Shown here one piece after another: positions 1 to 64,000 of a stretch of 64,000 bases of DNA. Position numbers and translations under genes: made by a program. This DNA is from Bacteroidaceae bacterium (GTDB lineage: Bacteria; Bacteroidota; Bacteroidia; Bacteroidales; Bacteroidaceae): the NCBI GenBank assembly GCA_024684455.1, contig JAIKWU010000013.1, forward strand, positions 1 to 64,000. Direction: 5' to 3'. The first letter of the stretch is position 1, and every line of letters begins with the position of its first letter. The notes under the pieces were generated by a model. It was given only the letters and a program-made list of their open reading frames with translations. It was not told where the DNA came from and did not search any database.

Positions 1-2
1 GT

Positions 3-110
3 CACATCACCGAAGCGTCGCTCGGACAGATGCTCGTCACCCGCGATGGCCAGGAGTTCCAACTCAAGGCACAGGGCTGGCAGGCATTCGACGGCGAGAA
101 AGAAGAATAA
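3..110 (+). CDS. C-terminal end of an unknown protein (partial)
   Basis: An open frame runs from the window edge to a TAA at 108-110 and encodes the last 35 residues of a protein, ending in GEKEE. The fragment is hydrophilic and has no motif I recognise, so no function is offered. It reads in the same direction as the following terminator (138-184), which supports it being the true end of a transcription unit. Confidence 0.55.
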   Translation, partial: HITEASLGQMLVTRDGQEFQLKAQGWQAFDGEKEE

Positions 111-137
111 CAGGAAACACGTAAAAGTGCTGAAATA

Positions 138-184
138 ACACGGAAGCATCCCTCCAACAATGGAATGCTTCCGTGTCTTTTTTA
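138..184 (+). terminator. Rho-independent terminator
   Basis: A perfect 12-bp stem (ACACGGAAGCAT at 138-149 with ATGCTTCCGTGT at 165-176) encloses a 15-nt loop and is followed by a run of T. It ends the partial gene at the window edge. It also contains the first possible ATG (165) of the sigma-factor frame, which argues that translation of that gene begins downstream. Confidence 0.9.
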
Positions 185-248
185 CCCTATCGCGTTACAA
201 ACCGCGAAGTTCTTCGTTTATACAAGTAGAACAAACAAAGAAAAAGTT

Positions 249-722
249 TTGAGCGAAGAGGTGTTGACAACGGCTTTCGTCAGGCTGCGGAAAAAGTTTC
301 TGCAGCAAGCACGAACTATGCTTCCATCGCTCGAAGATGCCGAAGATGCTCTGCAAGAAGCATTTGTCCGCCTCTGGCCTCACGCAGAGAAACTGCTGAC
401 GCACAAGGATGTCGAGGCTGTGACAAAGGTGACAATCAGGCACATCGCCATCGACCAGTCGCGACGCAAACAGCCTTCAGAACTCATTATGGAAGAGGCA
501 AAAAGCGACTACTTGGACGACAAAGAACGTCTGGCACAGGCAGAAATGCTGATGCAGCAACTTCTGACACCTCTGCAACGCGACATCATCCGGCTACGAG
601 AATACGAAGACCGCCCGTACAGCGAAGTGGCAGCCACACTGAACATGACAGAGACGGCTGTGAGAATGCAACTGTCACGGGCCAGAAAAATACTGAGAGA
701 AGCATGGAAGAAACAATTATGA
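249..722 (+). CDS. ECF-type RNA polymerase sigma factor
   Basis: Encodes about 157 residues with both ECF landmarks. A region 2 includes the AEDALQEAFVRLW stretch (core-polymerase and -10 binding). A region 4 helix-turn-helix near the C-terminus reads LTPLQRDIIRLREYEDRPYS, followed by EVAATLNMTETAVRMQLSRAR (-35 binding). The frame is open from an ATG at 165, but that codon lies inside the upstream terminator hairpin. The TTG at 249 puts the start at the usual distance before region 2, so I prefer it; GTG 261 is another option. The gene overlaps the next one (704 or 719), so the two are translationally coupled. Given its neighbours it probably controls an envelope or outer-membrane response. 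Which promoters it reads is unknown. Confidence 0.85.
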   Translation: MSEEVLTTAFVRLRKKFLQQARTMLPSLEDAEDALQEAFVRLWPHAEKLLTHKDVEAVTKVTIRHIAIDQSRRKQPSELIMEEAKSDYLDDKERLAQAEMLMQQLLTPLQRDIIRLREYEDRPYSEVAATLNMTETAVRMQLSRARKILREAWKKQL

Positions 723-1135
723 TAAACTGGCAGGAAGTGGTCAATCGCTACTTCGACGGCGAGACCAGCGAGGAAGAAGAGCGACTGCTGCGTCGTTTCT
801 TGGCAACGGAAGCAGGACAGGGCAGCGAGTTCGACGAAGTGCGCGCTGTCATGAGCGTATTTGCCGCAGGAAAAGCAGTCAATCAGACGCGGCACAAAAG
901 CAGAAAACTGTGGCCGTGGCTGGCTGCCGCCTGTGTCGCAGGACTGGCATGGCTGCTTTGGACGGGCATCGGAAGTTCGCAGGACGTCTGTGTGGCCTAC
1001 GTCAATGGTCAGAAAATCACAGACCGCAACGAAGTGCTCGCGCTGATGCAGGAGTCATGGAATGACATCGAAATGCAAGAAACAGGCAACACCGTCGAAG
1101 AACAACTCACGGATTTGTTTAACACGTTGGAATAA
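704..1135 (+). CDS. Small single-pass membrane protein, probable anti-sigma factor
   Basis: A 143-residue protein (or 138 residues from the ATG at 719). It has a cytoplasmic acidic N-terminus (YFDGETSEEEERLLRRFL), a basic stretch (RHKSRK), one transmembrane segment at about residues 69-88, and a periplasmic tail. The N-terminal layout resembles the short anti-sigma or FecR-like regulators that follow ECF sigma genes in Bacteroidota, but no FecR domain is visible. It overlaps the end of the sigma gene by 19 bp. The anti-sigma role is inferred from position and topology. Confidence 0.6.
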   Translation: MEETIMINWQEVVNRYFDGETSEEEERLLRRFLATEAGQGSEFDEVRAVMSVFAAGKAVNQTRHKSRKLWPWLAAACVAGLAWLLWTGIGSSQDVCVAYVNGQKITDRNEVLALMQESWNDIEMQETGNTVEEQLTDLFNTLE

Positions 1136-1140
1136 GGAAT

Positions 1141-1584
1141 ATGAGACGAATCGTTTTACTTTGTATCATCGCCACGTGCTGCGTCAGCATCGTACAGGCA
1201 CAGAAAGGACTGTCCATCAGCGATTTCTTCGAAAAGCCATTCGCCAAAGCGACGATGGTACATGTCGAGGGAAGCGAACTGACACCCTACCACCTGACAC
1301 TTTACCGCAGCGTTTCCTTCAGCGACACCTACCTCGTGGTGGACGCGATGGAGAAGAGCGTGCTCACCGATGCCCGACTGGCTTACAGCAAAGAAATGGG
1401 CAATCAGGGCAAACGCCTCTACTATGCCTTTCTCGCACTACCACCGCGCGATGGGCATCATGCCAACCGCTACATCTTCTACCGCAATGCCTCGTTGCGC
1501 GAAGACGGAAAGGACGAATTGACGCTGGTCTATATGGAGGGCAGCGCCACCATGGACGAACTGAAAAAACTATTCAAAAAATAA
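1141..1584 (+). CDS. Secreted hypothetical protein (DUF6108-like)
   Basis: A 147-residue protein with a clear signal peptide (hydrophobic 4-18, cleavage after VQA near residue 20). The mature part contains RYIFYRN and LVYMEG and ends in ELKKLFKK. I associate this pattern with a small Bacteroidales periplasmic family, DUF6108, from memory only. It starts 5 nt after the anti-sigma-like gene and ends 6 nt before the barrel gene, so all four genes form one operon. The function is unknown; a periplasmic partner of the sigma system is a guess. Confidence 0.6.
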   Translation: MRRIVLLCIIATCCVSIVQAQKGLSISDFFEKPFAKATMVHVEGSELTPYHLTLYRSVSFSDTYLVVDAMEKSVLTDARLAYSKEMGNQGKRLYYAFLALPPRDGHHANRYIFYRNASLREDGKDELTLVYMEGSATMDELKKLFKK

Positions 1585-1590
1585 ACAAAG

Positions 1591-2481
1591 ATGAAGAAAA
1601 GACTCTTTACCCTCAGCATGGCTGTAGCATGCTTGTACACGACGGCTACAGCCCAGACGGAAACGGCTGACACCGTCGTCGTAGAAAATCCGAAGCGCGT
1701 CACTATCATCTCGGACAGCACGACGCTTTCGGTCGAAATAGAAGGACGTACTGACGACCCTGACTTTCGCTTCTCAAAGTCACAGACAATGGCCGACGAC
1801 GGTCTGCACATCTTCAAAGAGAACAGCAGCGACATCAACTTCCGACTGCCTTTCAGTAGTTCGAAAAACGTGCCTCGACATGGCACAATGGAATTTTCTA
1901 TCAGTCAGGCCATGAGCCTCGGTATGGTGTCTGCAATAGGTGGGCCGGACAATCTGAGCACGAACTTCGGGCAGTCGTTCGAAATCACCTGGCACGCCGC
2001 CAACATCACCTTCAACTTCAACAAACTCAAACACTGGAGTTTCGGTACAGGTCTTTGGTGTAACTGGAAGAACTATCGAATGACAGGCTACAAGCGCTTC
2101 CAAAAAGCAGATAATGTGGTGGTGCTCAACGACTATGCAGCAGGCTCCGTCATCCGTTTCTCGCGCCTCCATCTGTATAGTTGGCAAGTGCCTTTGCTGG
2201 CTACTTACCGCACCAACAACAAGCACTTGAGAAGCACGTTCGGACTCCTGTTCAACTTCAATAGCCACGGCAATTTGAAGACGCGTTACTCGCTGGGTGG
2301 TGAGAACTATAAAGAAGTCGAAGGCGGCATCCACCTCAATAGTTTCACCGTCGATCTCTTTGCCACGCTCAACTACCGTTGGCTGGGCGCCTATGTCAAA
2401 TGGAGTCCATGCCCTGTGCTTGAATCAGGCATGGGACCGCGCTTCAGTGGCATCAGTACGGGCCTGATGATTTTCTGGTAA
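1591..2481 (+). CDS. Outer-membrane beta-barrel protein
   Basis: A 296-residue protein with a signal peptide (cleavage after TATAQ, about residue 22). An acidic periplasmic-type region of about 80 residues follows. From about residue 95 there are alternating amphipathic strands (FSIGTGLWCNWKNYRMTG-like segments, aromatic girdles), ending in an aromatic residue (IFW) as barrel proteins do. It is the last gene of the sigma operon and is probably its effector or a sensed outer-membrane component. It ends 4 nt before the stop of the opposing gene, so the two transcripts converge. Confidence 0.7.
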   Translation: MKKRLFTLSMAVACLYTTATAQTETADTVVVENPKRVTIISDSTTLSVEIEGRTDDPDFRFSKSQTMADDGLHIFKENSSDINFRLPFSSSKNVPRHGTMEFSISQAMSLGMVSAIGGPDNLSTNFGQSFEITWHAANITFNFNKLKHWSFGTGLWCNWKNYRMTGYKRFQKADNVVVLNDYAAGSVIRFSRLHLYSWQVPLLATYRTNNKHLRSTFGLLFNFNSHGNLKTRYSLGGENYKEVEGGIHLNSFTVDLFATLNYRWLGAYVKWSPCPVLESGMGPRFSGISTGLMIFW

Positions 2482-2485
2482 AGCA

Positions 2486-3652
2486 TCAGAGGCCGTAGCC
2501 AATCGAAAGAATCAGCGTGTTACGGCCTATAGGTTCCTTGTGTCCCGTGAACCATTGGTATTCGTAGCCAATACCCAGTGAGATACGTTCGCGCATCATG
2601 TATTGCACCTTCAGACCCAGACCCAGGAGGTAATGGTTCTTGTTGGTCAACGGCAAAGCGAGCGGATGGACGTTTCCGTGTTGACGCAAAGCCAGATAGG
2701 TGGCGGCGGCATAAGGGGCAAAACTCCATACGTCGGCACCGTTCTGCACAGGCAGATTGTAACCCAGTCGTGCAGAAATGTCCCATGAATGTACGCTACC
2801 CATCACCTTCGTGAAAGGATCGAAATCCTTGGCCCATTCGATATAGAGCAGTTGCTGACAGGGCGTAAAACTCAGGCCGCCGTACAGATGCTTATAGATG
2901 AAGTCGGCATAGACACCGTGCGACTGGCTTAGACCACCCCATGACTTGCCCGTCAACCAGTTGAACGTCGCACCGATGGAGATGGACGAAAGGGCATCGC
3001 ACCACGAAACGACTTTGTTCGATGGATAGAGTGTCTGCCATTCGTCGGGTTCTTTTTCTTGATTCTTGTCGGATTCATCATAACGCATCATGCGCCACGG
3101 CAACGCCTGGTCACCAGTGAAGGTACCCAAGATGGCATTGGCCTTGTCGCCTGGAAAGACGTCGCAGACATCGAGAATCTTGTATTCGTCGTCATAGCCA
3201 GTGACGGAGAAACGATAGGCCACACCTTCGTCGAAGACCATGATTTCCAGCATGATGCCTGCGGCCGACTGAATCACCAGGCGGTTGCAACGGTTACCCA
3301 GTTCTGCCAGACGCACATCTCTGTCAGCATCGAGATGGATGGGCGAGATGGTGCTGGTGCTGTTCACGATGTCAGCCTTGCCAAAGGAATAACGGTGGCC
3401 GTGAGAATATACGATCAATCCTATCTCACGATTCTTAAGTATCGTTTTACCTTCGACAGTGATTGACATCTTCATTCTTTTGGCACGCAGCAACTTGGTA
3501 TCTAAGTTACGCTCCTTGACTATGTTGAGTGACACCACCGTCTTCCTGTCGGGCGAGAAGGCTGAGTACTGCGCCTTTGCCGCGATGGTGCAGCAAAGGA
3601 AAAGGAGCAACAGGACACGTTTCACAAGCATAGCATTCATTTTAAGATTCAT
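2486..3652 (-). CDS. GH97-N-like domain joined to an outer-membrane barrel
   Basis: A 388-residue secreted protein. Candidate starts are M1, M5 or M8; the signal peptide ends at AAKAQ. Residues about 29-200 resemble the N-terminal beta-sandwich of GH97 enzymes: an opening SPDRKTVVSLNI, a gk.il.nreiGL segment, and VFDEGVAYRFSVTGYDDEY, close to the family's 'ndGvAFRY' element. The catalytic barrel of GH97 is missing. From about residue 205 the protein instead shows glycine- and aromatic-rich strands typical of a small outer-membrane barrel, ending in LILSIGYGL. No GH97 catalytic glutamates are present, so it is unlikely to be a glycosidase. A surface glycan-binding or structural role is inferred. 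Confidence 0.6.
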   Translation of the reverse strand: MNLKMNAMLVKRVLLLLFLCCTIAAKAQYSAFSPDRKTVVSLNIVKERNLDTKLLRAKRMKMSITVEGKTILKNREIGLIVYSHGHRYSFGKADIVNSTSTISPIHLDADRDVRLAELGNRCNRLVIQSAAGIMLEIMVFDEGVAYRFSVTGYDDEYKILDVCDVFPGDKANAILGTFTGDQALPWRMMRYDESDKNQEKEPDEWQTLYPSNKVVSWCDALSSISIGATFNWLTGKSWGGLSQSHGVYADFIYKHLYGGLSFTPCQQLLYIEWAKDFDPFTKVMGSVHSWDISARLGYNLPVQNGADVWSFAPYAAATYLALRQHGNVHPLALPLTNKNHYLLGLGLKVQYMMRERISLGIGYEYQWFTGHKEPIGRNTLILSIGYGL

Positions 3653-3682
3653 GGTTTAAGTGACAGAGAGTCATTTGTTTGA

Positions 3683-3714
3683 CAAAGGTACGATGAAGCA
3701 AGCACCATTCCAAA
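3683..3714 (-). promoter_or_regulatory. Bacteroidota-type promoter for the GH97-N/barrel gene
   Basis: On the minus strand a -7 box TACCTTTG (3683-3690) and a -33 TTTG (3711-3714) are separated by 20 bp. This matches the TTTG-N19-21-TAnnTTTG pattern of Bacteroides major promoters. It lies 31 bp before the first ATG. Confidence 0.65.
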
Positions 3715-3771
3715 TTTCTGAGATTTTTTTTCAGTTTTTTGCATTTTGACCCTTAAAAAAACATCAAAAAA

Positions 3772-3850
3772 CGCACCGCAGTGTAACGAAATTTACACTG
3801 CGGTGCGTCTATAGGTGTACTGCAGTGCATTTAAATTTACACCGCAGTGC
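3772..3850. repeat. Four-unit 22-bp-phased palindrome array, family A (copy A1)
   Basis: Four 12-bp imperfect palindromes lie at 3773-3784, 3795-3806, 3817-3828 and 3839-3850: GCACCGCAGTGT, ACACTGCGGTGC, GTACTGCAGTGC and ACACCGCAGTGC. Their centres are exactly 22 bp apart. Units 1 and 2 also form a perfect 15-bp hairpin (3772-3786 with 3793-3807, 6-nt loop) that on the minus strand is followed by six T. It could therefore end the GH5-GH43 transcript. It also sits 57 bp upstream of the -33 box of the next minus-strand gene. Confidence 0.85.
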
Positions 3851-3903
3851 ATTTTTTGTCTCTTTTCAAGGCATCATGGAGGGTGTGTTTCGTGAACAAA
3901 TCA

Positions 3904-6900
3904 TCATCTTACCAACACCTTGCGGCCATCAACCAGATACAGTCCTGCAGGCAGTCCTTCGAGTGCACGGCCCTTGGCAACATGGTTGCGAACACATTGG
4001 CCGGAGAGAGTGAATACATTGACATACGCTGCAGCCTCGTCGTTCACAGCCAGGATGTCCGTAGGAGGTGTGTAGTCGTCGTTGTTGGTCAGGAAGATGT
4101 CGTCGACATAGATGTAGCCGGTACCGTTCGACCAAAGACTGACGATGTGGATGTTGCTGGCATCGATCGGTTTTCCGCTATTGTTGCCCGAGGTGTAGGT
4201 AGCGGTCTGCAGATTGATGACCAATTGCCGCTTGCTGCCGAAACCGGGCGATGAGTAGCAGTCGCCCCAAATGTTGGTGGTGGGGAAGAGGTTGACGTGA
4301 GCATCGCAGTTCTGCGTGCGTTTCAGGTTCACCACCAGATACTTGTAGCCAGACATGTCTGCGCCGTTGGGATAAATCCAGCCCATCTGTCCCCACTGTC
4401 CGGGATGGAAGGCATGGGTGCTTTCGTTGTAGGTGCCTTCGGAGAAGATGGAAGTGTTGATGTATTCAGCGCCAAAGGGGAAGAAGGTGGAACGAATCTC
4501 AAACGAAGCAGTCATTTGATTGCCCATCGGGTCGGTATAGACGGCGGTCACGGGGATGGTGCCTTCGGTCAGTCCGCTCACTTGTCCACCCTTGATTTGA
4601 ACGACAGCGTCGTTGAAAGTGTAGCGGGCCTGTGCAGCGACATTCTCGGTGTGTCCGTCGCGATAGGTTGCGGTGAGTTGGAGCGGCATGTTGTTGCCGG
4701 GCATCACTTCGATGCTCTCTGGAATGTCAAGCGATGTGACTGTGAGCATATCTTCGCTGTAGCCGATGAAGTCTTCGGGGAAGAACATCGACTCGTCGAA
4801 AACATCTTCGGTCGAGAACCAGTCGAAGTCGGCGCTTCCGGGAGTTGCCTCGTCGGTGGCATAGCAGAAGAGTCCGAAACGTGCGCCTACAAAGACGGTG
4901 AGGTTGAAGCCCAGAGTGGTCTGGCCGCCGATGGGCTGGTACGTTTCGTTGTCGAGCGAGTAGTAGAACTGCGTCTTGCTGGTAGAGTAATCAATCGTAG
5001 CGCGCAGATAGACAATGTCGTCAATGGCGACATCATCGACAACCACTTCAGCCGGTTGGAAAGTGTCGGAGGTGCGCAGGGTGTCCTGTCGCCAAACCAG
5101 TTGCTTCACACCATTCTGTACCCTCACAGCCAGCATGGCATAGGGGTCTTGGAATATGCAGATGCCGGCGAGGTTACCCTCCTGCAACTGACTGACGTCC
5201 ATCTTGATAGTGCCAGGCGAAGGCTTCCGCTCAAAACCGAAGATACGCTGGGTGAGCATGTTGCGGGCTTGTGTCAGACGGGTAGCCGAGCCTGAGGTCT
5301 TGAGGCGCAGCCATCCCGGGCGTTCGAACAGACTCCAGGCGCCATTGTCGGGATTGTGGTTCCACTGCCACTGCATGCCCAGGGGATAGGAGCGGAAGTT
5401 GTCGTTGGTCGGCAGCGGTACACGAGGCTGGGCCACAGCGACACGCGGTTTTGTTAAACCGACATAGGGCACACCATTATTGCCGATAGTAGGCCAGCCG
5501 TCCTTCCAACGTACAGTCTGCAGGTTGGGCATACGTCCCAGTGCACCCAGGTCTTGCTGCAGAATGGTCCACCACGTGCCGTCCTCGGTATCGAACAAAG
5601 CACCCTGATGGATGGTGTTAGGATTATTGTTGATGGTTTTCTCAAGGAGCACCTTCTCTTCGTAAGGACCAAAGATATTGGTCGAACGGAAGATAGCCTG
5701 ACCTGAAGGCCAACCTCCATAAGTAGCATATATATAATAATAGTCGCCGATGTGGTAGAGATGGCTGCCTTCAAGTCCCGGTTTGTCAGCCAGCACATTC
5801 TTCTCCTGAATGAAGTTGAAGTCTTCGTCCAGTTCGCACATCTGGATATTTCCGATGCCACAAGCCACATAGACGCGACCGTTGTCGAACAGCATACCAG
5901 GGTCATAGTATATGCGAGAAAGTTTGCGGCTTTCCCACTTGTCTTCGGGGTCGGTGGCTGTGAGCAGCCAACCGCCGGAATCATTACCGTTGATGAGGAT
6001 GTAGAACTTACCGTCGTGATAAGCCATCGAGCAAGCCCACATGCCTGCTGCATAGGCGTTCTGGTCGTTGAGCAGATTGTAGCGGTCGGTGGTGGCAAGT
6101 TGAGCAAGCGGCTGAGCACAGTAACTCCAGTTGACGAGGTCTTTCGACTTCAGAATGGTTGCGCCTGGGAAATGGTGCATCGTTGTCGAAATCATGTAGA
6201 AGGTATCGCCCACCCTCACAACGTCAGGATCGGGAAAATCGGCAAAGACGACAGGGTTGCGGAAGCGTCCGTTGTTCTGGTCGCTCAATGCCACATTGCG
6301 ATAGTCGGCATGGGGCCAGTCCGTTGTGTAGTAATCGGCATACCAGTCCCAACAGGCTTTTCCACAGGCTTCTTCCAAACCGCCAAAAGCAGGTTCGGCG
6401 ACACCGGTCTGAAGCAGTTTGTCAACGTCAATCAAACAGTCAGAACCGGAAAGCGTCATGGAGATGTTGCCGAAATGGTCGAGCATCGTCTTATAGGCAT
6501 TACCCCACTTCGAAGTAGAACCTGTGGCCCAGGTACCATAGTTCGGCTCTACCCAATCACCATGCTCGTTGTAATGGCCCTCGCCTGTTTTTTTAGGACT
6601 CCAGTCCACCTCGGTGATGATGACAGGTGCCGTTTCGACCACGGGTACTTGCTGAAGGAAATGGTTTATCTTGTTGATCGGGTCTGGATTGGAATCACTG
6701 CAGTCATACCACCCACAATAGTCGTGCACGGCATAGCCGATGTTATAACCTTCGATGGGGTGAACGCTGTAACTCACATAGTTGGATTGCCAACCTGTGC
6801 CTGGTGCCCAAATAATACCCGTAAATCCGTTCTTGCGGATTTTATCAACAATAGGCTGGAAGTAGTCGTGCAATGCAGCAGGATCGTCTTGTCCATTGGC

Positions 6901-7527
6901 ATTGAGCAGCGAAACTGGCTCGTTGGCCAGTTCGATGCTGATCTGACCAGAATATTTCTTGATGGAGTCGTTCTTACTGAAGCGGTCCCACACATCCATG
7001 AGATAGGACTGGTAGTAGTCACCCACTTTCAAGTTGCCAGGGCAGACACCAGGAGGACGTACCACGACATACATGCCGTGGTTCATGGCTTTCTTGGCCA
7101 AAGGGAAATACAGCGACTTCAGATAGGTGGTCAGACGCGTACCTGAGTAGCGTGAAATGTCGGCCTCGCCCGATTCCTTACCATCGCTCGTCTTATTGGG
7201 GTCATTGGTCCATGCTGGGTCCATGTGCAGGCGGAACACGTTGCATTTGGCCTGTTCAAGTCCCTGAAACACTTTCTCAAAATAGTTGAGGCAAGACACA
7301 ACCCCGCCGTCGTTATATTCCCCACTCCAACGGTCCTTGTTGAAGAATAAATTCGGGGTATCCATCACACCATGGAGGACGGCGTGGTTTCCATGGGTGT
7401 CGGCAAGGTACTTTCCATCTACATGAAGGGTGGGCAGCGGCTTCACACCTTGCGCCCATGACGCTGTAAGGGTGCAGACTGTCAGCATCAGCGCCAAGCA
7501 ACATTTCTTTACGTTTAGTATTGTCAT
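3904..7527 (-). CDS. Secreted multidomain GH5-GH43 glycoside hydrolase
   Basis: A 1207-residue enzyme with a signal peptide (to SWAQ, residue 25). Residues about 30-390 are a GH5 (clan A) catalytic domain with acid/base in ELANEP (E203) and nucleophile in ITEVDW (E306). Residues about 420-690 are a GH43 five-blade propeller with base in FPDPD (D433), pKa modulator in YYDPG (D542) and acid in GLEGSH (E586). A GH43-type beta-sandwich (about 705-905), an Ig-like domain (about 930-1010) and a carbohydrate-binding-like domain (about 1010-1140) follow. The end (VFTLSGQ, GLPAGLYLVDGRKVLVR) resembles a type IX sorting tail, and porU/porV are in this window. The probable target is a substituted hemicellulose such as arabinoxylan. 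The exact GH5 subfamily cannot be named by eye. Confidence 0.88.
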   Translation of the reverse strand: MTILNVKKCCLALMLTVCTLTASWAQGVKPLPTLHVDGKYLADTHGNHAVLHGVMDTPNLFFNKDRWSGEYNDGGVVSCLNYFEKVFQGLEQAKCNVFRLHMDPAWTNDPNKTSDGKESGEADISRYSGTRLTTYLKSLYFPLAKKAMNHGMYVVVRPPGVCPGNLKVGDYYQSYLMDVWDRFSKNDSIKKYSGQISIELANEPVSLLNANGQDDPAALHDYFQPIVDKIRKNGFTGIIWAPGTGWQSNYVSYSVHPIEGYNIGYAVHDYCGWYDCSDSNPDPINKINHFLQQVPVVETAPVIITEVDWSPKKTGEGHYNEHGDWVEPNYGTWATGSTSKWGNAYKTMLDHFGNISMTLSGSDCLIDVDKLLQTGVAEPAFGGLEEACGKACWDWYADYYTTDWPHADYRNVALSDQNNGRFRNPVVFADFPDPDVVRVGDTFYMISTTMHHFPGATILKSKDLVNWSYCAQPLAQLATTDRYNLLNDQNAYAAGMWACSMAYHDGKFYILINGNDSGGWLLTATDPEDKWESRKLSRIYYDPGMLFDNGRVYVACGIGNIQMCELDEDFNFIQEKNVLADKPGLEGSHLYHIGDYYYIYATYGGWPSGQAIFRSTNIFGPYEEKVLLEKTINNNPNTIHQGALFDTEDGTWWTILQQDLGALGRMPNLQTVRWKDGWPTIGNNGVPYVGLTKPRVAVAQPRVPLPTNDNFRSYPLGMQWQWNHNPDNGAWSLFERPGWLRLKTSGSATRLTQARNMLTQRIFGFERKPSPGTIKMDVSQLQEGNLAGICIFQDPYAMLAVRVQNGVKQLVWRQDTLRTSDTFQPAEVVVDDVAIDDIVYLRATIDYSTSKTQFYYSLDNETYQPIGGQTTLGFNLTVFVGARFGLFCYATDEATPGSADFDWFSTEDVFDESMFFPEDFIGYSEDMLTVTSLDIPESIEVMPGNNMPLQLTATYRDGHTENVAAQARYTFNDAVVQIKGGQVSGLTEGTIPVTAVYTDPMGNQMTASFEIRSTFFPFGAEYINTSIFSEGTYNESTHAFHPGQWGQMGWIYPNGADMSGYKYLVVNLKRTQNCDAHVNLFPTTNIWGDCYSSPGFGSKRQLVINLQTATYTSGNNSGKPIDASNIHIVSLWSNGTGYIYVDDIFLTNNDDYTPPTDILAVNDEAAAYVNVFTLSGQCVRNHVAKGRALEGLPAGLYLVDGRKVLVR

Positions 7528-7563
7528 ATTGTTAATGTATCTATGGTAAGATAATCAGAGATG

Positions 7564-8196
7564 TTAGGATTGGTAGAGGCGTTGCTGCCGTACATAGCGA
7601 TAGACGGCGGGATGGAGCCAGCGGCGCGCAAAGGCAAGGGGTCCCGAACGCAATGCCTCACGTATCTGGGTGCTGGACACTTCGTATAACACTGGCCCCT
7701 CCCCAACCCTCCCCAAAGGGAGGGTGTGACTACTACCCTTTGAGAAAACGGAAATCACACCTTCCCCTTGGGGAGGGCTGGGGATGGGCCTATTTCTTCC
7801 ATAGACGATGATGTCGTGCTGTGCAAGGATTTCATCAGCCTTGTACCAATGACAGAAACGTTCCCAGTTGTCCTCACCGACAAGAAGCGAAAACGTGTGC
7901 TCGGGATAGGTGCGACGGAGTTCCTGCAGGGTGTTATAGGTATAAGAAGGTACAGGAAGATGTGTCTCGAAGTCGCTGACTTGGAGGCAGGGAATGCCTT
8001 CGGTGGCAAGTCGTGCCATGTGTAGACGAACGTCGGTAGGCTGCAGGTCGGTCTGCTGATCACGCTTCAACGGATTGAGCGGCGAGACCATAAGCCACAC
8101 CTCATCAATCAACCCCGTCTTACAGACTGCTTGGGCAAGACCCGTGTGTCCCTTGTGGATGGGGTTGAACGAACCTCCGTAGATGGCGACTTTCAT
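7564..8196 (-). CDS. nadD: Nicotinate-nucleotide adenylyltransferase
   Basis: Makes deamido-NAD from nicotinate mononucleotide and ATP in NAD synthesis. The N-terminus has the nucleotidyltransferase signature GGSFNPIHKGH (residues 8-18). VGEDNWERFCHWY and the C-terminal SSTQIREAL (ISSTxIR motif) are the other family hallmarks. At 210 residues it is longer than the roughly 190 usual. About 33 residues (136-168, rich in PSPPQGEG and TLPLGRVGEG) are encoded by a palindromic repeat inserted in frame between the strand ending IIVYGRNRP and the ISST motif. It starts 3 nt after gmk, in a yicC-gmk-nadD operon. Confidence 0.95.
   Translation of the reverse strand: MKVAIYGGSFNPIHKGHTGLAQAVCKTGLIDEVWLMVSPLNPLKRDQQTDLQPTDVRLHMARLATEGIPCLQVSDFETHLPVPSYTYNTLQELRRTYPEHTFSLLVGEDNWERFCHWYKADEILAQHDIIVYGRNRPIPSPPQGEGVISVFSKGSSHTLPLGRVGEGPVLYEVSSTQIREALRSGPLAFARRWLHPAVYRYVRQQRLYQS
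7694..7790. repeat. GC-rich double-hairpin palindrome inserted inside nadD
   Basis: The element is bounded by GGCCC (7694-7698) and GGGCC (7786-7790). Its arms are CCCTCCCCAAAGGGAGGG (from about 7708) and CTTCCCCTTGGGGAGGG (from about 7761), and the whole is one large inverted repeat. It is translated in frame as part of NadD. Related copies lie at 41510-41644, 57888-57983 and 56906-57082, with half copies at 24935-24971 and 45478-45523. Confidence 0.85.
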
Positions 8197-8199
8197 GTT

Positions 8200-8763
8200 T
8201 TATCTTAAGAATTCGCTGACTATTTCGAGGGCTTGGGCTTCGGCCGTTGCGAGATCGTCGTTGACAATCTGTCGGTCGAACTCAGGCGCACGAGAGATTT
8301 CGTACTCGGCACGGTCCAATCGTTTTTGAATCTTCTCGGGCGTTTCGGTACCGCGCTTTTCGAGGCGTTCACGAAGGGCTTCGATGCTGGGCGGCAGGAT
8401 GAAGAGTGCAAGGGCACGGTCCTTGAAATAGTCCTTGATACGCAAGCCGCCGTTCACATCGACATCGAACACGATGTTGTGGCCCTCACTGAGTTGTCCT
8501 TCCACCTGTTCTTTCAGCGTTCCGTATTTCTGTCCTGCATACACCTGCTCCCATTCGATGAAGGCATCCTCATCAATCTTCTTCTGAAACTCTTCCTCTG
8601 TCAAAAAGAAATACTCCACACCATCATGTTCCTCGCCACGAGGAGCCCTTGTTGTCGCAGAGATGGAGAACCCAAACTGAACTCCCTGCTCACGCAAATA
8701 CTGGATAATCGTCGATTTCCCTGTACCACTCGGCGCACAGACAATCAAAACTTTCCCTTTCAT
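8200..8763 (-). CDS. gmk: Guanylate kinase
   Basis: Phosphorylates GMP to GDP with ATP. The 187-residue length is normal. The P-loop is APSGTGKST (residues 10-18). The GMP-binding region shows SATTRAPRGEE and the following DGVEYFF, and ILPPS with RLEKRGTET forms the lid region. It is the middle gene of yicC-gmk-nadD, with one nucleotide between yicC's stop and its ATG and 3 nt before nadD. It is a housekeeping gene with nothing unusual. Confidence 0.97.
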   Translation of the reverse strand: MKGKVLIVCAPSGTGKSTIIQYLREQGVQFGFSISATTRAPRGEEHDGVEYFFLTEEEFQKKIDEDAFIEWEQVYAGQKYGTLKEQVEGQLSEGHNIVFDVDVNGGLRIKDYFKDRALALFILPPSIEALRERLEKRGTETPEKIQKRLDRAEYEISRAPEFDRQIVNDDLATAEAQALEIVSEFLR

Positions 8764-8764
8764 A

Positions 8765-9652
8765 TTACATCACGTTCAAAACTTGTTCCTTGATTTGTTC
8801 CAGTTCGTCTTTCATGCGAACAACGATGTTCTGCATCTCCGCCTGATTGCTTTTGGAACCTGTGGTGTTGATTTCGCGCCCCATTTCCTGAGCGATAAAA
8901 CCAAGTTTTTTACCTTGTCCGTGACCGTCGCGCATGGTTTCGCGGAAATAGTTGAGGTGGTTGCGCAGACGCTGCTTTTCCTCGTTGATGTCGAGTTTCT
9001 CGATGTAGTAAATCATCTCCTGCTCAAGGCGGTTGCGGTCGAAATCAACACCCGCAACCTTCTGCAGCCCGTCCATGATGCGCTGACGGATTTTCTCCAC
9101 TCGCTGCTGTTCGTAGGGCTCGATGCTCTGAAGTAGGGCTTCGATGTTATCGACCTTCTCGTTGAATTTCTTCTCGAGGGCAGCACCTTCCTGACGGCGG
9201 AAGTCCATGAGACGGCCGACGGCTTCCTCGACAGCACCACGTGTCACCGCCCATTCTTCGTCGCTAAGTTCTTCGACCTCGACGGTCGTGAGGGCATCGG
9301 GCAGTCGCAGCAGGGTTTTCATCCAGTCCTCGGCACGCAAGTCGCCTTGATAGAGGCCGATTTCCTGACGCAGTTCATCAATTTGGCGGAAATAGTCCTT
9401 CACGACGCCGCGGTTGATGGGCGTGGCGAGTTGTGCCTCGCTCTTTTCGACCCACAGCGAGAAATCCACCTTGCCTCGTTCCAATTGGCTGGCAATCAGT
9501 TGGCGGATTTCCATTTCCTTCTCACGGTAGATAGGTGCGATACGTGTCGAGAGGTCGAGTGCCTTGCTGTTCAACGATTTCACCTCCACATGTATTTTCT
9601 TTCCCTGGTATGTGGCCACACTCTTCCCGTAGCCCGTCATTGAGAGTATCAT
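8765..9652 (-). CDS. yicC: YicC-family endoribonuclease
   Basis: A 295-residue protein beginning MILSMTGYGKS, the typical YicC start. The frame stays open for 38 codons upstream (to 9766), but that part has no similarity to the family and would cross the promoter, so 9652 is chosen. Other hallmarks are EVKSLNSKALDLSTRIAP and the C-terminal GKKLGFIAQEMGREINTTGSK. YicC proteins (N-terminal YicC and C-terminal DUF1732 domains) act as RNases in E. coli and Bacillus. It heads the operon with gmk and nadD, an arrangement known from many bacteria. Confidence 0.93.
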   Translation of the reverse strand: MILSMTGYGKSVATYQGKKIHVEVKSLNSKALDLSTRIAPIYREKEMEIRQLIASQLERGKVDFSLWVEKSEAQLATPINRGVVKDYFRQIDELRQEIGLYQGDLRAEDWMKTLLRLPDALTTVEVEELSDEEWAVTRGAVEEAVGRLMDFRRQEGAALEKKFNEKVDNIEALLQSIEPYEQQRVEKIRQRIMDGLQKVAGVDFDRNRLEQEMIYYIEKLDINEEKQRLRNHLNYFRETMRDGHGQGKKLGFIAQEMGREINTTGSKSNQAEMQNIVVRMKDELEQIKEQVLNVM

Positions 9653-9675
9653 ATTGTTAAAGATTGATGACTGTG

Positions 9676-9683
9676 CAAAGATA
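9676..9683 (-). promoter_or_regulatory. Putative -7 box for yicC-gmk-nadD
   Basis: TATCTTTG on the minus strand, 23 bp before the yicC ATG, matches TAnnTTTG. A good -33 TTTG is not evident at the expected distance. Confidence 0.5.
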
Positions 9684-9822
9684 CTGTTTTTTTTGCAGAT
9701 ACGCATTATTTGTGGCGGAAAAATTATTTTTTCCATGCATAGTGCAAAGTTTCGTCTGCACTTCATTTTCTTATAAAATGCAAATAAATCGGCTTTCGTT
9801 TTCGCATCCGCAAAAAATTAAC

Positions 9823-9830
9823 TACCTTTG
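9823..9830 (+). promoter_or_regulatory. Putative -7 box for the tsaB-rseP operon
   Basis: TACCTTTG, followed by C, lies 21 bp before the tsaB ATG. A TTTTCG at about 9798-9803 is at the right distance for the -33 element. Together with the box at 9676 it accounts for the divergent 199-bp gap between yicC and tsaB. Confidence 0.6.
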
Positions 9831-9851
9831 CAAATCAATTGAATCGAATCA

Positions 9852-10547
9852 ATGTCTTGCATACTGCATATTGAGACAGCGACGGATGCATGTTCCGTGG
9901 CTGTGAGTGAGGACGGACAGACCATTTTCCAAAAGGAGGCCAAGGGCGGAGCGACGCAGGCACAATGCCTGGGCTCGATGGTCGATGAGGCTTTGTCGTT
10001 CACCGACAGCCATGCCATACCGTTCGATGCCGTCAGCGTGAGTTGTGGTCCTGGATCATACACGGGGCTGCGCATTGGTGTGTCGATGGCAAAGGGGGTG
10101 TGCTACGGGCGCAGCCTGCCACTCATCGCCCTGCCGACGCTCGAGGTGATGTCGGTGCCGGTACTCCTGCTGCACGACGACCTGCCCGACGACGCACTGC
10201 TCTGTCCGATGATCGACGCACGTCGGATGGAGGTCTATTGTGCCTTCTATACACGTGCGCTGCAAACCGTGCGCCAGACGGAGGCGGTGGTAATCGACGG
10301 TGAAAGTTTCCGCGACCTGCTCGAGGCACACCCCATCTGGTTCTTCGGCGGCGGTGCCGAGAAGTGCAAGGATGTGATTCAGCACCCCAACGCCCACTTC
10401 ATCGACGGCATCCGTCCGCTGGCCAAGTACATGGCTCCGCTGGCAGAACGCCGTCACGCCAATGCTGACTTCGTCGATGTCGCCTACTTCGAGCCCTTCT
10501 ACCTCAAGGAGTTCGTGGCGACGGTGAGTAAAAAGAAAATCATTTGA
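9852..10547 (+). CDS. tsaB: tRNA threonylcarbamoyladenosine biosynthesis protein TsaB
   Basis: Partner of TsaD and TsaE in making the t6A37 modification of ANN-decoding tRNAs. The 231-residue protein has the ASKHA-fold phosphate motif near the N-terminus (ILHIETATDACSVAV). It also has the family hallmark GPGSYTGLRIGVSMAKG (about residues 64-80). The usual TsaB length is about 220-240. It is the first gene of a tight six-gene plus-strand run (tsaB, DUF4290, murA, rimM, dxr, rseP) with gaps of 1-20 nt or overlaps. Confidence 0.95.
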   Translation: MSCILHIETATDACSVAVSEDGQTIFQKEAKGGATQAQCLGSMVDEALSFTDSHAIPFDAVSVSCGPGSYTGLRIGVSMAKGVCYGRSLPLIALPTLEVMSVPVLLLHDDLPDDALLCPMIDARRMEVYCAFYTRALQTVRQTEAVVIDGESFRDLLEAHPIWFFGGGAEKCKDVIQHPNAHFIDGIRPLAKYMAPLAERRHANADFVDVAYFEPFYLKEFVATVSKKKII

Positions 10548-10554
10548 CTAAGAT

Positions 10555-11163
10555 ATGACAACTGTTGACTACAACACCCAGCGCACTCAATTGCTGCTGC
10601 CCGAATACGGCCGCTGCATCCAGCAGATGGTCGAGCACGCCAAGACCATCGACGACCGCGACGAGCGCCTGCGCTGTGCCAACACCATCGTCCAACTCAT
10701 GGCTGGCATGGTGAAGCAGCACGGCGACGCAGAAGAGTTCCGCAAGAAACTCTGGAATCATCTCGCCGCCATTGCCAACTACGAACTCGACATCGACTAT
10801 CCCGTCGAAATCGAACGGCTGGAGGACACTCGTACCCAACACGAAAGCATTCCATATCCTCAAAAGCGCATTGCCCGCCGACACTACGGCGCCATCGTGG
10901 AAGCCCTCACACAGAAACTCGCCGATATCGAAGACGAGCAGGAACGTATGGCTCTTACCACTCAGGTGGCCAACCAGATGAAGCGTGACCTGGCCCGTTG
11001 GAACAAGGACGCCGTCAACAACGACAAGGTGCTCGACGACATTTTCCAATACACCGATGGCCGCATCGGGCTCCACCCCGAAGACATCCACCTGCTGAGC
11101 GACGCCGAAATTCTCAGCAGCGTGCAGCAGCAGAACATGGGTAAGAAAAAGAAAAGAAAGTAA
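10555..11163 (+). CDS. DUF4290 family protein
   Basis: A 202-residue, highly charged, mostly helical cytoplasmic protein that begins TTVDYNTQRTQLLLPEYGR and ends in a basic tail (KKKKRK). I recognise it as DUF4290, a conserved Bacteroidota family of unknown function that is commonly found directly upstream of murA. It lies 7 nt after tsaB and 1 nt before murA. The basic tail suggests nucleic-acid or ribosome contact, which is inference only. Confidence 0.85.
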   Translation: MTTVDYNTQRTQLLLPEYGRCIQQMVEHAKTIDDRDERLRCANTIVQLMAGMVKQHGDAEEFRKKLWNHLAAIANYELDIDYPVEIERLEDTRTQHESIPYPQKRIARRHYGAIVEALTQKLADIEDEQERMALTTQVANQMKRDLARWNKDAVNNDKVLDDIFQYTDGRIGLHPEDIHLLSDAEILSSVQQQNMGKKKKRK

Positions 11164-11164
11164 G

Positions 11165-12472
11165 ATGGCTAAATTCATCATAGAAGGCGGGCATCCGCTC
11201 AACGGTATCATCACGCCGAAAGGTGCGAAAAACGAGGCTCTCGAAGTTATCTGTGCCGTACTACTAACGAGCGAGCCAGTCATCATGCGCAACGTTCCTA
11301 ACATCCTCGACGTCTGCAATCTGATTGGGCTGCTCGGACGCATGGGAGTGAGTACCAAGCAAATAGGCGAAAGCGACTGGCAGTTCCAGGCCGATACGCT
11401 CGACATGGACTATCTTCAAAGCGAAGAGTTCATCCAGCGATGTGCAGCCCTGCGTGGCTCCATCCTGCTGATGGGTCCACTGATGGGACGTTACCACCAT
11501 GCCTCCGTAGCAAAACCAGGCGGTGACCAAATCGGACGCCGACGCCTCGACACCCACTTCATCGGCATTCAGGAACTGGGCGCACGTCTCACTTACAATC
11601 AAGGCAGAGGCACCTACGACCTCGAAGCCGAACGACTCACAGGCAAATACATGCTGCTCGACGAGGCCTCCGTGACAGGTACGGCCAACATCATCATGGC
11701 AGCCGTGCTGGCAGAAGGCACCACCATCATCTACAACGCAGCCTGCGAGCCTTACATCCAGCAACTGTGCCGTATGCTCAACCGCATGGGTGCCCGCATC
11801 AGCGGCATTGCCTCCAACCGTCTCACCATTGAAGGCGTCAGCGAACTACACGGCACAGAACACACCATCCTGCCCGACATGATTGAGGTGGGTAGTTTCA
11901 TCGGCATGGCCGCCATGACCGCCAGCGAACTGACCATCAAGAACACGTCGTTCGACAATCTCGGCATCATCCCCGACATGTACCAGCGACTGGGCATCCG
12001 TATGGAACGCCGTGGCGACGACATCTACATACCCGCACAGGAACACTACGAGGTGGAGAGTTTCATGGACGGCAGCATCATGTCGTTCAGCGACGCACCC
12101 TGGCCAGGACTGACTCCCGACCTGCTCAGCGTCTTTCTGGTCGTGGCGACACAGGCCAAAGGCAGCGTGCTCATTCACCAGAAGATGTTCGAGAGCCGTT
12201 TGTTCTTCGTCGATAAGCTCATCGACATGGGCGCACAGATTATCCTCTGTGACCCTCACCGCGCCGTTGTCGTCGGCCACGACCGACGCTTCTCGCTGCG
12301 AGGCATACGCATGACTTCGCCCGACATCCGTGCTGGCATCGCCCTGCTCATCGCTGCCCTTAGCGCAAAGGGAACGAGCACCATCAGCAACATCGAGCAA
12401 ATCGACCGTGGCTATGAGAACATCGAAGGCCGACTCGTAGCACTCGGTGCCCATATCACCCGTGTGAACTGA
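11165..12472 (+). CDS. murA: UDP-N-acetylglucosamine 1-carboxyvinyltransferase (Asp-type)
   Basis: Transfers enolpyruvate from PEP to UDP-GlcNAc, the first committed step of peptidoglycan synthesis. At 435 residues it has the usual length. The opening GGHPLNGIITPKGAKNEAL is the conserved Lys-Asn substrate loop, and the domain pair is complete to the C-terminus. The catalytic-loop cysteine of the E. coli enzyme (PGGC) is aspartate here: PGGDQIGRRRLDTH, D121. In Mycobacterium the same change makes MurA insensitive to fosfomycin. It sits in the tsaB-rseP operon, 4 nt before rimM. Confidence 0.96.
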   Translation: MAKFIIEGGHPLNGIITPKGAKNEALEVICAVLLTSEPVIMRNVPNILDVCNLIGLLGRMGVSTKQIGESDWQFQADTLDMDYLQSEEFIQRCAALRGSILLMGPLMGRYHHASVAKPGGDQIGRRRLDTHFIGIQELGARLTYNQGRGTYDLEAERLTGKYMLLDEASVTGTANIIMAAVLAEGTTIIYNAACEPYIQQLCRMLNRMGARISGIASNRLTIEGVSELHGTEHTILPDMIEVGSFIGMAAMTASELTIKNTSFDNLGIIPDMYQRLGIRMERRGDDIYIPAQEHYEVESFMDGSIMSFSDAPWPGLTPDLLSVFLVVATQAKGSVLIHQKMFESRLFFVDKLIDMGAQIILCDPHRAVVVGHDRRFSLRGIRMTSPDIRAGIALLIAALSAKGTSTISNIEQIDRGYENIEGRLVALGAHITRVN

Positions 12473-12475
12473 CCG

Positions 12476-13000
12476 ATGATACGCTACGACGACGTTTATC
12501 AGATAGGGTGCATCTCGAAGACCCACGCCCTGCGCGGCGAGGTGGTCATGCACATCACCGATGACATCTTTGACCGCACGGATAGCGACTATGTCATTGT
12601 CGAAGTCGATGGCATCCTCGTGCCTTTCTTCATCGAGGAATACCGCTTCCGCAGCGACAGTTCGGTGCTGATGAAATTCGACGACATTGACACCGCCGAC
12701 CAGGCGCAGCGTCTCGTCGGGTGTCGTGTGTACTTCGAGAAGTCGAAAGCCGCCGAAAGCGGTGAGGACGAACTCTCCCTCAACTACTTCATCGGTTTCC
12801 AGATGCTGGACGAGAACGGTACACCCATCGGCACGGTGCAGGACATTGACGACCACACCGAGAACTGGCTCTTCATCGTCACCCGTCCCGACGGAAAAGA
12901 AGTACTCATTCCTGCCCATGAAGAGTTGATTACAGACATTAACCATGAGGCAAAGACGCTGACCATGTCTTTGCCCGAAGGACTTTTAGAATTAGTATGA
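12476..13000 (+). CDS. rimM: 16S rRNA processing protein RimM
   Basis: Helps maturation of the 30S head and binds ribosomal protein S19. The 174-residue protein has an N-terminal RimM barrel with IGCISKTHALRGEVVMHI. The C-terminal PRC-barrel includes GTVQDIDDHTENWLFIV and EVLIPAHEELI. It overlaps the dxr start by 4 nt (ATGA, 12997-13000), so the two are translationally coupled. Confidence 0.95.
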   Translation: MIRYDDVYQIGCISKTHALRGEVVMHITDDIFDRTDSDYVIVEVDGILVPFFIEEYRFRSDSSVLMKFDDIDTADQAQRLVGCRVYFEKSKAAESGEDELSLNYFIGFQMLDENGTPIGTVQDIDDHTENWLFIVTRPDGKEVLIPAHEELITDINHEAKTLTMSLPEGLLELV

Positions 13001-14136
13001 AACGAATAGCAATACTGGGTTCAACAGGGTCGATAGGCACTCAGGCTCTCGACGTGATAGAGCAGCACAGCGACCTGTTTGAAGCCTACGTGCTGACCGC
13101 CAACAACAACGTTGAACTGCTGGTGGAGCAGGCGCGGCATTTCCAGCCAGAAATCGTCGTCATCGCCAACGAACAGCACTATGACACGGTGCAGCGTGCC
13201 CTCTCCAACTTGCCGATTAAAGTGTATGCAGGAGCCGACGCACTGTGCGACGTCGTGCAGGACGAAAGTGTGGACATTGTGCTGGCGTCGATGGTCGGCT
13301 TTGCAGGACTCCGCCCGACGATCAGTGCCATCCGCGCGAAGAAGGTGATTGCGCTGGCTAACAAGGAAACCCTCGTCGTGGCCGGTGAACTCATCAACCG
13401 TCTCGCCGACGAGAACCAAGTGCCTATCCTGCCTGTTGACAGTGAACACAGTGCCCTCTTCCAATGTCTAGAACGTGGCAACCGCATCGAGCGAATCCTA
13501 CTCACGGCAAGCGGCGGACCCTTCCGCACGTTTTCCAACGATAAACTCCGCACGGTGACGAAAGCCCAGGCACTCGCCCACCCCACTTGGAATATGGGAG
13601 CAAAAATCACGATTGACAGTGCTACGATGATGAACAAGGGCTTCGAGGTCATTGAAGCCAAGTGGCTCTTCGGAGTGACACCCGAGCAGATACAAGTTGT
13701 TGTTCATCCGCAGAGCGTCATACACTCGATGGTACAATTTTCCGATGGTGCCGTCAAGGCGCAACTCGGAGTGCCCGACATGCGTCTGCCCATACAGTAC
13801 GCCTTCAGTTATCCACAGCGTCTGTCGCTGAATGCCGATCGCGTGGATTTCTTCCAACTTAAAGACCTCACCTTTGAGCGGCCCGACATGAAGCGTTTCC
13901 CCTGCTTGCAACTCGCCTACGACGCACTGGCGAAGGGTGGCAACATGCCTTGCATCGTCAATGCAGCCAACGAAATCGTCAACCGCGCCTTCATCGACGA
14001 CAAGATTGGTTTCTGCCGAATTGCCGAGGTGATTGCCGAAACCATGCAGCACATTCCCTTCTCGACGGATTCGTCGCTCGAGACCTACCTTGATACAGAC
14101 CGTGAAGCACGCGCCTATGCTGCTTCCATTCTCTAA
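12997..14136 (+). CDS. dxr: 1-deoxy-D-xylulose 5-phosphate reductoisomerase
   Basis: Converts DXP to MEP with NADPH, the second step of the non-mevalonate isoprenoid pathway. The 379-residue protein has the NADPH motif ILGSTGSIGTQALDV (residues 5-19), the metal and substrate motifs ANKETLVVAGE and PVDSEHSALFQCL, and the catalytic loop TASGGPFR. ispF, another enzyme of the same pathway, lies at 21218. Between rimM and rseP in an operon, a frequent Bacteroidales order. Confidence 0.97.
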   Translation: MKRIAILGSTGSIGTQALDVIEQHSDLFEAYVLTANNNVELLVEQARHFQPEIVVIANEQHYDTVQRALSNLPIKVYAGADALCDVVQDESVDIVLASMVGFAGLRPTISAIRAKKVIALANKETLVVAGELINRLADENQVPILPVDSEHSALFQCLERGNRIERILLTASGGPFRTFSNDKLRTVTKAQALAHPTWNMGAKITIDSATMMNKGFEVIEAKWLFGVTPEQIQVVVHPQSVIHSMVQFSDGAVKAQLGVPDMRLPIQYAFSYPQRLSLNADRVDFFQLKDLTFERPDMKRFPCLQLAYDALAKGGNMPCIVNAANEIVNRAFIDDKIGFCRIAEVIAETMQHIPFSTDSSLETYLDTDREARAYAASIL

Positions 14137-14156
14137 ACACATCAAAGACAATCCCA

Positions 14157-15656
14157 ATGGAAACAATCCTCATCAAAACCCTACAATTCCTTTTGTCCCT
14201 CAGTTTGCTCGTCGCCCTGCACGAAGGCGGTCACTTCCTGTTTGCCAAACTGTTCAAGACGCGCGTGAGCCGCTTCTACCTCTTTGCAAACTGGGGATTT
14301 CACATCTTCTCCACCTATGACGACTGGTTCCGCAAATTGTGCCACAAACCCCTCATCACCGAACGCGGCAACGAGGGACAGAACTTCTTCCAGTGGGTGA
14401 AGAACCAATACTTTGCCTTGACAGGGCAGAAGGACAAAATCAAGACCGAAAAAATCGGCAACAAGGTGTACAAACCTGAACACGGCACAGAATACGGCAT
14501 CGGCTGGCTGCCTATCGGCGGCTATGTCAGCATCCTCGGCATGATTGACGAGAATAACCAGAAACTATCTTCCGAACCCCAGCCCTGGGAGTTCCGCAGC
14601 AAACCCGCCTGGCAGCGGCTACTCATCATGCTCGGCGGCGTGCTGATGAACTTCCTCGTTGCCTTCATTATCTACGCCGGCGTACTCTACACGTGGGGGG
14701 AGAGTTATGTCAAGACCACCGACATGACCTACGGAATGAAGTTCAACGAGCAGGCGAAAGCCGACGGATTCTGCGACGGCGACCTCATCCTCGGCGTCGA
14801 TGATCAAACATTCGACGACTGGAACGTCAACCACCTCCGCGACCTCTCCAATGCCAACGTTGCCCACGTGCAGCGCGACGGAAAGCGTCTGGACATCACG
14901 CTCTCAGGCGAGATGAACCTGCTGGAGATGCTCGACGAGCCGCGCTACATCGACGTGCTCGTTCCGCTCAACATTGACAGCATCCTGCCCGAGTCGCCTG
15001 CCGAACGCATCGGACTGAAACCTGGCGACCTCATCGTCGGCATCAACGACGAAGTCATCAACGACTTCAACGACCTGCAGCAGAAACTCGCTGTGTTGCG
15101 CAACTCTGTCAACGAATCCTCCATGCACGCCGACAGCCTTCGCGCACGCACGATACGTTTGAATATTGAAGGGCACGCAGCACCCGACACAACCTTGCTG
15201 ACCCCCGACTTCACGCTCGGTTTCGTCAACAAGATGCCTGACTACAAGGTGACGACACGCGAATATGGTCTGCTCGAGAGCATCCCTGCCGGCGTCAGTT
15301 ATGCGGGCAACATCCTGGGCGGCTACGTCAACGACCTCAAGTACATCTTCACTAAGAAGGGAGCCCGTTCCGTAGGCGGATTTGTCACCATCGGCAACAT
15401 CTTCCCCGCCGAATGGGACTGGTATAAGTTCTGGATGCTCACAGCCCTGTTGAGCATCATCCTCGGTTTCATGAACGTGCTGCCCATCCCTGCCCTCGAC
15501 GGCGGACATGCCCTCTTTGCCCTCTACGAAATCGTCACAGGCCGCAAGCCCAGCGACAAGTTCCTCGAACGCGCACAGTACGTCGGCATGTTCCTGCTGC
15601 TCGCCCTGCTCATCTTTGCCAACCTCAACGACATACTCCGTCTTTTCGGCATCTGA
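14157..15656 (+). CDS. rseP: RseP-type site-2 zinc metalloprotease
   Basis: An intramembrane protease that cuts membrane-bound regulators such as anti-sigma factors. The zinc motif HEGGH (H22, E23, H26) lies in the first transmembrane helix, and the third ligand is in the C-terminal PIPALDGGH. A second hydrophobic segment (LMNFLVAFIIYAGVLY) is followed by PDZ-type sequence (PGDLIVGINDEVINDF). At 499 residues it is longer than the roughly 450 of E. coli RseP because of an insert after the first helix, which is usual in Bacteroidales. Two ECF sigma/anti-sigma pairs in this window are possible clients. It closes the tsaB operon. Confidence 0.93.
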   Translation: METILIKTLQFLLSLSLLVALHEGGHFLFAKLFKTRVSRFYLFANWGFHIFSTYDDWFRKLCHKPLITERGNEGQNFFQWVKNQYFALTGQKDKIKTEKIGNKVYKPEHGTEYGIGWLPIGGYVSILGMIDENNQKLSSEPQPWEFRSKPAWQRLLIMLGGVLMNFLVAFIIYAGVLYTWGESYVKTTDMTYGMKFNEQAKADGFCDGDLILGVDDQTFDDWNVNHLRDLSNANVAHVQRDGKRLDITLSGEMNLLEMLDEPRYIDVLVPLNIDSILPESPAERIGLKPGDLIVGINDEVINDFNDLQQKLAVLRNSVNESSMHADSLRARTIRLNIEGHAAPDTTLLTPDFTLGFVNKMPDYKVTTREYGLLESIPAGVSYAGNILGGYVNDLKYIFTKKGARSVGGFVTIGNIFPAEWDWYKFWMLTALLSIILGFMNVLPIPALDGGHALFALYEIVTGRKPSDKFLERAQYVGMFLLLALLIFANLNDILRLFGI

Positions 15657-15676
15657 CGCAGGTAGGCTGAAAGCCA

Positions 15677-15759
15677 CGCTAAGCACTTGACGTTCATACG
15701 CTAAGCACTTGGCGTCGTCACGCTAAGCACTTGGCGTGAATTTTCCAAGCACTTGGCAT
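15677..15759. repeat. Four-unit 22-bp-phased palindrome array, family B (copy B1)
   Basis: Seventeen-base units start at 15677, 15699, 15721 and 15743, exactly 22 bp apart: CGCTAAGCACTTGACGT, CGCTAAGCACTTGGCGT, the same again, and a degenerate last unit TTCCAAGCACTTGGCAT. Each is an imperfect palindrome about CGCCAAG-CA-CTTGGCG. The 5-bp spacers differ. The array fills most of the gap between rseP and the FAA hydrolase gene. Confidence 0.9.
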
Positions 15760-15809
15760 TGCGAAAAATGTGAAGTGGATGACATCAAGAACCATCAAGC
15801 CCTATCGAC

Positions 15810-16424
15810 ATGAAAATACTCTGCGTAGGCATGAACTATGCCGCACACAATAATGAAATGAATCATTCGTTATTAAGAAAGGAGCCTGTCATCTTTGCAA
15901 AGCCCGATACGGCACTGCTTAGGACAGGACATCCGTTCTTTGTGCCCGACTTTGCAGAGCGTTTCGACCATGAGGCAGAAGTGGTCGTACGCATCTGTCG
16001 TTTGGGCAAGGACATTGCCGAACGCTTTGCCCACCGCTACTACGAAGAGGTGACGCTGGGCATTGACTTTACGGCACGCGACCTTCAGCACCGACTGCGC
16101 AGCGAAGGGCTTCCGTGGGAAGTGTCGAAGGCGTTCGATGGAAGTGCGGCGGTGGGCGAGTTTGTCCACAAAAGTGAACTGCCCGACATTCAGGACCTGC
16201 ACTTCCGCCTTGAGGTGGACGGCGAGACACGACAGGTGGGACACACTGCCGACATGTTGCATACGGTCGATCAGATCATTGCCTACTGCAGCCGCTTCTT
16301 CACCCTCCGCATGGGCGACCTCCTCTACACAGGCACACCCGCAGGCGTCGGACCTGTCCACGAGGGGCAGATGCTGACAGGATGGCTGGAAGACCGTCAG
16401 GTGATGAAGTTCAGGGTAAAATAA
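15810..16424 (+). CDS. Fumarylacetoacetate hydrolase family protein
   Basis: A 204-residue FAH-fold enzyme starting MKILCVGMNYAAHNNEM. It has the conserved FAKPDTALL, the metal ligands in FDHEAEVVVRI (the E-x-E pattern) and a later aspartate in LGIDFTARDLQ. GDLLYTGTPAGVGPV is the C-terminal substrate loop. The family includes acylpyruvate hydrolases and oxaloacetate decarboxylases/tautomerases, and sequence alone does not say which this is. It is preceded by palindrome array B1 and by no obvious TAnnTTTG box. Confidence 0.88.
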   Translation: MKILCVGMNYAAHNNEMNHSLLRKEPVIFAKPDTALLRTGHPFFVPDFAERFDHEAEVVVRICRLGKDIAERFAHRYYEEVTLGIDFTARDLQHRLRSEGLPWEVSKAFDGSAAVGEFVHKSELPDIQDLHFRLEVDGETRQVGHTADMLHTVDQIIAYCSRFFTLRMGDLLYTGTPAGVGPVHEGQMLTGWLEDRQVMKFRVK

Positions 16425-16495
16425 AGCCGCCAAGCCTGCTCCCAGCGAAAGGGAGGGCGAATTCAAAAACATTATTTTGACTCTATATAAGTGGT

Positions 16496-19400
16496 ATGCA
16501 CACGCTGTTAAAACATAAACTTCTGCTTTTCGTCTGCTCACTATTCTTTATCTGTGCAGACGGCATGGCTCAGACCTATGCCCAACACTCGGTGCTGTCG
16601 AGCGGGCGATGGGTGAAAATTCGTGTCGATGCAGCCGGTGTCTATCAACTGACTGCGAACCAGTTGCGCTCGATGGGTTTCAGCAATCCCGACCGTGTGC
16701 GGCTCTATGGTCTAAACCTCGAAGTGCTGCCGGAGACACAGATTGAAAACATCGACGACGACTTGGTGGAGATGCCCCTCTACCGCACGGGCGACCGCCT
16801 GCTGTTCTACGGCCGTGGTGCCACTCGCTGGACACTCACATCGGTCAATGCCGCCACAGCCACGTTCACTCACTTCAACAATCCCTACAGCCGCTACGTC
16901 TATTATTTTCTGACGGAAGTGAGCGATGCTGCTCCGAAGGAGTTTGAGAAGTATGCCTACGAAATCGGCAGCGGTGCAAGAACACAGACGACGACACCAG
17001 CCTACACGCTCATCGAAACCGACGGTTTCAGTTATCTGCGTTCGGGACGAACCTTCTTCGACGATTACGACTTTCTCTCGGGCAAGAGCCGCGACTACCG
17101 GCTCAACATGCCTGGCTTGGTCGGCGGATCGACCAAAGTCAACCTGTCACTGCAGTTTGCCACCGCCGGCATCTCCAGTTCTTCGCTCGACGTGAGTGTT
17201 GATGGTGAAATGATGACCACGCTGACCTTCGGTGCGCTGGGCGACTTTGAATACGGAAAGATGCGCTCCACCACCATCTCGTTCGATGCTCCTGGGAGCG
17301 ACGGCTGCAATGTCAACCTCCTTCACAACCGTGTGTCGGGCATCAGCGGACACCTCGACTATCTCCGCGCCAGTTACATCCGACGGCTCTCCATGACCGA
17401 AGGACAACTGCTCTTCCGTCCGTCAGCCGGTGGCGATGTGATTTTCCAGGTGACGGGCGGCACGGCCGAAACGGTGTTCTGGCACGTCAACACCGCCAAA
17501 GAGATTGAAGAAGTGGCAGGCACCTTTGACGCGGCTACAGGCACATGGAGCGTTCCCTTCAGCAGCAGCACTACCACGTCAACGGCATGGCGCACAGAAG
17601 AACTCGTCGCCGTCAATCCTGCTACGACCTTCCCCACCCCGACCGTGTGCGGCGAGATAGCCAACCAGGACCTTCACTCGATTCGCGACATCGACTTCGT
17701 CATTGTCGTGCCTACCAGCGGACACCTCGTCACACAGGCACGCCGGTTGGCCGACGCACATACTGCCCGCGACGGGATGCGCTGCATCGTATTGACAGCG
17801 CAACAGATATACAACGAGTTCTCTTCAGGCACACCCGATGCCACCGCCGTGCGCCGCTTTATGAAGATGCTTTACGACAAGGCAGACACCGATGCCAACC
17901 GTCCGAAGAACCTGCTGATGTTCGGTCCTGCCATCTGGGACAACCGCATGGTCACGGTCAATACCCGCAGTTACAACCCCGACGACTTCCTGCTGACCTA
18001 CGAGAGCGATGCCTCGCTGCACCTTGTGAGCAGTTACATCCTGACCGAATACTATGCCCTGCTGGACAACAACACGACTGGCGACGTGCTCCGCTGGAAG
18101 CCCCGCATCGGCGTTGGCAACATCCCCGTCCGCAACAATGCCGAAGCCAAGAGCGTGGTCGATAAACTCATCACGTATATCAACAACGAGCAGGTGGGCA
18201 ACTGGAAGAACGTCATCTGTATCATGGCCGACGACGGCAATGAGAATATCCACATGCGCGACGGTGATGCTGTCTATAAGGAAATCTCCGAAGCCGCACC
18301 TGACATACGCCTGCGCCGCATCTACTGGGACACTTACATGAAAGAAGTGTCATCGACTGGCGAGACTTATCCAGGTGCCTACACCGACATCAACCGCCAG
18401 ATGCTGGAAGGTGCGCTGGTGATGGACTATTCAGGCCACGGCGCAGCCCACTGTCTGTCGCACGAACTCGTGTTGCAGACATCAGACTTTGCCCGTTGGA
18501 ACACGCCGCGCCTGCCCCTTTGGGTTACAGCAGGCTGCGACATCTCGCCCTTCGACATGGACCGTGAAAACGTGGGTGAGACAGCCATCAAGAATCCCCG
18601 TGGTGCCGCCATGGGTTTCTTGAGCACCACCCGAACTGTCTATCCCGACCCGAACCGTGAACTCAACCGCCGCTTCATGCGCTACTGTGTCACCAACAAT
18701 GCAGAAGGTCACCAGTACACCCTCGGGCAGGCACTCTCGATGGCAAAGTGTGAACTCATCGACATCAGTTCCAACCCGACCAACAAGGCTCACTTCGTCC
18801 TGCTCGGCGACCCAGCCATCCATCTGGCCATCCCTACCTATAAGATAGAAATCGACCGCATCAACGAGACCTATGCTCCAGGCACTCCTTACTCCGCCAG
18901 TGCAGGCAGTCTGCTGACTGTCGAGGGACACATCGTCAATACCGAGGGACAACTCGCCGACACTTTCAACGGCACCATCTTCCCCATCATACAGGACAAT
19001 GAGGAAACCGTCGTCTGCAAGAACAATGCCAAGGACGACGTCACCCCCTATACCTTCAAAGACCGTCTGCGCACCCTCTACACCTGTGCCGACAAAGTCG
19101 AAGGCGGCAAGTTCACCTTCACTTTCCCCATTCCTCTTGACAACAACTACAGCGGTGAGACAGGGCTTATCTCCCTCTATGCCGTCAACAACGAATCGTC
19201 GTTGGAAGCCAACGGACGTTTCACCAACTTCGCCGTCGGCGGCACGTCGGCCGACCTGCCTGCCGACACAGAAGGACCCACCGTCACCCTTAGTCTCAAC
19301 AACGACCAGTTCCGCGACGGTGACGTCGTCAACGAGACCCCCCTTCTGCTCGCCAACCTCTTCGATGAGCACGGCATCAACATGACCGGCAGCGGCATCG

Positions 19401-19918
19401 GACATGACATTACCGCCATCATCGACGACAAGGAATCCACGACCTACTCACTCAATTCCTACTTCGAACCTACACCAGGCGACTGGCGCCGAGGCAGCCT
19501 CTCCTTCCCCATCCCCCAACTCAATGAAGGACAGCACACCCTGACGCTGCGTGCCTACGATATTCTCAACAATCCCTCGCAGACCGACATCCACTTCTAC
19601 GTCAACGTCGGAGCAGAGCCCAGCATTTACAGCCTGCGCATCGTGTCCGACGCTACGGGCAACACGACCTTCACCTTTGTGACCGACCGCCCACAGACCG
19701 ACCTCGACATCAACTTACGCGTCTATGACATCGCAGGCCGGCAACTCTGGCAGGCATCCGAGAGCGGGTTCAGCATCGGTTCAACCTATACCTTTACATG
19801 GAACCAGAATGAGACCGACAGCCGACTCACACCAGGCATCTACATTGTCCGCGCCTTTGTCGCCTCCAACGGAGGAAACGCTGCCGACCTTGCCAAGATA
19901 TTCATCATCACAAAGTGA
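16496..19918 (+). CDS. porU: Type IX secretion system sortase PorU
   Basis: A gingipain-like C25 cysteine peptidase. It removes the C-terminal sorting domain of type IX cargo at the cell surface and attaches the cargo to anionic LPS. The 1140 residues begin with a signal peptide (cleavage near GMAQ, residue 27). The catalytic His is in YSGHGAAH (H648) and the Cys in VTAGCDISPFD (C681). A C-terminal domain (about 1040-1140) ends in IYIVRAFVASNGG and the following AADLAKIFIITK, itself like a type A sorting domain. It is followed 60 nt later by porV, its attachment-complex partner. The large secreted hydrolase at 3904-7527 is a plausible client. Confidence 0.94.
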   Translation: MHTLLKHKLLLFVCSLFFICADGMAQTYAQHSVLSSGRWVKIRVDAAGVYQLTANQLRSMGFSNPDRVRLYGLNLEVLPETQIENIDDDLVEMPLYRTGDRLLFYGRGATRWTLTSVNAATATFTHFNNPYSRYVYYFLTEVSDAAPKEFEKYAYEIGSGARTQTTTPAYTLIETDGFSYLRSGRTFFDDYDFLSGKSRDYRLNMPGLVGGSTKVNLSLQFATAGISSSSLDVSVDGEMMTTLTFGALGDFEYGKMRSTTISFDAPGSDGCNVNLLHNRVSGISGHLDYLRASYIRRLSMTEGQLLFRPSAGGDVIFQVTGGTAETVFWHVNTAKEIEEVAGTFDAATGTWSVPFSSSTTTSTAWRTEELVAVNPATTFPTPTVCGEIANQDLHSIRDIDFVIVVPTSGHLVTQARRLADAHTARDGMRCIVLTAQQIYNEFSSGTPDATAVRRFMKMLYDKADTDANRPKNLLMFGPAIWDNRMVTVNTRSYNPDDFLLTYESDASLHLVSSYILTEYYALLDNNTTGDVLRWKPRIGVGNIPVRNNAEAKSVVDKLITYINNEQVGNWKNVICIMADDGNENIHMRDGDAVYKEISEAAPDIRLRRIYWDTYMKEVSSTGETYPGAYTDINRQMLEGALVMDYSGHGAAHCLSHELVLQTSDFARWNTPRLPLWVTAGCDISPFDMDRENVGETAIKNPRGAAMGFLSTTRTVYPDPNRELNRRFMRYCVTNNAEGHQYTLGQALSMAKCELIDISSNPTNKAHFVLLGDPAIHLAIPTYKIEIDRINETYAPGTPYSASAGSLLTVEGHIVNTEGQLADTFNGTIFPIIQDNEETVVCKNNAKDDVTPYTFKDRLRTLYTCADKVEGGKFTFTFPIPLDNNYSGETGLISLYAVNNESSLEANGRFTNFAVGGTSADLPADTEGPTVTLSLNNDQFRDGDVVNETPLLLANLFDEHGINMTGSGIGHDITAIIDDKESTTYSLNSYFEPTPGDWRRGSLSFPIPQLNEGQHTLTLRAYDILNNPSQTDIHFYVNVGAEPSIYSLRIVSDATGNTTFTFVTDRPQTDLDINLRVYDIAGRQLWQASESGFSIGSTYTFTWNQNETDSRLTPGIYIVRAFVASNGGNAADLAKIFIITK

Positions 19919-19978
19919 GAATGGCAATAAATTAACCACCTTAACGTTATTTTTCTTAGACACTTGTTTCCAATGACA

Positions 19979-21187
19979 ATGAAAAGAATGTTTTCGACCA
20001 TACTCGCCCTGTGTGCATTTGCCTTTGTGCTGCAGATACAGGCACAGGACGTGAAAGACCAGTTGAACCCCGTGTATCACGGCGTAACGTCGCTGGCCAT
20101 TACCCCCGACGCACGTGCCGGTGCGATGGGTGACATTGGTGCCGCCACCGACCCCGACGTCAACTCACAGTACTGGAACCCCGCAAAATATCCGTTTGCC
20201 ATCAGCCGTGCTGGCGTAGCACTGAACTATACGCCTTGGTTGCGCCAACTGGTAAGCGACATCGACCTGGCCAATATCACAGGTTACTACCGCATCGGCG
20301 ACTACGACGCAGTCAGTGCCTCGTTGCGCTATTTCTCGCTGGGTGAAGTGACCGCCTACGGTGCAGGCGGTGCCGAAGAAACCATCAAGCCCTACGAGAT
20401 GTCGTTCGACGTGGCTTACTCCCGTATGCTGAGCGAAAACTTCTCGGCAGCCGTCGCCTTGCGTTACATCCGCAGCGACCTTGCCTACAAGTCGGACGAC
20501 GAAACTACGCCAGGCAACGCCTTTTCGGCCGACATCGCCCTCTACCACCAGGGATTCATCAACCTGGGCAACCGTGAGTGCCAACTCGGCTGGGGTCTGA
20601 ACGCCTCGAACATTGGCTCAAAGATTTCGTACGACGAAGGCAACACCAGTGAGTTCCTGCCGACGAACCTGCGTCTGGGTGTCTCACTGATGGTGCCCAT
20701 CGATGAGTACAACACCTTCAGCATCTCCGCTGATGCCAACAAACTGATGGTGCCCACACGTCCGACCATGTCACAGTATCTGGAGCAGCATCCTGGTGCC
20801 GAGGAGAACGACTACTCGGGCTACACCTCCTGGCTGATGGACCAGGGCTACTACAATGTCAGCCCCATCTCAGGCATCTTCAAATCCTTCCACGACGCCC
20901 CGAACGGTTTCAAGGAGGAGTTGCAGGAAATCAACTGGAGCGTAGGTGCAGAGTACAGTTACGACAACAAGTTCTTCCTACGCGCAGGTTATCACTACGA
21001 ACACCCCAACAAGGGCAACCGTAAGTTCTACACGGTCGGTGCAGGCTTCCGCATGAGCGTGTTCTCCATTGACGCCGGTTATGTCATCTCGGCAGCCCAG
21101 TCGAATCCGCTCGACCAGACGCTGCGCTTCACCGTCGCCTTCGACATGGACGGCATCAATGACTTGCTGGGAAAGAGGAGAAGGTGA
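19979..21187 (+). CDS. porV: Type IX secretion system outer-membrane protein PorV
   Basis: A FadL-like 14-strand outer-membrane barrel that shuttles cargo from the translocon to PorU. Starts at TTG 19964, ATG 19973 or ATG 19979 are possible. The last (MKRMFSTILALCAFAFVLQ) gives the best signal peptide, ending at IQAQ. The mature protein begins with the family hallmark GVTSLAITPDARAGAMGD, continues with SQYWNPAKYPF, and ends in a strand (LRFTVAFDMDGINDLL). The length of about 400 residues is normal. It is co-directional with porU and probably co-transcribed. Confidence 0.94.
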   Translation: MKRMFSTILALCAFAFVLQIQAQDVKDQLNPVYHGVTSLAITPDARAGAMGDIGAATDPDVNSQYWNPAKYPFAISRAGVALNYTPWLRQLVSDIDLANITGYYRIGDYDAVSASLRYFSLGEVTAYGAGGAEETIKPYEMSFDVAYSRMLSENFSAAVALRYIRSDLAYKSDDETTPGNAFSADIALYHQGFINLGNRECQLGWGLNASNIGSKISYDEGNTSEFLPTNLRLGVSLMVPIDEYNTFSISADANKLMVPTRPTMSQYLEQHPGAEENDYSGYTSWLMDQGYYNVSPISGIFKSFHDAPNGFKEELQEINWSVGAEYSYDNKFFLRAGYHYEHPNKGNRKFYTVGAGFRMSVFSIDAGYVISAAQSNPLDQTLRFTVAFDMDGINDLLGKRRR

Positions 21188-21217
21188 TCATTCATAATTA
21201 AAAAATAAAAATTAAGG

Positions 21218-21700
21218 ATGACAAGTCTTCGCATCGGACTAGGATACGACGTACACCGCCTTGTCGAAGGTCGCGACCTTTGGCTGGGCGGTGTTCGCAT
21301 TCCCCATACACTTGGCTTGTTAGGCCATAGCGATGCCGACGTCCTGATTCATGCTATCTGCGATGCACTGCTCGGTGCCGCGAACATGCGTGACATTGGT
21401 TATCATTTTCCCGATACAGCCGACGAGTTCAGCGGCATCGACTCGAAGATTCTCCTTGCCAAGACCGTGGCCCTGCTGCACGAAAAAGGCTACGGCATCG
21501 GCAACATCGACGCGACCATCTGTGCCGAACGTCCCAAACTTAATCCACATATTCCCGAGATGCAGCGCACCCTTGCCGAAGTCATGGGCATTCCCGTCGA
21601 TGACATCAGCATCAAAGCAACGACAACCGAACGTCTCGGCTTTACTGGTCGTGAAGAAGGCATCAGTGCCTATGCCGTCGCACTTATCTGTAGAAATTGA
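21218..21700 (+). CDS. ispF: 2-C-methyl-D-erythritol 2,4-cyclodiphosphate synthase
   Basis: Cyclises CDP-ME 2-phosphate to MEcPP in the MEP isoprenoid pathway and acts as a trimer. The 160 residues contain the zinc ligands in GYDVHRL (D-x-H) and the loop LLGHSDADVLIHAICDALLG. DIGYHFPDT, IDATICAERPKL and ATTTERLGFTGREEGI complete the family signature. It lies 30 nt after porV. The following TPR-CHAT frame opens 4 nt after its stop, inside a palindromic repeat. Confidence 0.97.
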   Translation: MTSLRIGLGYDVHRLVEGRDLWLGGVRIPHTLGLLGHSDADVLIHAICDALLGAANMRDIGYHFPDTADEFSGIDSKILLAKTVALLHEKGYGIGNIDATICAERPKLNPHIPEMQRTLAEVMGIPVDDISIKATTTERLGFTGREEGISAYAVALICRN

Positions 21701-21703
21701 AAA

Positions 21704-24700
21704 TTGAGACCACGGAAAAAACGGAAATTGGAACCACGGAAATACACGGAATTTAAACAGAAAACACGGAAATCATTTTCTGTGTTTTTCCGTGTATTTC
21801 TGTGTCTTTCCGTATTTTTTCCGTGTTTTTCAGTGGTTCTGGCACAAGTTCCCGCCGACACGTTGGAGGTGCAGATGGAGCGTATGTGCGACGAAGGCGA
21901 CTACTTCGGTTCGCTCCATGCAGCGGAGCAGTTGATGCAGCACTACAGCACCGCCGAACCTCCCGACAGTACCCACTATATCCATGCCCTGAGCCGCCAT
22001 GCCAAGTATCTCTCCTACCTCGGCCGTCTCGACGAAGCCTTGGAGGAAGGCGAGACGGTGCGCTCCTACCACGAACGCCACACAGGAACGCAGACGGCCG
22101 AGTATGCCACCGCCCTACTCGACCTGGGCGGCTACCACTCACGCTCGGGCCATTATCCCGAGGCAGTGAAAATTGGCGAAGAAGTGCTCAAACTGCGCAA
22201 GAAGTTATTCGGCACGAACAGCGTGGAGTATGCGCAGTCACTCAACCATCTGGCCAAATATCTCAGTTACGTCTCCCAGTTCAGGCGTGCCATCCAACTC
22301 GAAACCGAAGCCATCGAAATCCGCAGCCGTCTCTGTGGCGAGGACGATGCCACCTATGCCCAGATGATTAGCAACCTCGCCGGCTACTACTCACGCAGCG
22401 GCAACTATGACAAGGCGGTCGAATACGGCGAACGAGCCATCGAAATCCGCAGCCGTTTGCTGGGCAAACATCATCCCGACTATGCGCAGTCGGTCAACCA
22501 TCTCGCCCGCTATTACAGTTACAAGGGCGACTACTACCGCGCACTCAGCTATGGCAACCGTGCTGTCGAACTGCGACGGGAAATCTACGGCGACCTGCAC
22601 CCTGAGACGGCCCAGTCGCTCAGCAACCTCGCTGGCTACTACTCACGCATGGGCAACTATCTGGCTGCCGTGAAGAAAGGACGGGAGGCACTCGATATCC
22701 GTGAGAAAATCATGGGGCACGACCACCCAGACTATGCACAGTCGGTCAACAATCTGGGCAAGTACTACTACTTCCTTGGCGATTACATGAAAGCCGTTGA
22801 ATGGGGGCAGAAAGCCCTCGAACTGCGTGAGCAGAGCGGCGGACGCTGGACGCGCGACTATGCACAGGCTCTCAGCAACCTCGCCGACTACCAGGACGCC
22901 CTTGGCAATACCGAAGAAGCCCTGCGCCTCGGCACCCTCGCCATCGTCATCCGCGACAGCCTGCTCGGACGTCAGCACCCTGACTATGCCGAATCGCTCA
23001 ACAGCCTCGCCGCCTACTACTACCACGAGGGCGACTATGCCGCCGCCGTACGCTATGGCGAACAGGCCGTCGAACGCAACGAAGCCATCCTCTCCATCGG
23101 ACACCCCACGTACGCCCAGTCACTCAGCCGCTTGGCCCTCTACTACGATGCCAACCTGCAGCCCGATTCAGCACAGTCGGCAGCCATCCGAGCCACCGAC
23201 CGCTACACGAGCGTCATCCTCCAGTCGTTCGTCAACATGACTGCCACCGAGCGCACCTTCTATTGGCACACTGTCTCGCACTGGTATCTCAGCACTCTGC
23301 CCCGACTCACCGCCCGTCATCCCACACAGGCGATGATCGAGAACTGCTACAATGCCACACTGCTGGCCAAGGGCATCCTGCTCAACAGCGAGATTGAGAT
23401 GCACAACCTCATCCTCGAAAGTGGCGACCCCCAACTCGCCGACCGCTACCAGCGGCTGCAGCAGACACGGCGCCTGCTCAGCCAGCAGTTTGAGATGCCC
23501 GTAGCCAAACGAACGCTGAACGTCGATTCGCTCTTCCGCATCGTCCGCAGCGAAGAACACCTGCTTGTGCAAAAGAGCAAGGTCTATGGCGACTACACCC
23601 AGAACCTGCGCATCGACTGGACAGCCGTGCGTGACCATCTGCAACCAGGCGAGTTGTCTGTCGAATTCATCCGTTTTCAGAGCAACGATGGCGACTCCAC
23701 CTACTACGCCGCCCTCACCCTCCGCAGCCACTACGACACACCCCACTTCACAGTCCTCACCAGCGACGAGGCCCTCAAAAAAGTGCGCCGACGCAACCGT
23801 TACACCAACGACCAACTGGCCACGCTCCTGCTGCGTTCCCTCGAGCAGGAACTTGACAGCGTGACCACCCTTTACTTCTCACCGGCAGGCGAACTCTATA
23901 ACCTCGCCATCGAGGCCATGCCCCTGTGGGACAACGGAGGCTACACAGGCGACCGTTGGCAGATGTACCGACTCTCGTCTACACGCTGTCTGGCAAAGCC
24001 CCGTGAAGACATGCCACTTCACGAAGCCACGGTCTATGGCGGTCTTCTCTACGAAGTACCACAGGAAAAGACCGATTGGGCAGCGCAACAGGAGGAAGAC
24101 GAAGAACCCGTCATTATCACCCAGACGCAAGTGTTGGGCGAAACGCCCGTCCTGCCCGACAGCCTGCACAGCAGCGGCGGAGTCCCATATCTTCCAGGCA
24201 CCCTCGCCGAAGCCGACGAAATCGCGGCCCAACTCCAGCAGCACGGCATCCATCCCACCCTCTACACCGGCACCAAAGGCACCGAAGACAGTTTCCGACA
24301 ACTCGCCACACACAGCTCACAAATCCTCCATATCGCCACCCACGGCTTCTACTGGACCGAACGCGAAGCAGAACTCACCGCCAAGCGGAAACAACTCCGT
24401 TTCCTTTCGATGTACCGAAAAGACGAGAACCCCGAAGACCGTATGCTCCTCGGCTCAGGCCTGTTGCTCACGGGCGCCAATGCCGCCCTGCAAGGACACG
24501 AGTTGAGTCCAGGCCACGACGACGGCATCCTGACCGCCCGCGAAATTTCACGCACCGACCTGCGCTCGGTCCACCTCGTCGTCCTCAGTGCCTGTCAGAC
24601 AGGACTTGGCACCATCACGGGCGACGGCGTCTTCGGCTTGCAGCGCAGTTTCAAGAAGGCAGGCTGTCAGACATTGCTGATGAGCCTGTGGAAAGTCGAT

Positions 24701-24892
24701 GACCGTGCCACCGCCATGCTCATGGAGAATTTCTATCAGCGGCTGACCGAAGGGCATACCATGCAAGAGTCGTTGCACATGGCTCAGAAGACTGTCCGCG
24801 ACTATGCCCCCGATGCAGCCAAACCCGACAGCCATCCCTTTGCCAATCCCTTCTTTTGGGGCGGTTTCATCCTGCTCGATGCCTTAGAGTAA
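21704..24892 (+). CDS. Secreted TPR-CHAT domain protease
   Basis: A 1062-residue protein. Residues about 1-20 are very basic. Residues about 24-48 are strongly hydrophobic and end in VVLAQ, like a signal peptide. About ten kinesin-light-chain-type TPR units of roughly 42 residues follow (about 55-520, recurring HPDYAQSVNHLA and GNYDKAVEYGERA). A linker leads to a C-terminal CHAT caspase-like domain (about 830-1062) with its dyad intact: His880 in IATHGFYW and Cys964 in SACQTGLGT. The C-terminal HPFANPFFWGGFILLD is typical. The start is TTG 21704; no ATG occurs until after the TPR region begins. The repeat composition of the first 130 bp makes the exact start uncertain. Substrate unknown; a surface or periplasmic peptidase is inferred. 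Confidence 0.88.
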   Translation: MRPRKKRKLEPRKYTEFKQKTRKSFSVFFRVFLCLSVFFPCFSVVLAQVPADTLEVQMERMCDEGDYFGSLHAAEQLMQHYSTAEPPDSTHYIHALSRHAKYLSYLGRLDEALEEGETVRSYHERHTGTQTAEYATALLDLGGYHSRSGHYPEAVKIGEEVLKLRKKLFGTNSVEYAQSLNHLAKYLSYVSQFRRAIQLETEAIEIRSRLCGEDDATYAQMISNLAGYYSRSGNYDKAVEYGERAIEIRSRLLGKHHPDYAQSVNHLARYYSYKGDYYRALSYGNRAVELRREIYGDLHPETAQSLSNLAGYYSRMGNYLAAVKKGREALDIREKIMGHDHPDYAQSVNNLGKYYYFLGDYMKAVEWGQKALELREQSGGRWTRDYAQALSNLADYQDALGNTEEALRLGTLAIVIRDSLLGRQHPDYAESLNSLAAYYYHEGDYAAAVRYGEQAVERNEAILSIGHPTYAQSLSRLALYYDANLQPDSAQSAAIRATDRYTSVILQSFVNMTATERTFYWHTVSHWYLSTLPRLTARHPTQAMIENCYNATLLAKGILLNSEIEMHNLILESGDPQLADRYQRLQQTRRLLSQQFEMPVAKRTLNVDSLFRIVRSEEHLLVQKSKVYGDYTQNLRIDWTAVRDHLQPGELSVEFIRFQSNDGDSTYYAALTLRSHYDTPHFTVLTSDEALKKVRRRNRYTNDQLATLLLRSLEQELDSVTTLYFSPAGELYNLAIEAMPLWDNGGYTGDRWQMYRLSSTRCLAKPREDMPLHEATVYGGLLYEVPQEKTDWAAQQEEDEEPVIITQTQVLGETPVLPDSLHSSGGVPYLPGTLAEADEIAAQLQQHGIHPTLYTGTKGTEDSFRQLATHSSQILHIATHGFYWTEREAELTAKRKQLRFLSMYRKDENPEDRMLLGSGLLLTGANAALQGHELSPGHDDGILTAREISRTDLRSVHLVVLSACQTGLGTITGDGVFGLQRSFKKAGCQTLLMSLWKVDDRATAMLMENFYQRLTEGHTMQESLHMAQKTVRDYAPDAAKPDSHPFANPFFWGGFILLDALE
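21705..21840. repeat. Imperfect palindrome of CACGGAAA blocks overlapping the TPR-CHAT 5' end
   Basis: The left arm (about 21707-21772) contains ACCACGGAAA, TACACGGAA and AACACGGAAAT. The right arm (about 21776-21838) carries their complements, TTTTTCCGTGTA, TTTCCGTA, TTTTCCGTG and GTGGTTC. The centre is near 21775. The right arm is translated as part of the apparent signal peptide of the next gene. Confidence 0.75.
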
Positions 24893-24934
24893 ACAGGGGA
24901 AAAGTTGAAAAACAGGATTATGGGGATTATGAGA

Positions 24935-24971
24935 GACCCCCTCTAACTCCCCCAAGGGGGAGGATTGTTCA
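24935..24971. repeat. Half copy of the GC-rich GACCC palindrome
   Basis: A single hairpin with a GAGACCCC edge and CTCCCCCAAGGGGGAG core, like one half of the double-hairpin element seen inside nadD and mfd. Together with the repeat at 25011-25091 it occupies most of the 229-bp gap between the TPR-CHAT and MORN genes. Confidence 0.65.
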
Positions 24972-25010
24972 TTGTTATATTTTAGAAGTTATGGAGAATT
25001 TATGGAGGAG

Positions 25011-25091
25011 TCTGTAGGGACGACCCGTGGGGCGTCCATGACAAAAGGGAACTAACACCAATCGGGACGCCTCGCGGGGCGTCCCTACAGA
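25011..25091. repeat. Long inverted repeat with CTGTAGGGACG ends
   Basis: Arms of about 27 bp (TCTGTAGGGACG and onward to GGGCGTCC at 25011-25037; GGACGCCTCGCGGGGCGTCC and onward to CTACAGA at 25065-25091) flank about 27 bp. This resembles a non-autonomous mobile palindrome and is distinct from the other repeat families here. On the minus strand it lies just past the MORN gene and could act as a transcript end. Confidence 0.75.
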
Positions 25092-25121
25092 GTTCCCGAT
25101 AACTTCCTTTCAAATTGTTCA

Positions 25122-25802
25122 TTATTCATTGTTAACTTCCTCGTCGGCAGGCTTCTCGGCCTCTTCGGTACCAGGCATCGCAGGCTTGGGACCGTCCCAG
25201 TACTGCAGCGAGATGTGGTTGTCCGTATGGAAGAGCGCCCCGTAGCCGACCGCCTTGTTGTCGCGATAGCGGCCGAAGTAGAAGTTCCCGTTGGCGTAGT
25301 AGTAGATGCCATAGCCGTCGCGCCTGCCGTCGACCACCTCGCCCACATACTTGTCGCCGTTCTTGTACTGAATCTGCATAAACCGCCATGAGGCCAGATG
25401 CTCCGCATCGAGTTTGTACTTTTCGTCGTTCAGGAACACATACTGCGCCTCGCCCGTCAGCAGGTCGTAAGCCGTATAGTGGTCCTCGCTGCCCACACGG
25501 ACCACCGCCGCCCCCATGCGGATGCCCATGAGGAGGTTACCGTTGCGGAACTGTCCGCAGATTTCGCCGTCGTGGTCCGTGTAGAACATACCGTAGCCAT
25601 AGACATTAGAGTCCGCCGACATCTGGCCGAAGTACTGTCCGTAACTCGACTTGACCACGCCGCCGAAGTGCGACCTCACCAAATCGACAAACACCGCATC
25701 ATACTCGACAGGGATGTCGGGATGGCGTGTCAGGCGCGTGAACTGGCACAATGAATTCAATGAATACAAAGAAAGGGCAAAAACCAGGAGAATGTGTTTC
25801 AT
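25122..25802 (-). CDS. Secreted MORN-repeat protein
   Basis: A 226-residue protein with a signal peptide (MKHILLVFALSLYSLNSLCQ). At least five MORN-like strands follow: YGQYFGQMSADSNVYGYGMF, CGQFRNGNLLMGI, YVGEVVDGRRDGYGIYYYA, YFGRYRDNKAVGYGALF. An acidic tail (EEAEKPADEEV) ends it. MORN repeats bind lipids or proteins. The role here is unknown. It is divergent from the TonB-receptor-like gene, with its own promoter box at 25831-25838. Confidence 0.8.
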   Translation of the reverse strand: MKHILLVFALSLYSLNSLCQFTRLTRHPDIPVEYDAVFVDLVRSHFGGVVKSSYGQYFGQMSADSNVYGYGMFYTDHDGEICGQFRNGNLLMGIRMGAAVVRVGSEDHYTAYDLLTGEAQYVFLNDEKYKLDAEHLASWRFMQIQYKNGDKYVGEVVDGRRDGYGIYYYANGNFYFGRYRDNKAVGYGALFHTDNHISLQYWDGPKPAMPGTEEAEKPADEEVNNE

Positions 25803-25830
25803 CTTAGGATGTTTTGTACGATACTTTGTG

Positions 25831-25838
25831 CAAAGTTA
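25831..25838 (-). promoter_or_regulatory. -7 box for the MORN gene
   Basis: TAACTTTG (followed by C) on the minus strand, 28 bp before the ATG, matches TAnnTTTG. Confidence 0.6.
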
Positions 25839-25904
25839 CGACAAAAAATGTTAAATGTCAAATGTTAAATATCAAAATCGTACATAGTACACTAAACTTA
25901 TTCG

Positions 25905-25912
25905 TATCTTTG
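25905..25912 (+). promoter_or_regulatory. -7 box for the TonB-receptor-like gene
   Basis: TATCTTTG followed by C matches TAnnTTTG. It implies a 5' untranslated leader of about 65 nt before the ATG at 25985. Confidence 0.6.
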
Positions 25913-25984
25913 CAGTCAGAATGAGAGAATAACGTCAACACAAACGCGCGAACGCGCACATTTTCCTTATTGATTAAATCCGCT

Positions 25985-28900
25985 ATGAAGGTAAAAAGAC
26001 TTCTGCTGCTGACCGTTCTGCTGTCGGCGATGCAGGCAGGCTGGTCACAGTCGAAAATCAGTATTACGGGTACGGTTGTTGAGGAGGACACGAGGGAATT
26101 GGTGGCTGGTGCCAACATCAGTGTCTGCACAGCAAAGGACACGACGGTCGTCACGGGTGCCTATACCGACCTGAAGGGTGTGTTCACCGTCAACAATGTG
26201 AAGCAGGGCAAGTATATCCTGCGCGTGACGTACATCGGCCTGCGTCCGAAACTCATCGACGTTGATTTGACGAACGAGAAGAAGAAGACGCACGACATGG
26301 GCTACATCCTGCTGAGCGAGGATGCGAAGATGCTGGCGCTGGCGGAGGTGACGGCTCAGGCTTCGAAGGTACAGGTGAGCGGCGACTCGCTGATGTTCAA
26401 TGCGAATGCCTACCGTCTGCAGGAGGGCAGCGTGCTGGAGGACCTGGTGAAGCGTCTGCCCGGTGCCACGGTGGATGAGGACGGCACAATCAAGATCAAC
26501 GGCAAGGAGGTGAAGAAAATCCTCGTGGATGGCAAGGAGTTCTTCATCAACGACAAGTCGATTGCGATGAAGAACCTGCCGACGAACATCATCGACAAGA
26601 TCAAGGCTTACGACCGCAAGTCGGACTTGGCACGTGTGACGGGTATCGACGACGGTGAGGAGGAGACGGTGCTGGACCTGACGGTGAAGAAGGGTATGAA
26701 CAACGGTTGGTTCGGGCAGATTCAGGGTGCCACGGGTACGGAGCACCGCTACAACGGACGTGCCAACATCAACCGTTTCAACGGCTCGAACCAGTATTCG
26801 CTGGTGCTGGGTGCGAACAACGTGGGCGACCGCGGCTTCGGCGGCGGCGGCGGACGTGGCTGGGGACGTGGCGGCAACGGATTGCGTTCGAGCAAGGAGG
26901 CTGGCTTCAACTTCGCCACCATCACACCTGACGAGAAACTCGAAACGGGCGGTTACGTCTGGCATCGCTATGACGGCTCTGACTCATGGAGCCATTCGGC
27001 GACTCAGAGTTTCGTCAGCAAACTCGGTTCGTTCAGCAACAACACCAACCAGAATTATGGCAGCAACATGTCGCTGTCGGCTGGTTTCCGCTTTGAATGG
27101 AAGCCTGACACGATGACGAACATCATCTTCCGTCCGAATGGTTCGTACAGCCGCAACCGCGGTATGTCGTGGGGCGAGAGCGGGACTTACAACGAGGACC
27201 CGAACAGTTATGACCCTGCGATGATGGACAGGGCTGAGGGTTACTTCGAGGCGGGTACGACAACGACTGGCGATGCGGACATCGACAAAATCATCGCCAT
27301 GATTGTCAACACGAACAAGAGCCGCAGCCAGTCGTACTCGAACAGCCGCAGCATGAATGGTGAACTCCAACTGAACCGCAAACTGAATAACTCGGGACGG
27401 AACATCACGCTGCGCCTCACTGGCGGGTTCACGAACAGCGAGAACCAGCAACTCTCGGCTTCGGCCATCCGCTACACGGCGGCGTCGGGTCAGACGCCGA
27501 CGGATAACAACCGCTACTACACGACGCCTAACCGCAGTCGTAACTACTCGATTCAGACTACGTACAGCGAACCCATCGCCGACCGCGCCTACCTGCAGTT
27601 CAGTTACCGCTTCAACTACAGTTACAACAAGAGCGACCGCGATGCCTACACGTTTGACGACGCGACGGCCTATACCGACCTTGCCAGTGCACTGCGCCAG
27701 CACCGCTACGACATTGCCGGTGCGCTCGACCAGTTGCTCGCCAATCCTGTACATGTTCAGACGTACGATGCGCGTCTGAGCCAGTTCTCTGAGTATCGTA
27801 ACATGAACCACACCATCGGCCTGACGTTCCGCATGACGCGCGACAAGTACAACCTGAACGTGGGTGTGGAGATGCTGCCGCAGCACAGCGAACTGAACTA
27901 CCAGTACATGGGCAAGGAGTTCCCGAAGGTGAAGCGCGACGTGTTCAACTTCACGCCGACGGCCAACTTGCGTTACAAGTTCAACGATACCACGAACCTT
28001 CAGTTCAATTATTGGGGACGTACGTCGCAGCCGTCGATGACGAACTTGCTGGAGATTACTGACGACTCTAACCCGCTCAACATCCGCAAGGGTAACTCGG
28101 GGCTGAAGCCTTCGTTCAACAGCAACTTCCGTCTGTTCTTCAACACCTACAACGCAGAACACCAGCGGGGTATCTTCACCTTTGCGAACTTCGGTTTCAC
28201 CCGCAACTCAATAGAGAACCGCACCGAGTATGACGAAGCCACAGGTGTGAGCACGACGCAGCCTATCAACATCAATGGTAACTGGAACGCTGGCGTGGGG
28301 TTCGGCTTCAACACAGCGCTGGACAGCGAGAAGATGTTAACGATGAACTCTTTCACTCGCTTGAACTACAACAACCACGTGGGCTTTGTCAGCACTTCGT
28401 CGAACCCCTCGTCGGTGAAATCGACGACGAAGAGCGTCAACGTGAACCAGAACCTGAGTTTCAGTTACCGCAACGACTGGCTTGAGGCAGGCGTCAACGG
28501 TAGCCTGAACTATTCGCACTCGAACAACAACGTGGTCACCAATCTGCAGAACACGTACAACTTCTCCTACGGCTTCGACCTGCAACTCAACGCTCCGTGG
28601 GGCACGTCGCTGACTTCGGACATTGCCATGAACTCACGTCGCGGTTATTCGCAGGCTGCGATGAACACGAACGAACTCATCTGGAATGCAGCCATTGCAC
28701 AGTCGTTCCTCAAGGGCAAGGCTCTCACGATTTCGTTCGAGTGGAACGACATCCTGCGTCGTCAGAGCAACGTGAGCCGCACGGTCAATGCCTTGATGTC
28801 GAGCGATTCGCAGTACAACGCCATCTACAGTTATGGCATGGTACGTGTCATCTACAAACTCAACATCTTCGGTGGCAAGAATGCCAACGGCACCGCCAAC

Positions 28901-28993
28901 GAGCGTGACCAGTGGGGGCGCACAGCCAGCGAACGCAGCAATGGACCTGGCGGTGGCCGTGGTCCTGGCGGAGGCCGTCCACCCAGACGCTAA
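25985..28993 (+). CDS. TonB-dependent-receptor-like outer-membrane barrel protein
   Basis: A 1002-residue protein from ATG 25985; an upstream TTG at 25970 in frame adds only five residues. The signal peptide ends at AGWSQ. A CarboxypepD_reg-like domain (about 25-110; ITGTVVEEDTRELVAGANIS) precedes a plug-like region (about 130-235) containing EGSVLEDLVKRLPGATVDED and KKILVDGKEFF. A long barrel of the OMP_b-brl type follows. The end is low-complexity Gly/Arg/Pro (GPGGGRGPGGGRPPRR). No SusD partner is next to it. The substrate is unknown; a peptide, siderophore or surface-assembly role is possible. Confidence 0.85.
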   Translation: MKVKRLLLLTVLLSAMQAGWSQSKISITGTVVEEDTRELVAGANISVCTAKDTTVVTGAYTDLKGVFTVNNVKQGKYILRVTYIGLRPKLIDVDLTNEKKKTHDMGYILLSEDAKMLALAEVTAQASKVQVSGDSLMFNANAYRLQEGSVLEDLVKRLPGATVDEDGTIKINGKEVKKILVDGKEFFINDKSIAMKNLPTNIIDKIKAYDRKSDLARVTGIDDGEEETVLDLTVKKGMNNGWFGQIQGATGTEHRYNGRANINRFNGSNQYSLVLGANNVGDRGFGGGGGRGWGRGGNGLRSSKEAGFNFATITPDEKLETGGYVWHRYDGSDSWSHSATQSFVSKLGSFSNNTNQNYGSNMSLSAGFRFEWKPDTMTNIIFRPNGSYSRNRGMSWGESGTYNEDPNSYDPAMMDRAEGYFEAGTTTTGDADIDKIIAMIVNTNKSRSQSYSNSRSMNGELQLNRKLNNSGRNITLRLTGGFTNSENQQLSASAIRYTAASGQTPTDNNRYYTTPNRSRNYSIQTTYSEPIADRAYLQFSYRFNYSYNKSDRDAYTFDDATAYTDLASALRQHRYDIAGALDQLLANPVHVQTYDARLSQFSEYRNMNHTIGLTFRMTRDKYNLNVGVEMLPQHSELNYQYMGKEFPKVKRDVFNFTPTANLRYKFNDTTNLQFNYWGRTSQPSMTNLLEITDDSNPLNIRKGNSGLKPSFNSNFRLFFNTYNAEHQRGIFTFANFGFTRNSIENRTEYDEATGVSTTQPININGNWNAGVGFGFNTALDSEKMLTMNSFTRLNYNNHVGFVSTSSNPSSVKSTTKSVNVNQNLSFSYRNDWLEAGVNGSLNYSHSNNNVVTNLQNTYNFSYGFDLQLNAPWGTSLTSDIAMNSRRGYSQAAMNTNELIWNAAIAQSFLKGKALTISFEWNDILRRQSNVSRTVNALMSSDSQYNAIYSYGMVRVIYKLNIFGGKNANGTANERDQWGRTASERSNGPGGGRGPGGGRPPRR

Positions 28994-29010
28994 ACTCATT
29001 TGTCGCAACG

Positions 29011-29781
29011 ATGAAATTCTCTTTTCGTACCCTGCTTTGGCCACTCATCGCTTTGTTCATCTATATGTTGGTGCAGATGTTATGTGGCATTCCGATTGCC
29101 TTTGCCACATATTTCAGTCCCAACACGGATTTGTCTTATTGGCTAGGGCCGACGATGCTGGTGTCGTCCATTGTCATCAGCGTCATCATCCTGACACTGC
29201 CTCAGTTCGGGCTGCGCCGTGCATATAGCGGCATCGGATGCGACAGGACGACAGCCGTCATCGCCATCATCGCCACGCTGTTCACCCTTCTGGCCAGCGA
29301 CATTGTGAACGAATGGCTCAATCTTCCCAACAACTTAGAGGAACTGTTTGTCGGCATGAGCGGAACCCTTTGGGGGATGCTCACCATCGCCATCGTCGGT
29401 CCTATTTGTGAGGAGATTGTCTTCCGTGGAGGCATTATGAAGCCGATGCTCGACAGCGGTGTGCAGCCGTGGATACCCATCTTCATCTCAGCCGTCGTCT
29501 TTGGGCTTGTCCATGGCAACCCTGCACAGATTCCCTTTGCTGCGATGGTAGGCGTCGTCTTCGGCATCATCTACTTCCGCACCCGCAGCCTTGTCATCAC
29601 GACGCTATGCCACATCCTGAACAACTCGTTTGCGGTCATTATGATGAACATCTACGGTGACGATACCGACGAACTGACGTTTGACTACATGCTGGGCAGC
29701 ACAGGCTCCATCATCGTGGTGGCTGTGGCAACGTTGGCGGCCATACTGCTTCTCCGTCTGTTCTGGAGAAGAACGGCATAA
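29011..29781 (+). CDS. CPBP-family intramembrane metalloprotease
   Basis: A 256-residue multi-pass membrane protein from ATG 29011. The frame is open further upstream, but that part overlaps the barrel gene. It carries the three Abi/CPBP motifs: EEIVFRGG (EExxxR), FGLVHGN (FxxxH) and CHILNNSF (HxxxN). The family includes CAAX prenyl proteases and bacteriocin-immunity proteins; in bacteria the substrate is usually unknown. It starts 17 nt after the TonB-receptor-like gene, so the two are likely co-transcribed. Confidence 0.88.
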   Translation: MKFSFRTLLWPLIALFIYMLVQMLCGIPIAFATYFSPNTDLSYWLGPTMLVSSIVISVIILTLPQFGLRRAYSGIGCDRTTAVIAIIATLFTLLASDIVNEWLNLPNNLEELFVGMSGTLWGMLTIAIVGPICEEIVFRGGIMKPMLDSGVQPWIPIFISAVVFGLVHGNPAQIPFAAMVGVVFGIIYFRTRSLVITTLCHILNNSFAVIMMNIYGDDTDELTFDYMLGSTGSIIVVAVATLAAILLLRLFWRRTA

Positions 29782-29792
29782 AATCTACATTT

Positions 29793-30749
29793 CTACAGAA
29801 TCCATATTCTCGTAAGTGCGCTGAAGAAAGCGTACTTGCGAGAATATCTTTTATAGGGCAAGGGGAAGAGGCGTCGCTCGCGCAGCAGGCAAATCTGCCG
29901 TCGGAGCGTGGCCAACGAGTGAGTCCATTGCCAGACGTTCCAAACAAAATCCATCGTGAGTTGCGACACACGCCGGCGCAAGGCGTCCTGTTCCCGTCCT
30001 GACAGAGTGCCGCAGATGTGGTCAAGGTAGGCAATGGTGGCAAAGGCATCGGCAATCTTCTGCACCGTCGCTTCCTTCGCCTTGTTTCCTGTAGCCGATG
30101 CTGCATTTTTCCGATAGATGTAGGCTGGCACATCGGTTGCAACGGTCTTGCCGGCACGCAGCAGCATCTGAGCCGTCCAACGCTCGTCTTCCGTGAATTT
30201 CACCCCAAGCGGAAAGAGTACCTGCTGTGCCACGTCGCAGCGAACCACATAGTTCCAGCAGGCACCGTGAACATTGTTCTCCAGCATATACTGTGTCCCC
30301 GTCTCATACTCATCACTTCGTTGTACTTGGTACTTGGTACTTGGTACTTGATGCCTGAACGTCAGCACATCGGGCCGATGCTTACGCAGCAGCGGCAGAA
30401 GTTCGGTCTTGAACAGCGAAGCGTCCAATTGGTCATCGGCATCGACAAACTCCACATATTCTCCCGTTGCAATCTGCATACCCGTATTCCGTGCTGCACT
30501 CACCCCCATATGGTCGTGTTCCGCCAAAACGATGCTGTCGCCGTAAGTGGCGAGCATCTTCTTGAGTGACTCGATGTCGCGGCTTCCGTCATCGACAACA
30601 ATGATTTCACGTTCCGACTGCTGCAAACCTGCATGGAGCAGACTTTCTATGCAGTCGTCCAGACTCGGGAAAGCGACATTGTACGTGGGGATGACAAACG
30701 ACACAAGCGGCCGAGGTTGCGACCCGCCTATCTGAAGAGAACCTGACAT
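29793..30749 (-). CDS. Family 2 glycosyltransferase with a heptamer-repeat tract
   Basis: A GT-A fold enzyme of about 318 residues starting MSGSLQIGGSQPR. An ATG at 30803 is also in frame but would overlap the upstream gene by 76 bp instead of 22. It shows VSFVIPTYN, VVDDGSRD, VSAARNTGMQIATGEYVEF and the metal-binding VDADDQL. It is probably a surface-polysaccharide or O-antigen transferase with an unknown acceptor. A tract of four 7-bp repeats (30324-30351) lies in frame at about residues 133-142 (VPSTKYQVQ). Its last codons are in a 44-bp inverted repeat. Confidence 0.9.
   Translation of the reverse strand: MSGSLQIGGSQPRPLVSFVIPTYNVAFPSLDDCIESLLHAGLQQSEREIIVVDDGSRDIESLKKMLATYGDSIVLAEHDHMGVSAARNTGMQIATGEYVEFVDADDQLDASLFKTELLPLLRKHRPDVLTFRHQVPSTKYQVQRSDEYETGTQYMLENNVHGACWNYVVRCDVAQQVLFPLGVKFTEDERWTAQMLLRAGKTVATDVPAYIYRKNAASATGNKAKEATVQKIADAFATIAYLDHICGTLSGREQDALRRRVSQLTMDFVWNVWQWTHSLATLRRQICLLRERRLFPLPYKRYSRKYAFFSALTRIWIL
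30324..30351. repeat. Heptanucleotide tandem repeat inside a glycosyltransferase gene
   Basis: TACTTGG occurs three times in tandem (30324, 30331, 30338) and a fourth copy ends in A (30345-30351). The unit length is not a multiple of three, so gain or loss of one unit would shift the reading frame of the glycosyltransferase. Confidence 0.9.
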
Positions 30750-31648
30750 AGCGTTTTCAGACCAAAAAGTTTGATAATCAGCACCTTCAGACGGCGTTTC
30801 CAAGTAACCTCACCATCGGTCATCAAGGACCACGGAAGCGGGAAATTGGGCAGCAGGAGCGACGACGGAGTGGCATCGTAGGCCATGACCTGCAGGTCGA
30901 TGAGGTGGACGTAGTAGTGCTGCATCCGTCGTTCGGTGCCCAGCAGCACCCACAACAGTTGGAAAATCTCGACATGCGACTCCAGCATCTGCCCAAACGC
31001 AGCATTGTCGGCGGTGAGGGTAATGCCTTCTGGATTGGCAATGTAGTGATACAGCCCCACGGGCACGGTCGTCACGGCACGGGCCTTCTGCACCAGTTGG
31101 AACGTGGTCGGGACATCCTCGAAGAGCCTGCCCACAGGGTAGCGGATGTCGGCGAAGAGCGTGCGCCGATACACCTTGTTCCAGGCATAGGCATGAAGGA
31201 AGCCCTGCGTGTCGAGCCAGTAGTCGGTATAGACAGTATAGGTGCGTTCGCCGAAATCCAGACGATGTTCGTTGTGCGCCCCTTCATACACCTGGACAGG
31301 ATACTCCACGATGTCGCTCTCGTCGTGCTTCATCGCCTGCGCCATCACCTGCGGCAACGTGTCGGGCTCCAGCCAGTCGTCGCTATCGACAAAAGTAATC
31401 CATTCGCCCTTTGCCGCTACGATGCCCGCATTTCGGGCCGCCGAAAGTCCTGCGTTCGCCTGGTGAATGACACGGATGTTTGGATAGTTGTCCGCCAATT
31501 GCTCACACAGCATAGGACATTCGTCGTCGCTGCCGTCATCAACGAGGATTACCTCGCTCTCTGGCGGCAGTTGCTTCATGACGCTCACAACACAACGGTG
31601 CAGCGTCTGCTCCACTCTGTAAACAGGAATGACAACCGACAGTTTCAT
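30728..31648 (-). CDS. Family 2 glycosyltransferase
   Basis: A 306-residue enzyme starting MKLSVVIPVYRVEQTLHRCV; an upstream ATG in frame at 31708 would cross the promoter box. Hallmarks are ILVDDGSDD, NAGLSAARNAGIVAAKGEW and the DxD-type VDSDDWLE. KVYRRTLFADI with LFEDVPTTFQL is typical of EpsJ/WcaA-like transferases. Its end overlaps the start of the downstream GT2 by 22 bp, so they form an operon. Together with the plus-strand GT2 at 31892 this is a small surface-glycan locus. Confidence 0.9.
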   Translation of the reverse strand: MKLSVVIPVYRVEQTLHRCVVSVMKQLPPESEVILVDDGSDDECPMLCEQLADNYPNIRVIHQANAGLSAARNAGIVAAKGEWITFVDSDDWLEPDTLPQVMAQAMKHDESDIVEYPVQVYEGAHNEHRLDFGERTYTVYTDYWLDTQGFLHAYAWNKVYRRTLFADIRYPVGRLFEDVPTTFQLVQKARAVTTVPVGLYHYIANPEGITLTADNAAFGQMLESHVEIFQLLWVLLGTERRMQHYYVHLIDLQVMAYDATPSSLLLPNFPLPWSLMTDGEVTWKRRLKVLIIKLFGLKTLCQVLFR

Positions 31649-31677
31649 CACGATGCCTGATTGGTACTTAGCAAATG

Positions 31678-31685
31678 CAAAATTA
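31678..31685 (-). promoter_or_regulatory. -7 box for the minus-strand GT2 pair
   Basis: TAATTTTG (followed by C) on the minus strand. A TTG lies 20 bp further upstream (31706-31708). This fits the Bacteroidota promoter pattern. Confidence 0.5.
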
Positions 31686-31759
31686 AGCAAATCATCAACA
31701 CAAAGCAAGGTTTACGACTATTTTTCTGCAAAACAATTGCATTTACACTGGTTTTTCCG

Positions 31760-31767
31760 TATTTTTG
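31760..31767 (+). promoter_or_regulatory. -7 box for the plus-strand GT2
   Basis: TATTTTTG, with ATTG 20 bp upstream (31736-31739). If transcription starts just downstream, the whole array at 31787-31869 lies in the 5' untranslated leader of the glycosyltransferase mRNA. Confidence 0.5.
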
Positions 31768-31786
31768 AACGCGCTTTTCAAATCCA

Positions 31787-31869
31787 CGCTAAGCACTTGG
31801 CGTAATGACGCTAAGCACTTGGCGTGATAACGCTAAGCACTTGGCGTGAAATTTCCAAGCACTTGGACG
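31787..31869. repeat. Four-unit 22-bp-phased palindrome array, family B (copy B2)
   Basis: Units start at 31787, 31809, 31831 and 31853. The first three are identical (CGCTAAGCACTTGGCGT) and the last is degenerate (TTCCAAGCACTTGGACG). This is the same order and unit pattern as copy B1, 16 kb away, while the 5-bp spacers differ. It lies between divergent glycosyltransferase genes and ends 22 bp before the plus-strand ATG. Confidence 0.92.
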
Positions 31870-31891
31870 CACTACCGAACTGCAGAAAAAA

Positions 31892-32770
31892 ATGAAACTG
31901 TCACTCCTCATACCTGTCTATCGTCACGACTGCCGCGAACTCGCTCGTTCGCTCAGCCGACAGGTGGAGAATATCAATGCCGAGATTGAGATTCTGGTCG
32001 CCGACGACGGTTCGGCCGACCCCCTGTGTCTGGAGCAGAATGCCGAGATTGCAGACCTCCCCCACTGCCGCTACATCGCTCGGAACGAGAATGTAGGGCG
32101 GGCTGCCATCCGCAACTTTCTGGCGGAGCAGGCCTGCGGCGAATGGCTGCTGTTCATGGACTGCGACGGCCGCGTCGTCTATATGGACTTTCTGCAGAAA
32201 TACCTCGACGCTGCCACTGACTGCGACGTCGTCTGCGGCGGCATCATCCATTCTCGCGAGTTTCTGAACGGACGCAACTCACTCCGCTACGATTATGAGC
32301 GCAGGAGCGAACGACGCTTTTCGGCTACCGAACGTCAGAACGATGCCACTCTTCCCTTCCGCACCTTCTGTTTCATGATTCGTCAGGAGGCATTCATGCG
32401 AGTCCGGTTCGATGAGAGTTTCAAGCATTATGGCTACGAGGACGTGCTCTTCGGGCGTCAGTTGCGCAAACAAGGCTTGGCCATTCGTCACATCGACAAC
32501 CCACTGGTGAACACCGACCTGGAGCCCAACGACGTGTTCGTTGCCAAGACCGAGGAAGCCCTGCGTACCCTCCACGAGCACGAAACGCTCTTCGGCGACG
32601 ATGTCCGTCTGCTGCAGTGGATGAAACGCCTCAGGCAGTGGCACCTCCTGCCGCTCGTCAAGGGACTGTCGGCTGTTGTCCTCCAGCCCCTGCACCGCAA
32701 CCTCAGCAGTTTACATCCTGCGTCTCGCCTCTTCGACCTTTACAAACTGTGTTACTATTGCCAACTGTAA
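31892..32770 (+). CDS. Family 2 glycosyltransferase
   Basis: A 292-residue GT-A enzyme with KLSLLIPVYRHDCRELARSL, ILVADDGSAD, NENVGRAAIRNFLAEQACG and the metal site FMDCDGRVV. A later region (RVRFDESFKHYGYEDVLFG) matches the galactosyltransferase-type C-terminal segment (Glyco_transf_7C-like) that often carries the catalytic base. It is divergent from the GT2 pair on the minus strand and 10 nt before the CDF transporter gene. Confidence 0.9.
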   Translation: MKLSLLIPVYRHDCRELARSLSRQVENINAEIEILVADDGSADPLCLEQNAEIADLPHCRYIARNENVGRAAIRNFLAEQACGEWLLFMDCDGRVVYMDFLQKYLDAATDCDVVCGGIIHSREFLNGRNSLRYDYERRSERRFSATERQNDATLPFRTFCFMIRQEAFMRVRFDESFKHYGYEDVLFGRQLRKQGLAIRHIDNPLVNTDLEPNDVFVAKTEEALRTLHEHETLFGDDVRLLQWMKRLRQWHLLPLVKGLSAVVLQPLHRNLSSLHPASRLFDLYKLCYYCQL

Positions 32771-32780
32771 ATTGTAAGTT

Positions 32781-33674
32781 TTGACACGCGAACGAGAAAT
32801 ATATAAGGTGACACTCGTCGGCAGCATCGGCAACATGCTGCTGCTGACGTTCAAGTTCATCGCAGGCATCGTGGGACACAGTTCGGCGATGATAGCCGAT
32901 GCCGTTCATTCGCTGTCGGACTTCCTGACCGACATCATCGTGATCATCTTTGTCCGCATCAGCGCCAAACCGCAGGACGACTCGCACGACTACGGACACG
33001 GAAAGTTTGAAACCATCGCATCGTTCATCATCGCCCTGGCACTTATGGCTGCTGCCACAGGCATCATCATCGCCGGCGGTTCGAAACTCGTGGCATGGTC
33101 GGGCGGCGAACAACTTGCCGCACCAGGGCTGCTTGCCCTGTGGGCAGCCCTGCTGTCGATTGCAGTCAAGGAAGTCCTGTACCAATATACGGCACATCGC
33201 GGAAAACGCCTCGACTCGCAGGTCATGGTAGCCAACGCCTGGCACCACCGCAGCGACGCCCTCTCGTCCGTTGGCACTGCCATCGGCATCGGCGGAGCCA
33301 TCTTTTTAGGAAATCGGTGGACGGTGCTCGACCCCGTGGCCTCCATCGTCGTCGGACTCATGCTCGTCAAAGTGGCATTCAACCTGCTCAAGACCAGCGT
33401 GGGCGAACTGACCGAAGGCTCGCTCCCTGCCGAAACAGAAGACGAAATCCTCGGCATCATCCTCTCATTCCCCGACGTCGAGCAACCCCATAACCTGCGC
33501 ACTCGCCGCATCGGCAACCGCATCGCCATCGAAGCCCACGTGCGCATGGACGGCAACCTGCCACTCTCCACCGTTCACGACCGCGCCTCTGCCATCGAAC
33601 GACGTCTCAAAGAACGATTTGGCTCAAAGACCCACGTCACCCTCCACATGGAACCGCTGAAGAGTACAAAATAA
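32781..33674 (+). CDS. Cation diffusion facilitator (zinc/iron/manganese exporter)
   Basis: A 297-residue inner-membrane antiporter. It has six hydrophobic segments, the transport-site motif ADAVHSLSDFLTD in TM2 (H and D ligands) and a second site in TM5 (ANAWHHRSDALSS). A C-terminal cytoplasmic metallochaperone-like domain follows (about 210-297, ending THVTLHMEP). The start is a TTG at 32781, the first codon before the conserved TREREIYKVTLVGS; no ATG exists before TM1. The metal cannot be told from motifs alone, though H/D at both sites is typical of Zn/Fe/Mn types. Confidence 0.93.
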   Translation: MTREREIYKVTLVGSIGNMLLLTFKFIAGIVGHSSAMIADAVHSLSDFLTDIIVIIFVRISAKPQDDSHDYGHGKFETIASFIIALALMAAATGIIIAGGSKLVAWSGGEQLAAPGLLALWAALLSIAVKEVLYQYTAHRGKRLDSQVMVANAWHHRSDALSSVGTAIGIGGAIFLGNRWTVLDPVASIVVGLMLVKVAFNLLKTSVGELTEGSLPAETEDEILGIILSFPDVEQPHNLRTRRIGNRIAIEAHVRMDGNLPLSTVHDRASAIERRLKERFGSKTHVTLHMEPLKSTK

Positions 33675-33717
33675 TAGTTTTCAGCCTGCAAAATACACTT
33701 AATTGCAAAAAAAGTCG

Positions 33718-33725
33718 TAACTTTG
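33718..33725 (+). promoter_or_regulatory. -7 box for alaS
   Basis: TAACTTTG followed by C, 52 bp before the alaS ATG, matches TAnnTTTG. The -33 element is not clear. Confidence 0.55.
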
Positions 33726-33777
33726 CAGAGTTTTTTGAAAAAAGAGTAAATTATAAATTGTCTAATTGTAAATCAAG

Positions 33778-36411
33778 ATGTTGACAGCAAAAGAAATACG
33801 CGAGTCTTTCAAGAAGTATTTTGAAAGCAAAGGACACGCCATCGTGCCGAGCGCACCGATGGTCATCAAGGACGACCCGACGCTGATGTTTACCAATGCC
33901 GGTATGAACCAGTGGAAGGACATCATTCTCGGCACACGCGACCCAGAACCTCGTCGCCGTGCAGACACTCAGAAATGCCTGCGCGTCAGCGGAAAGCACA
34001 ACGACCTGGAGGAAGTGGGACACGACACGTACCACCACACGATGTTCGAGATGCTGGGCAACTGGTCGTTCGGCGACTACTTCAAGGAAGGTGCCATCGA
34101 CATGGCGTGGGAATACCTCGTGGATGTGCTGCATCTTGACCCCAAAGACCTCTACGTCACGGTCTTCGAGGGCGACGAGAAGGAAGGACTGAAGCGCGAC
34201 GACGAGGCCGCTGACTTCTGGCTCAAGCACGTGCCTGCTGACCACATCATCAACGGCAACAAACACGATAACTTCTGGGAAATGGGCGACACAGGCCCTT
34301 GTGGACCTTGCTCCGAAATCCACCTCGACAGCCGCACTCCCGAAGAAAAGGCTGCTGTGCCAGGCCGTGAACTCGTCAACAAAGACGACCCGCAGGTGAT
34401 TGAGATTTGGAACATCGTGTTCATGCAGTTCAACCGCAAGGCCGACGGAAGTCTTGAACCGCTCAGCATGAACGTCATCGATACAGGTATGGGTTTCGAA
34501 CGCCTCGTTCGTGCCCTGCAAGGCAAGCATTCAAACTACGACACCGACGTGTTCCAACCCATCATCAAGGTGCTGGGCGACATGACGGGCAAAGCTTACG
34601 GTACGGACGAAAAGACCGACGTAGCCATGCGTGTCGTGGCTGACCATCTGCGCGCCATCGCCTTCTCGATTGCCGACGGACAGTTGCCGTCGAACGCCAA
34701 GGCAGGCTACGTCATCCGCCGCATCCTGCGCCGCGCCGTCCGCTACGGATACACCTTCCTCGGACAGAAGCAGGCCTTCATCTACAAACTCGTGCCAACA
34801 CTCATCGCAGAGATGGGCGACGCCTTCCCCGAACTGCCGGCACAAAAGGACCTCATCATGAAGGTAATGAAGGAAGAGGAGGACTCTTTCCTCCGCACAC
34901 TCGAAAACGGCATCCGTCTGCTCAATGGCGTGATGGACGAGACACGAGCAGCTGGCAAGACCGAAATCGCCGGCGACAAGGCCTTCACGCTGTTCGACAC
35001 GTTCGGATTCCCGCTCGACCTCACGCAACTCATCTGTCGTGAGAACGGCATGACGGTTGACGAAGCAGGTTTCAACGCAGAGATGCAGAAGCAGAAGGAC
35101 CGTGCCCGCAACGCCGCCCAAAAAGAGACGGGCGACTGGGTGAAAGTAGGCATCGCTGACGATGCTGTCGTGGAGAGTGAATTTACGGGTTACGACTACA
35201 CCGAATATACCTGCCACATCTTGCAGTACCGCGAGGTGAAGCAGAAGAAAGGCACAAGTTACGAGGTTGTGCTCGACCAGACGCCCTTCTACGCAGAGAT
35301 GGGCGGTGAAGTCGGCGACCAGGGTGTGCTCGTCAACGAAGACGAGACCATCAACGTGCTCGACGTAAAGAAAGAAAACGGACTCTCGGTACATATCGTT
35401 GACAAACTACCCGAACATCCCGAGGCAGAGTTCATGGCTTGCGTCGATGTCGAGAAACGTCGTGCAACCGAGGCCAACCACTCCTGCACACACCTGCTCG
35501 ACGAAGCCCTTCGCGCCGTACTGGGCACGCATGTCGAGCAGAAAGGTTCGCTCGTCAGCCCCGACGGCCTTCGCTTCGACTTCTCACACTTTGAGAAGGT
35601 GACGCCCGAGCAACTTCGCGAAGTTGAGCACCTCGTCAACGAGAAAATCCGTGCAAACATTCCCCTGACCGAATACCGCGACTGCCCCATCGAGGAAGCC
35701 AAGAAACTTGGCGCCATCGCCCTGTTCGGCGAGAAATACGGCGACCGCGTGCGTGTCGTTCAGTTCGGTTCGAGTGTTGAGTTTTGCGGCGGTTGCCACG
35801 TGAAGGCCACAGGTCAGATTGGTATGGTGCGCATCATCAGCGAGAGTTCGATTGCTGCGGGCGTTCGCCGTATCGAAGCCATCACGGGCAAGAAAGTCGA
35901 GGAATATCTCGACCGTATGCAGGACTACATGAACGACCTCAAAGCCCTGATGAACAACGCTCCCGACCTCATTGGCACCATCAAGAAGAGCATCGAAGAG
36001 AACGCTGAACTGAAGAAGTCGCTCGACGAGTTCAAGGCTCAGAAAGCACAGGAGTTCAAGAAGGACTTGATTGCTAACGCCAAGACTATCAACGGCGTCA
36101 AAGTCATCACCGGCATCGCACCTTTGGATGCCCAGAGTGCAAAAGACATCGCATTCCAACTCCGTGCACAATTCCCCGAAGACCTGCTCATTGCCCTCGG
36201 TGCCACGAACTTAGGCAAGCCCAACCTTACCGTATCGTTCAGCGACGACCTCGTTGCCGCTGGCAAGAACGCAGGTCAGATCATCCGCGAAGCCGCCAAA
36301 CTCATGCAGGGTGGCGGTGGCGGTCAGCCTCACTTCGCAACGGCTGGCGGTAAGGACCCCGAAGGTCTGCAAGACGCTGTGAACAAGGTGGTAGAACTCG
36401 CTGCATTGTAA
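33778..36411 (+). CDS. alaS: Alanine-tRNA ligase
   Basis: Charges tRNA-Ala. The 877 residues comprise the class II catalytic domain (motif 1 region starting [35 protein letters not shown]) and the tRNA-recognition helical domain. The editing domain has HSCTH with the downstream zinc ligands in [13 protein letters not shown], and the C-terminal oligomerisation/C-Ala domain ends in [14 protein letters not shown]. The length is normal. It is monocistronic: its own promoter box at 33718 and a strong terminator at 36439. Confidence 0.98.
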
Positions 36412-36438
36412 AATCCGAGCAATACTCCTTTACACATC

Positions 36439-36484
36439 AACACCCATCGCATCATCTTCCGATGCGGTGGGTGTTCTTTTTTTA
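36439..36484 (+). terminator. Rho-independent terminator of alaS
   Basis: A 15-bp stem with one mismatch (AACACCCATCGCATC at 36439-36453 with GATGCGGTGGGTGTT at 36461-36475), a 7-nt loop and a long T run. It separates alaS from the palindrome array just downstream. Confidence 0.92.
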
Positions 36485-36506
36485 TTCTTCAAAATCAGGC
36501 AAAAAA

Positions 36507-36585
36507 TGCACCGCAGTGTAACGAAATTTGCACTGCGGTGCGGCTATAGGCATACCGCAGTGCATCTGAAAACGCACCGCAGTGC
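36507..36585. repeat. Four-unit 22-bp-phased palindrome array, family A (copy A2)
   Basis: Twelve-base units at 36508, 36530, 36552 and 36574 (GCACCGCAGTGT, GCACTGCGGTGC, ATACCGCAGTGC, GCACCGCAGTGC) have centres exactly 22 bp apart. The spacers are also close to those of A1, with ACGAAATTT and CTATAGG shared, so A1 and A2 are diverged copies of one element of about 80 bp. It lies between the alaS terminator and the promoter box of the GH26 gene. Confidence 0.9.
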
Positions 36586-36662
36586 AAATAAAATCGTAAT
36601 GTTTCAACATTTATGACATTGAAAATCAACAAATCTTTTCTATTTAACTACGAAAAAACATG

Positions 36663-36670
36663 TATCTTTG
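36663..36670 (+). promoter_or_regulatory. -7 box for the GH26 mannanase gene
   Basis: TATCTTTG followed by C, 21 bp before the ATG at 36692, matches TAnnTTTG. Confidence 0.6.
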
Positions 36671-36691
36671 CAGCAGATTCAATCATTTATT

Positions 36692-37690
36692 ATGAAACAT
36701 CTGTTCAACATCATTGCCTTGACAGGTCTGCTGGCAGCGTATGCCACCAACATGTCGGCACAAATCGATGCTCAGCCCTGCGACCCTGAGGCCAACCAGG
36801 CTGTGCGTCAACTCTACGATTACCTTCGTCAGGAGGTATGGGGCAAACGTGTCATGAGCGGCTGCCAAGCCGAATGGAACTACAATACAAAGGATGCACA
36901 GCGCATCTACGAGGCATGCGGTCGCTTTCCGAAGGTCAATGTGTTCGACTTCCAACATTTTGACCAGTCATGGATTAACTACCGGACAGACCAAGCAAAA
37001 CAATGGCATGACGCCGGTGGAATCGTAGGCTTCATGTGGCACATTCACATGACATGCAGCATTGACAGCGGTGTGCCTTCGCGTCAAACGAATTTCTACA
37101 ACGGAGGCCAGAATCCCTGTCGCATCTCGCCGCTACGTTGCGCTACCGAAGGCACCCTTGAGAACCGCATTTTCAGTCAGATGCTGGATGGTGTGGCCGA
37201 CCTACTGCTGCTGTATCAGGAACAGGGCATCCCCATCCTGTGGCGACCCTTCCACGAGGCGGCTGGCGGCTGGTTCTGGTGGGCCAACGACGGAGCCGAA
37301 GGATGTAAACTGCTGTGGCATTACATGTTTGACTATTTTAAGAAGAAGGGCATCCATAACTTGCTGTGGATTTGGACATCGGTTCTCAACGACCCCACAT
37401 GGTATCCAGGGGATGACTATGTGGACCTCGTGGCCAACGATGCCTATCCGAAGGGCAACACAACACACATCTCCAATGCCGCGAACTTTCAGTACTTACG
37501 CAACACTTATCCGAACAAGATGGCATGTCTCGCCGAGTGCAACAGTGTACCTTCGTGGGAGAATATGCAGCGCGACGGTGCCCTCTGGCTGTTCGTTGCC
37601 CCGTGGTGTGGAGGCGGAGCGTTCGAGCACGGCAACACTGCCGACTTCTGGAAGCAGTTGATGAGCAAACCGAACATCATTACAAGATAG
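36692..37690 (+). CDS. GH26 beta-mannanase
   Basis: A secreted 332-residue enzyme with a signal peptide ending near NMSAQ; an in-frame TTG at 36668 would overlap the promoter. It is a clan-A (beta/alpha)8 fold with acid/base in WRPFHEAAGGWFWW (E189) and nucleophile in ACLAECNSVP (E282). MSGCQAEWN and VGFMWHIHM are GH26 subsite motifs. It hydrolyses internal beta-1,4-mannosidic bonds of mannan or glucomannan. It is a single catalytic domain without a binding module or sorting tail, so it is probably periplasmic. A terminator follows, then a two-headed esterase gene. Confidence 0.92.
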   Translation: MKHLFNIIALTGLLAAYATNMSAQIDAQPCDPEANQAVRQLYDYLRQEVWGKRVMSGCQAEWNYNTKDAQRIYEACGRFPKVNVFDFQHFDQSWINYRTDQAKQWHDAGGIVGFMWHIHMTCSIDSGVPSRQTNFYNGGQNPCRISPLRCATEGTLENRIFSQMLDGVADLLLLYQEQGIPILWRPFHEAAGGWFWWANDGAEGCKLLWHYMFDYFKKKGIHNLLWIWTSVLNDPTWYPGDDYVDLVANDAYPKGNTTHISNAANFQYLRNTYPNKMACLAECNSVPSWENMQRDGALWLFVAPWCGGGAFEHGNTADFWKQLMSKPNIITR

Positions 37691-37705
37691 CATCAACAAA
37701 AAGAG

Positions 37706-37744
37706 AAAAAAACGAAAAGGCAGCAATGTCTTTTCGTTTTTTCT
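37706..37744 (+). terminator. Rho-independent terminator of the GH26 gene
   Basis: A perfect 13-bp stem (AAAAAACGAAAAG at 37707-37719 with CTTTTCGTTTTTT at 37730-37742) with a 10-nt loop and a T run. Confidence 0.85.
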
Positions 37745-37751
37745 GCAATTC

Positions 37752-37783
37752 TTTGGTGTTCAACTGTTTTTTCCGTAAATTTG
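37752..37783 (+). promoter_or_regulatory. Bacteroidota-type promoter for the esterase gene
   Basis: A -33 TTTG (37752-37755) and -7 TAAATTTG (37776-37783) are separated by 20 bp, 35 bp before the ATG. This is one of the best promoter matches in the window and shows that the esterase is transcribed separately from GH26. Confidence 0.75.
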
Positions 37784-37818
37784 CGAAACAAACACAATTA
37801 TCATTTAATCAATACACC

Positions 37819-39462
37819 ATGAAACGATTTCTTTTATTCCTTACGACGATGCTGATCGCATTGTCGATGGCGGCACAAAACCGCATCACCGTGACTGAAA
37901 ACATTGCGTACCGTACCGACAAGGGCCCCAACACGTTGCTGGACCTGGCTCAGCCGACATTTGGGTCCCAACAAAACCGCCCTGCCATTCTCATCATTCA
38001 TGGCGGAGGCTGGAGCGCTGGTTCGAAGAACGATGCCGTATATCGTTCGCTGATGATTGACTATGCTATGAAGGGCTATGTCGTCTGCAACATGAACTAC
38101 CGTTTGATTCAGGAGGCACCCGTGCCTGCCTGTATCGAGGACGTGCGCTGTGCCATCCGCTGGATGAAAGCCCACGCAGCCGAACTGGGCATCGACCCGA
38201 CACGCATCGGTACGTTCGGGCACTCGGCTGGCGGACACCTTTCGCTCATGGCGGGTGTCAGTGCCGACAGCCCCGACTTCCCTGACGAAGGCGGACCTTG
38301 GAAGGAGCAGGACTGCACGGTTGCCTGTGCCGTAGGCGGTGCACCTCCCACCGAAATCGGCAACCCCAACTCGCCGTGGTCACAGCATCCCGAATGGTGG
38401 CCCATCGGCTATATCCATCGCATCAGCACACCGATTCTCGTGCTGCAGGGTGGTGAAGACCCCATCGTGCGTCCCAACCTGACCTTAGACTGGGTGCAGA
38501 AGATGCGTGCAGCCGGAACACCCGTGGAAACAGTAGTGGTGCACGGTCAGCACGGCGTTGCCTTCGACCAGCAACTGGAGTTCACACGTCCAGCCATGGA
38601 TGCCTTCTTTGCCCGTCACCTCGGCATGGACGACCCGTCGGTTAGTTTCGAGCAGATGAAAGTGGTGGAATTCGGCGGAAACGGCCCCTTCAAAGCCATT
38701 ACCGTGCGCGAGAAGTCGCTGCCCGGATTTACGGTCTATCACCCTGTCAACATGAATGCTGCCGTGCGTCGTTCGGGAGGCAAACTGCCCGTGCTCTTCT
38801 TTGCCAATGGCGCCTGTATGGACTCGTCGATTGACTACGAAAACATGCTCTCCGAAGTGGCTTCGAACGGCTATGTCATCGTGGCCATCGGCGAGATGGA
38901 GGCATTCCGTGGAAGCCGTCGCGGTCAGCACACCTCCTCTACCCTGCTCAAGCAGGCGATGGACTGGATGTGTCAGCAGGCTGCCGACGAGCATTCGCCC
39001 TATTACAATCAGGTAGATACCGAGAAGATGGCGGCTGCAGGCCATTCGTGCGGAGGTGCCCAGGTGCTGGCCAACGCTGCCGACCCACGTCTGAAGACCT
39101 ACCTCATCCTCAATGCCGGCATGGGGAAGATGGAGATGGCCGACGCCTCAGCCAAGTCGCTCAAGCAGTTGCACGCCCCAATTCTCTATCTGACGGGCGG
39201 ACCCTCTGACGTGGCTTACCAAAATGCAAAAATAGACTACGAGTCCATTCGCAAAGTGCCCGTCGTATGGGCCGACAACCCATCGAGCGGTCATGGCGGC
39301 ACCTACATGCAGCCCTCGGGCGGTGCCAATTCCCGCATGGTGCTCAACTGGCTCGAGTGGCAACTGCGCGGCAAGCAGGACTACGAAGCCCTCTTCCTGC
39401 GCAGCAACCTTACCGGCTACGACGGCTGGACGCTGAAACAGAAGAACTTCAAAGTAAAATAG
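37819..39462 (+). CDS. Secreted two-headed alpha/beta-hydrolase (probable carbohydrate esterase)
   Basis: A 547-residue protein with a signal peptide (to SMAAQ, residue 20). The first hydrolase domain (about 20-275) has oxyanion-hole HGGGW, nucleophile elbow GHSAGGH (S136), an acid in QGGEDPIV and a His in HGQHGVAF. The second domain (about 280-535) has GHSCGGAQV (S410) and a late His in SSGHGG. The first half resembles BD-FAE or acetylxylan-type esterases; the second resembles chlorophyllase/dienelactone-type hydrolases. Two active sites in one chain suggest removal of acetyl or other ester groups from plant mannan or xylan, in line with the adjacent GH26. The frame extends upstream to 37525, but the ATG at 37819 gives the signal peptide and follows the promoter. 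Confidence 0.88.
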   Translation: MKRFLLFLTTMLIALSMAAQNRITVTENIAYRTDKGPNTLLDLAQPTFGSQQNRPAILIIHGGGWSAGSKNDAVYRSLMIDYAMKGYVVCNMNYRLIQEAPVPACIEDVRCAIRWMKAHAAELGIDPTRIGTFGHSAGGHLSLMAGVSADSPDFPDEGGPWKEQDCTVACAVGGAPPTEIGNPNSPWSQHPEWWPIGYIHRISTPILVLQGGEDPIVRPNLTLDWVQKMRAAGTPVETVVVHGQHGVAFDQQLEFTRPAMDAFFARHLGMDDPSVSFEQMKVVEFGGNGPFKAITVREKSLPGFTVYHPVNMNAAVRRSGGKLPVLFFANGACMDSSIDYENMLSEVASNGYVIVAIGEMEAFRGSRRGQHTSSTLLKQAMDWMCQQAADEHSPYYNQVDTEKMAAAGHSCGGAQVLANAADPRLKTYLILNAGMGKMEMADASAKSLKQLHAPILYLTGGPSDVAYQNAKIDYESIRKVPVVWADNPSSGHGGTYMQPSGGANSRMVLNWLEWQLRGKQDYEALFLRSNLTGYDGWTLKQKNFKVK

Positions 39463-40431
39463 ATGAGTAAAAGGGACTGTTCCATCGATGTATTAAAGTT
39501 TGTATGTGCAGCATTCATCGTTTTCCTACATACAAACTGGCGGTACAGTGAAGAACTGCTGCCTGTCACCCGATTCGCAGTCCCCTGCTTCTTCATCATC
39601 TCCGGCTACCTCCTGTCCGACAATAAGAAAGTCCAGCAGGAGAGGTTGAAGCGTACATTTCGTCGCATACTGAGTATCACGCTCTGGGCAACGCTATTCT
39701 TCTTCGTTTGGGACGAAGCCGTACAGGTCGTCCGTACTGGCTCACTGATGATACCCACAGCCAAGGACATTGTCAAATGGGTAGCGTTCAACGCATCTCC
39801 CTGGGGATTCCACCTTTGGTATATGTATGCCTATCTGTATGTATTGCTCATCGTCATGCTGGTCAACAAATTCAGCCTCTGGCGGCTGCTGTACTGGTTT
39901 ACCCCGATGCTGCTGTTGGCAGGTCTCGCCTTCGGCACATACGGTAACCTGTTGTGGAACTGGTCTCTGCCCTACGTCTGCCTGCGAAGTTTCATCTTTG
40001 TAGGACTGCCCTACTTTACGATAGGAACGCTGCTCAAGCGACATCAGCGTCCGCAATGGTGGGCCCTGAAACAACTGCACCTCGGTTGCATCGTCCTGTT
40101 TGTCCTCACGACCTACCTTGAACGGTTGTTCCTCATCAACACAGACAATTTTGCCTTCCAGGAATACTTCCTGAGCACGACCCCTCTGGCCGTCAGCGCA
40201 TTCCTGCTTGCCATCGCCTTCCGAAAGGAAGAGCCCTCGTTCTGGTCCCGATTAGGAGAAAAAGACTCCTTATACATTTACATCATCCATCCTGTTTTCA
40301 TGGTTTGCGGCAGAGCCCTGAACGATGCCCTCCAGTGGCAGGAAGCCTATTCCTGTATTGCCCCTCTTGTTGTCTTAATCGCAACCATCATCAGCATCAA
40401 ATGCCTTAGAAAAATGAAACTTATTCCATAA
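39463..40431 (+). CDS. Membrane acyltransferase (acyltransferase family 3)
   Basis: A 322-residue, roughly ten-pass inner-membrane protein. The N-terminal SIDVLKFVCAAFIVFLHTNW carries the conserved His of O-acyltransferases such as OafA and WecH, and VPCFFIISGYLL is the other hallmark. These enzymes put acetyl or similar groups on surface sugars. Its ATG directly follows the esterase stop codon (no gap), so they are co-translated. The pairing of a deacylase and an acylase is notable. Confidence 0.87.
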   Translation: MSKRDCSIDVLKFVCAAFIVFLHTNWRYSEELLPVTRFAVPCFFIISGYLLSDNKKVQQERLKRTFRRILSITLWATLFFFVWDEAVQVVRTGSLMIPTAKDIVKWVAFNASPWGFHLWYMYAYLYVLLIVMLVNKFSLWRLLYWFTPMLLLAGLAFGTYGNLLWNWSLPYVCLRSFIFVGLPYFTIGTLLKRHQRPQWWALKQLHLGCIVLFVLTTYLERLFLINTDNFAFQEYFLSTTPLAVSAFLLAIAFRKEEPSFWSRLGEKDSLYIYIIHPVFMVCGRALNDALQWQEAYSCIAPLVVLIATIISIKCLRKMKLIP

Positions 40432-40463
40432 GGCAGCCACGAACCTCACCATTCATACTTCCT

Positions 40464-40507
40464 ATAAAACACGCCACGTTTTTTTAAGAAACATGGCGTG
40501 TTTTATA
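40464..40507. terminator. Bidirectional terminator
   Basis: The stem ATAAAACACGCCACG (40464-40478) pairs with CATGGCGTGTTTTAT (40492-40506) with one mismatch. It is A-rich before and T-rich after the stem. It lies between the convergent acyltransferase and helicase genes and can serve both. Confidence 0.85.
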
Positions 40508-40527
40508 CTTTACTAATTATATGGCAA

Positions 40528-42039
40528 TTAGCCCCCATCATGCATCGTCTGCACTTCACGCCAATTGACGAAATAGACGGTGTCGGTGGCGCGTGTTAAG
40601 GCTGTGTAGAGCCATCGGAAATAGTCAGGGCCGAACATGTCATCGGTCATGTAGCCTTGGTCGATGAAGATATGCCCCCACTGACCGCCTTGCGCCTTGT
40701 GACAAGTGACGGCATAGGCATACTTGATTTGTAGGGCATTGAAATACGGGTCCTCCTTCATCTTTTTCAGACGGTCACGCTTGAGTGGAATGTCCATATA
40801 GTCCTCCATAACGCGCTGGAAGAGCCGTTCCTGCTGCTCATGCGTCAGAGCCGGTGCCTCGGCATGAAGGGTGTCGAGCAGCACTGTTGTTTCGACCTCA
40901 TAGTCATCATAGTCGGGCAGACGAAGGATACAGTCAGCAAAATGGAAGCCGTAAAGTTCGCGCTGGTTATGAATGCGCTGAACAACAGCAATATCGCCGT
41001 TTGCAAGGAATGAAACGGAAGATTGATTACTCTCCTCTCCCTGCGGTGAGGGGGCTGTCCAGTAATAATTATTCTTTGCAATCATCACCAAGTCCTGCGT
41101 CGATAGTTCCTCCTCACGCCCGAGAATTTGGTTGCGGATTCCATTGTTATAGACGATGGCGCGTTTGTTGCTACGACACACCACCATCGTCTCGTCTTGC
41201 CCGTAGCGGCTGTAGCAGTTGCTGAGCATCTCGATGAGTTCGTCGCCAGGCACATTCACCACGTCATTAAACTTAAAGAAACGGATCTTCGGCAGGTCGA
41301 ACACCTGCTCGGTGTCAATCAGACGGCGCAGCACGGTGGCATTCCACAGGATGCCCGATTTCTCCTGCTGACGCACAATCTGACGGAGTGTCGTCTGCAT
41401 GACGTCAAGACCATATGAACGCAGCACCTCTGCCTGCAAGGCAGGGCTCTCGACTTCGCCGACAGGTGGCAACTGTGCCGTGTCGCCCACAAGAATCAGA
41501 CGGCAAGCAGACCCTCCCCCTTCCCCTCCCAAAGGAGGGGCGTAGTTACTTCCATAGACAAACGTAATCAAATCATCTAACAAAGAATTATATTCTGAAG
41601 AGAAGTTACCACTTCCTCCCCTTGAGGAGGGTTGGGGATGGGTCCGTCCTATCATCGAAGCCTCATCGACGATGAAGAACACGCGGTGAAGCATGTTGAA
41701 GTTGAGCGTGAAGATACTGTCCTCGTCGATGCTTTTCTGGCGGTAGATACGCTTGTGGATAGTATAGGCAGGATGGTCGGCGTAGAGCGAGAAAACCTTG
41801 GCAGCACGTCCCGTCGGAGCCATCAGCACGCACGGCCGCTCCAACTGCTCCAGTGTCCTCACGACAGCAGCAAGCAACGAGGTTTTTCCCGTTCCTGCAA
41901 ACCCTTTGAGAAGAAATACACGGTTCGTCTCCGGCGACAGGATGAACTGTGCCAGCAAATCGATGGCTTGATGCTGGTCTTGTGTTGGAAGATGCCCGAA
42001 ATTTACCTCGATTTGCTCTTTCAAATAATCAATTACCAT
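40528..42039 (-). CDS. RecD-like superfamily 1 DNA helicase with repeat insertions
   Basis: A 503-residue ATPase with Walker A GFAGTGKTS (K52), Walker B FFIVDEASMI, and motif III-like LILVGDTAQLPPVGE. The C-terminal UvrD-type motifs include VTCHKAQGGQWGH and YTALTRATD. It resembles the short RecD/Pif1-like helicases of Bacteroidota (about 460-470 residues), whose role in DNA repair is presumed. The extra length comes from a 45-residue stretch (about 132-177) encoded by a 135-bp palindrome between Walker B and motif III. A shorter tract at about 328-340 (APSPQGEE) lies before FLANGDIAVV. Both keep the frame. Its promoter is divergent from the next gene. Confidence 0.88.
   Translation of the reverse strand: MVIDYLKEQIEVNFGHLPTQDQHQAIDLLAQFILSPETNRVFLLKGFAGTGKTSLLAAVVRTLEQLERPCVLMAPTGRAAKVFSLYADHPAYTIHKRIYRQKSIDEDSIFTLNFNMLHRVFFIVDEASMIGRTHPQPSSRGGSGNFSSEYNSLLDDLITFVYGSNYAPPLGGEGGGSACRLILVGDTAQLPPVGEVESPALQAEVLRSYGLDVMQTTLRQIVRQQEKSGILWNATVLRRLIDTEQVFDLPKIRFFKFNDVVNVPGDELIEMLSNCYSRYGQDETMVVCRSNKRAIVYNNGIRNQILGREEELSTQDLVMIAKNNYYWTAPSPQGEESNQSSVSFLANGDIAVVQRIHNQRELYGFHFADCILRLPDYDDYEVETTVLLDTLHAEAPALTHEQQERLFQRVMEDYMDIPLKRDRLKKMKEDPYFNALQIKYAYAVTCHKAQGGQWGHIFIDQGYMTDDMFGPDYFRWLYTALTRATDTVYFVNWREVQTMHDGG
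41510..41644. repeat. GC-rich GACCC palindrome inserted inside the helicase gene
   Basis: The element is bounded by GACCC (41510-41514) and GGGTC (41640-41644). Its hairpins are CCCCTCCCAAAGGAGGGG and CCTCCCCTTGAGGAGGG, and GTAGTTACTTC and GAAGTTACCAC are the inner arms. Its 135 bp equal 45 codons, so the frame is preserved. It lies between Walker B and motif III. Confidence 0.87.
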
Positions 42040-42090
42040 CTTTTTTTCAAAAAAAACCGCTCTGATGTGTTAAATATCATTCCTTTTTAG

Positions 42091-42098
42091 TATTTTTG
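42091..42098 (+). promoter_or_regulatory. -7 box for the conserved hypothetical gene at 42172
   Basis: TATTTTTG followed by C matches TAnnTTTG, 73 bp before the ATG at 42172. Confidence 0.5.
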
Positions 42099-42121
42099 CA
42101 TCGGATTATGCAATGCAATTG

Positions 42122-42129
42122 CAAAAATA
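42122..42129 (-). promoter_or_regulatory. -7 box for the RecD-like helicase gene
   Basis: TATTTTTG (followed by C) on the minus strand, with TTTG 22 bp upstream (42152-42155). It faces the plus-strand box at 42091, so the two transcripts would start inside each other's promoters. Confidence 0.5.
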
Positions 42130-42171
42130 CGAATTTAGAACCGAATTATCACAAATAAAAAACATAAATCA

Positions 42172-42858
42172 ATGAAAAAGTCTGTAATTAATTGGATTCT
42201 CGTAGTGTGCGCACTGGGTTTGGCCTATGCATGCTTCGAGAGCATCTACAGTGACATCGCTTTTGACAAAAAGCGTGCAGAGAGAGAAGACATCGTTAAG
42301 GCGCGCCTGTGGGAAATCCGCTCGGCCGAGGAACAATACCGCATGGTGTACGGCTGGTACTGCGGTACGATTGACTCGCTGATTGACTTCGTGAAGAACG
42401 GTAAGATGATTGACCGTGTCGTAAAGGAAGGCGAACTGAGCGACGACCAACTCGAGGCTGGCATGACTGAGCGCGAGGCTGTGCAGCAAGGTATCATCAA
42501 GCGCGACACCGTGTGGGTTTCGGCAGCCGAGCGTCTTGGCATCTCATGCCCCGACTCGCTGCGCTATGTGCCCATAGGCCGCGAAGGTGCAGAGATTCAA
42601 CTGCGCAAAAAGGACGCCTTCAACATGAAGTCGAACGAGTTTGAGAACCTCATCGAGTTCCGTGCAAGCCTCGACGACTATCTGGACGGTCTGGACGAGA
42701 AACACATCAAGATTCTCAAGTCGAGTCTCAAGAAACTGCACAAGAACCGTGCCGACCTCTTTGAAGACAACGCCGACGACCTCGAAGGCGAATGGTACGG
42801 TCTGCGTGTCGGCGACCTGCAGGATACCGGCAACAAGATGGCCGGTAACTGGGACTAA
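42172..42858 (+). CDS. Conserved hypothetical protein with one N-terminal membrane helix
   Basis: A 228-residue protein with a membrane anchor or uncleaved signal (about residues 7-24, WILVVCALGLAYACF). A mainly helical, charged extracytoplasmic domain follows, with WEIRSAEEQYRMVYGWYCG and, near the end, KSSLKKLHKNRADLFEDNADD. I recall similar proteins upstream of DUF3822 and rsmD in Bacteroidales, but know no function. It overlaps the DUF3822 start (TAATG at 42856-42860), so the genes are coupled. Confidence 0.7.
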   Translation: MKKSVINWILVVCALGLAYACFESIYSDIAFDKKRAEREDIVKARLWEIRSAEEQYRMVYGWYCGTIDSLIDFVKNGKMIDRVVKEGELSDDQLEAGMTEREAVQQGIIKRDTVWVSAAERLGISCPDSLRYVPIGREGAEIQLRKKDAFNMKSNEFENLIEFRASLDDYLDGLDEKHIKILKSSLKKLHKNRADLFEDNADDLEGEWYGLRVGDLQDTGNKMAGNWD

Positions 42859-43736
42859 TGACCCCCACTACCACTCTTAAAAGTCTGTCCATCCGCATCT
42901 CGACGGATGGACTTTCTTTCTGTGTCTATACCCCTGCGGCAGAACAGCCCTACCGCTACGAACGCTTCGACGTGAAGCCTGTCGTCTCGATGGCTGCCAA
43001 CCTGAAGGAGGCTCTGCAGAGCGTCGATGTGCTCCAGGCGCAGTATCAGCGCGTAAACGTGCTAGTATCGACACCGATGTTCACCACCGTGCCCACGGTC
43101 GCCTTCGACCGTGAGCACATTGCCGACACGTTCAACTTTACCTTCTGCGGAAGCACGTCGCCCTCACAGGGCACCCACTCAGTCCTCACCGAGCAGCAAC
43201 ACATCTCCTACAACGTCCTGCGTCGCAGCGGCATCGCCATCATCTTCGGACTCGACCGCAACGTCTATCAACTGCTGCACGACGACTTCCCAAGGGCACG
43301 CTTCTACGCCGCTGCCTCAACGCTGATAGAGTTCTTCAGCGAACGCAGCATGATTGGCACCGGCCGCAAGATGTACGCCTACATACACGACCAGGCACGG
43401 CTGCAAGCCAGCGGCATCAACTCGGGCATGATGACCCTCTACTGCTTCGACCAGGGACGCCTGCTCTACGTCAACACCTACAACGTGCGCGGCATGAACG
43501 ACTGCCAGTACTACCTGTTGCAGGTGTGGAAAAACCTCGGCTTCGACCAGTTGGACGACAGCCTCGTCATCGTGGAAGATACGCTTCGTCCCACTGGCGG
43601 CAAGGACGACGTGGCACACAAACTCGGCAGCAAACTCGGCTATTTCATCAAGCAGACCTCTGTCATCGAGCCCAGCGACACGAAGATGAACGGCATTCCC
43701 TACGACCTGCAGACCCTCCTCGTCTGCGGCTTCTAA
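42858..43736 (+). CDS. DUF3822 family protein
   Basis: A 292-residue cytoplasmic protein with SIRISTDGLSFCVY at the start, VNVLVSTPMFTTVPTVAFDR, and LLYVNTYNVRGMNDCQYYLL. The family is Bacteroidota-specific and has an actin-like (ASKHA) type fold in my recollection. Its function is unknown. It sits between the hypothetical gene and rsmD, with 2 nt before rsmD. Confidence 0.82.
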   Translation: MTPTTTLKSLSIRISTDGLSFCVYTPAAEQPYRYERFDVKPVVSMAANLKEALQSVDVLQAQYQRVNVLVSTPMFTTVPTVAFDREHIADTFNFTFCGSTSPSQGTHSVLTEQQHISYNVLRRSGIAIIFGLDRNVYQLLHDDFPRARFYAAASTLIEFFSERSMIGTGRKMYAYIHDQARLQASGINSGMMTLYCFDQGRLLYVNTYNVRGMNDCQYYLLQVWKNLGFDQLDDSLVIVEDTLRPTGGKDDVAHKLGSKLGYFIKQTSVIEPSDTKMNGIPYDLQTLLVCGF

Positions 43737-43738
43737 TC

Positions 43739-44281
43739 ATGCGTATCATCGGCGGCAAATACAAACACAAGCGATTCGACGTACCTACCACGTTCAAGGC
43801 ACGTCCGACCACCGATTTTGCCAAGGAAAGCCTGTTCAACATCCTCATGCACAGCGGCTACACCGACTTCGACGCCGCCCCCAATGCGCTCGACCTCTTC
43901 GCAGGTACCGGCAGCATCTCGCTCGAACTACTCTCGCGCGGATGCGGCTCCGTCGTCAGCATCGAGAAGGACTACCGCCACTGGCAGTTCCTACAGCGCA
44001 TCTGCCGCGAACTCGGCGACCCTGCCTGGCATCCACTCCACGCCGATGTATTCAAATATGTATCGCGCGCGCGAGGAAACCAATTTCATATCATCTTTGC
44101 CGACCCACCCTACGCCCTCGAAAACCTACGCTCGCTGCCCGACCTTGTGTTCGGGAACGAACTGCTTGCCGAAGGCGGCGTCTTCATCCTCGAACACGGC
44201 AAATCGGATGACTTCAGCCAACATCCCCGCTTCACTGAGCACCGCTCATACGGCTCCGTCAACTTCACCTTTTTTCAGTAG
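43739..44281 (+). CDS. rsmD: 16S rRNA (guanine(966)-N2)-methyltransferase
   Basis: Methylates G966 of 16S rRNA with SAM. The 180 residues begin MRIIGGKYKHKRFDVP, the family start. The SAM motif is ALDLFAGTGSISLELLSRG and the catalytic motif IIFADPPYAL (DPPY). An upstream extension of the frame to 43526 lies inside the DUF3822 gene and is rejected. It is the last gene of this three-gene run. Confidence 0.95.
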   Translation: MRIIGGKYKHKRFDVPTTFKARPTTDFAKESLFNILMHSGYTDFDAAPNALDLFAGTGSISLELLSRGCGSVVSIEKDYRHWQFLQRICRELGDPAWHPLHADVFKYVSRARGNQFHIIFADPPYALENLRSLPDLVFGNELLAEGGVFILEHGKSDDFSQHPRFTEHRSYGSVNFTFFQ

Positions 44282-44292
44282 TCAAACAACCA

Positions 44293-44375
44293 CGCCAAGT
44301 ACTTAGAAAAAATACGCTAAGCACTTGGCGTGAAATCTCCAAGCACTTGGCGTAAAAATTCCAAGCACTTAGCCT
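44293..44375. repeat. Four-unit 22-bp-phased palindrome array, family B (copy B3)
   Basis: Units start at 44293, 44315, 44337 and 44359: CGCCAAGTACTTAGAAA, CGCTAAGCACTTGGCGT, CTCCAAGCACTTGGCGT, TTCCAAGCACTTAGCCT. It is more diverged than B1 and B2 but has the same four units and the same spacing. It lies 38 bp upstream of the -33 box of manA. Confidence 0.88.
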
Positions 44376-44412
44376 TGTTTTTGCTCTACCCTCCGCTTTT
44401 ACATAAAAATCC

Positions 44413-44443
44413 TTTGAAATGTGCGAAAAACTCGCTAATTTTG
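44413..44443 (+). promoter_or_regulatory. Bacteroidota-type promoter for manA
   Basis: A -33 TTTG (44413-44416) and -7 TAATTTTG (44436-44443) are separated by 19 bp, 27 bp before the ATG. Confidence 0.7.
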
Positions 44444-44470
44444 TAGGCGAAACGAAGACAAGACCAAACA

Positions 44471-45475
44471 ATGGAACGATTGTATCCGCTGCTATTTGAG
44501 CAAAATCTGTTTGAGAAGGTGTGGGGCGGCCGGAGGCTGAAACCGCTGAAGGGACTGCCTGCCGACGACGAGCCTATCGGCGAGAGTTGGGAGGTGAGTG
44601 CTGTCGAAGGCAAGGAGTCGGTGGTCAGCAACGGACCGCTGCGTGGAAAGACGCTGCGCAAACTAACCACAGACTATGGTGCCGACCTGCTCGGTCGGAA
44701 GGTGCAGGAGATGTACGGCGATCGTTTCCCGCTACTCATCAAACTGATTGATGCAGAGAAGGACCTTTCGGTTCAGGTGCATCCCGACAACGACCTTGCG
44801 ATGCAACGTCACCAGTCGCTGGGAAAAACGGAGATGTGGTTTGTGATGGATGCGACGGAGACGGCTTTTCTGTATAGCGGTTTCAAGTCGCGCATCAACA
44901 AGGAAGAGTATAAACGGCGTGTGGAGGACGGGAGCATTACGGATGTCTTGCAGCGGCATGAGGTGAAACGCGGCGACGTGTTCTTCCTGCCAGCGGGTCG
45001 CATCCACGCCATCGGCGGAGGCACGATGGTGGCGGAGGTGCAGCAGAGCAGCGACGTGACGTACCGTATCTTCGACTACAACCGCCCTGGTCTTGACGGC
45101 CGTCCGCGCGAACTGCACACCGAACTGGCTGAGGATGCCATCGACTATACTGTATATAATTCCTACCTGACGAACTATACGGAGCGTGTGAACAAGCCTG
45201 TCGCGCTGACCGAATGCCCATACTTCACGGTGAAGATTCACAATGTGACCCGTGCGTTCCACCGCAAGTTGTTCAAGTACGACTCGTTCATTGCCTACCT
45301 GTGTCTCGAAGGCGAATGTGCCGTGGTGCCAGTGAGCGACAAGAACAATGCAGTCATTCTTCGACGCGGAGGTACATGCCTCGTTCCTGCGTGTGACGCC
45401 GACCTCCATCTCGTGCCGAAAGACCAGACTGCGAAGATTCTGGAGGTGTATATCGACAACAAACACTTTAATTAA
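44471..45475 (+). CDS. manA: Mannose-6-phosphate isomerase (type I)
   Basis: Interconverts fructose-6-P and mannose-6-P, feeding GDP-mannose synthesis or mannose use. The 334-residue, short-form cupin enzyme has the metal motif SVQVHPDND (residues about 98-106) and GKTEMWFVMD. The later metal and active-site motif reads FFLPAGRIHAIGGG, followed by QSSDVTYRIFDYNR. Mannan breakdown (GH26) and a polyprenol-mannose-type transferase are encoded nearby. It is preceded by array B3 and its own promoter. Confidence 0.95.
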   Translation: MERLYPLLFEQNLFEKVWGGRRLKPLKGLPADDEPIGESWEVSAVEGKESVVSNGPLRGKTLRKLTTDYGADLLGRKVQEMYGDRFPLLIKLIDAEKDLSVQVHPDNDLAMQRHQSLGKTEMWFVMDATETAFLYSGFKSRINKEEYKRRVEDGSITDVLQRHEVKRGDVFFLPAGRIHAIGGGTMVAEVQQSSDVTYRIFDYNRPGLDGRPRELHTELAEDAIDYTVYNSYLTNYTERVNKPVALTECPYFTVKIHNVTRAFHRKLFKYDSFIAYLCLEGECAVVPVSDKNNAVILRRGGTCLVPACDADLHLVPKDQTAKILEVYIDNKHFN

Positions 45476-45477
45476 AA

Positions 45478-45523
45478 GACCCTCCCCCCCTGCCCCTCCC
45501 TGAATGGAGGGGAGTGGTTACTT
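45478..45523. repeat. Half copy of the GC-rich GACCC palindrome between manA and aroB
   Basis: A GACCC edge, a CCCCTCCCTGAATGGAGGGG hairpin and a GTGGTTACTT tail match the left half of the double-hairpin element. It fills most of the 66-bp gap. Confidence 0.75.
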
Positions 45524-45541
45524 TAAGAACTCAAAATATCC

Positions 45542-46585
45542 ATGCAGAACGTCATATTTTCAACCGACATTCAGCAGACACTCAGCCAGGCTATCAGCCA
45601 GGTGAAACACGACCGCCTGTTCGTGCTTTGCGACGATGTGACGGCCAAGATGTGTTGGCCCGTCGTCAGCGAATTGTTACCGAAGCCCATCATCATCGGT
45701 TCGACCGATACCCATAAGACACTCGACACGCTGGCTTCGGTATGGACGGCTCTGCAAGAGGGCGGAGCCACACGTCACAGCCTGATGGTCAACCTCGGCG
45801 GCGGCATGGTGACGGACCTCGGCGGATTTGCTGCTTCGACGTTCAAACGCGGCATCCACTACATCAACGTACCGACAACGCTGCTCGCCCAAGTCGATGC
45901 CTCGGTTGGCGGAAAGACGGGCATCAACTTCGGCGGACTGAAGAACGAAGTCGGAGTGTTCAGCGAAGCCGATGCCGTCATCATCGACACCTGTTTTCTC
46001 CGCACACTCGACCATAAAAACCTGCTCAGCGGCTATGCCGAAATGCTGAAGCATGGGCTAATTTCCAACCGCGAGCATCTCAGCGAATTGCTGAGTTTAG
46101 TACGTTGCGATGACATCGCAACGAACGAGACGCTTGACCGACTCCTCGCCTCAAGCGTGGGTGTGAAGCAGCGCATCGTCGAGCAGGACCCGCACGAGCA
46201 GAACCTGCGTAAGGCCCTGAACCTCGGTCATACCTTCGGTCATGCTTTCGAGAGTTTCGCGATGACGTCGGAACACCCTATCCTGCACGGCTATGCAGTG
46301 GCCTTCGGACTTGTCTGCGAGCTGTATCTGTCGTGTGTGAAGTGCGGCTTTCCGACCGGCGTCATGCGTCAGGTCGTCCAGTTCATCAAGGAGCATTACG
46401 GCACATTCTCCTACACCTGCGACGACTACCCCACCCTTTTCTCCCTGATGAAGCACGACAAAAAGAACGTAGGCGACACCATCAACTTCACCCTTCTTGC
46501 CAACGTGGGCGAACTGCGCCTCAACCAGACGGCTTCCAGAAAGGAAATCGAAGAGGCTCTCGACTTTCTTCGCGACGGGTTGTAG
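45542..46585 (+). CDS. aroB: 3-dehydroquinate synthase
   Basis: Second step of the shikimate pathway, NAD- and Zn/Co-dependent. The 347 residues contain the NAD loop NLGGGMVTDLGGFAASTFKR and VPTTLLAQVDASVGGKTGIN. Metal ligands are in GYAEMLKHGL, LGHTFGHAFE and the following PILHGYAVAFG. The ATG at 45542 is used; an upstream in-frame ATG at 45514 lies in the repeat. It ends 12 nt from the stop of the convergent TonB receptor gene. Confidence 0.96.
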   Translation: MQNVIFSTDIQQTLSQAISQVKHDRLFVLCDDVTAKMCWPVVSELLPKPIIIGSTDTHKTLDTLASVWTALQEGGATRHSLMVNLGGGMVTDLGGFAASTFKRGIHYINVPTTLLAQVDASVGGKTGINFGGLKNEVGVFSEADAVIIDTCFLRTLDHKNLLSGYAEMLKHGLISNREHLSELLSLVRCDDIATNETLDRLLASSVGVKQRIVEQDPHEQNLRKALNLGHTFGHAFESFAMTSEHPILHGYAVAFGLVCELYLSCVKCGFPTGVMRQVVQFIKEHYGTFSYTCDDYPTLFSLMKHDKKNVGDTINFTLLANVGELRLNQTASRKEIEEALDFLRDGL

Positions 46586-46597
46586 TTTTCTCCTTTC

Positions 46598-49150
46598 TTA
46601 GAGTTTGGGCGTCGAAAGCCCTGAGCCTTCTGAGTACGTCTGCTTCAGTTGGGCATCCTTGATTTTGCGACCGACGTGAAAGTTCCACGTAACGGTAAGA
46701 TTGGCTATAATCGGGTTTGTTAGATAAGTTTGCGTGTAGCGGAAACCCTCGCCAAACCAAGTAGTGCGCGTATTGTGGTAAAGTAAATAATTGACCTGTG
46801 CGTTGAGACTGAGGCGACCACCCAGCAATGTGAGCGAAGCGCCAGGGTTAGCAAAGACGTAGGGTTCACCTTCGCCACCGAGCATGTGCGGCTTTGTTCT
46901 TGCTGCAAACATGAGGCTAAGGCTCAACGTCGGCGTTACGCGCCACTGGTGATAGCTGCTCAGCATACCATCAAAAGTTTCCAAGCGCAATGTTCCTGCA
47001 TCCTTGAAGTTATACTCTGCCGAAAGCGAGGTATTCACGAACCACACACGAGGAATGAGATAACCGCTCTTGGAAAGAGTGCTATACACACGCCATGAAC
47101 GTCCGATGTTCTCAGGACGTGTAAACCATACGTCAGGGTCTTCTGCACTCTGATGCAGAAGCACTACCGTCTCGCGGTTATAGTAATAAGCGCCAAAGGT
47201 GATTTGCGTATGATAGTTGTGTGCATATTCTGCATCAAATACATAGTGCCGTTCATCCTTCAAGTGTGGATTGCCCGTGCTGTACAAACGGGGCGAGATA
47301 TATTCAACAGTAGGCGTAAAATAGTTGTAGTTCGGTGTGGAATGACTTTGCATGTAGCTCAGTTGAAGCATGCGTCCTTTGTTTTTGTCGATGTGCCACG
47401 TCATGCGCAACCAAGGATTCAACCCGCCACTCGGACGCGTAAAACTTGCTTCGGGATGCAGGCGGTCTGTACGTTTCGTAGGATAATGGGAGTAGTGAAG
47501 CCATGCTGAAAGCCCCACGTTGCCCAGTTGAATGTCATATTCCGCACTGGCAGAATAACTCAGGACATCCTCATAAAAACTCTGCTCGCGCAACTGACTA
47601 AGGGTAGCATCGCAAATGCCTTCGTGGCGGTAGTCGTTATGAGCAGTTCCGCCGCTAAGGCTCAATGAAAGCGTCTGCTGTCTGTCCAGATGAAGATTCA
47701 GACTGGCATTGATGCCAAAACGGTTTTGCAGTTCACGGACATGCGCCAAACTGACGATGCCGCTGTCGTAGGTATCGTCGGTCAAAATGTGACGTCCAGA
47801 GTGCGTCACCTGCACATTCAGTTCGTGCCCCGGTCCTTCGTCCTGCTGACCGAACGAGTGGCTGAAACTGGCACCGACGGAGTAGCCGCGGTATAGTTGT
47901 TCTTCAAGCGTACCGAGGTAGGAACTCACACCATGCGTGTCGTTGCGGTCCTTGCTCTTGTATAGCGTAACCGAACCGTAGGCCTGTACCTCCGTCTGCG
48001 GCGATACTTCGTAGCGGTAGCTGAGACGGTCGTCCACTTTGGCAGGACGAAGGAAACGGCTTTGTATCTCACAACGTTCTGTCTTGGCAGGCCACTCATC
48101 AACACGTGCCTGATGTTTACGGTTGTCGTAATGACTGACGCTGGCGTAGTTATAAAGCGAATGATGTCCCTGACGCAATAGCAGCGTGCCGACAGGATTG
48201 GCCTCCAATGTCCCATACTCGTCCTGCTTATGTTGATAGCGTAACGAGCCAAGCAGTCCCAGTTCGTTACGCAGCACAATGCGCAATATGCACGCCATGG
48301 TGGCGCCGTATTTGATGTCGGGCGAGCGCACAACTTCTATCCGTTGAATCAAATCGAGCGGCAAGTTACGCAGTTCGTCAAGGGTAATCTGTTGCTTGTC
48401 CATTTCGATGATGACGCCAGGGCTGCCCGCAATCTGCAATTTATCTTCAAGCAAAATCACACCAGGAATGGTGTTGAGGAAGTTGTCCATTACCTGACCT
48501 TCTGCCAGCGGATTGCCATGGACACGCACCACGAGGTCGCCGTTGTCGTTACGTTCGACGAAGCGACCTGTTACTTCCACACCGTTAATAGTAAATGCTT
48601 CTGAATGCATGGCGACATTCCCGAGGTCGGCAGTAGTTGTCATTGTGAGCCACAGCGTGCGAAAACCGAGACAGGAGATGCGCAGCAAGCCTTCTGTTGC
48701 CATGGTCGGCACGACGAAGTAGCCGCCTTCGTTGCTGATGCCGGCAGCCACAAAAGAAGAGTCGGCAGGCGACAACAGCGTGACGTCTGCAAAGGGCACA
48801 GACTGTTCGCGTTCGTCGATGAGCCGGCCCGTTAGGTGCGGCATGTCCCTGTGCATGACTTCCACATAGATTTCGTCGAGGCTGCTCACGACCATGCGCA
48901 CGGGATAGAATCCGATGAGCTGGCGGATGGCTTCGGGCACGGTACGATCATGCACGTCGAGCGACACGCGAAAATCTTCAAGGTCATTGTAGATGAAAAC
49001 GATGGTGTAGCGGTCGGTCTGCGCCTGCAAGTACTTCAGCGCCTCGGCCATGCTGACGTTCCGGAAGTCGTGCGTGATGCGCTGAGCCGTCACCGACAAA
49101 GTGAAACAAGCAGCATGAAGCGTGAAGAGAAGAACAAGGATGCGTTTCAT
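46598..49150 (-). CDS. TonB-dependent receptor with N-terminal STN domain
   Basis: An 850-residue outer-membrane receptor. It has a signal peptide ending at SVTAQ. A secretin/TonB N-terminal (STN) signalling domain follows at about 25-95 (VSMAEALKYLQAQTDRYTIV). A CarboxypepD_reg domain spans about 105-185 (LTGRLIDEREQSVPFADVTL). The plug contains VMDNFLNTIPGVILLEDKLQ with RIEVVRSPDIKYGATMACIL, and a 22-strand-type barrel follows. The STN domain usually touches an anti-sigma factor, and that gene pair lies directly upstream (overlap of 4 nt). The substrate is unknown and no SusD partner is present. Confidence 0.9.
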   Translation of the reverse strand: MKRILVLLFTLHAACFTLSVTAQRITHDFRNVSMAEALKYLQAQTDRYTIVFIYNDLEDFRVSLDVHDRTVPEAIRQLIGFYPVRMVVSSLDEIYVEVMHRDMPHLTGRLIDEREQSVPFADVTLLSPADSSFVAAGISNEGGYFVVPTMATEGLLRISCLGFRTLWLTMTTTADLGNVAMHSEAFTINGVEVTGRFVERNDNGDLVVRVHGNPLAEGQVMDNFLNTIPGVILLEDKLQIAGSPGVIIEMDKQQITLDELRNLPLDLIQRIEVVRSPDIKYGATMACILRIVLRNELGLLGSLRYQHKQDEYGTLEANPVGTLLLRQGHHSLYNYASVSHYDNRKHQARVDEWPAKTERCEIQSRFLRPAKVDDRLSYRYEVSPQTEVQAYGSVTLYKSKDRNDTHGVSSYLGTLEEQLYRGYSVGASFSHSFGQQDEGPGHELNVQVTHSGRHILTDDTYDSGIVSLAHVRELQNRFGINASLNLHLDRQQTLSLSLSGGTAHNDYRHEGICDATLSQLREQSFYEDVLSYSASAEYDIQLGNVGLSAWLHYSHYPTKRTDRLHPEASFTRPSGGLNPWLRMTWHIDKNKGRMLQLSYMQSHSTPNYNYFTPTVEYISPRLYSTGNPHLKDERHYVFDAEYAHNYHTQITFGAYYYNRETVVLLHQSAEDPDVWFTRPENIGRSWRVYSTLSKSGYLIPRVWFVNTSLSAEYNFKDAGTLRLETFDGMLSSYHQWRVTPTLSLSLMFAARTKPHMLGGEGEPYVFANPGASLTLLGGRLSLNAQVNYLLYHNTRTTWFGEGFRYTQTYLTNPIIANLTVTWNFHVGRKIKDAQLKQTYSEGSGLSTPKL

Positions 49151-49788
49151 GGCTGTGTCTGCGGGTAGGATTCGACGAAGAGTGTGTCGTTCCTGAGTTG
49201 CAACCGAATGCGTTCAAACGTGTTGAGCATCTCCATCACTTTCTCTACTGTATAGTCGGCATTCCAGCGATAATAGAGGCGCAACTGTCTGACCTGTTCT
49301 TCGCGATAGAGCACATGGAGATGATAAACGTTGGCAAGTTCGTCGAGCATCTGTCCGAGTTCCACGTTATCGTAGAGTTTGTGTCCGACGGCAGGCGTGA
49401 GGCTGTCGGTATGGACAACCGCCAGAGAAGCAGGAAGCGGCGTCTCTGTCGGAGCGGACGTTCCCGTATGACGGATAACGTGCACTGCCGCCCAGGCGAT
49501 ACCGCCAACAAGGAACAGAAGGGCGACGACGGCAGCCACCTTATGCTGACAGCGTGTTTTCCGGAAGAACGGGCGTTTCCGTTGCTCTATGCGCTGCCAC
49601 TCGATCGCCAGCGTCTCGTCCGTAGCGCCTGCATCGGCATGGTCAGCCAGCAGGGCACTCTTGAGTTGCGACATCTCCTCATATAGCCTACGCTGGTCGG
49701 CATCGGCAAGCACTTGCTGCCAGTCGGTGTCACTGTACTTTTCGGGCTGTTCTATCATACGGAACAGCAGCGTTTCGTTCGTTATCAT
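49147..49788 (-). CDS. Anti-sigma factor-like membrane protein (DUF4974-type C-terminus)
   Basis: A 213-residue protein. The N-terminal cytoplasmic helices (about 1-75) are followed by one transmembrane segment (about 84-105, VAAVVALLFLVGGIAWAAVHVI). The periplasmic domain ends in YYRWNADYTVEKVMEMLNTF and a beta-rich tail (LRNDTLFVESYP), like the DUF4974/STN-like end of FecR proteins. The central FecR barrel is reduced or missing, since the periplasmic part is only about 105 residues. It overlaps the sigma gene by 4 nt (ATGA) and the receptor gene by 4 nt, a fully coupled sigma/anti-sigma/receptor operon. Confidence 0.78.
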   Translation of the reverse strand: MITNETLLFRMIEQPEKYSDTDWQQVLADADQRRLYEEMSQLKSALLADHADAGATDETLAIEWQRIEQRKRPFFRKTRCQHKVAAVVALLFLVGGIAWAAVHVIRHTGTSAPTETPLPASLAVVHTDSLTPAVGHKLYDNVELGQMLDELANVYHLHVLYREEQVRQLRLYYRWNADYTVEKVMEMLNTFERIRLQLRNDTLFVESYPQTQP

Positions 49789-50276
49789 GGCTTCTCCTTT
49801 TTGAAATGAACACGCAACTGGTCCAACGCACGGCGCAGATGTTTATAGACGGTGGTTTCGCTGACTTGCAGACGTTCGGCAATTTCGCGGAACTTCATCC
49901 CGTCACGAAAGTGCCAGAGGACGATGTCGCGACAGACGGGCGGCTGCAATGCCTGCACGCCTCGACGGAGCATTGCCCTGTCTTCGGCAGAGGGGACTGG
50001 TGTGTCTTCGTCTGTTTCCAGGGGCAATAGTCGTTGAACCCGTTCGCGCACCGAACGCCGACGCAATTCGCTTACACACCGCCTCCTCACGCTCTGAAGG
50101 AGGAAAGCACGTGCCGTCGCTGTGTCCAACAGGGACGTCCGTTCGAGCACACGCACGAAGACGTCGCCGACGACGTCGCGGCTCTCATCCTCGTCGTGCA
50201 GCATCGTCACCGCTAGACGATACATCTCGCGGTAATGTTGCTCAAACATCTGTCTTGCCTGTTCGCTGTGAACCAT
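49785..50276 (-). CDS. ECF-type RNA polymerase sigma factor
   Basis: About 163 residues from ATG 50276. Longer in-frame starts (up to 50495) would run through the promoter and the repeat array. Region 2 shows ARQMFEQHYREMYRLAVTML and SRDVVGDVFVRVLE. Region 4 shows LQPPVCRDIVLWHFRDGMKF and EIAERLQVSETTVYKHLRRA. It belongs to the cell-surface-signalling class in which receptor, anti-sigma and sigma form a chain, as in FecI/FecR/FecA. The genes follow in that functional order on the minus strand. Confidence 0.92.
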   Translation of the reverse strand: MVHSEQARQMFEQHYREMYRLAVTMLHDEDESRDVVGDVFVRVLERTSLLDTATARAFLLQSVRRRCVSELRRRSVRERVQRLLPLETDEDTPVPSAEDRAMLRRGVQALQPPVCRDIVLWHFRDGMKFREIAERLQVSETTVYKHLRRALDQLRVHFKKEKP

Positions 50277-50356
50277 ACACCTATATATACGCGCATAGGC
50301 GAATTTACTAAACCCTTCGTCGCTGTTTTTTCTGTTTCCCCATGTTTCGTTCTGTG

Positions 50357-50364
50357 CAAATATA
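50357..50364 (-). promoter_or_regulatory. -7 box for the ECF sigma operon
   Basis: TATATTTG (followed by C) on the minus strand matches TAnnTTTG, 80 bp before the ATG at 50276. The nearest TTTG is 16 bp upstream. The 421-bp gap 50277-50697 otherwise holds array A3 and the TetR promoter, and I see no further gene in it. Confidence 0.5.
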
Positions 50365-50431
50365 CGCATTTTTCCGCTGACAAACGTCGTTTGCACCACG
50401 GAAAATAAAGCACTGAAGAGTGCCCGATTTT

Positions 50432-50510
50432 GTGGCGCAGTACAAATAAATTCATACCACAGTACAAGTATAAGCATACCGCAGTACAAATTCATCTGTA
50501 CTGCGGTGCG
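50432..50510. repeat. Four-unit 22-bp-phased palindrome array, family A (copy A3, GTAC variant)
   Basis: Twelve-base units at 50432, 50454, 50476 and 50498 (GTGGCGCAGTAC, ATACCACAGTAC, ATACCGCAGTAC, GTACTGCGGTGC) are exactly 22 bp apart. All four carry GTAC where A1 and A2 mostly have GTGC or GTGT. The last two units form an 11-bp hairpin (ACCGCAGTACA with TGTACTGCGGT), followed by GCG and a run of seven T on the plus strand. It lies between the divergent sigma and tetR promoters. Confidence 0.9.
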
Positions 50511-50624
50511 TTTTTTTCGTAGGTAACAAGCAGTTTTTAGTATGCTAAAATGCCCTTAAAATGGCGGTTTACACTAAAATCTGTTAAATATGTGAGAAAG
50601 AGGGTGTTTTTTATTGAAAACTTT

Positions 50625-50655
50625 TTTGCGGATAATAGTTTTCTGCGTACCTTTG
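50625..50655 (+). promoter_or_regulatory. Bacteroidota-type promoter for the tetR-efflux operon
   Basis: A -33 TTTG (50625-50628) and -7 TACCTTTG (50648-50655) are separated by 19 bp, 42 bp before the tetR ATG. Confidence 0.75.
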
Positions 50656-50697
50656 CACCGTTTTTGATACATCAGACCCTTGTTAAGGTAGAAAGAA

Positions 50698-51317
50698 TGA
50701 GTGAGGACCAACAAAACCATCTGCGAGAACGCGTGCTGAAATACGCATTGAACGAGTTTCTGAAGCATGGCATCAAAAGCGTCAAGATGGACGACATTGC
50801 TGCCAACCTGCAGATGTCGAAGCGCACGCTTTATGAGATGTTCGATGACAAGGAGCACCTGCTTATTGAGAGCATCCGTCTGCAGCATCAAGAAAACCGT
50901 CTCAAAATCGAGGCTATTGCCCAACAAGCAGACAATCCGCTCGAAGTGTTTGCCAATGTCTTCAACATGAAACTGAACGAGTCACGTGGTGTCAGCCCGA
51001 AATTTCTCAGTGACCTCAATCGCTACGAAAGCATCCGACGCGGTTTCGAGGCTGAGAAGAAGACCCGCAACAACAAGACGCTCCACTTCATTGACCAGTG
51101 TGTCAAGCAGGGGCTGTTTCGAGACGACATTAACTACGCGCTTCTCGTCCGGATGATGGACGCCTGTCTGAGCACGATGATGGAAAAAGAGTTTTACAAG
51201 GACTTCCCCATCGACGACATCTACTACACTCTCTACGAGACGATGCTACGCAGCATCTGCACCCAACAAGGACGTGACATCCTGGATAAGAACATTAAAC
51301 AAAGAATAAACAGTTAA
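50698..51317 (+). CDS. TetR/AcrR-family transcriptional regulator
   Basis: A 206-residue repressor-type protein. The N-terminal helix-turn-helix (about 10-55) shows KYALNEFLKHGIKSVKMDDI followed by QMSKRTLYEMFDDKEHLL. The ligand-binding half is unlike any family I can name. The ATG at 50698 is used rather than an upstream in-frame start at 50550, which precedes the promoter. It is the first gene of the efflux operon (6 nt before the TolC-like gene) and most likely represses it in response to a transported compound. Confidence 0.92.
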
Positions 51318-51323
51318 TCCTAT

Positions 51324-52664
51324 ATGAAAAATTTCCGCTTTGTAAAACTGTGTATGCTGACTCTCTTCTTTCCGCTGTCCCTCATGGCTCAGCAGACAGA
51401 ACAGGTCGGCACACTCGACCTTACGCTGCCACGCGCCATCGAGATTGCACTGGCTGAGAATCCGACCATCCGCGTCGCCGACAAGGAGGTCGAACTGAAG
51501 AAAATTACTGACCGTGAGGCATGGATGGCTCTGCTGCCAGAGGTAAACGTCACGGGTAACCTGCAGCATACGCTGCTGGCAGCCGAAATGAACCTCGGTG
51601 GCAACAAGTTCAAAATGGGTCGTGACAACTCAAACACGGTGGCAGCAGCCGCTACGCTCTCGTTGCCCCTCTTTGCCCCTGCCGTCTATCAGAACATGAA
51701 ACTGACGAAGCAGGACATCCTCGTGGCTCAGGAGAAAGCACGCCAGAGCCGCCTCGACCTCATCAACCAGGTGTCGAAAGCATTCTACAGCACATTGCTG
51801 TCGCAGGATGCCTACAAGGTGATGCAGGAAAGTTACCAAATCGCCAAGCAGAACTTCGACGTGGTGAATGCTAAGTACGAACAGGGACGTGTGAGCGAAT
51901 ACGACAAAATTTCTGCCGAAGTGCAGATGCGCTCGATGAACTCCAGCCTCGTTTCGGCACAGACAGGACTTACCCTCGCCCAACTGCAACTGAAGGTACT
52001 GATGGGCGTGACTGAGAATGTGGGCATTGTCATCGACGACAGCCTTGAACGCTATGAGGACCATCTGACGCTCGCCAACATCGAAGCCGACGAACAGGAC
52101 TTGCAGAACAACTCCGCCATGCGTCAACTGGACCTGAACCAAAAGTTGCTCGAGCGTTCGCTCAAAATTCAGCGGACTAACTTCATGCCCACGCTGGGCT
52201 TCCAACTCACAGGACAGTATCAGTCACTCTACAACGACAACTGGCGGCTATGGAAGTATGAGTATGCGCCCAGTGCATCGTTCACCCTCGTGCTTTCCAT
52301 TCCCATCTTCAAGGCAACGAACTGGACTGCCCTGAAGAAGACAAAACTGCAGATTTCGGAACTGGACGACACGCGCATCAACACACGCCGCCAACTGACG
52401 ATGGCTACGGAAAGTTATGCGAAAAACATGGCTTCAAGCATCGTACAGGTAGGCAGCAACCACGAGGCCATCCGTCAGGCAGAAAAGGCTGTCACCATCA
52501 CTGAGAAACGCTACGAGGTGGGGCGCGGCACCATTCTTGAACTGAACCAAAGCCAAGTAGCACTCACTCAGGCCAAACTGACTTATAACCAGAGCATCTA
52601 TGACTATCTTGTCAACCGCGCCGATCTGGACCATACGCTAGGGCGTGAGACATACTTGAAGTAA
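51324..52664 (+). CDS. TolC-family outer-membrane efflux protein
   Basis: A 446-residue outer-membrane channel with a signal peptide (to SLMAQQ). Two OEP repeats follow, with the typical LTLPRAIEIALAENPTIRVA at the start of repeat 1, long coiled coils (LQNNSAMRQLDLNQKLLERS) and VGRGTILELNQSQVALTQAK in repeat 2. It forms the exit duct of the tripartite pump with the next two genes, 20 nt upstream of the adaptor gene. Confidence 0.94.
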   Translation: MKNFRFVKLCMLTLFFPLSLMAQQTEQVGTLDLTLPRAIEIALAENPTIRVADKEVELKKITDREAWMALLPEVNVTGNLQHTLLAAEMNLGGNKFKMGRDNSNTVAAAATLSLPLFAPAVYQNMKLTKQDILVAQEKARQSRLDLINQVSKAFYSTLLSQDAYKVMQESYQIAKQNFDVVNAKYEQGRVSEYDKISAEVQMRSMNSSLVSAQTGLTLAQLQLKVLMGVTENVGIVIDDSLERYEDHLTLANIEADEQDLQNNSAMRQLDLNQKLLERSLKIQRTNFMPTLGFQLTGQYQSLYNDNWRLWKYEYAPSASFTLVLSIPIFKATNWTALKKTKLQISELDDTRINTRRQLTMATESYAKNMASSIVQVGSNHEAIRQAEKAVTITEKRYEVGRGTILELNQSQVALTQAKLTYNQSIYDYLVNRADLDHTLGRETYLK

Positions 52665-52684
52665 CAACAAAAAACGACAACAAT

Positions 52685-53698
52685 ATGAAGAAAATGTTTT
52701 CAACCGCTTGGATTGTAGCAGCGGTCATCATCCTTGCCTCATGCAGCGATTCTGACAACAAGAACACTACCCAAGCAGAAGCCAAGCCACAAGTAAAAAT
52801 TGCGCAGGCTACCAGTGCCCTCATCCCTCAGACGGAAACTTACACCGCCACTGTGGAAAGCGACGTGAAGAATAACATTGCGCCAAACGCACCCTTGCGC
52901 ATCGAACGCATCTACGTCGATGTAGGCGACTATGTGCGCAAGGGACAGGTGGTCGTCCAACTCGACGCCTCGAACCTGCGCCAACTGAAGTTGCAGATTG
53001 AAAACCAGAAAGTGGAGTTCAACCGCACAAGCGCCCTCTATGAAGTCGGTGGTGCCTCGAAAGCCGAGTACGACAACATGAAGATGCAACTCGACGTGCT
53101 TCAGACGCAGTACCACCAACTCGTCCAAAACACGCAACTCGTGGCTCCCATCAGCGGCGTCGTAACGGCCCGCAACTACGACAACGGCGACATGTACGGC
53201 GGTCAACCCGTACTGACCATTGAGCAGACAAATCCTGTGAAACTCATCGTCAACATCTCCGAGACGAACTATTCACTGATGCACAAAGGAATGCCTGTTG
53301 ACATTTCGCTCGACGCCTATCCCGACGAGGCTTTCACTGGAACGGTGACGATTGTCTATCCCACCATTGATGCTACGACACACACATTCCCCGTCGAAAT
53401 CACTATCAACAACGCTGCACAAAAGGTTCGCCCAGGTATGTTTGCACGCGCCACTGTGAACTTCGGCGACCAGCAACACGTGCTTGTGCCTGACGTTGCC
53501 GTCGTAAAGCAAATCGGAGCCGGCGACCGCTACGTCTATGTTTATAAAGACGGTAAAGTGTCGTACAACAAGGTGGAACTGGGCAGCCAGATTGACAACA
53601 AAATTGAAATTCTCAGCGGCGTGAAAGACGGTGACCAGGTGGTTGTCGCAGGTCAGACCAAACTCGCTAATGGTCGAGAAGTCGAAGTAATCAAGTAA
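52685..53698 (+). CDS. RND efflux periplasmic adaptor (lipoprotein)
   Basis: A 337-residue membrane-fusion protein. The lipobox ILASC puts the lipidated Cys at residue 20. The lipoyl halves (YVDVGDYVRKGQVVVQLDAS; VAPISGVVTARNYDNGDMYG) flank a short hairpin, followed by beta-barrel and membrane-proximal domains. It couples the inner-membrane RND pump to the TolC-like channel. It lies 13 nt before the permease gene. Confidence 0.95.
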   Translation: MKKMFSTAWIVAAVIILASCSDSDNKNTTQAEAKPQVKIAQATSALIPQTETYTATVESDVKNNIAPNAPLRIERIYVDVGDYVRKGQVVVQLDASNLRQLKLQIENQKVEFNRTSALYEVGGASKAEYDNMKMQLDVLQTQYHQLVQNTQLVAPISGVVTARNYDNGDMYGGQPVLTIEQTNPVKLIVNISETNYSLMHKGMPVDISLDAYPDEAFTGTVTIVYPTIDATTHTFPVEITINNAAQKVRPGMFARATVNFGDQQHVLVPDVAVVKQIGAGDRYVYVYKDGKVSYNKVELGSQIDNKIEILSGVKDGDQVVVAGQTKLANGREVEVIK

Positions 53699-53711
53699 AA
53701 AGAAAAAAAAT

Positions 53712-56700
53712 ATGTCACTATACGAAGGTGCGGTCAAACGACCGATTATGACCAGTCTCTGCTTCCTTGCAGTGATTGTCTTTGGCGTGTTCTCGGCAGT
53801 CAAATTGCCGATTGACCTCATGCCGGACATCGAGACGAATACCATTATGATATTTACCTATTATAATGGTGCGTCGGCCAACGACATCGAGAACAACGTA
53901 ACCCGCCCGCTGGAGAATACGCTTAACTCAGTCGAGCACCTCAAGCACATCACGTCAAACTCGCGTGAAAACGTCAGCGTCATCACCATGCAGTTTGAGT
54001 ATGGCTACGACATCGACGATCTGACGAACGATGTGCGCGACAAACTCGACATGGTCAGCAACTCGCTGCCTAACGATGCCAACACACCTATCATCTTCAA
54101 GTTCTCCACCGACATGATTCCTATTGTCATGCTGTCGGTGCAGGCCGAAGAAAGCCAGCAGGCACTCTATAAGATTCTCGACGAGAACGTGGCAAACCCG
54201 CTGGCACGCATCGACGGCGTGGGTACGGTATCAATTGCTGGTGCCCCTGAGCGTGAAATCAACATCTACATGAACCCCGAGAAGATGGAGGCTTACGGTC
54301 TGAGTGCTGCTCAAGTCAGTGCGGCCATCGCTGCTGAAAACCGCAATGTGACGAACGGTTCTATGGATATTGGTACGACGACCTACACCGTGCGTGTCGA
54401 AGGTGAGTTCACCGACCCGAAACAGATGGAGAAAGTTGTTGTCGGCTCGTTCAACGGCGCAAAAGTCTATCTGCGTGACGTGGCACGCATCGTCGATAAT
54501 GTCGAGGAACGTGCGCAATCGACGTACACCAATGGCAAACAAGGTGCCATCGTCATCATTCAGAAGCAGAGCGGTGCCAACTCCGTCGCCATTTCCAACA
54601 AAGTCATCAAGATGTTGCCGGAACTGCGCAAAAACCTGCCGAGCGATGTGAATCTGCAGATGATGATCAACACGTCGGAGAACATCATGAACACCATCCA
54701 CACGCTGACTGAGACCATCATCTACGCCATGCTTTTCGTGGTGATAGTCGTGTTTGCCTTCCTCGGACGATGGCGTGCTGTGGTCATCATCACCATCACT
54801 ATCCCTATGTCGCTTATCGCGTCGTTCATCTATCTTTACGCAACAGGCGGATCGTTCAACATGATTTCGCTAGCATGTCTTACCATTGCCATCGGTAACG
54901 TCGTCGATGACGCCATTGTCGTCCTGGAGAATGTAACCACGCACATCGAACGTGGTTCTGACCCGAAGCAGGCCGCCATCCATGCGACCAATGAGGTGGC
55001 CATCTCCGTTATCGCTTCGACGCTGACGATGATTGCCGTGTTCTTCCCATTGACAATGGTAACGGGTATGACCGGCGTGCTCTTCAAGCAACTCGGTTGG
55101 ATGATGTGTATCATCATGACCATTTCGACAACTTCGGCCCTCTCCTTCACACCTATGCTTTGTTCGCAGATGCTCCGTCTGCAAAAGAAGCAGAGCAAGT
55201 TGTTCAAGAAGATTTACGGTCCTGTGCAGCGTTGGCTGGACAAACTCGACGACCGCTACGAGCGCATGATTAACTGGGCCGTACGTCACCGCTGGACCGT
55301 CATCGGCCTGTGCGTGCTGTTCTTCGTTTCCTCCATTGTGACAATGAATGTATTCGGCCTCAAAACCGAGTTCTTCCCCGCTAACGACTCCGGACGTGTC
55401 GGTGTTACATTACAGACACCCATCGGTACACGAAAAGAAGTGACACAAAAGATTGCACAGCAACTCGCGGAGAAGTGGATTGAACGCTATGGAAGCGACC
55501 TCACAGTATGTAACTTCACGGTGGGTCAGGCTGGTGATAACAATACATGGGCCTCGCTTAGTGACAACGGCACCCACATCGCTTCGTTCAACATACAGTT
55601 CGTACCCTCCAATGAGCGAAAACGAGGTCTTGTCAGCATCTGTGACGAGATGCGCGAAGACTGTAAGGCTGTGCCAGAACTTGATAAGTTCCAAGTTATG
55701 CTCGGTGGACGTCAAGGAGGCGGCATGGGTGGCCAAAGCACGGCAACGTTCGAAATCTATGGCTACGACATGGATGCCACAGGTGCTGTTGCCAACGAAC
55801 TTTCTGCTAAACTCGCCGAAAGCGAAATGGTCGGTCAGACCAATATATCCCGTCAGGACTTCCAACCCGAACTGGTCATTGACTTCGACCGCGACAAACT
55901 GGCGGAACTTGGTATCGGCATGAGTGAAGCATCGACCGCCGTGCGCAACCTGATTACGGGTTCTCTGCTCTCCTACTTCCGCGAGGATGGTAACGAATAC
56001 GACATCAAGGTGCGCTACGAACCCAACGCACGTATTAGCCACGATGACCTTCTCAACATGCTCATCCCGACGCCACATGGCAATGTTCGCGTCCGCGATG
56101 TCGCCCACATCATCGAGAGTGATATTCCCCCGACGATTGAACGCAAGGACCGCCAACGCATTGTCACCGTCAGTGCCGTGCTCAAGGACGGTTATGCACT
56201 CTCCGACGGTGTAGCACTCGGTCGCGACATCTACGAAAACATGGAACTGCCGAACGGCGTCTTTGTTCAAGTCGCAGGTTCGTACGAAGACCAGCAAGAC
56301 TCCAACCGCGACCTCGGCGTGCTGGGCATCCTCATCATCCTGCTCGTATTCATTGTGATGGCGGCACAGTTCGAGTCACTCACCTACCCCTTCATCATCA
56401 TGATTACCGTACCGTTCGCCTTTGCCGGCATCATCTACGCACTGATTTTCACGGGACAGAACCTCAACATCATGTCGATGCTTGGCGGCATCATGCTCAT
56501 CGGTATTGTGGTGAAGAATGGTATCGTGCTCATCGACTACACCCAGTTGCTGCGCGAACGTGGCTATGGCCTCATCCGTGCCGCCGTAGCAGCAGCACGC
56601 TCACGTCTGCGTCCGATTCTAATGACGTCGCTCACCACCATCCTCGGTATGGTGCCGATGGCCATGAGCCAAGGTGTCGGTGCTGAGATGTGGCGTGGCA

Positions 56701-56900
56701 TGGGTATCGCCATCATCGGCGGTCTGACGGCCTCGACCATCCTCACCCTCATCTACACCCCGTCGATGTTCTGTATCTTCGGTGGCAACGGTGTGAAGAA
56801 CACCCGCCGCAAGATGCGCAAGCAGCGCGAACTCAACGCCTACTGGAAGGAACACGCACAGGAAGAACTGCACTTCGTGGCAGAAGAAGACGAGGAATAA
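53712..56900 (+). CDS. RND-family multidrug efflux permease (AcrB-like)
   Basis: A 1062-residue proton-driven inner-membrane pump, the usual length. It has twelve predicted membrane helices and two large periplasmic loops. The start (YEGAVKRPIMTSLCFLAVIV) is usual. GNVVDDAIVVLENV in TM4 carries the two proton-relay aspartates, and MLIGIVVKNGIVLIDY with TSLTTILGMVPMA in the second half is family signature. It is probably of the hydrophobe/amphiphile efflux-1 type, exporting drugs, bile salts or detergents. It ends just before a repeat element, after which a PG0541-like gene follows. Confidence 0.96.
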   Translation: MSLYEGAVKRPIMTSLCFLAVIVFGVFSAVKLPIDLMPDIETNTIMIFTYYNGASANDIENNVTRPLENTLNSVEHLKHITSNSRENVSVITMQFEYGYDIDDLTNDVRDKLDMVSNSLPNDANTPIIFKFSTDMIPIVMLSVQAEESQQALYKILDENVANPLARIDGVGTVSIAGAPEREINIYMNPEKMEAYGLSAAQVSAAIAAENRNVTNGSMDIGTTTYTVRVEGEFTDPKQMEKVVVGSFNGAKVYLRDVARIVDNVEERAQSTYTNGKQGAIVIIQKQSGANSVAISNKVIKMLPELRKNLPSDVNLQMMINTSENIMNTIHTLTETIIYAMLFVVIVVFAFLGRWRAVVIITITIPMSLIASFIYLYATGGSFNMISLACLTIAIGNVVDDAIVVLENVTTHIERGSDPKQAAIHATNEVAISVIASTLTMIAVFFPLTMVTGMTGVLFKQLGWMMCIIMTISTTSALSFTPMLCSQMLRLQKKQSKLFKKIYGPVQRWLDKLDDRYERMINWAVRHRWTVIGLCVLFFVSSIVTMNVFGLKTEFFPANDSGRVGVTLQTPIGTRKEVTQKIAQQLAEKWIERYGSDLTVCNFTVGQAGDNNTWASLSDNGTHIASFNIQFVPSNERKRGLVSICDEMREDCKAVPELDKFQVMLGGRQGGGMGGQSTATFEIYGYDMDATGAVANELSAKLAESEMVGQTNISRQDFQPELVIDFDRDKLAELGIGMSEASTAVRNLITGSLLSYFREDGNEYDIKVRYEPNARISHDDLLNMLIPTPHGNVRVRDVAHIIESDIPPTIERKDRQRIVTVSAVLKDGYALSDGVALGRDIYENMELPNGVFVQVAGSYEDQQDSNRDLGVLGILIILLVFIVMAAQFESLTYPFIIMITVPFAFAGIIYALIFTGQNLNIMSMLGGIMLIGIVVKNGIVLIDYTQLLRERGYGLIRAAVAAARSRLRPILMTSLTTILGMVPMAMSQGVGAEMWRGMGIAIIGGLTASTILTLIYTPSMFCIFGGNGVKNTRRKMRKQRELNAYWKEHAQEELHFVAEEDEE

Positions 56901-56905
56901 TAACA

Positions 56906-57082
56906 GACCCTCCCCCTACCTTGCCATCGTCGCTTCGCTCCCCAGTTGCTTCGATTCCGCAACTGCCCTGTGAGGGAGGGGAGTAGTCACCAATCAAAAA
57001 CAAAAGAATAGAATAAAAGTAGAATAGCACCCCCACTAACATTCTACGCCCCTCCCTCACAGGGAGGGGACGGGGGTGGGTC
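56906..57082. repeat. Expanded GACCC/GGGTC palindrome (177 bp) between the pump and PG0541-like genes
   Basis: The element is bounded by GACCC (56906-56910) and GGGTC (57078-57082). The right hairpin is CCCCTCCCTCACAGGGAGGGG. The matching left half is split by an extra segment (about 56921-56968, with CGTCGCTTCGCTCCCCAGTT and GATTCCGCAACTGC). It is the largest copy of the family in the window and reads into the start of the small gene at 57086. Confidence 0.8.
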
Positions 57083-57085
57083 TTT

Positions 57086-57379
57086 ATGAAAACCATCTTC
57101 ATCGCCTTTGACCAGGCACAGAAAGAGAACGTGCTGGCCGTGTTGAGCCGCACCAACGTACGCGGCTACACCTTCTTCGAACAAGTCGGCGGCTGCGGCA
57201 CCAAGACCGGCGACCCGCATCTGGGCAGCCACGCATGGCCGACCATGAACAGCGCCATCCTCACCATCGTCGAGGACGAACAGGCCCCAGCCCTGCTCAG
57301 CCGCCTCAAAGAAGTTGACGACGACAACCCCATGCTCGGCATCCGAGCCTTTCAGTGGGGCATCGAGACTTGTATTTAA
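57086..57379 (+). CDS. PG0541-like small protein associated with RND transporters
   Basis: A 97-residue PII-like (ferredoxin-fold) protein. It shows MKTIFIAFDQAQKENVLAVL, RGYTFFEQVGGCGTKTGD and NSAILTIVEDEQAPALL, and ends in FQWGIETCI. I recognise the pattern of the Bacteroidota PG0541 family, named for its place next to RND pumps. The family's function is not known. A sensory or modulating role on the pump is inferred. It is separated from the pump gene only by the 177-bp repeat and is followed by a terminator. Confidence 0.8.
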   Translation: MKTIFIAFDQAQKENVLAVLSRTNVRGYTFFEQVGGCGTKTGDPHLGSHAWPTMNSAILTIVEDEQAPALLSRLKEVDDDNPMLGIRAFQWGIETCI

Positions 57380-57397
57380 TACCCTCTTCTCCATTAA

Positions 57398-57436
57398 AAA
57401 GCCATCGTACGCAACGACAGTACGATGGCTTTATTT
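57398..57436. terminator. Bidirectional Rho-independent terminator
   Basis: A perfect 13-bp stem (AAAGCCATCGTAC at 57398-57410 with GTACGATGGCTTT at 57420-57432) with a 9-nt loop. It ends both the efflux operon and the convergent mfd gene, and its right arm covers the mfd stop. Confidence 0.9.
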
Positions 57437-60400
57437 ATTGTCTTTCAGCATTTCCTGAAGGACACCCAGTGCCTGTTCGACGGTTTGCACGTCGTAAATC
57501 AGCAGCGAACGGAGTTTATCGTCGCGGAGTTTACATCCGCGAGGATGCCATGAGGCATAATGGATGACACGTCCGAAGGCATCGCTTTGGTAGTAGAGGC
57601 TTTCTTTATCAGCAGGAAAGAAACAACTCATCCGTCGCTGCTTAAGTGTAATTCGTTCGATGCCGAGTCGCGATGCCGCCCACTTCAACGGCATCACCCG
57701 CAACAGTTCTTCTGCCTCGAAGGGCGGTGTGCCGAAACGGTCGATGAGCCGTTGACGATAGGCTTTAAGGGCATTCTCGGAAGTCAGGTTGTCCAGTTCG
57801 CGATACAGGTTCATACGTTCGCTTGACGAAGGCACAAAACTCTCTGAAAAATAGGCAGCAAGGTCCGACTCAATGGAGGTATCCCAAGACCCTTCTCCTA
57901 ACCCTCCCCAAGGGGAGGAAGTAGAATGCCCATCTGGATGGTCCAGACGCTCCCCTCCCTTGGGAGGGGCAAGGGGGTGGGTCTGTCTCAACTCTTGCAT
58001 TGCCTCGGCCAATACTTTCTGATAGGTTTCGTAACCGAGGTCGGCGATGAAGCCGCTCTGCTCGGCGCCAAGCATGTTGCCGGCACCACGGATGTCGAGG
58101 TCCTGCATGGCGATATGCAGACCGCTGCCCAGGTCGCTGAAATTCTCAATGGCTCGCAGACGGCGACGGGCATCATCGGGCAACGAACCCAGCGGCGGTG
58201 CGAGCAAGTAGCAAAAGGCCTTCTTGTTGCTGCGTCCTACACGACCTCTCATCTGGTGTAAGTCGCTCAGGCCGTAGTTCTGTGCACTGTTGATGATGAT
58301 GGTGTTGGCATTGGGGACATCGACGCCGTTTTCGACAATTGTCGTCGAGAGCATCACGTCGTAGTCATAGTTCATGAAACCCATGACGACACGCTCCAAC
58401 TCCTTCGGATCCATGCGTCCGTGACCGACACAGACACGTGCATCAGGCACGGCGCGGTGAATCATTGCCTCGAGTTCAGGCAGATTGTTGATGCGGTTGT
58501 TGACAAAGAACACCTGTCCGTTGCGCGACATCTCGAAGTTGATGGCTTCGGCAATGACATCGGTCGAGAAGGCATGAATTTCGGTCTGAATCGGATAGCG
58601 GTTGGGCGGTGGCGTCTGTATGACGCTGAGGTCGCGTGCGCCCATCAGCGAGAACTGCAGCGTGCGCGGTATGGGTGTGGCGGTCAGTGTGAGCGTATCG
58701 ACGTTGACCTTCATCTGGCGCAGTTTTTCCTTGACACCGACGCCGAACTTCTGTTCCTCGTCGATGATGAGTAGGCCTAGGTCATGAAATTTCACAGTCT
58801 TTCCGATGAGTTTGTGTGTGCCGATGATGATGTCAATCTTGCCGTCGGCCAGGTCCTGGAGCAGGACCTTCTGCTCGGCAGCACTGCGAGCACGGGAGAG
58901 ATAGTCCACACGCACAGGAAGGTCCTTCAGTCGCGACGTGAACGTCTGATAGTGCTGGTAGGCAAGCACCGTCGTAGGCACGAGCACGGCTGTCTGCTTA
59001 CCATCGACAGCGGCCTTGAAGGCGGCACGTACCGCTACCTCGGTCTTGCCGAAGCCCACGTCGCCACAGACAAGTCGGTCCATGGGCTGCGGACGTTCCA
59101 TGTCGGCCTTCACGTCCTGCGTGGCTTTCAGTTGGTCGGGCGTATCTTCGTAGATGAACGACGCCTCCAGTTCGTGCTGAAGGTAACTGTCCTTTGAATA
59201 TGAGAAACCCTGCTCCTTCATGCGCTGCGCATACAGGCGGATGAGGTCGCGTGCGATGTCCTTCACCTTGGCCTTCACACGGTCCTTCATGCGCTCCCAG
59301 GCACCAGTGCCGAGGTGCGAAAGGCGCGGTGTCTCGCCTTCCTTGCCCTTGTACTTTGAGATTTTGTGCAGGGCGTGGATGCTGACATAGACCGTATCTT
59401 CACGCTGATAGGTAATTTTGATCATCTCCTGATAGCCACGTCCCGTGTCAGAAGGGACATTAACCAGTCCGCCGAAACGGCCGATGCCGTGGTCGATGTG
59501 TACGACATAGTCGCCGATAGAGAACTGCTGCAACTCCTTGAGTGTGAGGGCAACACGTCCGCGGCGCACACGTTCACTCTTGAGGTTGAACTTATGGAAG
59601 CGGTCGAAAATCTGGTGGTCGGTGAGGAAGGCTGCCTTCAGGTCATGGTCGATGAAGCCGGCATGGAGCGTATGTTCGATGGGGATGAAGGAAAGCGGCA
59701 CGGCAAACGATGCAAAAATCTCACGCAGACGGTCGAGTTGTTTGGTGCTGTCGGCTAATATATATAAGGTGTAGCCTTCGTCGGTGAGGCGGCGGCACTC
59801 CTGTTCGACAAGTTCGAAGTTCTTATGGAACGGCGGCTGGGGCGAAGTATTGAACCTGACATTACTCTCGCCCGAAGACAAGAGGGCACAACGGAACGTG
59901 GCAAAGGCAACGTTGAACATGTCGGGCTGCACCACTTTCTGCTGAAAATCTGTGGCTTCGTTGCCTTCGTGCGTAGCTTGCTGGCTGAATCCCTCGCGGA
60001 AGACCTGTGCCACGCGGTCACAGACATAGGCGCGGTCGCGAGTGACGACAACGGTGTCCTTCGGCAGGAAGTCGAAGACGGGAACGTGCAGGCAGTTCTG
60101 CTGCGACATGGCTGCAACGATGCTGACGTCGGTGACGGTGTGGTCGGAGAGTTGTGTCTGCACGTCAAAGGTGCGGATGCTCTCGACCTCGTCGCCGAAG
60201 AAGTCGATGCGGAAGGGCTCTTCGCTGCTGTAACTATAGACATCGACGATGCTGCCGCGCATGGCGTACTGTCCTGGCTCATAGACATAATCGACACGCT
60301 GGAAGCCGAGACTGTCCATCTGCTGCTCGAGTTCGGCAAAGTCAACCGTCATGCCGACACGGATGGCGATTGTACTGCCGCTCATCTGCTGGCGGCTGAC

Positions 60401-60811
60401 GACGCTTTCAGCCAATGCATCGGGATAGGTCACTATGGCAAAAATCTCTCCGTCGGAGGCATTCGTCAGTTGCGAAAGCACTTCCGTGCGCAGGATTTCG
60501 TTGGCTCCGTCACGCTGGTTGTACTTGATAGCGCGACGGTAGGATGATGGAAAGAAAAGTACGCGGCTGCTACCCGTCAGTTGCATGAGGTCGTGGTAGA
60601 AATAGCCTGCTTCCTCGTTGTCGTCGAGTACAAAAAGCAGCAGCGGCAGACGGGCACGACTGCTGGAAAGGGCGGCAAACATGGCTGCCACGGCCGACCC
60701 CTGCAGCCCCTCTACCTGAAACGAACGAGGGCGAGACCGTCGGAGGGTCTCACCCAGCAACCTGACCTGCGGATGGGCAGCCAGGACACGGAGAAGTTGT
60801 TGTACGTTCAC
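57431..60811 (-). CDS. mfd: Transcription-repair coupling factor Mfd
   Basis: Removes stalled RNA polymerase from damaged DNA and recruits UvrA. The 1126-residue protein has an N-terminal UvrB-like module, an RNA-polymerase-interacting domain and the RecG-like motor (Walker [21 protein letters not shown] as DExx box, [11 protein letters not shown]). Further C-terminal motifs are [20 protein letters not shown] with [12 protein letters not shown], and a TRCF domain closes it. The start is GTG at 60811. About 32 residues (943-975, [18 protein letters not shown] and onward) come from a 96-bp palindrome inserted in frame at the junction to the C-terminal TRCF domain. Confidence 0.96.
57888..57983. 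repeat. GC-rich GACCC palindrome inserted inside mfd
   Basis: Bounded by GACCC (57888-57892) and GGGTC (57979-57983), with hairpins CCCTCCCCAAGGGGAGG and CCCCTCCCTTGGGAGGGG. Its 96 bp equal 32 codons, so the Mfd frame is intact. Confidence 0.88.
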
Positions 60812-60817
60812 TCTGGG

Positions 60818-60982
60818 TCAGGAAGTGGCTAACAGAGCCTGGGTGTTGCAGGCGCGGGCAAAGAGTTGTACGAAAAAGATTGCATCGGCGCTGGCATGGA
60901 GCATCGGCTTCATGCCGACAACTTTTGAAACAACTTTCTTGGTTTTGTGCGATAAGGATTGTTTGGGAGTAAAATTGGTCAT
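60818..60982 (-). CDS. Possible small protein (54 residues) upstream of mfd
   Basis: An open frame from ATG 60982 to TGA 60818 ends 6 nt before the mfd GTG. It encodes a basic N-terminal half (MTNFTPKQSLSHKTKKVVSK) and a hydrophobic C-terminal half (ASADAIFFVQLFARACNTQA). Codon choice resembles the neighbours. The tight spacing before a GTG start suggests translational coupling. I do not recognise the family. It could also be unexpressed leader sequence. Confidence 0.42.
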   Translation of the reverse strand: MTNFTPKQSLSHKTKKVVSKVVGMKPMLHASADAIFFVQLFARACNTQALLATS

Positions 60983-61102
60983 AGGCAACTCACTATCAGA
61001 GGGTTTAACTATTTGAATAACGTAAATTTATCGCGGTTAGTATATTATTTGCATAAAAAAAATCAGAAGAATGCAACTTTTTCTTTTGTACTCCGAAATG
61101 CA

Positions 61103-61185
61103 CGCCAAGTGCTTGGAAAAATAACGCCAAGTGCTTAGCGTGAAATTTCCAAGCACTTGGAGGAAAAACGCCAAGCACTTGGCGT
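61103..61185. repeat. Four-unit 22-bp-phased palindrome array, family B (copy B4)
   Basis: Units start at 61103, 61125, 61147 and 61169: CGCCAAGTGCTTGGAAA, CGCCAAGTGCTTAGCGT, TTCCAAGCACTTGGAGG, CGCCAAGCACTTGGCGT. Two units are inverted relative to the other two, so the array is partly turned around, yet the 22-bp step is kept. It sits in the 364-bp gap between the small ORF at 60982 and the glycosyltransferase at 61347. The gap otherwise shows only the promoter box at 61306. Confidence 0.9.
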
Positions 61186-61305
61186 GGAAATCCAATCGCA
61201 CTTTATTCGTGAACAGAAGGGAGGTTTTTCTCCACCGTGTCGCCAAAAACAGGCGTTTTTTGTGCTTTTTTCGGATTTGAGTACAAAAGTTTGAAAAAAA
61301 CTTCG

Positions 61306-61313
61306 TAACTTCG
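61306..61313 (+). promoter_or_regulatory. Putative -7 box for the DPM1-like gene
   Basis: TAACTTCG, followed by C, is one base from TAnnTTTG and lies 33 bp before the ATG at 61347. Confidence 0.45.
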
Positions 61314-61346
61314 CAAGATAGAATGCACCTAAGCACCCATACTGAC

Positions 61347-62099
61347 ATGAAACAGAGCGACAGCATCGTCATCATCCCCACCTATAACGAGAAAGAGAAC
61401 ATCGAAAAAATCATCCATGCCGTCTTCGGTCTGGAGAAGGTCTTCCACATCCTCGTCATCGACGACGGATCGCCCGACGGCACCGCCGGCATCGTCAAGC
61501 GACTGATGCAGGATGAGTTTGACGGGCAACTGCACCTGATTGAACGGAGCGGCAAACTGGGGCTCGGCACCGCCTACATCGCAGGATTCAAGTGGGCACT
61601 CGAGCACGACTACCAGTACGTCTTCGAGATGGACGCCGACTTCAGCCACGACCCGAAAGACCTGCCTCGTCTCTACAGTGCCTGTGCCGACGAGGGCTAC
61701 GACCTTGCCATCGGCTCGCGCTACGTAAGCGGTGTGAACGTGGTGAACTGGCCGATGGGACGTGTGCTCATGTCCTATTTCGCATCGAAGTACGTGCGCA
61801 TCGTCACAGGGCTGAACATTCACGACACAACGGCCGGATTCAAGTGTTATCGCCGCCGTGTGCTCGAGACCATTGACCTCGACAGCATCCGCTTCAAAGG
61901 CTATGCCTTCCAAATTGAAATGAAATACACAACGTACAAGTGCGGCGGACGCATCAAGGAGGTTCCCGTGGTGTTTGTCAACCGTGTGGAAGGCACGTCG
62001 AAAATGTCGGGCGGCATCTTCGGCGAAGCCATGTTCGGTGTGATTCGCCTGCGACTGGACGGCTGGACAAAAAAGTATCCGCAAATTCCTCACAACTGA
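61347..62099 (+). CDS. Polyprenol-phosphate mannosyltransferase-like GT2 enzyme
   Basis: A 250-residue (258 from ATG 61323) cytoplasmic GT-A enzyme of the dolichol-phosphate-mannose synthase type. It shows IVIIPTYNEKENIEKII, LVIDDGSPDGTAG, LGLGTAYIAGFKWAL, EMDADFSHDPKDLP and GSRYVSG. No C-terminal membrane helices follow, as in the soluble DPM1 class. It probably makes undecaprenyl-phosphate-mannose or a similar donor for lipid-linked glycosylation. It lies 10 nt before pyrC. Confidence 0.9.
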   Translation: MKQSDSIVIIPTYNEKENIEKIIHAVFGLEKVFHILVIDDGSPDGTAGIVKRLMQDEFDGQLHLIERSGKLGLGTAYIAGFKWALEHDYQYVFEMDADFSHDPKDLPRLYSACADEGYDLAIGSRYVSGVNVVNWPMGRVLMSYFASKYVRIVTGLNIHDTTAGFKCYRRRVLETIDLDSIRFKGYAFQIEMKYTTYKCGGRIKEVPVVFVNRVEGTSKMSGGIFGEAMFGVIRLRLDGWTKKYPQIPHN

Positions 62100-62109
62100 A
62101 TCTCCCACT

Positions 62110-63453
62110 ATGCTCAACCTTATCAACAACGCCACCATCGTCAACGAAGGCCGACAGTTTGTCGGAGCCGTCGTCGTGGAGGGCGAATACATCATCGACG
62201 TGCTGGAACAGCCGCTGACCGACGTGGAACGCTTCGACAACGTTGTCGATGCGAAAGGCCTGTACCTGCTGCCTGGCATCATCGACGACCATGTGCATTT
62301 CCGCGACCCAGGCCTTACACACAAGGCCGACATCGCCACTGAAAGTCGTACGGCTGCGGCTGGCGGCGTGACGTCGTTCATGGATATGCCGAACACCGTG
62401 CCGCAGACCACTACGCCCGATTTGCTGGAAGAGAAATTCCGACTCGGTGCTGAGAAAAGCCGAGTGAACTACTCGTTCTTCTTCGGCGCGACTAACGAGA
62501 ATGCCTACCTGCTACCGTCGCTCGACGTACACCATGTGCCTGGCATCAAACTTTTCATGGGCAGCAGTACGGGTAACATGCTTGTCGATGACGATGCCGT
62601 GCTCCGCCAGATATTCCTCGCATCTCCCGTGCTTATCATGGCACACTGCGAAGACCAGCGCATCATCGAACTCAACATCGCCGACTTCAAGCGCAAGTAC
62701 AAGGGTCAGAACGACTTTCCCGTGCGCTATCACTCACGCATCCGAAGTGTGGAAGCCTGCTACGAATGTTCGTCAAAAGCCGTGCAACTGGCCCGCGAAA
62801 CTAATGCACGCCTGCACGTGGCACATGTATCGAGTGCCAAGGAACTAGAACTCTTCAGCGACAGCCTCGACATCACACAGAAGCAAATCACAGCAGAGGC
62901 TGTGATTGCCCACCTCATGTTCTCGACAGAGGACTACGACCATCTGGGTGCCCGCATCAAGTGCAACCCAGCCGTCAAAACACCCGAAGACCGCGAGGCT
63001 CTGCGCGAGGCACTGGCCATGGGACAAATCGACGTCGTCGCCACCGACCACGCGCCACACCTGCTGCGCGAAAAGGAAGGCGGTGCGCTGAAGGCCGCAT
63101 CGGGTATGCCCATGATTCAATTCTCGCTCGTCTCCATGCTGGAACTCAGCGATCAAGGCTACTTCCCCGTCGAACGTGTCGTCGAACTCATGGCGCACAA
63201 CCCCGCACGGCTGTACCACATCGACCGCCGCGGCTTCATTCGCAAGGGCTACTACGCAGACCTTGTGCTCGTGGATCCTACAGCCAACTGGCAGGTACTC
63301 TCAGGGCGCTACTACACCAAATGCGGATGGACCCCCATGGACGAGCGCACGTTCAAGTGGCGTGTACGCCGCACCATCGTCAACGGTAAGACCGCCTATG
63401 CCGACGGCATCGTCGTTGATGGCATACGCGGCCAGGCCCTACAGTTCAACTGA
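62110..63453 (+). CDS. pyrC: Dihydroorotase
   Basis: Third step of pyrimidine synthesis. The 447-residue amidohydrolase has the class I zinc motif DDHVHFRDPGLTHK, TAAAGGVTSFMDMPNT, GIKLFMGSSTG (the carboxylated-lysine strand), ligands in MAHCED and HVAHVSSAKE, and the catalytic aspartate in VVATDHAPH. It is co-directional with the DPM1-like gene and 3 nt before the next gene, so all three are probably one transcript. Confidence 0.95.
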   Translation: MLNLINNATIVNEGRQFVGAVVVEGEYIIDVLEQPLTDVERFDNVVDAKGLYLLPGIIDDHVHFRDPGLTHKADIATESRTAAAGGVTSFMDMPNTVPQTTTPDLLEEKFRLGAEKSRVNYSFFFGATNENAYLLPSLDVHHVPGIKLFMGSSTGNMLVDDDAVLRQIFLASPVLIMAHCEDQRIIELNIADFKRKYKGQNDFPVRYHSRIRSVEACYECSSKAVQLARETNARLHVAHVSSAKELELFSDSLDITQKQITAEAVIAHLMFSTEDYDHLGARIKCNPAVKTPEDREALREALAMGQIDVVATDHAPHLLREKEGGALKAASGMPMIQFSLVSMLELSDQGYFPVERVVELMAHNPARLYHIDRRGFIRKGYYADLVLVDPTANWQVLSGRYYTKCGWTPMDERTFKWRVRRTIVNGKTAYADGIVVDGIRGQALQFN

Positions 63454-63456
63454 CCC

Positions 63457-64000
63457 ATGAAACACCGTCACGCCTACCGCATCAGCGACCTCACGGCCTA
63501 TATCAACTGGGCGTACTTCTACCATGCGTGGGGCATTCCTGCTAAAGAAACAACGGAAGCGGAAAGGCTGATGAAGGATGCACGGCGTATGCTGGCCAGG
63601 CTGACCAACTACACCTCGGTGAATGCCGTTGTGGACCTCCAACCCTGCTATGCCGACGGTGACGACATCATACTCCTCACACAGAAGCCCGTGCGGCTGC
63701 CTATGCTGCGGCAACAGCATCCCGACACTGAGGGCTTTTGTCTCTGCCTGGCAGACTTCATCCGTCCGAAGGGCAGTACGACAGACACCATCGGCGTGTT
63801 TGCCACGACGGTGTGCAGTCCGCAACAATACGACGACAACTATTCGTCACTGCTCGCACAGACACTTTGCGATCGTCTGGCCGAAGCAGCAGCCGAACGC
63901 CTGCACGAAGAAGTAAGGAAGACCCTGTGGGGCTATGCACCCGACGAAGCACTCACGATGGACGAACTGCACGCCGAAAAGTTTCAGGGCATACGACCTG
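63457..64000 (+). CDS. Free-standing methionine synthase activation (reactivation) domain protein (partial)
   Basis: The frame from ATG 63457 stays open to the window edge (181 residues). It matches the C-terminal S-adenosylmethionine-binding activation domain of B12-dependent methionine synthase: AYINWAYFYHAWG, a helical segment, VDLQPCYADGDDI, CLADFI, TLCDRLAEAAAERLHEEVRK and LWGYAPDE. It ends in EKFQGIRP, the start of the AdoMet-binding motif. It has its own start, so it is a separate protein, as in some bacteria with split MetH. It would reactivate oxidised cobalamin on the MetH core. Confidence 0.85.
   Translation, partial: MKHRHAYRISDLTAYINWAYFYHAWGIPAKETTEAERLMKDARRMLARLTNYTSVNAVVDLQPCYADGDDIILLTQKPVRLPMLRQQHPDTEGFCLCLADFIRPKGSTTDTIGVFATTVCSPQQYDDNYSSLLAQTLCDRLAEAAAERLHEEVRKTLWGYAPDEALTMDELHAEKFQGIRP

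What the first reader, a model, noticed from the sequence alone, without database searches (positions are those of the whole stretch)
15677..15759. Seven intergenic arrays of exactly four palindromes on a 22-bp step, with two unrelated core sequences
Copies: A1 3772-3850, A2 36507-36585, A3 50432-50510 (core RCACYGCRGTGY and its GTAC variant); B1 15677-15759, B2 31787-31869, B3 44293-44375, B4 61103-61185 (core CGCYAAGCACTTGGCG). In every copy I counted four units with centres 22.0 bp apart, although spacers and units have diverged and A and B cores are unrelated. Conserved number and phase with changing sequence suggests selection on geometry: a dimeric DNA-binding protein repeated every two helical turns, or a mobile/structural element with fixed architecture. 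I know of no description of this class.
Basis: seen in the sequence. Interest (0 to 1): 0.93.

Follow-up and report, generated by a model that had tools for sequence, protein, structure and literature searches.

The report
Four-site DNA lattices that change sequence
One bacterium and its relatives carry dozens of short DNA arrays, mostly of four mirror-like sites exactly 22 letters apart, that at most compared places keep their position and spacing between two related species while the letters of the sites differ, so the spacing, likely read by a still unidentified DNA-binding protein, seems to matter more than the sequence.

Summary
All seven window arrays hold four 12-bp pseudo-palindromes at exactly 22-bp steps. 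The genome (2.79 Mb draft) has 382 B-core and 41 A-core pairs; an 842-kb sample holds 71 arrays, and other steps tested give at most one hit each. B arrays mostly have four units (42 of 51). Congeners use other cores on the same lattice: H (318 pairs) in G010, D (352) in G002; another genus shows it too.

Main result: at orthologous intergenic sites, G010 has arrays at 13 of 16 places where G000 has one (132 shared gene pairs; Fisher p 2e-7). At 12 of these 13 the units keep the same register relative to a flanking gene (within 1 bp modulo 22) although the core differs (0 of 20,000 permutations). With four more sites it is 13 of 17. Some arrays mix cores in phase. So the lattice is inherited and the sequence turns over.

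Best mechanism, inferred: rows of protein dimers every two helical turns, with drifting specificity. No protein was identified. REP/RAYT and BrickBuilt tests fail. Function is unknown; B arrays hug stop codons.

The parts
3773..3850 (.). A1: four A-type units (RYACYGCRGTRY), step 22; framed by A and T runs; folds as two hairpins
15679..15756 (.). B1: four B-type units (CYAAGYRCTTRG), 22 bp after the stop of an rseP-like M50/PDZ protease gene; the G010 ortholog has an H/A array 21 bp after the stop
31789..31866 (.). B2: four B-type units between divergent glycosyltransferase genes; G010 ortholog has H units at offsets 139/47 versus 140/25
36508..36585 (.). A2: four A-type units downstream of alaS; near-identical array inside an aligned G010 stretch (575 bp, 89% identical)
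44295..44372 (.). B3: four B-type units between an rsmD-like gene (PF03602) and a phosphomannose isomerase gene; only a single degenerate unit, out of register, in G010
50432..50509 (.). A3: four units of the GTAC-rich A variant; a very weak fifth unit at 50410
61105..61182 (.). B4: four B-type units between divergent mfd-like and glycosyltransferase genes; G010 has an H array there but not in register

Best explanation
These arrays are lattices of mostly four pseudo-palindromic sites on an exact 22-bp step that, between the two species compared, mostly keep place and register while the site sequence differs, and they are likely bound by rows of protein dimers, one every two helical turns, whose sequence preference would drift from species to species. 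Shown: the step, the usual number four in B and D arrays, the species-specific cores, the shared places and register, and in-phase mixtures of cores. Inferred: that a protein reads them, that neighbouring dimers touch (which would fix the step), that at least two specificities (an AG..CT-centred and a CYGCRG-centred one) share the same lattice, and that sites change by point mutation under selection for binding. The flanks between orthologous arrays are often no longer alignable by eye, so mutation has had time to change most bases. What the bound array does is least certain; the position just after stop codons and away from starts suggests a boundary role between transcription units (insulator or roadblock) or simply a place where a bound array does no harm.
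For: Step 22 only. B 42 of 51 with four units; D 6 of 6 with four; in another genus 7 of 10 stretches with four (up to 4 mismatches per unit). Different leading cores in the three genomes counted: B 382 pairs in G000; H 318 in G010 and 0 in G000; D 352 in G002, 78 in G011, 74 in G004 and 0 in G000, G006, G007, G010. Co-occupied orthologous gaps 13 of 16; Fisher p 2e-7 (5e-4 when both gaps are at least 90 bp); stratified by context and net gap, observed 13 against a mean of 5.6, 0 of 5000. Register kept within 1 bp modulo 22 on at least one side at 12 of 13 sites, 0 of 20,000 in two null models that use the same rule; mnmG 126 against 125 bp. In-phase mosaics: A-H-H-A, four A/H-like then three C units, and J units flanked by H-like units at +/-22. 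Half-site behaviour: in B units the two arms are identical less often than expected (0.37 against 0.47), and left and right array halves are no more complementary within an array than between arrays (0.465 against 0.542), so stem pairing is not what is kept. No exact match to B (3 units), H (2 units) or D (3 units) patterns in viral contigs.
Against: No binding protein was identified. Register failed at 4 of 17 sites (mfd site; murC; dut; aroQ, one side only), and a lone degenerate unit at rsmD is also out of register. G007, as close as G010 by murC, has none of the screened cores at 12 of 12 orthologous loci, so arrays are dispensable there or were gained later. The core-blind scan found no 22-bp array in the stretches held of G001, G003, G005, G009, G010, G011 and G012 (4 to 50 kb each), so the lattice may be absent from several congeners. 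Pair counts differ among close relatives (G002 352, G004 74, though the G004 core has drifted by a letter). The swap between unrelated cores at dozens of places is a heavy load for point mutation alone. Neighbouring genes share no theme, and inter-array distances look random (CV 0.92). H units do show some arm matching (0.415 against 0.33).
Confidence: 0.5

Rival explanations
1. REP-like mobile repeats: the arrays are non-autonomous elements spread by a transposase; a new element type invades old arrays, so cores change while places stay.
For: Many intergenic copies per genome, different leading types in different species, usual place just after stop codons (23 of 24 codirectional B arrays nearer the upstream stop, median 12.5 bp against 99 bp to the next start), array-level consensus with a non-random unit orientation (B -+ 30, +- 6; H +- 41, -+ 11), pair-count jumps between species, short empty gaps in one species against filled gaps in the other.
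Against: No Y1 transposase (PF01797) in G000 or G006, though 7 of 13 genomes have one (genomes 56-89% complete). Places and register are mostly kept between species with different cores, which random insertion does not predict. B arrays show no strong shared ends beyond the units.
Confidence: 0.25
2. RNA elements: the arrays act in transcripts as hairpins, terminators or mRNA stabilisers, and only pairing is conserved.
For: All ten folded strands of six window arrays fold far better than shuffles (z -3.5 to -9.1; A3 not folded). A arrays are framed by A and T runs and 4 of 9 A arrays of the first sample lie between convergent genes (one of the nine a chance match) against 21 of 137 background gaps; in the larger sample it is 2 of 5 with three or more units. 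T-G rather than A-C mispairs on one strand in B and H (95 against 17; 68 against 24).
Against: Palindromes fold well whatever their role. No within-array complementarity beyond the family; B arms within a unit are anti-correlated; RNA gives no reason for a strict 22-bp step or for register conservation; 21 of 50 placed B arrays lie between divergent genes. The mispair bias is absent in G000 A/C units (25 against 22). Rfam found nothing in the window.
Confidence: 0.15
3. Concerted evolution by gene conversion or site-specific recombination between arrays, the unit centres acting as exchange points.
For: Hybrid units with arms of two types joined at a shared CYGCRG centre and in-phase mosaics; asymmetric centres, as in recombinase crossover sites (recalled).
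Against: B and H share no stretch that could seed conversion; no recombinase was looked for beyond PF01797; frequent exchange among so many sites should scramble gene order, yet 132 neighbouring gene pairs are shared by the two samples.
Confidence: 0.1

Closest known systems
REP / BIME / REPIN repeats with RAYT transposases (PMC3733652 abstract and passages; PMC2817692, PMC3686654, PMC8049555 passages seen)
   Same: Abundant extragenic palindromes, species-specific types, mostly downstream of genes, orientation patterns in clusters
   Different: No GTAG or CGTC unpaired tag in B; no Y1 transposase found in G000; strict 22-bp step and usual four units; cores differ in place and in register between species, which none of the passages I saw describes
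BrickBuilt minisatellite MITE of Porphyromonas gingivalis (PMC4596501: abstract and one results section seen)
   Same: A Bacteroidales genome (recalled placement), intergenic, short tandem period (23 nt)
   Different: 1 to 22.8 direct repeats without spacers, leader and tail segments, 19 copies; here mostly four palindromic units with 10-bp spacers and no leader or tail seen
DNA uptake sequence dialects of Neisseriaceae (recalled, not looked up)
   Same: Genome-wide short motif whose sequence drifts between related species
   Different: Single words, not four-site lattices; no register relative to genes
Multi-site operators and chromosome-organising sites such as parS, matS, iterons (recalled)
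   Same: Phased or repeated sites bound by proteins
   Different: As I recall, those keep their sequence across wide taxa or serve one locus; here the sequence changes and the lattice stays

Membership tests
REP/REPIN (RAYT-associated) | Unpaired GTAG or CGTC tag beside the palindrome | tested here: not met
   No such tag in the B columns; in H, CGTC is part of the paired arm
REP/REPIN (RAYT-associated) | Cognate Y1 (RAYT) transposase in the genome | tested here: not met
   0 in G000 and G006; 1-2 in G010, G007, G002; G000 is an 88% complete draft, so absence is not certain
REP/REPIN (RAYT-associated) | Many copies, extragenic, palindromic | tested here: met
   382 B pairs; 1 of 51 B arrays inside a called gene
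BrickBuilt MITE | Spacerless 23-nt direct repeats with leader and tail | tested here: not met
   22-bp step with 10-bp spacers, no strong common flanks in B; feature list from PMC4596501
MITE in general | Terminal inverted repeats and target-site duplication | tested here: inconclusive
   Empty and filled sites printed and read by eye; flanks too diverged to see duplications; array ends are themselves palindromes
CRISPR array | 24-48-bp repeats with unique spacers of regular size and cas genes | tested here: not met
   12-bp units, 10-bp spacers with recurring words; cas genes not searched
Intrinsic terminator (A type only) | G+C-rich hairpin followed by a T run | tested here: met
   A1 and A2 fold as hairpins next to A/T runs; termination itself untested
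Multi-site operator for a dimeric protein | A protein that binds the units | not testable with these tools
   No candidate found; needs pull-down

The most novel reading that the evidence does not exclude
A bacterial DNA lattice whose geometry is the inherited trait: a multimeric protein fixes four binding places every two helical turns, and because only the lattice matters the 12-bp words are free to be rewritten genome-wide, giving each species its own dialect at orthologous places in the same register.
Probability: 0.4. Interest if true: 0.92.

Novelty: categorically new. Interest (0 to 1): 0.85.

Why it matters
Repeats are normally defined by their sequence. Here the sequence is the part that changes and the spacing is what is kept, so searches by similarity miss the class. 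Sets of orthologous arrays with different cores, and mosaics between them, make it directly testable how many genomic sites switch to a new recognition word, a long-standing question for DNA-binding proteins and their sites. It may also reveal an unknown chromosome-binding protein of Bacteroidales.

Tried and rejected
Long hairpin or cruciform of the whole array: rejected, since halves of one array are less complementary than halves of different arrays. Y1/RAYT transposase as the partner: not supported. Regular chromosomal spacing: no, CV 0.92 over 58 gaps. Phage carriage: no match to three patterns. Rfam: no match in the window. A common gene function beside arrays: none seen by eye. G004 array with a GGGGAYGTACTC unit left out as a weak palindrome; G009 18/27-bp hits are 9-bp repeats and were not counted. 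A two-unit A match inside a gene (G000 C35 173834) was dropped before the neighbour list as a chance match. A first pass of the shared-gap table with four cores gave 11 of 16; one search then showed J arrays at two of the missing sites, and the looser J, P and C2 consensus were added for both genomes, so 13 of 16 is partly post hoc. The label J given to some G000 arrays is only a looser consensus for B. The count of family I against family II units by phase gave 12 pairs in phase in each genome but also 7 at one other residue in each, and pairs are not independent, so I use it only for single examples.

Literature: seven paper searches in an open-access library only listed no description of such arrays; subscription papers were not covered.

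Full report
WHAT IS THERE. The seven arrays of the window are real and lie where stated. Each is four 12-bp pseudo-palindromes with 10-bp spacers, so centres are 22 bp apart. A core-blind scan of 464 kb of the own genome found this geometry at step 22 (34 hits, all on A, B or C arrays), once at step 21, never at steps 18-20, 23-27, 33 and 44, and never in three shuffles. The genome (G000, 2,785,829 bases, 98 contigs, 88% complete) holds 382 B pairs and 41 A pairs.

ANATOMY. In 842 kb of G000 I counted 71 arrays of two or more units. Of B arrays with three or more units 42 of 51 have four units, 5 five, 3 three, 1 six. A third core, C (YCACYGCRGTGR), has 11 arrays. Most B, H, A and C units have one mismatched pair near the centre, giving an orientation, while most of the few B/J/P units of G010 are symmetric (39 of 57). 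Orientations are ordered within arrays: neighbouring informative B units read -+ 30 times and +- 6 times; H units +- 41 and -+ 11. In B the inner two units tend to carry ACG/CGT flanks and the outer two face inward with A/T-rich flanks, so the array has an approximate overall symmetry.

PLACE. 1 of 51 B arrays lies inside a called gene. Between codirectional genes the B array is nearer to the upstream stop than to the downstream start in 23 of 24 cases, median 12.5 bp after the stop against 99 bp before the start; of the 50 placed arrays 21 lie between divergent and 5 between convergent genes. Neighbours are ordinary genes, for example murG/murC, dut, dxs and rseP-like by Pfam; the names aroQ, mnmG, radA, leuD, leuC, mdh and tatC are mine, by eye from the protein letters. 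Gene calls are my own codon-usage script, so start codons are approximate.

OTHER SPECIES, OTHER WORDS. Of 13 genomes of the genus, G010 has 318 pairs of another core, H (CGTCYGCRGACG), which G000 lacks (0), and only 42 B pairs; G006 has 27 and G007 17 B pairs. G002 has 352 pairs of D (RCGAGSSCTCGY), G011 78, G004 74, and G000, G006, G007 and G010 none. G002, G004 and G011 form one branch of a murC tree and G000, G007, G010 another. All six D arrays found in the G002 and G004 stretches I held have four units; G004's carry a one-letter change. Against breadth: the core-blind scan found no 22-bp array in the 4-50 kb held of G001, G003, G005, G009, G010, G011 or G012, and for G010 and G011 other calls show that such small samples miss arrays. 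Over 301 genomes of the family, 7 match the A pattern, among them G294 of another genus with 77 pairs; of ten short stretches from G294 and G232, chosen at listed matches, seven show four units in phase, two three and one five, at up to 4 mismatches a unit.

THE LATTICE IS KEPT, THE WORD IS NOT. I compared 132 gene neighbourhoods shared by the G000 and G010 samples. Arrays are present in both at 13, in G000 only at 3, in G010 only at 18, in neither at 98 (Fisher p 2e-7; with both gaps at least 60 bp 13/3/10/32, p 1.5e-4; at least 90 bp 13/2/10/22, p 5e-4; 13 against 5.6 expected when shuffled within orientation and net-gap classes, 0 of 5000). A first pass with fewer cores gave 11 of 16. The G010 contigs were mostly chosen because they appeared in earlier hit lists, which raises the G010 density but should not make the association. 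At the 13 shared places the core differs: B against the unrelated H at 6, C against H (same CYGCRG centre, other arms) at 4, B against the looser J form at 3. Yet the distance from a flanking gene end to the units agrees modulo 22 bp within 1 bp on at least one side at 12 of 13 sites (for example 22 and 21, 140 and 139, 12 and 12, 26 and 27, or differing by exactly 22 or 44); permuted sites gave a mean of 4.2 and at most 11, random phase a mean of 3.1 and at most 10, never 12 in 20,000. Measured from stop codons alone, 5 of 12 distances agree within 1 bp. Four further sites were added afterwards: mnmG agrees (126 and 125 bp), dut, murC and aroQ do not (aroQ measured on one side), so 13 of 17 in all (the second sides of dut and murC I worked out by hand). 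At the rseP site a third species, G006, has a 22-bp repeat with weak palindromes (4 of 6 pairs) centred 5 and 27 bp after the stop, and one off register at 68, against 28 in G000 and 27 in G010.

MOSAICS. G010 arrays often mix cores in phase: A-H-H-A at rseP, four A/H-like then three C units at C34 5181, and J units flanked by H-like units at exactly 22 bp at C123 14000-14100. Units with arms of two kinds joined at one centre occur repeatedly in G010. A2 itself is conserved almost letter for letter between G000 and G010 inside a 575-bp block 89% identical, so not every array changes.

WHAT IT IS NOT. Whole-array hairpin pairing is not what is conserved, nor is matching of the two arms in B units, though H arms match somewhat more than chance. 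No Y1 transposase was found in G000. No viral contig matched, no Rfam family. G007, at least as close as G010 by murC identity (87 against 83%), has no array of the screened cores at 12 of 12 orthologous loci, so the arrays are not needed at each place.

READING. A fixed step of two helical turns, site sequences free to change, tolerance of one weak half-site, and in-register replacement are what one expects if a row of touching protein dimers reads the DNA. That protein is not identified and the function is open. Mobility of a REP-like element into older arrays, RNA roles (most likely for the A type, which looks like a two-way terminator) and recombination between arrays are the rivals. The resemblance to REP elements in habits (number, place, species types) is clear, but two defining REP features were tested and not met. 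I rate the class as categorically new on that ground, with the limit that only an open-access library was searched.

Noticed in passing
L125 and L126 (murG-murC gap of G009 and G012): A different dispersed element (containing AAAACTTTGGAG...AAAGTTCATG) fills this gap, with more than one tandem copy in G012.
   Followed up: no
G000 C1 about 18919-19160 (upstream of aroQ) and L175 (upstream of dxs in G010): A shared motif, AAAGTTACGACTAAGTGAGCGGAA, occurs twice in each of these unrelated upstream regions: possibly another dispersed repeat family of the genus.
   Followed up: no
L110 (G009 C2) near 550-640, 15780-15830 and 16480-16560: 9-bp repeats with CGGACNNGTCGG-like words give steps of 18 and 27 bp; not checked whether coding.
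   Followed up: no
L079 16608, L088 7681, L090 15988: Three of six D arrays of G002 and G004 have the palindrome AACTAGTT right beside an outer unit.
   Followed up: no
window 50432-50509: A3 uses a GTAC-rich variant of the A core and has diverged more than A1 and A2.
   Followed up: partly
window 30323-30350: Perfect 7-bp tandem repeat GTACTTG x4, within an open reading frame.
   Followed up: no
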